Assembly (NCBI GenBank): GCA_003251015.1
Contig: QKIO01000070.1
Location: 1 to 32,165, forward strand
DNA from: Bacteroidales bacterium
Lineage (GTDB): Bacteria; Bacteroidota; Bacteroidia; Bacteroidales; Marinilabiliaceae
DNA length: 32,165 nucleotides
Direction: 5' to 3'
Under the pieces are notes generated by a model that was given only the letters and a program-made list of their open reading frames with translations, made no database searches and was not told the DNA's origin. The position numbers and the translations under genes were made by a program. Shown one piece after another: positions 1 to 32,165 of this stretch. Numbering within the stretch: position 1 is the first letter of the stretch; every line of letters starts with the position of its first letter.

Positions 1-236
1 TCAACATCAACAATAGCAACACCAGCATCCTCAATAGCCTTATGTACTACCGGAATTATATTTTGTTGATGCGCCCTCGACGCTAACTCAGGAACAACGC
101 CACCATAAATCTCATGAACGCTTTGGCTTGCTACCACATTGGATAAAAGCACATCGTTTTTAAAAATAGCTGCAGATGTATCATCACACGATGACTCAAC
201 CGCTAATATAATGACATCCAAATTGTTATTTGACAT
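1..236 (-). CDS. tsaD: tRNA N6-adenosine threonylcarbamoyltransferase TsaD (partial, N-terminus)
   Basis: The first 78 codons of TsaD (Gcp/Kae1/Qri7 family) are visible; the rest runs off the left edge. TsaD transfers the threonylcarbamoyl group to A37 of ANN-decoding tRNAs in the cytoplasm, together with TsaB and TsaE. The reverse-strand translation shows the family's opening VESSCDDTSAA (about residues 14-24), then SNVVASQ, VHEIYGGVVPELASRAHQ and NIIPVV, all diagnostic of the ASKHA-fold N-terminus. The His of SRAHQ belongs to the family's metal-binding HxxxH motif, whose second His falls near the window edge. The ATG at 236 is chosen because the hydrophobic first strand follows after a few residues. 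The gene is divergent from the TamB gene across 73 bp, which must hold both promoters. Confidence 0.95.
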   Translation of the reverse strand, partial: MSNNNLDVIILAVESSCDDTSAAIFKNDVLLSNVVASQSVHEIYGGVVPELASRAHQQNIIPVVHKAIEDAGVAIVDV

Positions 237-309
237 AGATATTATTAAAATAAAATTTAATCATCCCAAAAGAGACTCTATAAAAGCCTAAAACACCCTT
301 AATAAATAT

Positions 310-3300
310 ATGATTATAATTTATTCAAAGGATAGACGAGTGTACAACTCAATAATTCAGGCATTTTTAGTAATTTTGACCAAACAAAACGACAAAAGTA
401 TTAAAAATATTTTCAAAATAGCAGTTTACACAGCCACTGCACTTATATCCATACTGTTATTGCTGTATTTTATTCTGTTGCTACCTACAGTGCAAACAGG
501 GGTAATTAACTATATAACAAAACAAATCAGCAATAAACTACAAACAGAAGTAAGTATAGGGCATATTAGTTTTCGACCAATAAAAAGTTTGGTTCTAGAG
601 GACGTGGTTGTGTATGATCAAAACCGCGACACCTTATTCCGTGTTAAAAGTGTAGAAACAAGCATTAAAAGAGTCTCTTTTTACAACAAAAGCCTTGAGA
701 TAGGCACCTTTAACATTGACGAACCTCTTATTAACATTGCGAAGATAGACAGTAGTTACAATTTCTCATTTTTATTAAACTTATCTCCCGAAAACGAAAA
801 AAAACCTACCGACTGGAGTTTTATAATACGTAGTTTTCAGATTGATAAGGGGACTGCACACTACACTGACTCACAAATTGAAAAACCAATTTCGATAGAA
901 ATAAACAATTTAAACACATGGATTTCAAACATTAAAACAGACTCACTTACGTCATTTATAATAGAGCGTTTACAGTTTGATGAAGGGTCAGGATTTAAAA
1001 TTAAAAACACAATTGGCAAAGCCTACCTCAAAAAAGACAAAATAAGCATCTCTAGTTTCAATATTGAATCGAACCATTCTAACCTAAAACTTGATTCCTT
1101 ATCGATTGATATAAACGCATTTGAAAACCCAACACCCCCCATTAAGTATTTTTATTTAGATTTAGGTAAATCACTTCTCTCACCCAATGACTTGAGTTAC
1201 TTTGTGGATATGGCTCAATATTCCAAAATACCACTAACTGTTTCTGGATTATTTAAAGGAAACATAGGTAACATCAAAGGAAACGATGTCTTATTAGAAT
1301 TTGGTAATGAATCGTTTATATCTACCAATTTTGACATTAACGGTCTGCCAAACATCAGCGAAACCTTTTTATTTTTGGACATAACCCAGCTAAAAACCAA
1401 CCCACTTGACTTACAAAAGATATTGAATTTAACGACCAACAACACCTTTCAGCTACCTAGCAATTTTCAAAACTTAGAATACATCTCGTACAAAGGAAAC
1501 ATCACTGGTTTTTTAACAGACTTAGTGGCTTACGGTAGATTTAAAACACCGCTGGGCTCTATAAAAACAGATGTAAGCTTAAAATTTGATAAAAACAACC
1601 GCTTAATCTTTAATGGCGAGGTTGCCACATCTCAATTTAATATTGGCCCATTAAGCAACCGCCCTGCCAATATTGGTAAGGTTACAATGAAAGCCTCAAT
1701 TAATGGCTATCGCCAAACGGCTGATTCGTTTAACGTATTTCTAAAAGGTAATATAGATTCATTAAGCATCAACAACTACCAATACAAAAACATAAAACTC
1801 AATGGCTTACTAGCTAAACACAAATTTGACGGCGAGTTTTTGGTAAATGATCCCAACGGATTAATTTCGTTTGAAGGGAAATTGGATTATTCGAAGGTGG
1901 TACCCAATTTTAATTTTAAGGTTGTCTTTTACGAATTAAAACTAGATAAGCTACAATTAGTTAAAGACATACCAAACTGTACTTTTTCTGCGGAAATACA
2001 ATCCAATTTCGAAGGAAAGAGCATCAATGACCTCGTTGGTTATTTACATATTAAAGAGGCCAAATTCACATCCCCTATCCATGATGTTAGGATGGATTCA
2101 TTATCACTGATATCTGTTAGAGAAGGGTTGAAGAAACATGTCGTCTTACAATCTGACTTAATGGAAGGTGAGTTAGTAGGAAACTACAATTTTACAAAAA
2201 TTGGAGGATTATTGTTGCAGAATCTTTATTTGCACGCCCCTTCCTTGGCACCATTAAACCAACAACCCACAACAGAAGAAAAAAACGACTTTGTATTTTC
2301 TTTACAGTTTAAAAGCATTAACAAACTGGCCAACCTTTTAAATGCAAAGGTTGATGTTTCGGACAGAGGTTTGATATTGGGTAAATTTAATACCGAAAAG
2401 CATCAGATAGATCTTGAAGGTGAGTTTGAATACTTCAACTATGGCAATATTAAAGTAGATAAACCAGAATTACATATCAACACCAATTCTGATAAGTTAT
2501 CTATTATCACCCAATTAAAGACTCTTAAAATAAATAACGTATTAACCTTCAAAAACCTAAGCATACATCAATTAGCCCATAACGATAGTATCACACAAAA
2601 TGTGTTTTGGAATAGTTGGGATAAGAAAAACAATAGTGGTTCTATATTTACAAAAACATCACTAAAACTAGTAAATCATGATTTGATTGCGAGCATTAAG
2701 ATAGAGCCATCTTACATCATGATTAATGAAAGACTTTGGGAAATAGACCCAACTCAAATTAATTACAGTCCTCAAACGACAACAATAAAAAACTTTAAAA
2801 TACATCATGAAAATCAACAGATTGCCGTTAACGGGGCACTTCATAAGGATGGAAATGATGGAATGGATTTTCATATAGAAAACTTCGTATTAGAAGATTT
2901 ACTAGCTTACCAAAACTTAAGTTACCTTAATGCTTCAGGTTTAATCAATGGTGACATAAGCATTGAAAATGCGTATCAAACCCCAATAATAACAAGTAAC
3001 ATTAACATTAGTGACTTCACATTTAACAAAGATTTAGTCGGTGATTTTTATCTAAAAAGCGGGTATTTAAATGACATTAAATCACTTTTAGTAGAAACCA
3101 GCATCAAAAAAAATAATTACTACCCATTAAGTGGAGGTGGACTTATCGACCTGCACCATCAAACTTTCGATCTGGATTTTGACTTAAATAAATTAGAAGT
3201 TGGTTTTTTAAATATGTTTCTAAGTCACATTCTACAAAACCTAAGCGGTACAGCATCAGGAAAACTAGGTATTAAGGGACCAATTAGTGCACCCCAATTG

Positions 3301-4824
3301 ATTGGGAGTGTTAATGTAGATAAGGCTTTTTGTGACATAGGCTTATTAAAAACCTCTTATTCTGTTTCAGACTCTATCCGATTTACTGCCCATGAAATAC
3401 AATTTAGGTCGATGACTGTAACCGACAGTTATGGTCACAAAGGGAAGTTTAGAGGTGTGATTAAACACGAAGGGTTTCGAAATATGAGTTATGACTTAAC
3501 CGTGGAAGCCTACAATATGTTAGTGCTTAACACAAAAAGAACAGACAACCCATTATACTACGGCACCGCATTTGCTACTGGTAAATTAGACATTACTGGC
3601 ACCACTTCAGACTTAGTGATTGATATCAATGCTAAGACAATGGAAAACACTGATTTTTACATCCCACTAAAAGATGAAGAAAGTGCTAATGAAAATCAGT
3701 TTATTCGATTTAAATCAAATAAAACCCAAAAAACCAATTATTATCAACCCAAAGAAAAACAGTACGAGGCTAACACCTCTGGCTTTAGTATAAATATGAA
3801 TATAGAGATAACCCCAGTAGCAAAAACCCAGGTTATTTTTGACTCTAAAACGGGTGATATTCTCAAAGGAAGAGGTAATGGGAGTTTACAAATAAAAATG
3901 GATAAGAATAGCCACATCAACTTTTATGGGAATTACAATTTTGAAGACGGAGATTACCTATTCACGTTGCAGAATGTTATAAATAAAAACTTTATCATCA
4001 ACAGCGGCTCTACAGTCACTTGGGATGGAGATCCATACGATGCAATTATTGACCTAACCGCCACGTATAAAGCAAAAACATCGTTATACGACTTGTTTCC
4101 GAGTTATGCCAATGATGGAAGTAATGTAAACGACGAATATAAACGTCGTATACCTATAAATTGTAATATGATTCTAACCGACCGTTTATTAAAGCCCACC
4201 ATACGTTTTGAAATAAAATCGCCATCGACACAACAAAACTATCAGGATATAATTGATGCATACGTAAATACGGATGAAGACAAAAACAAACAAGTACTAT
4301 CATTACTTATCTTAAATCGTTTTTATGCTCCAGACCAATCACAAAGCAACGCCAACAAACCACAAAAGAATAATGCAGCTTTGGTTACCACAACGGATGT
4401 ATTATCTAATCAATTAAGCCATTGGCTATCACAAATAAACGATGACATTGATATAGGTATCAGCTACCGACCTGGTGATGAAGTAACCGATGAAGAAATG
4501 GAAGTTGCCTTATCAACCCAATTTTTCAACAATCGTGTAAGTGTGAATGGGAATGTGGGTTATGCCCGCGACCAAACCCAAACGAGCAATATAATAGGTG
4601 ATTTTGACATGGATGTAAAGCTTAACAAGTCTGGGAAAATAAGGGCTAAAGCATACACCCACACCAATAATGATGTGATCTACCAAACCTCACCCTACAC
4701 ACAAGGCGTAGGTCTTTCTTTTAGAGAAGAGTTTGACTTCTTCTCAGAATTAATGCAGCGTTACTGGTTACGATTAAAAGGCCCAACAAAAGCAGACACA
4801 TTAAACGTGACGCCTAAAAAATAA
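310..4824 (+). CDS. tamB: TamB-like translocation/assembly module protein (AsmA/TamB family)
   Basis: A 1504-residue inner-membrane-anchored, periplasm-spanning protein. Residues about 36-58 form one membrane helix (rich in L and I), preceded by a basic cytoplasmic stretch. The rest is a long run of short beta strands, typical of the beta-taco fold that makes a hydrophobic groove. The C-terminal part (about 1150-1480) fits the TamB domain (DUF490): strands around GNYNFEDGDYLFTLQN, then TVTWDGDPYDAIIDLTA, YKAKTSLYDLF and LLKPTIRFEI. Family members help insert outer-membrane proteins or move lipids between membranes; which applies here is not visible. No other Met lies between residue 1 and the membrane helix, so the start at 310 is the only clear ATG choice. 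It is divergent from tsaD, a layout I recall from other Bacteroidota. Assignment to the family is firm; the exact role is inferred. Confidence 0.88.
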   Translation: MIIIYSKDRRVYNSIIQAFLVILTKQNDKSIKNIFKIAVYTATALISILLLLYFILLLPTVQTGVINYITKQISNKLQTEVSIGHISFRPIKSLVLEDVVVYDQNRDTLFRVKSVETSIKRVSFYNKSLEIGTFNIDEPLINIAKIDSSYNFSFLLNLSPENEKKPTDWSFIIRSFQIDKGTAHYTDSQIEKPISIEINNLNTWISNIKTDSLTSFIIERLQFDEGSGFKIKNTIGKAYLKKDKISISSFNIESNHSNLKLDSLSIDINAFENPTPPIKYFYLDLGKSLLSPNDLSYFVDMAQYSKIPLTVSGLFKGNIGNIKGNDVLLEFGNESFISTNFDINGLPNISETFLFLDITQLKTNPLDLQKILNLTTNNTFQLPSNFQNLEYISYKGNITGFLTDLVAYGRFKTPLGSIKTDVSLKFDKNNRLIFNGEVATSQFNIGPLSNRPANIGKVTMKASINGYRQTADSFNVFLKGNIDSLSINNYQYKNIKLNGLLAKHKFDGEFLVNDPNGLISFEGKLDYSKVVPNFNFKVVFYELKLDKLQLVKDIPNCTFSAEIQSNFEGKSINDLVGYLHIKEAKFTSPIHDVRMDSLSLISVREGLKKHVVLQSDLMEGELVGNYNFTKIGGLLLQNLYLHAPSLAPLNQQPTTEEKNDFVFSLQFKSINKLANLLNAKVDVSDRGLILGKFNTEKHQIDLEGEFEYFNYGNIKVDKPELHINTNSDKLSIITQLKTLKINNVLTFKNLSIHQLAHNDSITQNVFWNSWDKKNNSGSIFTKTSLKLVNHDLIASIKIEPSYIMINERLWEIDPTQINYSPQTTTIKNFKIHHENQQIAVNGALHKDGNDGMDFHIENFVLEDLLAYQNLSYLNASGLINGDISIENAYQTPIITSNINISDFTFNKDLVGDFYLKSGYLNDIKSLLVETSIKKNNYYPLSGGGLIDLHHQTFDLDFDLNKLEVGFLNMFLSHILQNLSGTASGKLGIKGPISAPQLIGSVNVDKAFCDIGLLKTSYSVSDSIRFTAHEIQFRSMTVTDSYGHKGKFRGVIKHEGFRNMSYDLTVEAYNMLVLNTKRTDNPLYYGTAFATGKLDITGTTSDLVIDINAKTMENTDFYIPLKDEESANENQFIRFKSNKTQKTNYYQPKEKQYEANTSGFSINMNIEITPVAKTQVIFDSKTGDILKGRGNGSLQIKMDKNSHINFYGNYNFEDGDYLFTLQNVINKNFIINSGSTVTWDGDPYDAIIDLTATYKAKTSLYDLFPSYANDGSNVNDEYKRRIPINCNMILTDRLLKPTIRFEIKSPSTQQNYQDIIDAYVNTDEDKNKQVLSLLILNRFYAPDQSQSNANKPQKNNAALVTTTDVLSNQLSHWLSQINDDIDIGISYRPGDEVTDEEMEVALSTQFFNNRVSVNGNVGYARDQTQTSNIIGDFDMDVKLNKSGKIRAKAYTHTNNDVIYQTSPYTQGVGLSFREEFDFFSELMQRYWLRLKGPTKADTLNVTPKK

Positions 4825-4831
4825 ACTAACA

Positions 4832-4858
4832 TAGTTAAGGGTTAGTTAAAATAGTTAA
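4832..4858 (+). repeat. three phased TAGTTAA direct repeats upstream of exbB
   Basis: TAGTTAA occurs three times, at 4832-4838, 4843-4849 and 4852-4858, with starts 11 and 9 bp apart, about one helical turn each. The array begins just after the TamB stop codon and ends about 28 bp before a promoter-like -7 element. Its place and phasing suit an activator or regulator site for the ton operon, but no regulator is identified and AT-rich DNA can produce such repeats by chance. Confidence 0.35.
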
Positions 4859-4885
4859 CAGACAGTAAAACACCCCAAAATTTAT

Positions 4886-4893
4886 TACTTTAG
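4886..4893 (+). promoter_or_regulatory. possible -7 element of the exbB operon promoter
   Basis: TACTTTAG matches the Bacteroidota -7 consensus TAnnTTTG at all but one defined position. It lies about 40 bp before the exbB start, a suitable leader length. No clear TTG is seen at the -33 position, so the call is weak; the phased repeats upstream would fit an activated promoter. Confidence 0.35.
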
Positions 4894-4931
4894 CGCACCA
4901 TATTCTAAAACACGATAAAAACAAATAACCT

Positions 4932-5627
4932 ATGAATTTGCTAATATACCTTCAAACAACAGCGCTTAGTACACCTATGGCAGACGCTGCTACACAAGTA
5001 CCAAAAACCATGAATTACATGGAGATGGCTTTTAAAGGTGGATTAATTATGATTCCCCTTTTAATACTTTCGTTCGTTTCTGTATATATTTTCATAGAGC
5101 GTTATCTTGCTATCATTAAAGCATCTAAGGAAGATGCCGGCTTTATGAATCGTATAAAGGACTATATTCACGATGGCAAGATTGATTCGGCCATTAATTT
5201 GTGTCAATCGCAGAACAACCCAATTGCTCGTATGATTGAAAAAGGAATTTCACGAATTGGACGACCACTGAGCGATGTAAACACAGCCATTGAAAATGTA
5301 GGTAACTTAGAAATAAGTCGCTTAGAGAAAAGCCTACCAACGCTAGCTACCGTAGCAGGTGGAGCGCCCATGCTTGGATTCTTAGGTACGGTAATAGGTA
5401 TGATACAAGCCTTTTTTGACATGGCAAATGCAGGTAGTAATATTGATGTTAGTTTATTATCGTCAGGTATATACACAGCACTTGTAACTACAGTAGCTGG
5501 TTTATTGGTAGGTATTGTGGCTTATTTTGCTTACAACATCTTAGTTTCAAAAATAGAGAATGTGGTATTTAATATGGAAGCACGTACCATGGAATTTATG
5601 GATTTACTTAATGAACCAGCAAACTAA
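4932..5627 (+). CDS. exbB: ExbB/MotA/TolQ proton channel family protein
   Basis: A 231-residue inner-membrane protein forming the pentameric proton channel that, with ExbD, passes the proton motive force to TonB. Three membrane segments are visible: about 36-57 (ending at IERY), 136-162 and 178-203. The family's conserved stretch between segments two and three is clear (TLATVAGGAPMLGFLGTVIG, then SSGIYTALVTTVAGL). The cytoplasmic loop between segments one and two carries short helices. It is the first gene of a four-gene operon, with exbD following after 22 bp. An N-terminal extension of about 30 residues rich in T, A and P precedes the first membrane helix. Function is secure by family and context. 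A TolQ role is less likely because a TonB gene follows. Confidence 0.95.
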   Translation: MNLLIYLQTTALSTPMADAATQVPKTMNYMEMAFKGGLIMIPLLILSFVSVYIFIERYLAIIKASKEDAGFMNRIKDYIHDGKIDSAINLCQSQNNPIARMIEKGISRIGRPLSDVNTAIENVGNLEISRLEKSLPTLATVAGGAPMLGFLGTVIGMIQAFFDMANAGSNIDVSLLSSGIYTALVTTVAGLLVGIVAYFAYNILVSKIENVVFNMEARTMEFMDLLNEPAN

Positions 5628-5649
5628 GTTACTCCCCAAATAAAACACA

Positions 5650-6039
5650 ATGGCTTTAAAGAGAAGAACTAAAGTAAGTACTAATTTCAGTATGTCGTCT
5701 ATGACCGACATTGTGTTCTTGTTGCTTATATTCTTCATGATTACATCAACCATGATACATCCTAATGCCATTAAATTAGTGATACCACGCAAAGCAACCA
5801 CACAAGTAGAGGTTGACAAGTTTTTAAATGTACGCGTGGATGCTTCGGGCAATTATTATGTGAATGGACGAGGCATGACATCAAACGATATAGAGAGTCA
5901 ACTGCAAGCAGCACTGGCAACAAACGACAATATATACGTTAAGTTAACTGCTGAAAAAGATGCCACCACAGGTGCAGTGGCATTGGTATTAGATATTGCA
6001 GAAACCAACGGCGTAAAAGTTGCATTAGATATAAAGTAA
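5650..6039 (+). CDS. exbD: ExbD/TolR family biopolymer transport protein (first copy)
   Basis: A 129-residue protein with a short cytoplasmic N-terminus, one membrane helix (about 21-38, IVFLLLIFFMITST) and a small periplasmic domain. D20, in SMTD just before the helix, is the proton-carrying aspartate of ExbD/TolR. ExbD dimers sit inside the ExbB pentamer. The stop codon overlaps the start of the second exbD by one base (TAATG), so translation is probably coupled. The two neighbouring exbD genes share almost the same first 40 residues and diverge in the periplasmic part, which points to a tandem duplication. Two ExbD proteins in one operon are common in Bacteroidota. Confidence 0.95.
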   Translation: MALKRRTKVSTNFSMSSMTDIVFLLLIFFMITSTMIHPNAIKLVIPRKATTQVEVDKFLNVRVDASGNYYVNGRGMTSNDIESQLQAALATNDNIYVKLTAEKDATTGAVALVLDIAETNGVKVALDIK

Positions 6040-6434
6040 TGGCATTAAAGAGAAGAAATAAGGTAGATTCAAGTTTTAGCATGTCGTCGATGACCGACAT
6101 TGTATTTCTGCTGTTGATATTCTTTATGATTACCTCTACTTTGGTAACACCACAAGCGGTAAAAAACCTTGATTTACCACAAAGTGCACATCAGGTATCA
6201 GCCAAACCCAACACAACCATCTCGGTAACTAAAGATTTGAAGTATTACGTGGGAGGGGAAGAGGTTAGCTTTGACCAGTTAGAAAGTCGTTTACAAGCTG
6301 TGATTAGTGCAAGCCCTGAAACATATGTTGCCTTACACGTAGATGTATCGGTACCATTTTCGGTGGTGGGTGACATTAGAGATATTGCAATAAAAAACAA
6401 ATACAAGCTTATTTTAGCTACGCGCTCGAAATAA
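6039..6434 (+). CDS. exbD: ExbD/TolR family biopolymer transport protein (second copy)
   Basis: A 131-residue paralogue of the gene just upstream. It has the same MALKRR start, the same SFSMSSMTD with the catalytic D20, and the same membrane helix (about 21-38). The periplasmic domain (about 45-131) differs clearly from copy one, with a VGGEEVSFDQLESRL segment and a C-terminal VGDIRDIAIKNKYKLILAT typical of ExbD. It may form a heterodimer with copy one inside ExbB, which is an inference. The tonB start follows the stop after two bases, so the four genes are a single transcript. Confidence 0.95.
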   Translation: MALKRRNKVDSSFSMSSMTDIVFLLLIFFMITSTLVTPQAVKNLDLPQSAHQVSAKPNTTISVTKDLKYYVGGEEVSFDQLESRLQAVISASPETYVALHVDVSVPFSVVGDIRDIAIKNKYKLILATRSK

Positions 6435-6436
6435 TT

Positions 6437-7345
6437 ATGAGTAAAAAAGACGAAAGATACGGTTTTATAGGTTCTGCAATAATACACTCATTATTGCTTC
6501 TATTACTTGTGCTGTTTGGCTTAAAAACCTTGCCTCAAGAAGAGGAAGGTATTTTGGTAAATTTTGGAGACACACTTGTTGGAGAAGGTTTGGAAGAACC
6601 CAAAGAATCGCAAGCTGAAGAAAAAACACAAACGGTAACACCTCCTCCTGTGAGTGTTCCACAACCAGCGGTAAAAGCCCCCAGTGAGAGTACTACTGCA
6701 ACACAAGATTACGACGAGGCACCAATTATAAAATCAGAAGCTCAAAAGAAAAAAGAAAAAGAAGATAAGGAAAAGAAAGAGGAGCTTAAGAAAGAACAAG
6801 TAGAAAAAGAACGCATCAAACAGGAGGAACTAGCTAAACAGCGAGCCGAAGAGCAAGTTCGCCTTCAGAAAGAAGCAGAAGAGAAACGTAAACAAGATGA
6901 GTTAAGCCGTCAAAAAGCAGAGGTGCAAAGTAATGTAAAGAATGCTTTTAGTGGCAAAGGCACTGGCAGTAGTTCTTCAGAAGGTGACACCAAAGGCGAT
7001 GGTAACCAAGGTTATGTTACTGGAGACCCTAACTCAAAAAACAGAGTGGGTTCCGGCTTAGGAAACTCAGGTAACGGCTTTTCATTAACTGGTCGTTCGC
7101 TAAATGGCAGTCTACCTAAACCCACATATAGCATTCAAGAAGAGGGTGTGGTTGTAATAGAAATAATTGTAGATAAAGATGGCAATGTAACGTCGGCAGT
7201 GCCTATTTTGAGAGGTTCGACAACACAGAATAAATACTTACAAGACAAAGCTGTTGAGGCAGCTAAAAAGGCTAAGTTTAACATTGATAAAAATGCAGCG
7301 GCCTATCAAAAAGGCACCATCACCTATAAATTTGAACTCAACTAA
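6437..7345 (+). CDS. tonB: TonB family protein, energy transducer
   Basis: A 302-residue protein that links ExbB/ExbD to outer-membrane receptors. A single N-terminal membrane helix (about 12-28) is followed by EEEGILVNFGD, a proline-rich stretch (about 70-85), and a long highly charged K/E/Q/R segment (about 105-165) likely to be helical or coiled coil across the periplasm. A Gly/Ser/Asn-rich linker follows, then a C-terminal TonB domain (about 215-302) with GVVVIEIIVDKDGNVTSA and KAVEAAKKAKF. The charged rod takes the place of the Pro-Lys/Pro-Glu rod of E. coli TonB. It is the last gene of the operon, followed within 30 bp by a strong terminator. Confidence 0.93.
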   Translation: MSKKDERYGFIGSAIIHSLLLLLLVLFGLKTLPQEEEGILVNFGDTLVGEGLEEPKESQAEEKTQTVTPPPVSVPQPAVKAPSESTTATQDYDEAPIIKSEAQKKKEKEDKEKKEELKKEQVEKERIKQEELAKQRAEEQVRLQKEAEEKRKQDELSRQKAEVQSNVKNAFSGKGTGSSSSEGDTKGDGNQGYVTGDPNSKNRVGSGLGNSGNGFSLTGRSLNGSLPKPTYSIQEEGVVVIEIIVDKDGNVTSAVPILRGSTTQNKYLQDKAVEAAKKAKFNIDKNAAAYQKGTITYKFELN

Positions 7346-7372
7346 TTTTTTCATTTGAGTTTATGATGCAAA

Positions 7373-7408
7373 AAAAAATGCACTGCTAAATGAAGCAGTG
7401 CATTTTTT
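7373..7408. terminator. bidirectional intrinsic terminator between tonB and glyA
   Basis: A perfect 14-bp stem (7373-7386 with 7395-7408) encloses an 8-base loop. The stem core is TGCACTGC/GCAGTGCA, flanked by A8 on the left and T6 on the right, so each strand ends in a U-run. It lies between converging genes, 28 bp after the tonB stop and 18 bp beyond the glyA stop, and can serve both. Confidence 0.93.
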
Positions 7409-7426
7409 GTATGTATAAGATTGGTA

Positions 7427-8707
7427 CTACCAAGCAAACATAGGTTTATTGCTCATCAAGGTATTTACTCGTTTACAAACATCCGCAATAACGGTTTCGT
7501 TATCAATATTAGAAATAACCTCATCAATTAGATTAACGATTAAAACCATATCGGCTTCTTTTAAACCGCGAGTTGTAACTGCAGACGTACCCACACGAAT
7601 ACCAGAAGTAGTAAACGGTGAACGAGAGTCAAAAGGCACCATGTTTTTATTGATGGTAATATCAGCTTTCACCAAAGTATTTTCAACTTGCTTACCCGTT
7701 ACTTCCGGGAATTTAGTGCGTAAATCGATTAACATTAAGTGATTATCGGTACCACCAGAGATGATTTTGTATCCTAAATCAACAAATGCTTTAGCCATAG
7801 CTTGTGCATTTTTCATCACTTGCTCAGCATAAACCGCAAAGTCAGGCGATAAAGCCTCACCAAAAGCAACCGCTTTAGCAGCAATCACATGCTCTAGAGG
7901 GCCACCTTGTTGACCTGGAAATACAGCAAAGTTAATCACATCAGACATCATCTTAGTTTCCCCTTTAGGCGTAGTGTAACCAAAGGTATTTGGATAATCT
8001 TTACCTAATAAAATCATTCCACCACGAGGGCCACGAAGCGTTTTATGAGTAGTGGTAGTTACAATATGACAATGTTGAATAGGGTTATTCAATTTACCTT
8101 TAGCTATTAAACCAGCAGGGTGAGCCATATCACATAATAAAAGAGCGCCAACCTCATCGGCTAACTTGCGCATTCGAGCGTAATCCCACTCACGACTATA
8201 AGCTGAAGCACCTGCAATAATCATTTTAGGTTTATGCTCACGAGCCATGGCTTCCATTTCATCGTAATCAACTAAACCCGTATCTTCTTTCACATGGTAA
8301 GAAATTGCATTGTAAGTAACGCCCGAAAAGTTAACTGGAGAACCATGAGTTAAGTGACCACCATGCGCTAAGTCAAGACCTAAGAATGTATCGCCAGGTT
8401 TAAGACAGGCAAAAAACACAGCAGCATTAGCCTGGGCACCCGAGTGAGGTTGCACGTTAGCATACTCAGCACCAAACAATTCACAAGCTCTATCAATAGC
8501 TAGTTGTTCGGTTTGATCAACAATCTGACATCCTCCATAATAACGTTTACCAGGATATCCCTCGGCATACTTATTTGTTAAACAAGAGCCCATAGCTTCC
8601 ATCACTTGCTCACTTACAAAGTTTTCAGAAGCGATTAACTCGATGCCATTTTTCTGACGGCTATACTCTTTCTGAATCAAATCAAAAATTACAGTATCTC
8701 TTTTCAT
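7427..8707 (-). CDS. glyA: serine hydroxymethyltransferase
   Basis: A 426-residue cytosolic PLP enzyme that converts serine and tetrahydrofolate to glycine and 5,10-methylene-tetrahydrofolate, the main source of one-carbon units. The PLP lysine is K222 in [14 protein letters not shown], exactly the family signature. D193 and H196 in [10 protein letters not shown] contact the cofactor ring. ELIASENF (23-30) and [16 protein letters not shown] (45-60) shape the serine/folate site. Length is normal for a bacterial GlyA. A TAnnTTTG element lies about 42 bp upstream of the start. The Clc gene on the same strand ends 132 bp upstream, so glyA probably has its own promoter. Identification is secure. 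Confidence 0.98.
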
Positions 8708-8748
8708 GCTATCTTATTTTATATATTTCTTTATTCTAAAAAGGAAGG

Positions 8749-8756
8749 CAAATTTA
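8749..8756 (-). promoter_or_regulatory. -7 element of the likely glyA promoter
   Basis: On the reverse strand the sequence is TAAATTTG, a full match to the Bacteroidota -7 consensus TAnnTTTG, about 42 bp upstream of the glyA ATG. No TTG sits at the usual 19-20 bp spacing; the nearest is closer (about 14 bp). The position is good but the -33 part is weak. Confidence 0.45.
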
Positions 8757-8839
8757 CCTGATGCAAACGACAAATAAAAATATTACAATTTAATATCCAG
8801 CTTATTTCAGATGAATAAAAACAAGTCCCCCACAATCAT

Positions 8840-10618
8840 CTATTCGTAAGAGAAATTATTTAAGACCTTACGGTAAACCGAAAATATTTTAGACTTTGAC
8901 ACAAATCCCATGTAAACCCCATTGTTCACCACGGGTAGGTTCCATGCCTTTGAATCTTCAAATTTGCGCATCACCTCATCCATGTGTTCATTAAACTCAA
9001 TCGTTTCAGGAGGAAGAGACATAAAATCCTCAACCAAAGTCTTATCATAAATTTGATAGTCGAACATGATTTCACGTACGTCATCCAACAAAACAATACC
9101 TATAAACCTATTTTCGACATCCACCACAGGGAAGATATTTCGTTTAGAGGCTGAAATAATTTTAACCATTTGCCCCAAAGTCATTGTTGGTTGAATAGAA
9201 ATAAAATCAGTTTCTAATACCCTATCTAAACGCATTAATGTGAGCACCGCTTTATCTTTATGATGGGTTATTAATTCGCCTTTATCAGCCAGACCTTTGG
9301 TATATAACGAATGGGGTTCAAAATAAATAATGGTTAAAAAGGCGATGGTTGAAGTTATCATCAATGGAATAAATAACCCATACCCATTGGTTATTTCTGC
9401 AATTAAAAAGATAGCAGTTAAAGGTGCATGCATCACCCCAGCCATCAAGGCAGCCATACCAACCAAGGTAAAGTGAGAGGTGGGCAAATTGGTTCCAAAT
9501 GAATTTAAAAAACGGGCAAACGAATATCCAAAAACTCCACCTAAAAACAAAGTAGGAGCAAAGATACCACCAATACCTCCACTGCCCGTTGTGGTAGCAG
9601 TAGCAAACACCTTAAAAACAATAAGTAACATAAGAAACCCTAGTACAGCCCAGTTGTTTTGATGTAAGAAATAAAACATACTCGTACCCATCACAGCATC
9701 GGCTTGTCCGTCGAGTAAACTTTTTATAGTCTCGTATCCTTCGCCATAAAGCGGCGGAAACACAAAAATAAGTAAACTTAGTACGATACCACCAACTGCC
9801 CATTTATAATACACATTCTTTATTCTACCCAAATGACGTTCGACAAACATCACACTACGTGTAAAATAAAGCGACACAAACCCTCCCAAAATACCTAACA
9901 AAATATAGTAAGGTATATTATCCAGCAAAAAGGGAGCTGCAAGATGAAACGTAAACTCAGCCCCTTCACCCAAAAAGAAATAAGATAATGAGGCGGCAGT
10001 CACCGCTGCAATCAAAAGAGGTATGATGGATGCCGTTGTTAAATCAAGCATTAACACCTCTAACACAAACACTAAACCTGCAATAGGCGCCTTAAAGATA
10101 CCTGCGATGGCACCTGCTGCGCCACATCCCATAAGCAACACAATGGTTTTGTAATTCATTCGGAACAAACGCCCCAGAACAGAACCTATGGACGAGCCAG
10201 TATACACAATGGGTGCCTCCGCTCCTACCGAACCACCAAAACCAATTGTAAAAGTACTGGTAAGTATCGATGACCATGTATTATGAGGTTTGATGTACCC
10301 TCCTTTTTTGGAAATGGCATATAATATTTTAGAGACCCCATGACCGAGGTTATCTTTGATAAAATACTTAACAATAAGAACCGTAATTAAAATCCCTAAC
10401 ATGGGATAGGCTAAGAATAGGTAATTTTGCCCATCGATGGTGAAACCTGATGTAAGAAATACGTGTAAGGCGTGAACAGAGTTTTTTAATACGATGGCTG
10501 CCAAGCCACTAAACACCCCCACCAAGAAACTAAGTATCAACACAAAATGTTTTTGACTAACATTACGAACACGCCAAATCAAAAACTTACCTAACAGTAC
10601 ACTAACTCGTTCAATCAT
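8840..10618 (-). CDS. CLC family chloride channel/transporter with two C-terminal CBS domains
   Basis: A 592-residue membrane protein. Residues about 25-435 make the CLC core. The anion-path motifs are present: GHGVS (92-96, in place of GSGIP), GSVGAEAP (129-136, with E134 as the gating glutamate), GGIFAP (350-355) and SLYTKG with Y439 as the pore tyrosine. In helix H, VLEVLM places V188 where proton-coupled transporters such as E. coli ClcA have the internal proton glutamate E203; animal CLC channels have valine there. The gating glutamate is kept. Two CBS domains follow (about 465-520 and 528-590) and may bind adenine nucleotides. The family moves Cl- (or related anions) with or without H+. 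By these residues an uncoupled or altered mechanism is possible, which is an inference. It stands alone between the HNH gene and glyA. Confidence 0.93.
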   Translation of the reverse strand: MIERVSVLLGKFLIWRVRNVSQKHFVLILSFLVGVFSGLAAIVLKNSVHALHVFLTSGFTIDGQNYLFLAYPMLGILITVLIVKYFIKDNLGHGVSKILYAISKKGGYIKPHNTWSSILTSTFTIGFGGSVGAEAPIVYTGSSIGSVLGRLFRMNYKTIVLLMGCGAAGAIAGIFKAPIAGLVFVLEVLMLDLTTASIIPLLIAAVTAASLSYFFLGEGAEFTFHLAAPFLLDNIPYYILLGILGGFVSLYFTRSVMFVERHLGRIKNVYYKWAVGGIVLSLLIFVFPPLYGEGYETIKSLLDGQADAVMGTSMFYFLHQNNWAVLGFLMLLIVFKVFATATTTGSGGIGGIFAPTLFLGGVFGYSFARFLNSFGTNLPTSHFTLVGMAALMAGVMHAPLTAIFLIAEITNGYGLFIPLMITSTIAFLTIIYFEPHSLYTKGLADKGELITHHKDKAVLTLMRLDRVLETDFISIQPTMTLGQMVKIISASKRNIFPVVDVENRFIGIVLLDDVREIMFDYQIYDKTLVEDFMSLPPETIEFNEHMDEVMRKFEDSKAWNLPVVNNGVYMGFVSKSKIFSVYRKVLNNFSYE

Positions 10619-10766
10619 ACCTGCGAAAGTAATACAATCAATGATTGAATAAAATGTTTAATTGCTAAAAAAAGTAAAAGAGCACTAAATACATAGTCAA
10701 TACAAAAACATTACCGCCTCACAATAAGCTAATTACACAACTAATACGTAACCAAAGCCCTCTACT

Positions 10767-11348
10767 TTACTTTACTTTGGTTGGTTCAACTTCTGCCCAA
10801 TTTTCTTTTCTTGCAATACGGCTTACCTGCATCTCACTAACGCAGAACATACGCGAAATCACATTTTGCCGCACCCCATTTTCAAGCATACCTTTAATGA
10901 TAGACACATCCTTGGCAGATAACTTACTACTTGTAACCACCTTTCCCGCTTTTTTACGAGCTTCTTGCAAGGCCTTATGCATACGTTTATAACTTTGGTC
11001 GCGAGTGACCCACTGCAAATTACTAATGTGGTTATTTTGTTTATTCCAATCAAGATGGATGACTACCTCTTGAAATGGAGCTGTTTTTTCGATAAATGCT
11101 TCTGCGGTGAGTTTATGTACTAGGTAGGAGCGTTTTTTACCATCCACTCGGAGGCTAACATTAAAAAAGCCTTTAATGTTACCTAATTTCACAATACGTC
11201 CTTCAACTTGGTCGTAACAATAACTCTTTACGCGACCATAATTGCTGATTTCATATTTTTTATCTGGGAAAGTCAATTCTTTCCAGATTTCATCATCCAT
11301 CTTTCGCAAATTACGCTCTTTGGTGTTAGTAATTACAATCATAATCAA
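10767..11348 (-). CDS. NUMOD4 / HNH-endonuclease-like protein with C-terminal helix-turn-helix
   Basis: A 193-residue protein resembling free-standing homing-endonuclease-like proteins. A NUMOD4 segment lies at about 20-45 (IWKELTF, YEISNYGRVKS). An HNH_3-type segment follows at about 93-115 (VVIHLDWNKQNNHISNLQWVT), keeping the His, the Asp, the paired Asn and the final NLxW; a Trp stands where Gly is usual after the Asp. The C-terminal part (about 143-185) looks like a helix-turn-helix, with LSAKDVSIIKGMLENG and then ISRMFCVSEMQVSRIARKENW. Internal Met17, just before the NUMOD4 Trp, is an alternative start. No intron, intein or host gene surrounds it. A strong promoter lies about 95 bp upstream. 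It could be a nuclease, a regulator, or both; catalytic activity is not proven by sequence. Confidence 0.85.
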   Translation of the reverse strand: MIMIVITNTKERNLRKMDDEIWKELTFPDKKYEISNYGRVKSYCYDQVEGRIVKLGNIKGFFNVSLRVDGKKRSYLVHKLTAEAFIEKTAPFQEVVIHLDWNKQNNHISNLQWVTRDQSYKRMHKALQEARKKAGKVVTSSKLSAKDVSIIKGMLENGVRQNVISRMFCVSEMQVSRIARKENWAEVEPTKVK

Positions 11349-11420
11349 GGTTTAGGTATAAATAAAACACTGGATATTAGATGATTAAACCCTAAAATCA
11401 ACCATCTAAAAACCAATCCC

Positions 11421-11438
11421 CAACTAACTGCTTAGTTG
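11421..11438 (-). promoter_or_regulatory. inverted repeat at the predicted HNH transcript start
   Basis: CAACTAA and TTAGTTG form a 7-bp perfect inverted repeat around a 4-base centre. It falls at the expected first bases of the transcript, where it could be a repressor operator or a 5' stabilising hairpin. The encoded protein has its own helix-turn-helix, so self-regulation is possible; this is inference. Confidence 0.35.
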
Positions 11439-11444
11439 TAACAG

Positions 11445-11474
11445 CAAAAGTATAAAAAGAAGTGACCTCCACAA
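11445..11474 (-). promoter_or_regulatory. consensus Bacteroidota promoter for the HNH gene
   Basis: On the reverse strand TTG (11474-11472) is followed by exactly 19 bases and then TACTTTTG (11452-11445). This matches the Bacteroidota sigma-ABfr consensus TTG-N19-TAnnTTTG at every defined position. The predicted transcript starts near 11438, giving a leader of about 90 nt that begins in the inverted repeat CAACTAA/TTAGTTG. Confidence 0.65.
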
Positions 11475-11707
11475 TTGACTAACTGTCATTTTTATATTAA
11501 AAAACGTTAACATTTACGATACACAAATCCACATATCTAAATAATTATCAGCCAATTAAACATATCTAGGATTTAGAATACCTAACTATAACGTACCAAA
11601 AGTTAAATTTAGTGTGTTTTATAACACTACCCCCTAAGAGGTAAGTGGGCAATATACCTAGCACTAATTAAATCGCAAAGCATACGGCATACAATTGGTA
11701 AAAATAG

Positions 11708-11715
11708 TATTTTTG
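11708..11715 (+). promoter_or_regulatory. possible -7 element of the Dus gene promoter
   Basis: TATTTTTG fits the -7 consensus TAnnTTTG and lies about 38 bp before the ATG at 11754. A TTG occurs upstream but much closer than the usual 19-20 bp, so only half the promoter is supported. Confidence 0.4.
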
Positions 11716-11753
11716 AGCTTTATTTTAAATGAGATTAAATAAGAATTTTGCAT

Positions 11754-12797
11754 ATGCAGGAAGAATTAACTAACCAAGGGACAAATTCAAATTTTTGGCA
11801 ACAAACCCAAGGGCCAATATGGGCACTGGCACCAATGGAAGATGTGACAGATACCGTTTTCAGGGAAGTTGTTCTCAATTTAAGTAGCAAGGATAATGTA
11901 CATGTATTATTTAGTGAATTTTTATCCACCGATGGTTTTTGCCATCCCCTAGGCAGAACCAAGGTATTACATCGATTTAAAATTAACCCCAGTGAGTTAA
12001 GCCTACTTAAACAAATGGGCGTGAAACTAGTAGCCCAAATTTGGGGTGCAGACCCAGAAAAATTTCATAAAACAGCAAAATACATCAGTGAGGAAACTGA
12101 TTTTGATGGCATTGACATCAACATGGGATGTCCGATGAAAAACATCATTAAAAAAGGAGCCTGTTCGGCCCTCATTAACACACCCGAATTAGCGAGAGAA
12201 ATAATAAGTGCCACAAAAGAAGCGACCCATCTACCGCTCAGCGTAAAAACACGAGTGGGCTTTAAATCCACCGTCACCGAACCATGGATTACAAACTTAT
12301 TAGGTTCCGAAATTGATGCATTAACGGTTCATGGCCGCATACAAAAGATGATGTCCGACGGTGAGGCGGACTGGAATGAGATTAAAAAAGCTGTAGATTT
12401 ACGTAATCAAATCAATCCAAACATAAAAATTTTGGGTAATGGAGATGTTCAATCGGTAGCTGATTCGTTACAAAAAGTAGCAAACTACGGAGTGGATGGA
12501 GTGATGATAGGACGAGGTATCTTCACCAACCCATGGTTGTATAATCCTGGTTTTGAGCCAAGCAAAAACAACCGTCTTGATGCTTTATTATTACACGCCA
12601 CGTTATACCAACAAACATGGGAAGGTGAAAAACCTTGGTCGATACTTAAACGTTTTTTTAAAATATACACCAATAGCTTTAATGGTGCACCTGCATTAAG
12701 AGCACTTCTTATGGATACTCATAATCTATCGGAAGTGATTGACGTGTTAGAACTATTTAAAACGCAAAATCATTTTAGTGATGACTTACCGCTATAG
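11754..12797 (+). CDS. tRNA-dihydrouridine synthase family protein
   Basis: A 347-residue FMN-dependent TIM-barrel enzyme that reduces uridine to dihydrouridine in tRNA, using NADPH. Family motifs appear in order: LAPMEDVTDTVFR (about 25-37), FSEFLSTDG, QIWGADPEKF, then DINMGCPMKNIIKKGACSALI, in which C126 of GCP is the catalytic cysteine. VKTRVGF follows, then LTVHGR with the flavin/RNA-contacting His, and GNGDV and GVMIGRGIFTNPWL, which bind the FMN phosphate. The ATG at 11754 is preferred over a TTG two codons upstream. Which Dus subgroup, and so which tRNA position, cannot be settled here; the APME start recalls DusC-like proteins. It appears to be a single-gene unit, with 104 bp before the next gene. 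Confidence 0.92.
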   Translation: MQEELTNQGTNSNFWQQTQGPIWALAPMEDVTDTVFREVVLNLSSKDNVHVLFSEFLSTDGFCHPLGRTKVLHRFKINPSELSLLKQMGVKLVAQIWGADPEKFHKTAKYISEETDFDGIDINMGCPMKNIIKKGACSALINTPELAREIISATKEATHLPLSVKTRVGFKSTVTEPWITNLLGSEIDALTVHGRIQKMMSDGEADWNEIKKAVDLRNQINPNIKILGNGDVQSVADSLQKVANYGVDGVMIGRGIFTNPWLYNPGFEPSKNNRLDALLLHATLYQQTWEGEKPWSILKRFFKIYTNSFNGAPALRALLMDTHNLSEVIDVLELFKTQNHFSDDLPL

Positions 12798-12901
12798 AAT
12801 AGTGTTTTTTAAGCTATAAAATGGCTTTAGAAACAACCCTATTTGAACTTTTCACAACTACCGCTGTTTAGTAATTGTTAGTATATATTAAACAAAACGA
12901 T

Positions 12902-15283
12902 ATGAAAAAATTATACTTCATCACAGTTATGTTATTGATAAACCTTAGCACATACGCTCAAAACGGTGTGATAAAAGGAGTTGTGAAAGATGCTTTTACC
13001 AATGAGCCTATCCCTTTTGCCAACATAATCATTTACTCTAGCACTCAAGGAACAACCACCGATTTGGATGGAAATTTTGAGTTTAACGGACTAAAATCGG
13101 GATTCATAAAACTTCAATTATCGAGTGTGGGATATAAAGGTATTATAACTACTGAGTTTAACATCACACAAGTAAGACCCAACTATGTGGAGATTAAACT
13201 AGAGGCAACAACCGAGCAATTAGACGAGGTAAAGGTATCAGCATCACCATACGCCAACCGTGCAGAGGCTCCAGTATCATTGCGACGTATTGGTATTGAA
13301 CAAATTGAAAAAAACGCAGGTGCCAATCGAGATATTTCTAAGGTCATACAATCCTTGCCTGGCGTAGGAAGCGCATCAACCTTTAGAAACGATATTTTTG
13401 TGCGTGGTGGTGGCCCATCTGAGAATCGTTTTTATATTGATGATATAGAAATACCTAACATAAACCATTTTACCACCCAAGGAGCTTCTGGCGGTCCAGC
13501 AGGTATCTTAAACGTAGATTTCATCCGTGAGGTGGATTTTTACTCAAGTGCTTTCCCAGCCTCAAAAGGAAATGCGTTGAGTTCGGTATTTGAATTTAAA
13601 CAAATTGATGTCAACAGTGACAAACCAAACTTTAAAGCTACATTGGGTGCATCAGAAGTGTCGTTAACGACCATGGCACCATTGGGAGAAAAAACAGGTT
13701 TAATAGCTTCGGTACGTCACTCCTACTTGCAATTTTTGTTTGATGCTTTGGGTTTACCATTTCTCCCTACGTTTACCGATTTTCAGTTTAAGACCAAGAC
13801 ACGCATCAACTCACGCAACGAATTAAACTTTTTAGGTGTTGGAGCCATTGACAAATTCAAACTAAACCCAAGTCCTGAACCTTCAGAGCAGAATGCCTAT
13901 ATATTAGGCTATATACCAACTAATAACCAATGGAATTACACCATAGGCAGTTCGTGGAAACATTATTTAGAGCGCAGTTACTTCACATTTGTATTGAGTC
14001 GTAATCATCTTAATAATACCGCTTACAAATACCAAGACAACATCGAAACACCTGAAAATCTATTATCAAACTATAGTTCTGATGAGATTGAAAATAAGTT
14101 TAGGGTTGAATACACGACTCGCCCCAATGACTATACCATTAACGTAGGTGGTGATTTACAATACATCAACTATCAAAACAGCACCTATAGTAAGATTTTT
14201 GAAGGCAATCAAGCTACCATACGGAATTATGATTCGCAGCTTAATTTTTTTAAGTGGGCGGCTTTTGGAAATGTATCACACCCCTTGTTTGATAACCGAT
14301 TAACCCTATCGGCAGGTTTACGTTTGGATGCCAACAATTATTCGGCAGCGATGAACAACATGATTCAGCAATTAAGCCCTAGAGCGGCGGCTTCGTTTAT
14401 GTTGCTACCCGAGTTGTATTTAAATACTAATGTAGGTCGTTATTATCAAAACCCAGCATACACCACCATGGGTTTTAGAGATAATAATCAAACCTTAGTT
14501 AACAAACAAAAAGGTTTAAAATACATCCATGCCGACCATTTTGTAGCTGGGCTAGAGTTGCGTCCTAACGCATCAACACGTGTTACGCTTGAAGGATTCT
14601 ATAAGAAATACGCCGACTATCCGTTCTCGGTAAAAGACTCAGTATCATTAGCGAGTAAAGGTGGTGATTTTGGGGTTTTTGGTGATGAAGAAGTAACACC
14701 CACATCTAATGGTCAAGCGTATGGCTTTGAGGTCTTATACAGAACTCAGAACAGAAAAGGATTGAGTTTGATTACAGCCTACACCTTTGTGCGTAGTGAA
14801 TTTACCGATTACAAAGATGATTTGGTGCCTTCGTCATGGGATAGTCGTCATTTATTTACCTTATCGGTGAACCAACGCATGAAGCGTTCGTGGGAAGTGG
14901 GTATGAAATGGCGTTTTGTGGGAGGATTACCTTACACGCCTTACGACTATAATAAATCATCTTTAATTGCAGCATGGGATGTTAAAAACCAACAGTACCT
15001 AGATTATTCGGCTTATAACACCCAACGCCTTACATCTTTTCATCAATTAGACCTACGCGTTGATAAGAGTTATGATTTTAAGAATTGGACACTTGGTTTT
15101 TACCTCGACATACAAAATGTGTATAACCAACAAGCACAACAAGCGCCTAATTTGGTACAAAGCCTTGATGACAATGGCAACGCTATTATAAACGCCACCG
15201 ACCCTTCGCGCTATGCGCTCAAAGAGTTAAACGGCACCTCGGGCACTGTGCTGCCAACCATTGGTTTGATGATAGAGTTTTAA
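12902..15283 (+). CDS. TonB-dependent receptor with carboxypeptidase-regulatory-like N-terminal domain
   Basis: A 793-residue outer-membrane receptor. The signal peptide is residues 1-19 or so (MKKLYFITVMLLINLSTYAQ, cut after the Ala-Gln region). A CarboxypepD_reg-like beta domain follows (about 22-110; GVVKDAFTNEPIPFANI, TTTDLDGNFEF), then a plug (about 115-235; SKVIQSLPGVGS, NDIFVRGGGPSENRFYIDDIEIP) and a beta barrel ending in the usual terminal aromatic (IGLMIEF). It imports a ligand with energy from TonB, such as that encoded at 6437-7345. No SusD partner, TonB-box regulator or substrate enzyme is adjacent, so the ligand is unknown. The ATG at 12902 is chosen over an upstream TTG because the signal peptide starts there. 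A hairpin terminator follows the stop. Confidence 0.93.
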   Translation: MKKLYFITVMLLINLSTYAQNGVIKGVVKDAFTNEPIPFANIIIYSSTQGTTTDLDGNFEFNGLKSGFIKLQLSSVGYKGIITTEFNITQVRPNYVEIKLEATTEQLDEVKVSASPYANRAEAPVSLRRIGIEQIEKNAGANRDISKVIQSLPGVGSASTFRNDIFVRGGGPSENRFYIDDIEIPNINHFTTQGASGGPAGILNVDFIREVDFYSSAFPASKGNALSSVFEFKQIDVNSDKPNFKATLGASEVSLTTMAPLGEKTGLIASVRHSYLQFLFDALGLPFLPTFTDFQFKTKTRINSRNELNFLGVGAIDKFKLNPSPEPSEQNAYILGYIPTNNQWNYTIGSSWKHYLERSYFTFVLSRNHLNNTAYKYQDNIETPENLLSNYSSDEIENKFRVEYTTRPNDYTINVGGDLQYINYQNSTYSKIFEGNQATIRNYDSQLNFFKWAAFGNVSHPLFDNRLTLSAGLRLDANNYSAAMNNMIQQLSPRAAASFMLLPELYLNTNVGRYYQNPAYTTMGFRDNNQTLVNKQKGLKYIHADHFVAGLELRPNASTRVTLEGFYKKYADYPFSVKDSVSLASKGGDFGVFGDEEVTPTSNGQAYGFEVLYRTQNRKGLSLITAYTFVRSEFTDYKDDLVPSSWDSRHLFTLSVNQRMKRSWEVGMKWRFVGGLPYTPYDYNKSSLIAAWDVKNQQYLDYSAYNTQRLTSFHQLDLRVDKSYDFKNWTLGFYLDIQNVYNQQAQQAPNLVQSLDDNGNAIINATDPSRYALKELNGTSGTVLPTIGLMIEF

Positions 15284-15288
15284 ATAGT

Positions 15289-15321
15289 ACACCAAAGGAG
15301 CTTGACAGGCTCCTTTGGTGT
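15289..15321 (+). terminator. hairpin terminator after the TonB-dependent receptor gene
   Basis: A 13-bp perfect stem (15289-15301 with 15309-15321; ACACCAAAGGAGC and its complement) encloses a 7-base loop, 5 bp after the stop codon. The following T-run is short (TTTATATGTTTT), so termination may be partial, but the stem is strong. It lies between converging genes and could also shield the histidine kinase gene. Confidence 0.8.
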
Positions 15322-15434
15322 TTATATGTTTTGATGTTATTAAAACCGAATGGGTTTTATAAATAACATGAAGAAGTGTAACAACTTGATGGACTTTTTA
15401 ATGAATACTTATCAACTCACACAATACCTACGCA

Positions 15435-16595
15435 TTAAGAACAAATAGGCAAGGTAAATTTGAATTTACTTCCTTTCCCCACTTCACTTTCTGCCCAAAT
15501 TTGACCATTATGTTTTTCCACAAACTCTTTACAAAGCAACAAACCTAAGCCAGTGCCACTCTCCTTATTAGTACCTGAAGTAGAGCGTATAAAAGCCATG
15601 TTAAAAAGATTTGATAACGATTCGTCATCAATACCCACGCCATTATCAGAAACAACCACCGTTGCTAGACCATTGCATTCATTTGAATAAATAACAATAA
15701 CGCCATTTTCATTGGTAAACTTAATGGCATTGGTGAGCAGATTTTGCAGCACCGTTTTTATCATATTAACATCAATTAATACGCATAAATCTGAGGATAC
15801 AAGCATTTCGATGCGAATACTTTTGATAGTAGCCAATGGGGCTAACAAATCTATAACCTCATCAAATAAAGCAGCCAAATTAGTGGATTTTGGATCAAAA
15901 GGTAGTTTTCCCGATTCGGCACGTACCCACATTAATAAATCCTCTAGTAAACGATAGACTTTATTAGCTGAGCTATGAATGATATTCACTTGATGTTCAA
16001 TCTTATCAACACTATAAGTTCTTACATTATTTTTTAACAAGGACAAGAAACCCAGCAACGAATTAAAGGGATTTTTTAAGTCATGAGCCATAATAGCAAT
16101 AAAACGGTCTTTGTTGGAATTTAGAGTTTGTAATTCCTCATTGGCCGCATTTAAGTTACTCAGAGCTAGTTTCAACTCGTTTTTTTCCTTAACCAAGTCA
16201 TTTTGAAGGGTATTTATAAGGTCATTTAACCGATGTACGGCTAAATTCTGAGTATTCAATGCCTCCGCATCAATCCCACCAACAAGTAAAAGTCCATTAT
16301 CCTTACTGTACACTTGAGCCCATATAGAGGTATTAACCGCATGTAAATTACCAATGGTCAAAAAACCTTCAAACACCTTGTTATCAAGAGGCTCTCGCGC
16401 TGCCAACTGGTCGAATGTAGGATTTATGAATTGATGCTTTACATCACCATGAACCAAACTATCAAACAACGAATTAGAAAAGAGTAACTCACCCTGATGC
16501 GAAATGATGGCAACTGCTATTGAATTACTCTTTACTAGGGCTGCCTTTAATTCATCACACCAATCATCTAGCCCACTTTCATTTGTTACCCTCAT
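15435..16595 (-). CDS. cytosolic PAS-like sensor histidine kinase of a cobalamin-linked operon
   Basis: A 386-residue kinase without membrane segments. Residues about 15-115 look like a PAS-type sensor (AVAIISHQGELLFSNSLFDSL near the start). A coiled coil follows (about 118-160; heptad-like L, N, E and K), then the dimerisation/phosphorylation domain with H171 in MAHDLKNPFNSLLGF. The ATPase domain has N-box N285/N289 (QNLLTNAIKF), G1 DNGVGID (317-323) and G2 GTGLGL (347-352), so all catalytic elements are present. It is the last gene of three; its start lies 3 bp after the stop of the unknown gene upstream. No response regulator is in the operon. Its input is probably the B12-binding protein and the unknown protein encoded with it, which is an inference from the tight spacing. 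Confidence 0.9.
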   Translation of the reverse strand: MRVTNESGLDDWCDELKAALVKSNSIAVAIISHQGELLFSNSLFDSLVHGDVKHQFINPTFDQLAAREPLDNKVFEGFLTIGNLHAVNTSIWAQVYSKDNGLLLVGGIDAEALNTQNLAVHRLNDLINTLQNDLVKEKNELKLALSNLNAANEELQTLNSNKDRFIAIMAHDLKNPFNSLLGFLSLLKNNVRTYSVDKIEHQVNIIHSSANKVYRLLEDLLMWVRAESGKLPFDPKSTNLAALFDEVIDLLAPLATIKSIRIEMLVSSDLCVLIDVNMIKTVLQNLLTNAIKFTNENGVIVIYSNECNGLATVVVSDNGVGIDDESLSNLFNMAFIRSTSGTNKESGTGLGLLLCKEFVEKHNGQIWAESEVGKGSKFKFTLPICS

Positions 16596-16598
16596 GTA

Positions 16599-17060
16599 TT
16601 AGTGCATCGAATTATGAACAGTTAGGTCACTATCTGAAACCACAACAAACATAGGGATATTAACTTGCATCCATTCGTAATAGGCATATACCTCAACATA
16701 AGAATCGGGACTGAGTTCAGATTTTAATAGTTGAATCCAACCGTTAAGTTGAGCTGCCCAATAGTTTGTTGTAAATCCATGACTGCGATAGGCTCTAAAC
16801 ACCCATAGAATAGTTTCCACCAAAACCTCAGGATTTGGGTTGGATAAAATTGAACTGATAAAACGAGCGTGATTTTCGTGATTATCTTTCATCATGCTAA
16901 GATTATTCTCGCCAACTAAACTCACAATATCTTCGCGCTGCAACATGTATAAGTTCATTTTTGCTACCAAGGCATCAATATGTTTTGTGTATTCATTACA
17001 GGCATCGCTACTAACATGAGGCAAACGACTAGCGCTTAATATTAATTTCTCTCTATCCAT
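16599..17060 (-). CDS. uncharacterised helical protein between cobalamin-binding protein and kinase
   Basis: I do not recognise the family of this 153-residue protein. It has no signal peptide or membrane segment and seems all-helical. A conserved-looking core at about 85-135 is rich in aromatics: ILWVFRAYRSHGF, then NYWAAQLNGWIQLL and VYAYYEWM. His residues occur at positions 15, 27, 61, 64 and 94 among others, so a cofactor such as haem cannot be excluded, but no known binding motif is seen. It lacks receiver, HPt and DNA-binding signatures. It starts 2 bp after the stop of the B12-binding gene and ends 3 bp before the kinase start, so all three products are probably made together. It may couple sensor to kinase. 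Confidence 0.85.
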   Translation of the reverse strand: MDREKLILSASRLPHVSSDACNEYTKHIDALVAKMNLYMLQREDIVSLVGENNLSMMKDNHENHARFISSILSNPNPEVLVETILWVFRAYRSHGFTTNYWAAQLNGWIQLLKSELSPDSYVEVYAYYEWMQVNIPMFVVVSDSDLTVHNSMH

Positions 17061-17062
17061 AA

Positions 17063-17710
17063 CTATGATATTTGTTTAATTAACACATCTACTTGCTCAA
17101 TATTTTGTTTAAAAATAACCCTTTCATATTGACTTAACTCCTCTACTCCACCTTTATTAAAGGCCTGTCCTCCAACTAAAATAGGCAACATGGGCAACTC
17201 CTTTTGAAACAACTCTAGCATTTTCTCTAGTTGTGGAAAGTGAAAATAAAGACTCATTGAAATAGCTAGTAAATCAGGAGTGTGAAGTTTAATAAATCGT
17301 AACAGCTCGTTGGTTGGCGTGTTCGACCCAAGGAAGAAGGTAGTCCATCCGTTAAGTTCAAACACATCACTTATCATTTTTACGCCAATTTGGTGAAGTT
17401 CATTTTCAACACAAGCCACTACAACCTTTTTGTTGATGGCTTGTGGAAAAATAAGTTTTGCATAAAACTCATTGAGAATGGATTGCGAAATGGCAGAAGC
17501 CAAATGTTCGGTAGCCACACTGATTTTATTATATTCCCATAATTCGCCGATTTTATACAACGCATCCTTGATAATGTTTTCATACAAAAAGTACAAAGAT
17601 TGATGCTGGTCGTAATAAGTCCACGCGATTTGCGAACATTTATCACGCTGTCCATTCAACAGCGCGGCTAAAAACTCTTCTTTCGCCTGATTTTCGGAAA
17701 TGATAGACAT
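17063..17710 (-). CDS. cobalamin (B12)-binding protein of CarH/LitR photoreceptor type, without DNA-binding domain
   Basis: A 215-residue cytosolic protein. The helical cap domain (about 10-85) contains W58, nine residues, then E68-H69: the Wx9EH motif that marks adenosylcobalamin-based light sensors such as CarH. The Rossmann-like B12-binding domain (about 92-215) has E104-L-H106-x-x-G109 (a DxHxxG variant with Glu for Asp, H106 being the expected lower axial ligand), S151/S153, and GG at 180-181. Unlike CarH it has no MerR-type HTH. The residue after W58 is Glu rather than the CarH His that forms the light-state adduct, so photochemistry may differ. ATG at 17710 is preferred over a GTG two codons upstream. 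It is first in an operon with an unknown protein and a histidine kinase. A methyltransferase corrinoid protein is the main alternative, but no methyltransferase is nearby. Confidence 0.88.
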   Translation of the reverse strand: MSIISENQAKEEFLAALLNGQRDKCSQIAWTYYDQHQSLYFLYENIIKDALYKIGELWEYNKISVATEHLASAISQSILNEFYAKLIFPQAINKKVVVACVENELHQIGVKMISDVFELNGWTTFFLGSNTPTNELLRFIKLHTPDLLAISMSLYFHFPQLEKMLELFQKELPMLPILVGGQAFNKGGVEELSQYERVIFKQNIEQVDVLIKQIS

Positions 17711-17724
17711 ACACACTTGCTGTT

Positions 17725-17741
17725 AATGAAATTCTTTCATT
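17725..17741 (-). promoter_or_regulatory. 17-bp palindrome in the leader of the B12-kinase operon
   Basis: AATGAAA-TTC-TTTCATT is a perfect 7-3-7 inverted repeat. It lies just downstream of the predicted -7 element and 14 bp upstream of the ATG, covering the expected first transcribed bases. That is the classic place for a repressor operator. As RNA its 3-base loop would also allow a small hairpin near the ribosome site. Confidence 0.45.
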
Positions 17742-17749
17742 GAATTTAG

Positions 17750-17779
17750 CAAATATATTTGAACTCTCTCTCTTGGTAA
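17750..17779 (-). promoter_or_regulatory. promoter of the B12-binding protein/kinase operon
   Basis: On the reverse strand TTA (17779-17777), 19 bases, then TATATTTG (17757-17750) match the Bacteroidota consensus TTG-N19-TAnnTTTG at all defined positions but one. The predicted start near 17743 gives a leader of about 33 nt that begins in the 17-bp palindrome. Confidence 0.55.
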
Positions 17780-17811
17780 CTCACAAAAGAAAGGTTACCA
17801 CCTTATTTTTA

Positions 17812-18324
17812 CTAATCCTCGTTATGCTCTAATTCCTCGCTATCATCTGAATTTGCAACAGGTGTTTGAGGCGTTAACTGCTCATTGATCCACGTCAAAA
17901 GAGCCTGCTTGGTAGTCTCATCCAATTTAGCTTTGGCATGTAAAGCCACATATCCCGCTAAAGGCATCTCCCCTTCTTCTATCACCTCTTTACACTCGTC
18001 AAGTTTGTGCGCTGCTTTTTTAGGGTCTAAGTTAGCCCACTCCGAGAAGTTAAGTTCGCTACGTCCTTCCTTTACATGGTTGACAACCACCCAAGACACA
18101 GGAGCTACTGAAGCATACCATGGATAAACGGTGTTATTTGAATGGCAGTCGTAACAAGAATTTTTAATCGCATTGGCAATATTAGTAGGTGGCGATAGTA
18201 AATTTATCATATCAGCACTGGCCTCTGAAGTAGGATTAACCTTAGACACAGGAATAAACTGTACCAACACAAATACAATCAATAGTGTTAGTAGGACGTA
18301 GGATGACCGTTTTAATTTAATCAT
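17812..18324 (-). CDS. membrane-anchored haem-binding domain protein (CxxCH)
   Basis: A 170-residue protein with an N-terminal membrane anchor (about 8-26) and a periplasmic haem-binding domain of the Haem_bd type. C57-Y-D-C60-H61 is the covalent c-type haem site, followed by SNNTVYPWY and PVSWVVVNHVKEGR, which are typical of the family. M120 in GEMPLAGY is a good candidate for the sixth iron ligand. The C-terminal tail is acidic. Such proteins are widespread in Bacteroidota and presumed to act in electron transfer or haem handling; no function is established here. It precedes the B12 operon on the same strand, but the gap of about 100 bp and the operon's own promoter suggest separate transcription. 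Haem attachment would need a cytochrome c maturation system encoded elsewhere. Confidence 0.9.
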   Translation of the reverse strand: MIKLKRSSYVLLTLLIVFVLVQFIPVSKVNPTSEASADMINLLSPPTNIANAIKNSCYDCHSNNTVYPWYASVAPVSWVVVNHVKEGRSELNFSEWANLDPKKAAHKLDECKEVIEEGEMPLAGYVALHAKAKLDETTKQALLTWINEQLTPQTPVANSDDSEELEHNED

Positions 18325-18442
18325 AAAGATATGGTTTTAAGACATTTTGAAAACTAATCTAAAGTTAAAAAACAAATAGAAACCACACTCTAAATAAGAC
18401 AGAAAAATACAAGCAGACTCTATAGACATCAAAAAAAAACAC

Positions 18443-19723
18443 TTACACCTGCTTGGGACGTTTGTGTTGAGAATACACCATTAGCCCGATAGCAGCCAAT
18501 AAAAACAACACGCTAATGCCATACGTAAAGCTAAAGCCGTACCACTCGTATAATTTAATACCGATGATGGGCGCAAAAACAGCTCTCACACCCGTTAAAA
18601 AAAGATGAACGCTCTGATAATCGGCTGCTTCATGAGACTCACAAAAGTAGCTACTTCCAATCCCCCACAATATTGGCATGCTTCCCATGAAAATACCATT
18701 AAACACAATGGCAATCAATAAAGTATAATATATTTTAATGCCCCATATTTCAATATTCCCATTAAAATATAAGGTTAAACCTGTGAAGATGATAAACATC
18801 ATCAAAGAACCAAAGGTTAAGATACCAAATCGACGAGGGTCTTTATTGCCAATCATCCGACCAAAAAATGGTAATAACAAGATGGCCACCAGATTAAAAG
18901 CATTGTTATAAAATGCAACACTTGAGTAATTTAAGCCAAGTGCCTTTTCGTAAAATATTGTTATTACGGCGTGAGTGCTCATCCAAGCAAAACCATAAAG
19001 GATAAAGCCTATTTCGAGATGGCGAAAAGGAATATTAGTAACTAAAATAGTCCAGATACGACGAAACGATTTGCCAATAGTTTGTAACAATGGAGATGTT
19101 ACGTCTTGAGTTTTTTGAATAAACTCTATTTTAGTAAGCTGAAAAATAGAAACCACCCCCAAAACTCCAACTAACGGATAAAACAGCTTGTAGGAATTAG
19201 GATTATAATCTAACAGCAACCCAGTACCAAAGGTAGATACCATGATAAATACTTTATTTACCGTGGTGGCATAACTGAATAACTTGCCAAAGTTATGTGT
19301 TTGGTAATTCCCCCTCAAATATTGATTGATGGAAGGAATAATGGCTATTTTATTGGTGTAGAATAGTAAAAAAGCACCTAAAAATAAATAGTGATAAATG
19401 GGAGGCAAACCTTCACCTGTTACGTTAGGAAAAAAAGCAAAACCAACCAGTGGCAAACGGGTGAAGATACTCGAAGTACGTAACAATACTTTGCGGTTGG
19501 TATAACGCCGTAGGAGTTCGTTTGATAACATGGCAAACAAAAACACCACCATGCTAAATTGAAACAAAAATGCCAGTTGCACATTAGAGCCTTTGAGCGA
19601 CTTAATAAAAATAAATTCATTAAGAATTAATGCACCAGCAGCCAAACCTTCAATAGCACTATAGAAAAGATGCAGTTTAAACGTTTTGGCTTCTTGGGTT
19701 TGTAATTCTTTGATAAATCGCAT
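18443..19723 (-). CDS. major facilitator superfamily transporter
   Basis: A 426-residue protein with about 12 predicted membrane helices in two halves, split by a charged cytoplasmic loop (about 210-232; KIEFIQKTQDVTS). A short basic segment RRYTNRKVLLR (about 72-82) sits between helices 2 and 3, where the MFS signature loop belongs. A similar GRMIGNKDPRRFG segment (about 290-302) is at the matching place in the second half. It is therefore a secondary transporter of the inner membrane. Substrate is not visible, and none of the neighbours points to one: hydE is divergent and the haem-binding protein gene lies 118 bp downstream. A -7 element lies about 48 bp upstream. Confidence 0.85.
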   Translation of the reverse strand: MRFIKELQTQEAKTFKLHLFYSAIEGLAAGALILNEFIFIKSLKGSNVQLAFLFQFSMVVFLFAMLSNELLRRYTNRKVLLRTSSIFTRLPLVGFAFFPNVTGEGLPPIYHYLFLGAFLLFYTNKIAIIPSINQYLRGNYQTHNFGKLFSYATTVNKVFIMVSTFGTGLLLDYNPNSYKLFYPLVGVLGVVSIFQLTKIEFIQKTQDVTSPLLQTIGKSFRRIWTILVTNIPFRHLEIGFILYGFAWMSTHAVITIFYEKALGLNYSSVAFYNNAFNLVAILLLPFFGRMIGNKDPRRFGILTFGSLMMFIIFTGLTLYFNGNIEIWGIKIYYTLLIAIVFNGIFMGSMPILWGIGSSYFCESHEAADYQSVHLFLTGVRAVFAPIIGIKLYEWYGFSFTYGISVLFLLAAIGLMVYSQHKRPKQV

Positions 19724-19770
19724 ATAATAGAAATACTAAAAAACGAGGAAAATATGAGTTTATAAGCTCA

Positions 19771-19778
19771 CAAATGTA
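19771..19778 (-). promoter_or_regulatory. -7 element of the likely MFS gene promoter
   Basis: On the reverse strand TACATTTG is a full match to TAnnTTTG, about 48 bp upstream of the MFS ATG. No TTG is found at the normal -33 spacing. Confidence 0.4.
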
Positions 19779-19950
19779 CGATTAAGCCCGTAAGGATATT
19801 CACATAAACCAATAAGAATTGTTAATTAAGGTGATGACGGTAACTAAGCCCATAAGCAATAACACAAAACGCTAATAAACCCACTGATTGACTAGCCTTT
19901 ATTCAAGGCAATAGGGCAAAACACATAAGTTATTACATCTTATTTTTTTG

Positions 19951-19958
19951 TATTTTTG
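19951..19958 (+). promoter_or_regulatory. -7 element of the hydE-zwf promoter
   Basis: TATTTTTG matches TAnnTTTG and is followed by GC, as often seen, 23 bp before the hydE ATG. A TTA at 19930-19932, 18 bp upstream, could be a weak -33 element. It probably drives hydE and, through a 50-bp gap, zwf. Confidence 0.55.
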
Positions 19959-19981
19959 CACCATCAAAAATTAGGAACAAC

Positions 19982-21097
19982 ATGGTGCAGGATAGAATAT
20001 CACGACTTATTCAACAAAAGGAATTTTCGCTTGAAGAACTTTGTTTCTTAATTGCTTTAGAAGGAGCCGACAGAGATTTCTTTCTACGAGAAACAGGCAA
20101 ACACTACATCCAAACTCTAGGTAAGAAAGTGTATTTTAGAGGATTAGTGGAGTTTTCGAATTATTGCACCAAAGACTGTTATTATTGTGGCATACGCAAA
20201 AGCAACAGCCAAGCCGAACGTTATGACATTGACGACGAACAAATTGTGGAAGCTGCCCGTTTTGCACATCAACACAACTATGGTTCCTTGGTGTTACAAT
20301 CGGGCGAACGCCATGATACCCAATTCGCCAAACGCATCACCCAACTATTAAGAAAGATTAAGGAAGCAACAAACGGCGAGCTGGGAATTACCATTTCGTT
20401 AGGCGAACAAAGCGAAGACACCTACCGTGAGTGGTTTAACGCAGGTGCGCACCGCTACCTACTTCGTATCGAATCGTCTAACAAAGAATTATACTACAAG
20501 ATACATCCTGAGGATGAAAATCATAATTTTGAGTTACGTCTAAATTGCATTCAAACCCTTCAGAAAGTGGGATATCAAACAGGTACTGGCGTCATGATAG
20601 GACTTCCTTTTCAAAGCATTGAAGACTTAGCCAGGGACTTACTCTTTTTTAAAGAGTTAAACATTGACATGGTGGGGATGGGGCCATTTATAGAACACTC
20701 TAACACACCTCTTTACCAATACAAAAACCAATTATGGCCTTTACAAAGACGATTTGATGTGGCATTAAATATGATTGCGACCTTACGTTTATTAATGCCT
20801 GACATCAATATTGCGGCTGCAACTGCTTTGCAAGCCATAGACCCTATGGGACGAGAAAAAGCACTGCGTTATGGCGCCAACATTATCATGCCCAACATCA
20901 CCCCTACCCTTCACCGCAAAGATTACACCCTTTACGAAAACAAACCGTGCACCGACGAAGGCGCTGATGATTGCTCGAACTGTATGAATGTGCGCGTTTG
21001 TATGAATGTGCGCGTTGAAATGGCGGGACGTGAGATAGGACTAAATGAATGGGGTGATTCAAATCACTTTTTCAATCGTCAACACACAAAACAATAA
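19982..21097 (+). CDS. hydE: [FeFe]-hydrogenase maturation radical SAM enzyme HydE
   Basis: A 371-residue radical SAM TIM-barrel enzyme. HydE acts with HydG and HydF to build the diiron part of the [FeFe]-hydrogenase H-cluster, where it processes the HydG product. The SAM cluster cysteines are C62, C66 and C69 (NYCTKDCYYCGIRKSN). GEQSEDTYREWFNAGAHRYLLRIESSN and GTGVMIGLPFQSIEDLARDL are typical of HydE. The auxiliary cluster motif CxxxxxxxCxxC of HydE is present as C323, C331 and C334. Just after it, six residues (CMNVRV) are repeated exactly, giving an extra C340. No hydF, hydG or hydrogenase gene is in the window. zwf follows after 50 bp. PylB and BioB relatives are less likely because of the auxiliary cysteines and length. 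Confidence 0.9.
   Translation: MVQDRISRLIQQKEFSLEELCFLIALEGADRDFFLRETGKHYIQTLGKKVYFRGLVEFSNYCTKDCYYCGIRKSNSQAERYDIDDEQIVEAARFAHQHNYGSLVLQSGERHDTQFAKRITQLLRKIKEATNGELGITISLGEQSEDTYREWFNAGAHRYLLRIESSNKELYYKIHPEDENHNFELRLNCIQTLQKVGYQTGTGVMIGLPFQSIEDLARDLLFFKELNIDMVGMGPFIEHSNTPLYQYKNQLWPLQRRFDVALNMIATLRLLMPDINIAAATALQAIDPMGREKALRYGANIIMPNITPTLHRKDYTLYENKPCTDEGADDCSNCMNVRVCMNVRVEMAGREIGLNEWGDSNHFFNRQHTKQ
20981..21016 (+). repeat. 18-bp perfect tandem duplication inside hydE
   Basis: Two identical 18-base units lie at 20981-20998 and 20999-21016, encoding CMNVRV twice in frame. They are adjacent to the auxiliary iron-sulphur cluster cysteines of HydE. Exact identity at the DNA level points to a recent duplication or to an assembly error. 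Confidence 0.9.
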
Positions 21098-21147
21098 GGT
21101 CTTTTTTTAGTTATTATAGGAAGATAAAACATCAACAATCTATTACC

Positions 21148-22677
21148 ATGAATAAACCTAAAAACCATATACTCGTTATTTTTGGAGCTTCAGGCGATTT
21201 AACCTATCGTAAACTAGTACCCGCCGTTTTTGACCTCCATCACCAAAAACTATTACCTAAACACTTTGCCATTCTTGGTCTAGGCCGTACACAGTTAGAA
21301 AACAAAGAGTTTAGAACCAAAATGGAGAAAGGCATCAAAGAATTTGCCTTGCACAAAACCGACAATACCGAAATACTAAATGACTTTTTAGATAAGTTGT
21401 TTTATTACTCGTTTGACACGAAAAGTGCAGCTGAATACAAGGGTTTTAAAGAGCATTTACTCCAATTAGACCAAAGCTGCGGCACCGAGCAAAACTTCAT
21501 CTATTACTTGGCCACTCCGCCAAGCATGTACGAAATAATACCTGCTCACTTATCAGCTCAAGACTTAGGCAATGAAAACCATGGCTTTAAACGTTTAATT
21601 GTTGAAAAACCATTTGGTTACGACCTCAAAACAGCCAAAAAACTTAATAAAAGCTTACTTCATAACTTCGAAGAAGAACAAATTTACCGCATCGACCATT
21701 ACTTAGGTAAAGAAACGGTACAAAACCTGCTGGTAACACGTTTTGCCAATGGTATTTTTGAACCATTGTGGAATCGTAATTACATCCATCACGTAGAGAT
21801 TACATCATCAGAAAGCATTGGAGTTGGTAATAGAGGAGGATATTACGAAGGTTCTGGCGCGATGCGTGACATGGTTCAAAACCACTTATTATTATTGGCA
21901 GGACTAGTAGCCATGGAGCCTCCAGCTCTGATTGATTCGACCAGCATACGTAATGAAATAGCCAAAGTATTTCACTCCTTACGCCCTATCAAAGAGGAAG
22001 ATGTAGCTAAACAGGTGGTACGTGGTCAATACATCGCATCAAAAATAAAAGGTAAAGATGTAAAGGGCTATCGTGACGAAACGGGCGTAGACCCCAACTC
22101 ACGCACCGAGACGTTTGTTGCCATGAAATTATTTATCGACAATTGGCGCTGGGCCGATGTGCCATTTTACATACGCACTGGTAAGATGTTACCTACCCGA
22201 GTAACTGAAATTGTGATTCACTTCAAGGCAACCCCACATCACCTGTTTGCAAAGGATGAAAACATTGTCAAACAACACAACCAATTAGTTATCCGCATAC
22301 AACCTGATGAAGGTTTATTACTTAAGTTTGGCATGAAAGTACCAGGAGCAGGATTTAAAGCTCAGAATGTAAATATGGATTTTCACTACAGTGAACTGGC
22401 CGAAACCTACGTACCTAGTGCCTACGAGCGCTTGTTACTCGACTGTATGTTAGGCGACAGCACGCTGTATCATCGTGGCGATGCTGTGGAAGCCGCTTGG
22501 AAATTTGTAGACCCTATTTTTAATGCCTGGGAACACGACTCAAGCATTAAAGTACATGGCTACCCTGCTGGTTCTTGGGGCCCTGATGTATCAGACGACC
22601 TCATCACCGAAAAAGACATTACGTGGCGTTATCCTTGCAAAAACCTATCGGATGATGGTAATTATTGTGAGTTGTAA
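21148..22677 (+). CDS. zwf: glucose-6-phosphate 1-dehydrogenase
   Basis: A 509-residue cytosolic enzyme that oxidises glucose 6-phosphate to 6-phosphogluconolactone, usually with NADP+, at the entry to the oxidative pentose phosphate pathway. The nucleotide-binding loop is GASGDLTYRKL (13-23). EKPFG lies at 153-157. The active-site signature RIDHYLGKE (181-189) carries the catalytic His. The C-terminal beta domain has ETFVAMKLFIDNWRWADVPFYIRTGKML and YERLLLDCMLGD, both standard. Length is normal. It follows hydE by 50 bp on the same strand and precedes pgl, the next enzyme of the pathway, by 163 bp. That gap holds a hairpin and a possible pgl promoter. Confidence 0.98.
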   Translation: MNKPKNHILVIFGASGDLTYRKLVPAVFDLHHQKLLPKHFAILGLGRTQLENKEFRTKMEKGIKEFALHKTDNTEILNDFLDKLFYYSFDTKSAAEYKGFKEHLLQLDQSCGTEQNFIYYLATPPSMYEIIPAHLSAQDLGNENHGFKRLIVEKPFGYDLKTAKKLNKSLLHNFEEEQIYRIDHYLGKETVQNLLVTRFANGIFEPLWNRNYIHHVEITSSESIGVGNRGGYYEGSGAMRDMVQNHLLLLAGLVAMEPPALIDSTSIRNEIAKVFHSLRPIKEEDVAKQVVRGQYIASKIKGKDVKGYRDETGVDPNSRTETFVAMKLFIDNWRWADVPFYIRTGKMLPTRVTEIVIHFKATPHHLFAKDENIVKQHNQLVIRIQPDEGLLLKFGMKVPGAGFKAQNVNMDFHYSELAETYVPSAYERLLLDCMLGDSTLYHRGDAVEAAWKFVDPIFNAWEHDSSIKVHGYPAGSWGPDVSDDLITEKDITWRYPCKNLSDDGNYCEL

Positions 22678-22703
22678 AAACACACCTTAATAAGAAACAA
22701 AAG

Positions 22704-22744
22704 GTGCTCGTAGAGAATGAATTTCGATTATTTTTTACGAGCAC
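22704..22744 (+). terminator. possible terminator hairpin between zwf and pgl
   Basis: A 9-bp perfect stem (GTGCTCGTA at 22704-22712 with TACGAGCAC at 22736-22744) encloses a 23-base loop. No strong U-run follows, so it may be an attenuator or processing site rather than a full terminator. Confidence 0.4.
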
Positions 22745-22747
22745 TAT

Positions 22748-22775
22748 TTGTACTACACACTTTTTACGTATTTTG
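22748..22775 (+). promoter_or_regulatory. possible promoter of pgl
   Basis: TTG (22748-22750), 18 bases, then TATTTTG (22769-22775) resemble the Bacteroidota promoter, though the -7 element is one base short of TAnnTTTG. It lies about 65 bp upstream of the pgl start and just after the hairpin. Confidence 0.35.
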
Positions 22776-22840
22776 CATACCAAGTACCTCAAACACATCC
22801 CCCACACGTTGTGGTGATGGTTATTTTAAGCATTTAATGT

Positions 22841-23491
22841 ATGAAACTAGAAATATTTGATACTAAAACAGAACTGGCACATTTCTTCGGAGCCCATCTG
22901 TCAAAACTCTCACAAAGTGAAAAACCAGTGACCATAGCGCTTTCTGGAGGTAGCACTCCCAAAGCTATTTTTGAAGTATTAGCACACGAATATAAAAACA
23001 AGATAGATTGGAGTAACCTTCTGTTTTTCTGGGGGGATGAACGCCTAGTTCCACCCACCGACATAGAGAGTAATTTTAGCATGACCCGCGAACACCTATT
23101 TGACTATGTTGAAACCAAAGGGGTAAACATCTTTAGAGTAAAAGGTGAGTTATCGCCCGACGAAGCGGTTGAAGATTACATTACCATTTTGGAAGAAAAT
23201 GTACCTTGGGTGGATCACATCCCACAGTTTGACCTAATGATACTTGGCATGGGTGATGATGGCCACACCGCTTCAATATTTCCGTATCAAATAGGGTTAT
23301 GGGATAGTATTAACACCTGCGAACTAGCTCAGCATCCGGAATCAGGTCAGTTTAGAGTCACCCTCACCGGAAAAGTCATTAATCATGCTAAAGAGATTTT
23401 CTTTTTAGTAACTGGCGATAACAAAGCCGAAAAAGCAAAAGAAATCATTGAGCAAACTGGATTACCAAAATTACCCTGCCTCCTTGGTTAA
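22841..23491 (+). CDS. pgl: 6-phosphogluconolactonase, frameshifted near its C-terminus
   Basis: Hydrolyses 6-phosphogluconolactone, the product of Zwf, to 6-phosphogluconate. Family motifs are clear: IALSGGSTPKAIFEVLA (about 31-47), FFWGDERLVPPTDIESNF, and LMILGMGDDGHTASIFP (about 131-147). The open frame stops after 216 residues, ending in KLPCLLG. The usual C-terminal sequence of the family (YPASLV..., then ...WLMDKAAAKLL) is encoded directly afterwards in the +1 frame, from 23472 to a TAA at 23541-23543. Removing one base in the AAAATTA stretch at about 23467-23473 restores a protein of about 233 residues, normal for the family. So either a real 1-base insertion or a sequence error is present. 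The core active site is intact, but the missing helix may reduce stability. Confidence 0.9.
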   Translation: MKLEIFDTKTELAHFFGAHLSKLSQSEKPVTIALSGGSTPKAIFEVLAHEYKNKIDWSNLLFFWGDERLVPPTDIESNFSMTREHLFDYVETKGVNIFRVKGELSPDEAVEDYITILEENVPWVDHIPQFDLMILGMGDDGHTASIFPYQIGLWDSINTCELAQHPESGQFRVTLTGKVINHAKEIFFLVTGDNKAEKAKEIIEQTGLPKLPCLLG

Positions 23492-23543
23492 ACAAGAAAA
23501 CACAACTTGGTTGATGGATAAAGCGGCAGCTAAATTATTGTAA
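23472..23543 (+). pseudogene. pgl: out-of-frame C-terminal tail of pgl
   Basis: These codons, read one base out of phase with pgl, give YPASLVKQENTTW followed by LMDKAAAKLL and a stop. This is the expected end of bacterial 6-phosphogluconolactonases. There is no start codon or ribosome site of its own; it is the detached tail of the frameshifted gene. Confidence 0.8.
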
Positions 23544-23707
23544 AACAGAACTTATTTATCATTACTTCTAATTTACGGAGTTGAATAAAAAACCAACATC
23601 ACAAATTTGCCGTTGTATTCAACACTTAAAATTAACCACAGTTTACGATTTTGCAATTCAAAATATTATACTTTGGATCTTAATAAAGACTTATAAAAAG
23701 AAATGAA

Positions 23708-24394
23708 ATGACCAAAGTACTAATCGTAGAAGACGATCTTGACTTAAACAACAACATTCGTGACGCTTTGCGTGATGAACAATTAATAGTGGATTGTGCT
23801 TTTGATGGAAAAATAGCTAGCAAATTCTTAAAAAAAGAATCCTACGATTGCGTTATACTAGATATAAATCTACCAGGTAAAAATGGATATGAGGTGTGTA
23901 GTCTATTTAGACAATACAACACGTCCACGCCAGTATTAATGTTAACTGCATTTCATGAACTCGACGACAAAGTACAAGGCTTCGAAAGTGGTGCTGACGA
24001 CTATTTAACAAAACCTTTTTACATGAAAGAACTCTTATTAAGGATTCAGTCACTTATAAGACGTAAACTAAATGTAACCAACGAAGTTAATCAAGATATT
24101 AATATCTTAGGTGATATTGTAATCAACACATCCATCCAAAAGGTTTCGAGACAAGGAACAGAAGTGATGCTTACCCCTCGGGAATATCAAATTTTATTAA
24201 GACTTATAAAAGCGAATGGCGATTTAGTGCCTAAAAAAGAACTAATAAAAGAAATATGGGGTACTAATATAGATGCTAACACCAACACCATTGAAGTTTA
24301 TATCAACTTCTTACGTAAGAAAATTGATAAACCATTTGGTAAAGATTCTATAAAAACAAAAATTGGGTACGGTTATTACTTTGAAGATAAATGA
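23708..24394 (+). CDS. OmpR-family response regulator
   Basis: A 228-residue two-component regulator. The receiver domain (about 1-120) has the acidic pair D9/D10, the phospho-acceptor D52 in ILDINLPGKNG, T80 in MLTAF, and K102 in TKPF. The winged-helix DNA-binding domain (about 130-226) shows LTPREYQILLRL and the recognition helix region NTIEVYINFLRKKID, ending in IGYGYYF. It overlaps the following kinase gene by four bases (ATGA), so the two are co-translated. The efflux genes 1.5 kb downstream are the likely targets, with phased repeats in front of them. One copy of the same 7-mer in the inverse direction (CTTAAAA, 23625-23631) occurs upstream of this gene. Confidence 0.95.
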   Translation: MTKVLIVEDDLDLNNNIRDALRDEQLIVDCAFDGKIASKFLKKESYDCVILDINLPGKNGYEVCSLFRQYNTSTPVLMLTAFHELDDKVQGFESGADDYLTKPFYMKELLLRIQSLIRRKLNVTNEVNQDINILGDIVINTSIQKVSRQGTEVMLTPREYQILLRLIKANGDLVPKKELIKEIWGTNIDANTNTIEVYINFLRKKIDKPFGKDSIKTKIGYGYYFEDK

Positions 24395-25770
24395 GTATAA
24401 AATTTAAAATATTACTATACTTCTCTACACTTACAATTACATTGGTGGGTGCTGTACTTGTGTTTGTATATACCTTATTTTACGACTTCCGCGATCAATC
24501 ATTTAGAGAAGAACAAACTGTAGAAATTGAAACCACACTAAACCTATTAACTGTACAAAAAAAAATTGATCAAACGATGGTTGAATCCATAGATTCAACG
24601 ACAATCAACAACTTGTATGATGAAAAATTACTCATTTTTGATGATACAAAAAAACCAATATACTCAAGTATTGGAACTACTGAAATTCCAGACTTCAAAG
24701 AAATATTAAACCAATTATCAGATACAACACCTCGCATAGACCGCAAAGACAATCAATACGATGTGGTTGGAGTATATGTTATTAAAGAAGGTAAAGTGCA
24801 TTATGGCATTTGTAAGGCATTTGATGATTCTGGATATTTAATGACAAACTACTTACGTAAAGTGCTTATATTTTGTTTTTTAGGAATATCAATAACCTTA
24901 TTCATACTCCTATATTATTTATCAGGTCAGATAACCCAGTCAATTTTACTTGTTACCAAACAAATAAAGAACTACGATTTTGGCTTAAATGCAGCACCAA
25001 TACAATGTAAAAATAATAGAGACGAAATTGCTCTACTCGTCAAGCGCTTTAATGAACTGATGGACCGTATGAATCAGGCTTATCTGTTTCAAAAACATGC
25101 TGTTCATCACATCTCACACGAACTCAAAACGCCAATCTCTGTGCTGGTTAGTAATTTTGAACGAATGGAGAAAACATCAGATATTATAGAGTTACAAAAC
25201 CTAATAAAACATCAGAAAGTAGATACCAAGAGCTTGGGTGACATTATTAATTCGTTGTTAGAAATAGCCAAATTAGAATCAGGTAAACCAATAGAACAGA
25301 TAGATATACGTATTGATGAACTACTTTTTGATTTATCACAAGAGCTTTTGAATATTAATAAAGACTTTAATTATTTGATTGAATTTGGAAGCGAAGTTGA
25401 TGATTCAAACATGTTAATTATATGCGGCAATTTAAAGTTATTAAAGGCAGCGTTTAGTAATTTGATGATAAACTGTGCTAAGTATAGTACAATCCCATCT
25501 GCTAAAATAATCATCAAACCCCATAATGTTGGAATAGAAATAGTGTTTACCAACGTGGGCGAAATTATTTTAACGGATGAACAGATCTATTTATTCCAAC
25601 ATTTTTTCAGGGGCGAAAACAGTAAGGGCGTGCGAGGATTTGGATTAGGTCTTGTATTAGTTCATAAGATAATAACTCTACACAATGGCCTTATATCTTA
25701 TAAAGTCGAAGGTACTGATAAAAACATATTTACGATTGACCTACCCTATCAAGTAAAACACCAAAAGTAG
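24391..25770 (+). CDS. membrane sensor histidine kinase
   Basis: A 459-residue partner of the regulator just upstream. Two membrane helices (about 8-30 and 157-177) enclose a periplasmic sensor of about 125 residues. A HAMP-like linker follows (about 178-230), then the phosphorylation domain with H243 in HHISHELKTPIS and the ATPase domain. The N-box is FSNLMINCAKYS (N361), the F-box FQHFFRGEN and G2 GFGLGL. The G1 box is degenerate: TNVGEI stands where DxGxGI is usual, so the adenine-contacting Asp is replaced. I recall this Asn-type G1 from related sensor kinases, so loss of activity is not implied. The periplasmic sensing domain has no recognisable fold by eye. It probably detects envelope stress or a compound exported by the RND system downstream. 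Confidence 0.93.
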   Translation: MSIKFKILLYFSTLTITLVGAVLVFVYTLFYDFRDQSFREEQTVEIETTLNLLTVQKKIDQTMVESIDSTTINNLYDEKLLIFDDTKKPIYSSIGTTEIPDFKEILNQLSDTTPRIDRKDNQYDVVGVYVIKEGKVHYGICKAFDDSGYLMTNYLRKVLIFCFLGISITLFILLYYLSGQITQSILLVTKQIKNYDFGLNAAPIQCKNNRDEIALLVKRFNELMDRMNQAYLFQKHAVHHISHELKTPISVLVSNFERMEKTSDIIELQNLIKHQKVDTKSLGDIINSLLEIAKLESGKPIEQIDIRIDELLFDLSQELLNINKDFNYLIEFGSEVDDSNMLIICGNLKLLKAAFSNLMINCAKYSTIPSAKIIIKPHNVGIEIVFTNVGEIILTDEQIYLFQHFFRGENSKGVRGFGLGLVLVHKIITLHNGLISYKVEGTDKNIFTIDLPYQVKHQK

Positions 25771-25856
25771 TGTATTTTCAAAAAACCACTACCAATAGAA
25801 ATCACCACACTCAATAACCTACAAAGCGCAATCCTTGTACCTCAACAAAAGCGTCA

Positions 25857-25895
25857 TTTTAAGTTAATATTTAAGTGTTTTAAGCCTATTTTAAG
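25857..25895 (+). repeat. four phased TTTTAAG-type direct repeats upstream of the efflux operon
   Basis: TTTTAAG occurs at 25857-25863, 25878-25884 and 25889-25895, and ATTTAAG at 25869-25875. Starts are 12, 9 and 11 bp apart, about one helical turn each, which is how OmpR-family regulators bind direct repeats. The array ends 46 bp before the adaptor gene, in the gap after the two-component genes. It is probably the regulator's binding site; this is inference. Confidence 0.5.
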
Positions 25896-25941
25896 GTCAA
25901 TACCTACAACTTTACACACACAATAATTAAAGTTTTAGGTT

Positions 25942-27129
25942 ATGAAATTCAAAAAAAAAGGAGACTTTACTGTTTTTATAGGAGCACTTTTTATACTGAT
26001 TAGTCTTGTTACACTCACCGCTTGCGAAAGTAAAGTGAAAGAAACCAAAGAGTCCGAAAATTTCCCAGTGATGACCCCTCTTATTACTGATGCAACTATA
26101 AATCAAGAATATGTTGCAGAAATTCAAGCAATGCAAAACGTAGAATTACGATCGAGGGTTAAAGGGTATCTTGACAAAATAGAAGTTGATGAAGGACAGC
26201 TTGTTAAAGCTGGACAAGTGCTGTTTTGCATCAGTAAAAACGAGTACCAAGAGGCATTAACAAAAGCTAACGCCGAATTAATTAGTGCACTCGCCAGCGT
26301 TAAGACAGCAGAATTAGATGTTGAAAACACACAAACTCTGGTTGACAAAAATGTAGTATCTAAAACAGAACTTAGTATTGCTCAAGCAAAACTTGAGGCG
26401 CTTAAAGCACAAGTGGATGAAGCAAGTGCCGACAAAGCTGCTGCACAATTGAATCTATCATATGCCACTATAAAAGCACCATTTGAAGGTATCGTAAACC
26501 GTTTGCCTTTTAAAGTAGGGAGTTTAATTGATGAAGGGACTTTACTTACTACCATTTCTGATGACAAACAGATGTATGCGTATTTTAATGTATCGGAGAA
26601 CGATTATCTGAATTTACTAAAAGATAATGAACAGATAAAAAGCAAAGAGGCTACCCTTATTTTAGCAAACAATCAACCATATCCCTATGCCGGTATGATT
26701 GAAACTGTTGATGGAGAAATAGATAAAAGCACAGGAAATATTTCTTTCAGAGCCCGTTTTCAGAATCCTAACTTGCTATTATTACACGGAGGAACAGGCA
26801 AAATTGTACTCACAAAAACTATTAAAAACGCCATCGTTATCCCTCAAAAATCAACATTTGATGTTCAAGACAAAACATACATATACCTGGTGGATAAGGA
26901 CAACATTGTGCAATTACGAAACATAAAAGTGTTATGCCGTCTGAACGATTCTTACATCATTAATTCTGGAATAACTGGAAGTGATCGTTTTATCTACGAA
27001 GGCATTCAACTTGTGAAAGTTGGAGATAAAATTATCCCTAGTCAAATCAAACAAGACCTAATGGCTGAACAAGAATCAAAAGACACTTTAACAATAATTA
27101 ATAAAATTGAAAAACCAGCTTTTAGGTAA
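25942..27129 (+). CDS. RND efflux periplasmic adaptor (membrane fusion protein), lipoprotein
   Basis: A 395-residue HlyD/AcrA-family adaptor that bridges the RND pump and the outer-membrane channel. It has a lipoprotein signal with lipobox LTAC and C28 as the lipidated residue. Family parts are seen in order: the first lipoyl half (about 65-95; RVKGYLDKIEVDEGQLVKAGQVLF), a helical hairpin (about 98-165, Ala/Glu/Leu-rich), the second lipoyl half (about 170-195; ATIKAPFEGIVNRLPFKVGSLIDEG) and a beta-barrel (about 195-280). The membrane-proximal domain with AIVIPQKSTFDVQDKTYIYLV follows. It is first of three efflux genes, with the pump gene after 62 bp. Substrate is unknown. Probably controlled by the two-component system upstream. 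Confidence 0.95.
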   Translation: MKFKKKGDFTVFIGALFILISLVTLTACESKVKETKESENFPVMTPLITDATINQEYVAEIQAMQNVELRSRVKGYLDKIEVDEGQLVKAGQVLFCISKNEYQEALTKANAELISALASVKTAELDVENTQTLVDKNVVSKTELSIAQAKLEALKAQVDEASADKAAAQLNLSYATIKAPFEGIVNRLPFKVGSLIDEGTLLTTISDDKQMYAYFNVSENDYLNLLKDNEQIKSKEATLILANNQPYPYAGMIETVDGEIDKSTGNISFRARFQNPNLLLLHGGTGKIVLTKTIKNAIVIPQKSTFDVQDKTYIYLVDKDNIVQLRNIKVLCRLNDSYIINSGITGSDRFIYEGIQLVKVGDKIIPSQIKQDLMAEQESKDTLTIINKIEKPAFR

Positions 27130-27191
27130 CCACCATCAAAAAAGCCCATACATAAGCACACATAGTATTTACACACTTTGTTAAAACTATT

Positions 27192-30100
27192 ATGACTTCA
27201 AAATTCATACATAGACCAGTACTATCAATTGTGATTTCTCTGATGATTTTACTATTGGGTATTTTGTCATTATTCCAACTACCATTATCACTATTTCCAA
27301 GTGTAGCGCCACCGAGGGTAAATATTACTGTTGAATACCCAGGTGCTAATGCTGAAACTGTTATGAAAGCAGCTGTAAAACCCATTGAGAAGGCTATCAA
27401 CGGCGTTCCAGGCATGAAATATCTGGTTTCAGATGCTGGAAATGATGGCGAGGGTGTCATTGAAGTATTATTTGACACAGGGACCAACGCCGAAATTGCA
27501 GCCGTAAACGTACAAAACAGGGTTGCTACCATCATGAGCCGTTTGCCTGTGGATGTTGTCAAGAATGGTGTGAAAATAAGCAAAGAGGAGGATCAAATGT
27601 TGATGTATCTTAATGTTTTCAGTAATGACACAACCTTAAGCACCGAGTTTATATACAATTTTGCAGATATAAACATCTTACCCGAACTAAAACGCATAAA
27701 GGGAGTTGGTTACGCTGACATTCTAGGAGACCGTGAATACGCCATGCGAATCTGGTTAAACCCAGAGAAGATGTTAAGCTATAAAGTTTCTCCACAAGAA
27801 GTACTTGATGCCTTAAGCCAGAATAATGTTGAGGCGGCTCCTGGAAAAGTGGGTGATGCATCCGACAAACTTGATAATTCCATGGAATATGTCATAAAAT
27901 ATACCGGGAAATTTAATACAAATGATGAATATGCTGAAATTCCTATTAAGGCTAACGAGAATGGGCAGATACTAAAACTTAAAGATATAGCTACGATTGA
28001 ATTTGGCTCTATGTTCTACAACGTGGAATCACGGTTCAACGGAAACCATTCGGCAGCGATTGTGCTTAAACAATTGGCTGGAACAAATGCGCGTGACGTT
28101 ATTAAGGCCGTGAAGACACGCATGGAGCAAATTAAAGGCGCTCGCTTTTTAAATGGAATGAACTATGAAGTTAGTTATGATGTATCTCGTTTTTTAGATG
28201 CATCAGTACACGAAGTGTTAAAAACACTTTTAGAAGCATTCTTACTGGTTTCATTAGTTGTTTTTCTGTTTTTACAAGATTTCAGATCTACTCTAATACC
28301 CGCAATTGCAGTACCGGTATCGCTCATTGGAACGTTCTTTTTTATGCAATTATTTGGTTTTAGCCTAAACCTAATTACCCTTTTTGCTTTAGTATTGGCG
28401 ATTGGAATTGTGGTTGACAATGCCATTGTTGTGGTTGAGGCTGTACATGCTAAAATGGAGCACTTTCATATTGGCCCAATGAAAGCTACCGAGAAGGCCA
28501 TGAAAGAGATTAGTGGAGCTATTATTGCCATTACGTTAGTTATGACAGCCGTATTTATTCCAGTATCGTTTTTAGATGGCCCAACAGGCATATTTTACAG
28601 GCAATTTTCTGTAACCATGGCCATAGCTATTGTACTTTCAGGTATTATAGCATTAACACTTACGCCAGCTTTATGCAGCCTATTATTACGAAGTCAACAT
28701 AGTCAAAAGGCAGAAAAGAAAGGGTTGACAGCCGCATTTTTTAGAGGATTTAATCATTGGTATGAAGGCATTGAAATCAAATACCAAAAAACACTTAACT
28801 TAATTATCAATCGAAAATCGGTAACTTTTGGTGTAATTCTAATTTTCTGTTTAGCTATAGGCTTGTTAAACACACAATTACTGTCAGGGTTTATACCAAA
28901 CGAAGATCAAGGTACTTTTTACATAACCATTTCAACACCTCCGGGCTCATCGCTAGAGCGCACAAAACAGGTTGTTAATCAGGTAAATAAATTATGTCAA
29001 AATGTAGATGCTATAGAATCAGTATCTTCAAATGCTGGTAATAATATTCTTACTGATGGTGAAGGGGGTAATTATGCATCGTGCCTCATCAATTTAAAAA
29101 ACTGGGAGGATCGTAAGCAAACGACCGATCAAGTGATGGATGAAATTAAAGAAAAAGCTAAAGTTATCAAGGATGCTCGATTAGAATATTTTCCACCACC
29201 AGCAATTCCTGGTTATGGCAATGCTAGTGGATTTGAACTTCGCTTATTAGATCAAACAGGAAGTGGTGATTATAAAAAATTGGGTGAAGTAACCAACGAG
29301 TTTGTAGCTCAGCTAAGTAAACGACCAGAGGTTACTGAGGCCTACACCATTTTTGACGCTACTTTTCCACAATACCTACTACATGTTGATTTGGATAAAG
29401 CCATACAAAAAGGTATTACGGTTGATAAGGCCATGAGTACACTCCAAACTCTTTTGGGTAGTGATTATGCGACTGATTTTATTAAATATGGACAAGTATA
29501 TAGAGTAATGGTACAGGCATCCCCTGAGTTTAGAAATAAACCAGAGGACGTGTTAAAACTATATGTAAAAAACGACAAAGGAGAAATGATTCCATATTCA
29601 GCTTTTGCTTCCATCGAACATGTGTATGGAATGGATGACATAACTCACTTTAACCTTTACCCCTCGGCCGAAATTAGTGGCGATGCGGCAAAAGGATATA
29701 GTAGTGGAAGTGCCATTAACGCAATTTTAGAAACCGCAAAAACAAAATTACCTAAGGGGTATGAGATAGACTGGGCAGGTATCTCGCGAGACGAAGTAAG
29801 CGTTGGAAATGGAGCTATCATTATCTTCATCATCTGCCTGCTTTTTGTTTACCTCTTACTATCAGCCCAATACGAGAGTTTTCTATTGCCATTTCCTGTG
29901 ATACTATCATTACCAACAGGCATTTTTGGAGCCTTTTTACTCCTTTACACAATGGGATTAGAAAACAATATCTATGCACAAATTGCCATGGTGATGTTGA
30001 TTGGTCTTTTAGGTAAAAATGCCATCTTAATTATTGAATTTGCAACCATGAAACAGCGAGAAGGCAAAACACCCACGGAGGCTGCTATAGAAGGGGCAAA

Positions 30101-30350
30101 ATTAAGATTACGTCCTATTCTAATGACCTCAATGGCATTTGTGGCTGGTATGATACCACTATTGTTTAAAACTGGTGCTGGCGCTGTTAGCAATCGAACC
30201 ATTGGTGCGGCTGCCGCTGGAGGTATGTTATTTGGAACCATATTTGGCTTATTAGTAATTCCTGGTTTATATGTAGTTTTTGCTACTTGGGCGTTAAAAA
30301 TAAGTAACAAGCATCGAAAAGAAGAAGTAGCATTAACGGAAGAATTTTAA
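27192..30350 (+). CDS. RND efflux pump, inner-membrane subunit (HAE-1/AcrB family)
   Basis: A 1052-residue proton-driven pump. It has the normal layout: TM1 (about 10-30), a large periplasmic loop, TM2-6, a hydrophilic spacer, TM7, a second periplasmic loop and TM8-12. The family start FIHRPVLSIVISLMILLLG is typical. In TM4, VVDNAIVVVE places D409 and N410 where AcrB has D407 and D408, so one of the two proton-relay aspartates is Asn. The TM10 lysine is present in LLGKNAILIIEFA. The periplasmic segments include ISTPPGSSLERT and QYESFLLPF, both common in the family. Substrates are probably lipophilic compounds but cannot be told from sequence. It lies between its adaptor and channel genes. Confidence 0.96.
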   Translation: MTSKFIHRPVLSIVISLMILLLGILSLFQLPLSLFPSVAPPRVNITVEYPGANAETVMKAAVKPIEKAINGVPGMKYLVSDAGNDGEGVIEVLFDTGTNAEIAAVNVQNRVATIMSRLPVDVVKNGVKISKEEDQMLMYLNVFSNDTTLSTEFIYNFADINILPELKRIKGVGYADILGDREYAMRIWLNPEKMLSYKVSPQEVLDALSQNNVEAAPGKVGDASDKLDNSMEYVIKYTGKFNTNDEYAEIPIKANENGQILKLKDIATIEFGSMFYNVESRFNGNHSAAIVLKQLAGTNARDVIKAVKTRMEQIKGARFLNGMNYEVSYDVSRFLDASVHEVLKTLLEAFLLVSLVVFLFLQDFRSTLIPAIAVPVSLIGTFFFMQLFGFSLNLITLFALVLAIGIVVDNAIVVVEAVHAKMEHFHIGPMKATEKAMKEISGAIIAITLVMTAVFIPVSFLDGPTGIFYRQFSVTMAIAIVLSGIIALTLTPALCSLLLRSQHSQKAEKKGLTAAFFRGFNHWYEGIEIKYQKTLNLIINRKSVTFGVILIFCLAIGLLNTQLLSGFIPNEDQGTFYITISTPPGSSLERTKQVVNQVNKLCQNVDAIESVSSNAGNNILTDGEGGNYASCLINLKNWEDRKQTTDQVMDEIKEKAKVIKDARLEYFPPPAIPGYGNASGFELRLLDQTGSGDYKKLGEVTNEFVAQLSKRPEVTEAYTIFDATFPQYLLHVDLDKAIQKGITVDKAMSTLQTLLGSDYATDFIKYGQVYRVMVQASPEFRNKPEDVLKLYVKNDKGEMIPYSAFASIEHVYGMDDITHFNLYPSAEISGDAAKGYSSGSAINAILETAKTKLPKGYEIDWAGISRDEVSVGNGAIIIFIICLLFVYLLLSAQYESFLLPFPVILSLPTGIFGAFLLLYTMGLENNIYAQIAMVMLIGLLGKNAILIIEFATMKQREGKTPTEAAIEGAKLRLRPILMTSMAFVAGMIPLLFKTGAGAVSNRTIGAAAAGGMLFGTIFGLLVIPGLYVVFATWALKISNKHRKEEVALTEEF

Positions 30351-30382
30351 TGTTGATTTAAATATTCTCTTAAAAATAGGGT

Positions 30383-30408
30383 GTTTGATACTAACATAGG
30401 TATCAAAC
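30383..30408 (+). terminator. hairpin between RND pump and outer-membrane channel genes
   Basis: A 9-bp perfect stem (GTTTGATAC at 30383-30391 with GTATCAAAC at 30400-30408) encloses an 8-base loop, in the 79-bp gap before the channel gene. No U-run follows, so it is more likely an RNA-processing or attenuation element that tunes expression of the last gene than a full terminator. Confidence 0.4.
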
Positions 30409-30429
30409 CTCTATTCTAAATAAAATAAT

Positions 30430-31860
30430 ATGAAAACAAGACATAGCTTACAATTAGCATTAATATTATCTATAACTTGGATATTAAGCAGTTGTAACAG
30501 CACCAAAAACATCGATACACAAACACATCTTACCCTGCCATCTTCATTTGGTCAGACAAAGGATACGAGCTCCATAGCTCAACTATCATGGAAAGATTTT
30601 TTCAACGACCCTAGTTTGATTGCCTTAATAGACACAGCTTTAAAAAACAACCTAGATCTGAAGATTACGCAACAACAAGTTGAAATAGCACATGCCAACT
30701 TAAAACAAGCTAAGGGATCACTTATTCCATCGTTAGGACTTAATGTAAATTCAGGGAAAAATAAAAGTGGACAATACACACCAACTTGGGCTGGTAATAA
30801 TGGAACGGTTATTTATAACAATCAAACCATTCCAAACATAGTAGCTAATTATAATTTTGGATTACAAAGTAGTTGGGAGTTGGATACTTGGGGTCGTTTG
30901 CGCAACCAGAAAAAAGCAGCTGCAGCAAACTATCTATCTAGTAACGAGGGTCATCACTTCGCAACCACCAACCTTGTTGCCAGCATTGCAACCAACTATT
31001 ATCAACTACTTTCGCTAGATAAACAGCTAAGTATTATTGATAACTCCATTATGCTACAAGACAGCGCCTTAACAATTGTTCTTATTCAAAAACAAGCAGG
31101 AAGAGCAAATATCTTAGGCGTAAAGCAGTTTGAAGCGCAAATTCTTAACTCAAAAAAATTAAGAATAGAAACTTTACAGAGTATTGAACAATGTGAGAAT
31201 AATCTTAACTTACTATTAGGCCGCTTCCCACAACCTATAAGACGACAGGAAAATGCCTTTAAAGCAGACACAACTCAACTATTAAACCATGGGATACCTA
31301 GTTATTTACTTGAAAACAGACCAGATATTAGACAGGCCGAATTTGAGGTCATTGCAGCCAATGCTAATCTAAAATCAGCAAAAGCATCCTTCTTACCAAC
31401 ACTTAACATAACAGGCTCTATAGGTTATGAGGCCTTTAACCCTTCATTAATTACTTTGCCAGAATCATTGGCCTTTAATTTATTAGGTGGATTAACAGCT
31501 CCACTCCTAAATCACAATGCAATAAGAACTGCTTTTAGCACTTCTAAAGCCTATCAAATAGAGGCGCTTTGTCATTACGAAAAAACCATACTGAATGGCT
31601 TTACAGAGGTGCGAAATCAATTATCTGGATTAAAATACAACACCGAGATTTTAAATCTAAAAAGCCAAGAAGTAACATTACTCAACCAGTCCATTTCTTC
31701 ATCAATTGAATTATTTAAAACAGGAAGAGCTAACTACCTAGAAATCTTAACTATGCAAGAAAACTTACTTCAGGCAAACATAGAATTAACTATAGCTCAG
31801 CAGAATAGATTCAATACTATTATTGGGTTATATCAAGCCTTAGGTGGTGGTTGGAGATAA
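30430..31860 (+). CDS. outer-membrane efflux channel lipoprotein (TolC/OprM/NodT family)
   Basis: A 476-residue outer-membrane factor that completes the tripartite pump. The lipoprotein signal has lipobox LSSC, with C22 lipidated. Two repeated OEP halves follow (about 55-245 and 265-470). Family motifs include WKDFFNDPSLIALIDTALKNNLDLKI, then SWELDTWGRLRNQKKAA, LLGRFP, and LENRPDIRQAEFEVIAANANLKSAKASFLPTLNITGS, which are highly typical of the OprM/NodT group. Late helices end in IELFKTGRANYLEILTMQENLL. It forms a trimeric beta barrel and alpha tunnel. It follows the pump gene by 79 bp and ends the operon. The next 255 bp hold no evident gene or clear terminator. Confidence 0.95.
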   Translation: MKTRHSLQLALILSITWILSSCNSTKNIDTQTHLTLPSSFGQTKDTSSIAQLSWKDFFNDPSLIALIDTALKNNLDLKITQQQVEIAHANLKQAKGSLIPSLGLNVNSGKNKSGQYTPTWAGNNGTVIYNNQTIPNIVANYNFGLQSSWELDTWGRLRNQKKAAAANYLSSNEGHHFATTNLVASIATNYYQLLSLDKQLSIIDNSIMLQDSALTIVLIQKQAGRANILGVKQFEAQILNSKKLRIETLQSIEQCENNLNLLLGRFPQPIRRQENAFKADTTQLLNHGIPSYLLENRPDIRQAEFEVIAANANLKSAKASFLPTLNITGSIGYEAFNPSLITLPESLAFNLLGGLTAPLLNHNAIRTAFSTSKAYQIEALCHYEKTILNGFTEVRNQLSGLKYNTEILNLKSQEVTLLNQSISSSIELFKTGRANYLEILTMQENLLQANIELTIAQQNRFNTIIGLYQALGGGWR

Positions 31861-32115
31861 CTACTTATAAACACATCATGATTGGATAAAAAAAACAAAT
31901 AAATCTAGCAAGTAGCTTTAAATTATCGAGTTTACAGAGGGCTATACAAAGCCTAATTGAAGGATTTCAAGGCATAACAATACACTTTTCAAAAATCAAA
32001 ACCCTCGCCTTGCAGAACATCTCATCCTTAAAAAAACTTAATATAACGTTAATATATCATAAACATAGTAACTTAAAAACCATCTCATCGTTTCAATGTT
32101 AAAATCAAAAAACTA

Positions 32116-32165
32116 ATGATGATGATTAAAACATTCTACTTTTTAGTAATTCTTGGATTTCTGTT
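32116..32165 (+). CDS. start of a probable secreted or membrane protein (partial)
   Basis: The last 50 bases encode MMMIKTFYFLVILGFL and run off the right edge. A positive residue followed by a hydrophobic stretch suggests a signal peptide or membrane anchor. Three adjacent ATG codons (32116, 32119, 32122) leave the exact start open. No function can be given. It may begin a separate unit, as 255 bp separate it from the efflux channel gene. Confidence 0.5.
   Translation, partial: MMMIKTFYFLVILGFL

Follow-up and report, generated by a model that had tools for sequence, protein, structure and literature searches.

A conserved B12 protein, photoglobin and kinase cassette as a probable photocobilin-like receptor split in trans

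Three adjacent genes of a Bacteroidales bacterium probably encode a photocobilin-like receptor whose B12 and globin parts are separate proteins and whose output is a PAS histidine kinase. They comprise a stand-alone B12-binding sensor protein, a diverged photoglobin, and the kinase, all on the reverse strand of the stretch of DNA that we analysed (32,165 nucleotides of contig QKIO01000070.1, hereafter the window), and at the level of sequence and gene order they form a conserved co-directional cassette. If this reading is true, the cassette would represent a natural in-trans photocobilin working on two-component signalling and a B12-to-phosphorelay route across several phyla, and optogenetics could make direct use of a histidine kinase that is controlled by B12 and built from separable parts.

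A conserved cassette of three genes

The cassette begins with the gene of the B12 protein, followed by a 153-aa open reading frame (MID) and the kinase gene, and the ORF coordinates agree with the layout described in the initial annotation, i.e., intergenic gaps of 2 bp (17061-17062, 153-aa gene/B12 gene) and 3 bp (16596-16598, kinase/153-aa gene). Residues of the B12 protein are numbered from the ATG, while an alternative GTG start at 17716 would add 2 aa. The features discussed below are:

15435..16595, minus strand: kinase gene (386-aa ORF); sensor histidine kinase with N-terminal PAS-like fold, long helix, HisKA, and HATPase_c
15540..15647, minus strand: ATP-binding G boxes (DNGVGID to GTGLGL), from sequence and conservation
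16083..16085, minus strand: phospho-acceptor H171, invariant in 39 kinases
16599..17060, minus strand: 153-aa ORF, middle gene of the cassette
16803..16805, minus strand: W86 of the middle protein, corresponding to the bilin D-ring Trp (Trp296) of SasPcob
16869..16883, minus strand: N60-H61-x-N63-H64 helix motif of the middle protein, with N60 at the site of SasPcob Asp270 (the biliverdin Asp)
17063..17710, minus strand: B12 protein gene (ATG start), first gene of the cassette; stand-alone B12-binding sensor protein with four-helix cap and Rossmann domain
17384..17401, minus strand: E104-x-H106-x-x-G109 (ELHQIG), lower-axial His motif
17504..17539, minus strand: W58-x9-E68-H69 (WEYNKISVATEH), signature of the adenosyl pocket in B12 photoreceptors

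In the genome search for co-occurrence of the three families that the initial annotation had proposed, all three genes stand together in 77/80 loci gathered with the 153-aa family (80 of the 147 loci found), and 294 genomes of the order divide into 14 with both the stand-alone B12 gene and the 153-aa gene, 2 with only the former, 1 with only the latter, and 277 with neither (Fisher p = 6e-21, relatedness ignored). The linkage of the cassette genes is far beyond chance, and that of B12 protein and kinase spans several phyla. Cultured carriers include Alkaliflexus imshenetskii (L052), Marinilabilia rubra (L091), and Lutibacter oricola (L036). Among BLAST-linked ORF families of the 80 loci, the three cassette genes recur widely and the next family is found in 5 loci, so that no further neighbour recurs in more than 5/80 neighbourhoods. 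Deviating arrangements include a globin alone without cassette partners (L029), a truncated globin with a broken kinase and no B12 gene (L076), a cassette left incomplete by a contig end (L095), and a genome with only the globin and a kinase fragment (G246).

The B12 protein combines the Pfam domains B12-binding_2 (PF02607, 2.5e-11) and B12-binding (PF02310, 1.4e-15), and the solved structures closest to it in sequence belong to the photocobilins (8j2x, 8j2w, 8j2y; E 1.6e-21 to 6.5e-18), compared with 7e-7 for a CarH structure. CarH is also its top match in NCBIfam, far under the CarH cut-off, next to weak matches to MtgC/MtaC. Both motifs named in the initial annotation are in place and conserved: in 65 aligned proteins (alignment A5, the window plus 64 of 66 length-filtered proteins after removal of L030 and L093), W58, E68, H69, E104, and G109 show no variation, and at least 90% have H106. 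Of the 77 loci with a B12 match above 200 bits, all but L021, which a contig end interrupts, retain Wx9EH (76/77), and all but L072 retain ExHxxG (also 76/77). The protein thus has cap and Rossmann domain with the Wx9/10EH and E/DxH residues of photocobilins, and the Pfam scan found no MerR-type DNA-binding domain in it, as expected from the proposal of a light-sensor-type B12 protein without DNA binding. According to PMC10979010 (in excerpt), Wx9EH distinguishes B12 domains that respond to light. Of five other PF02310 loci in the same genome, four (L001, L002, L003, L006) lack it in all six frames, and the one that has it (L005) encodes a MerR-HTH + B12 protein of the CarH type, which agrees with the meaning of the signature.

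The kinase carries HisKA and HATPase_c domains in Pfam, with both the HisKA His and the HATPase_c G boxes of two-component kinases. Across 39 kinases (alignment A6, the window plus 38 proteins, restricted to matches above 340 bits and lengths of 365-425 aa), H171, D317, G319, G321, G349, and G351 never vary and T348 occurs in at least 90%, which supports the catalytic core that had been described as complete (H171, DNGVGID, GTGLGL). The kinase is apparently soluble, as had also been claimed, judging from a highest 19-residue Kyte-Doolittle mean of 1.5 and no strongly hydrophobic segment. Its N-terminal part (alignment A7, the window plus 33 proteins from A6) was modelled with PAS-like topology (pLDDT 88) and matches PAS proteins with a best Foldseek E of 8.8e-4 and a TM to query of ca. 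0.4.

The middle protein and its fused relatives

The initial annotation had called the 153-aa protein unknown. This stands as far as Pfam is concerned, where the window protein has no family and no family is matched by more than 4 of 75 members (lowest E overall 0.004), and searches of Pfam, NCBIfam, and PDB sequences gave nothing convincing; by fold and profile, however, the protein is a relative of the photoglobins, globin relatives that bind biliverdin in photocobilins. Because the database searches were unconvincing, its assignment as a diverged stand-alone photoglobin rests on fold, the profile of fused relatives, and gene context. The AF2 model is helical (pLDDT 94.6) and resembles phycobiliproteins, globin-coupled sensors, smURFP, and the biliverdin domain of photocobilin (Z 11.8 to 8j2x), with the DosC sensor (Z 13.7), smURFP (13.6), and a Bordetella sensor (13.3) among the top rows in VIA-align. 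An HMM of fused photocobilin globins placed 61/75 split globins above every control (best 28.1 bits versus 9.0 for the best control); the window's own globin scores 8.6 bits, just under the best control, and its assignment therefore depends on family and fold. The hhalign comparison of the split globins with three fused photoglobins (probability 61%, P 8e-5) or eight (60%, P 8.9e-5) is by itself suggestive, not decisive.

We aligned 74 split globins with that of the window (A4; of 80 globins, 76 remained after clustering at 90% identity, minus the short L056 and L076), several rows beginning at an internal Met. N60, N63, and H64 are present in 75/75 and H61 in 74/75; F67, Y91, F96, and Y100 are likewise invariant, and W86 and W101 nearly so. 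The photoglobin Trp column, tied to SasPcob Trp296 by alignment and the literature (PMC10979010, in excerpt), holds W in 74/75. At the biliverdin-Asp site, the family alignment has Asn in 75/75 (Asn60 in the window), and the corresponding HMM column Asn in 67/75, Asp in 6/75, and 2/75 unaligned. This Asp is present in 7/8 fused relatives, yet it is not strictly required for photocobilins since the published AbPcob has His there (PMC10979010, in excerpt).

Photocobilins hold both domains in one polypeptide, while the cassette of the window encodes them in two ORFs with a 2-bp gap and relatives have fused versions. In 8/9 fused loci, a related kinase follows the fused photoglobin-B12 gene. Split and fused forms alternate within four genera, and no fused-form genome among the 294 has a split globin. 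Against the profile of split-form kinases, seven uncut fused-form kinases score 275-290 bits, six other kinases of fused loci 135-176 bits, and the second kinase in G245 307 bits; split-form and fused-form kinases are thus only moderately related. One metagenome contig (L057) combines a fused-type B12 domain lacking a photoglobin with a stand-alone split-type globin, and no photoglobin remnant was found in the three forward frames upstream of that B12 domain.

Proposed mechanism and alternative readings

In the receptor that we propose, the B12 protein would bind adenosylcobalamin and form a head-to-tail dimer by analogy with CarH and photocobilins. The genome can probably make this cofactor since it encodes a Cob_adeno_trans adenosyltransferase (PF01923). 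The photoglobin would pack on the B12 protein like its fused counterpart and either modulate it or link it to the PAS domain, and loss of the adenosyl group under light (or altered adenosylcobalamin supply) would change the complex and shift autophosphorylation at H171, so that the B12 protein would signal to the kinase. Points against this receptor are Asn at the biliverdin-Asp site, the HMM score of the window's globin below the best control, the moderate kinship of split-form and fused-form kinases, the lack of a response regulator in the cassette, and, for L057, its being a single metagenome contig. Four genomes (G008, G023, G082, G330) have B12 protein and kinase without the globin, and because the globin alone is missing there, the globin may modulate a core made up of B12 protein and kinase. 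If the reading is true, the existence of fused, split, and globin-less forms offers natural experiments on what the globin adds. The phosphate acceptor would be encoded outside the cassette, which contains no response regulator; a one-sequence search found a receiver-domain protein within 3.5 kb in 29/80 loci, and elsewhere in the window, a response regulator (23708-24394) sits ahead of its own kinase (24391-25770).

Heme oxygenase, which usually makes the bilin pigment, was found in 0/13, 0/294 (the order), and 0/41 (carriers) genomes in partly overlapping sets, by a search that was positive in 3/14 control genomes; if our reading is true, this raises the sharp question of what such a photoglobin contains. 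The carrier genomes came from 42 of the 80 loci, with L037 left out. Though we think it unlikely, the Asn-type photoglobin might hold an anaerobically made linear tetrapyrrole instead of biliverdin (e.g., anaerobilin made by a ChuW/HutW-like radical SAM enzyme). Together with the B12 protein, it would then tune the kinase, and the system would sense light or B12/redox state through two chromophores, independently of heme oxygenase and of oxygen. A source of anaerobilin is hinted at because two fused photocobilin genes (in G090 and G237) have a ChuW/HutW-like gene (255-268 bits) immediately upstream. The HutW/ChuW model matches 23/23 genomes, 0/23 above the cut-off, as well as 14/14 controls, and these matches are probably mostly HemN/HemW-type paralogues; because every genome and control matches, nothing stands out except the two genes next to fused photocobilins.

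The cassette might also sense B12 status (adenosylcobalamin availability) or redox state rather than light, the B12 protein reporting on its own adenosylcobalamin loading and the kinase adjusting metabolism, a tenable reading to which we give less than even weight. Many carriers are MAGs whose record titles, by our presumed reading of their abbreviations, suggest sediment, spring, or groundwater and perhaps darkness, and the negative heme oxygenase searches in all three genome sets fit as well, as do the absence of photolyase and carotenoid families among the 18 window genes in the Pfam scan and the lack of additional recurring neighbours. Light sensing is favoured by the invariant Wx9EH with its published meaning (PMC10979010, in excerpt). 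The kinship of the partner with photoglobins, the CarH-type MerR-B12 regulator elsewhere in the genome, and the absence of a cobalamin riboswitch or other Rfam match from the window also speak against this reading. We keep a similarly guarded view of a split globin that has lost its chromophore and, as in RsbR with its non-heme globin, acts as a pure adaptor, here between B12 protein and PAS domain. The replacement of the biliverdin Asp by Asn in either alignment, the missing heme oxygenase in order and carrier genomes, and the four globin-less genomes speak for such an adaptor, but the invariant and nearly invariant residues of the globin look like a kept ligand site and two conserved ones lie at bilin-contact positions of photocobilins.

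That the globin binds heme and senses gas or redox state like a globin-coupled sensor, while the B12 protein supplies another input, seems improbable to us: the DosC and Bordetella sensors are among the top fold matches, tied with smURFP, but sequence homology is to photoglobin, and His61/His64 align to the photoglobin RDAxYH helix rather than to what we take to be the globin proximal-His position. Corrinoid proteins share both Pfam domains of the B12 protein, and the weak MtgC/MtaC matches could be read in the same direction, yet we reject a corrinoid-enzyme fragment (methyltransferase corrinoid protein) beside an unrelated kinase as barely credible in view of the photocobilin relatives, the CarH match, the Wx9EH that four other B12-domain loci of the genome lack, and kinase linkage in 77/80 loci with no recurring extra neighbours.

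Comparison with known systems

With the middle protein as a photoglobin relative, the proper comparison for the cassette is with photocobilins (B12 + photoglobin) and not with CarH alone. CarH/LitR share the cap + Rossmann B12 module and its signature residues with the B12 protein, which differs by lacking the fused MerR-type DNA-binding domain (found in a separate gene of the genome) and would act, if at all, via partners. Of two systems that we liken to the cassette by description, AerR/CrtJ has, to our knowledge, no photoglobin, and RsbR has an N-terminal non-heme globin in which a globin fold signals without heme.

The RsbR globin is named as outgroup in the available excerpt of a study on bilin-binding globins (PMC10151467). 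As described there, BBAG-2 clusters resemble the cassette in having three genes with a stand-alone bilin-binding globin and a B12-binding protein, whereas their third gene encodes a bilin reductase instead of a kinase; heme oxygenase lies inside some of these clusters and elsewhere in others. AerR, according to an excerpt of PMC6199135, is a cobalamin-binding photoreceptor working in trans on the regulator CrtJ, i.e., on a transcription factor where the cassette has a kinase. A role of photoglobin-B12 pairs in signal transduction had already been predicted, as cited in the literature (Schneider et al. 2022). The photocobilins SasPcob and AbDPcob share the CarH-like B12 domain with Wx9/10EH and E/DxH and the photoglobin, and control an enzyme domain (diguanylate cyclase) by light, an output other than a fused DNA-binding domain (PMC10979010, in excerpt). 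The initial annotation, which knew of no described B12/light-to-phosphorelay route, therefore overstated the novelty given these partner outputs without DNA binding by the B12 protein (PMC10979010, PMC6199135, both in excerpt), but the B12-kinase linkage that it proposed is upheld, even where the globin is missing. Compared with photocobilins, the cassette encodes B12 protein and globin as separate genes, has a separate histidine kinase as output, and carries Asn in place of the biliverdin Asp.

Conservation of the three-gene cassette

The three genes lie where the initial annotation had placed them, with both the coordinates and the short gaps (3 bp between the kinase and the 153-residue ORF, 2 bp between this ORF and the B12 protein) confirmed on the window sequence:

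15435-16595, minus strand: sensor histidine kinase ORF (Pfam HisKA and HATPase_c)
16599-17060, minus strand: ORF of 153 residues without a Pfam family
17063-17710, minus strand: B12 protein (Pfam B12-binding_2 and B12-binding)

The motifs W58-x9-E68-H69 and E104-x-H106-x-x-G109 previously read in the B12 protein are likewise correct when numbered from its ATG. The window is an entire contig of a draft genome of 3.1 Mb (389 contigs, 94.7% complete). Elsewhere it carries a free-standing ORF of the NUMOD4 plus HNH endonuclease type resembling homing endonucleases (10767-11348, minus strand), a radical SAM protein with a weak BATS match that is possibly HydE/BioB-like, though this name is a guess (19982-21097, plus strand), and consecutive genes for a response regulator, a histidine kinase, a membrane fusion protein, an AcrB-type pump, and an outer-membrane factor (23708-31860, plus strand), i.e., a predicted regulated RND efflux operon.

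Among 100 genomes (the window's own and related ones), the 153-residue protein is present in 11, and B12 and kinase ORFs adjoin its gene at all 10 loci outside the window (L017 being a fragment only). A pattern scan based on the family alignment across a collection of 84,980 species returned 147 loci, 80 of which were retained. These are mostly from Bacteroidota and in their majority from MAGs, with others assigned by record titles and lineages to Thermodesulfobacteriota, Lentisphaerota (including the isolate Oligosphaera ethanolica), Planctomycetota, Spirochaetota, and Ignavibacteriota. The three-gene cassette is real: the initial annotation had proposed co-occurrence of the three families as a check of its reading, and the complete set is present in 77 of the 80 loci, while the B12 and 153-residue proteins are linked across 294 genomes of the order (16 with the stand-alone B12 protein at E <= 1e-45, 15 with the 153-residue protein, 14 with both; Fisher p 6e-21, not corrected for relatedness). 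The gene order is B12-globin-kinase in 64 complete loci, B12-kinase-globin in 9, and globin-B12-kinase in one (L060), and kinases flank the B12-globin pair on both sides in three (L055, L062, L078). The incomplete loci are an orphan globin (L029), a decayed cassette (L076), and one at a contig end (L095); L076 and another decayed cassette, L167 (genome G246), retain the globin next to a fragmentary or broken kinase with no B12 gene alongside. Apart from the cassette genes, any gene family is shared by at most 5 of the 80 neighbourhoods, the length of which varies.

The cassette contains no response regulator, and a receiver-domain protein lies within 3.5 kb in 29 of the 80 loci. Seven variants (L063, L068, L073, L081, L085, L087, L092) have the order B12-globin-kinase-kinase with a second kinase of ca. 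393-398 residues, whose apparent receiver domain suggests a possible kinase-to-kinase relay.

Relationship of the middle and B12 proteins to photocobilins

The AlphaFold2 model of the 153-residue protein (75 sequences) is all-helical with a mean pLDDT of 94.6. Foldseek places phycobiliproteins in rows 1-26 (7sc7 with TM 0.66), followed by globin-coupled sensors and, further down, smURFP, with no row at E <= 0.001. VIA-align gives Z 13.7 for the DosC globin, 13.6 for smURFP, up to 12.9 for phycobiliproteins, and 11.8 for photocobilin 8j2x (residues 16-141), bearing in mind that helical models may reach Z about 13 through a common arrangement. An HMM of eight globin domains from fused photocobilins, built without any separately encoded (split) globin, gave members of the split family scores as high as 28.1 bits (median 13.8), with 61 of 75 members above the best control (9.0 bits; 158 unrelated neighbour ORFs and 75 reversed sequences) and the window's own protein below it at 8.6 bits. 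W86, a tryptophan in 74 of 75 members, aligns to the photocobilin Trp (Trp296 of the published member SasPcob). The column of the biliverdin-contacting Asp (SasPcob Asp270) falls on N60, with 67 Asn, 6 Asp, and 2 gaps in the HMM alignment and Asn in 75/75 in the split-globin family alignment. This SasPcob numbering is anchored via a low-scoring stretch of the alignment of the fused protein L113 to 8j2x, where query residue 52 matches chain position 268 and W75 matches position 291, taken as Trp296; the resulting offset of 5 makes D49 of L113 the equivalent of Asp270.

By sequence, the closest solved structures to the B12 protein are the photocobilins 8j2x, 8j2w, and 8j2y, followed by 8jbs, methionine synthases, and CarH. 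Wx9EH and ExHxxG are each present in 76 of 77 homologues. As described for photocobilins, the Trp forms a stack with the adenosyl ribose, Glu-His links the dimer, and a His ligates the cobalt (PMC10979010). The window's genome has five other PF02310 loci, and in four of these Wx9EH occurs in none of the six frames. The remaining one (L005; contig C80, 949-1836, plus strand) encodes a MerR-HTH plus B12 protein with its own Wx9EH and CarH as its top NCBIfam model (96 bits, cut-off 400), so that the signature is limited to photoreceptor-type B12 modules in this genome. This CarH-type protein is a second candidate B12 photoreceptor. The genome also encodes a Cob_adeno_trans-type adenosyltransferase.

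Alternation of split and fused forms

Searching relatives with the B12 profile yielded proteins of ca. 350 residues with an N-terminal phycobilisome-like domain (PF00502 at 1.1e-8 in L114, above cut-off; 3.8e-4 in L112 and 0.028 in L113, below) and a C-terminal B12 domain, which by their domain content are predicted photocobilins with the globin in front. Nine such loci were examined (genomes G072, G083, G090, G157, G213, G233, G237, G245, G322; in-frame stop in G233), eight of which have a kinase directly downstream (cut by the contig end in G072; none in G213). The split globin is absent from all eight fused-form genomes among the 294, and four genera (g52, g99, g113, g119) each comprise a fused-form species and at least one split-globin species. 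The two forms thus look like alternatives.

A tree built from 90 B12 domains, the bootstrap of which is not fully settled, unites split and globin-less forms in one group (100/100; 80 rows) separate from the fused proteins. The exception is L057 (452-2902), which has a B12 domain that clusters with those of the fused proteins. Its B12 protein has no photoglobin and no remnant of one was seen upstream, while a stand-alone split-type globin follows the kinase, so that the separate globin would stand in for the missing domain in an apparent domain-to-gene swap. The four globin-less loci do not cluster together: the tree requires 4 changes, of which well-supported branches impose at least 2, and L098 is the partner of the globin-bearing L032 (100/99), suggesting that the globin was probably lost more than once with B12 protein and kinase kept.

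Candidate mechanism and known systems

The first ca. 110 residues of the kinase are predicted to form a PAS-like fold that leads into a long helix (pLDDT 88). PAS proteins are its structural matches (best E 8.8e-4, with a query TM of about 0.4), and the kinase has no strongly hydrophobic stretch. From these gene-level observations we infer as the likeliest arrangement a B12 protein carrying adenosylcobalamin, with the globin packed against it in the manner of fused photocobilins; this complex would control the kinase, probably via the PAS domain. Light is the favoured stimulus because of the B12 signature and the photoglobin. A classical biliverdin photoreceptor is disfavoured by N60 and by the negative outcome of heme oxygenase searches in sets of 13, 294, and 41 genomes (partly overlapping). 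For the fused type, two of the nine loci have a radical SAM gene directly upstream of the photocobilin-kinase genes on the same strand:

L174:4396-5691 = L179:5396-6691 (G090), minus strand: radical SAM gene
L119:2585-3934 = L182:3378-4727 (G237), minus strand: radical SAM gene

Among NCBIfam models, both proteins score highest with ChuW/HutW, which degrades heme anaerobically (256 and 268 bits against a cut-off of 400), and heme oxygenase was not found in either genome, G090 or G237. This placement hints at an oxygen-free bilin for fused-type photoreceptors, with the ChuW/HutW-like enzyme as a possible source; no such gene was seen among the ORFs of the 80 split loci.

Gene neighbourhoods that combine photoglobin and B12 domains with signalling domains were reportedly described by Schneider et al. 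in 2022. Photocobilins and photoglobins as such are already known (PMC10979010; PMC10151467), and the main text on SignatureFinder, in which the word "kinase" does not occur, names HTH, DGC, GAF, MEDS, and biliverdin-domain partners (PMC11796333). Among the papers listed in searches of an open-licence library with few subscription journals, we found no description of a split B12/photoglobin/kinase operon. In the BBAG-2 clusters, a separate globin is already paired with a B12 protein (PMC10151467).
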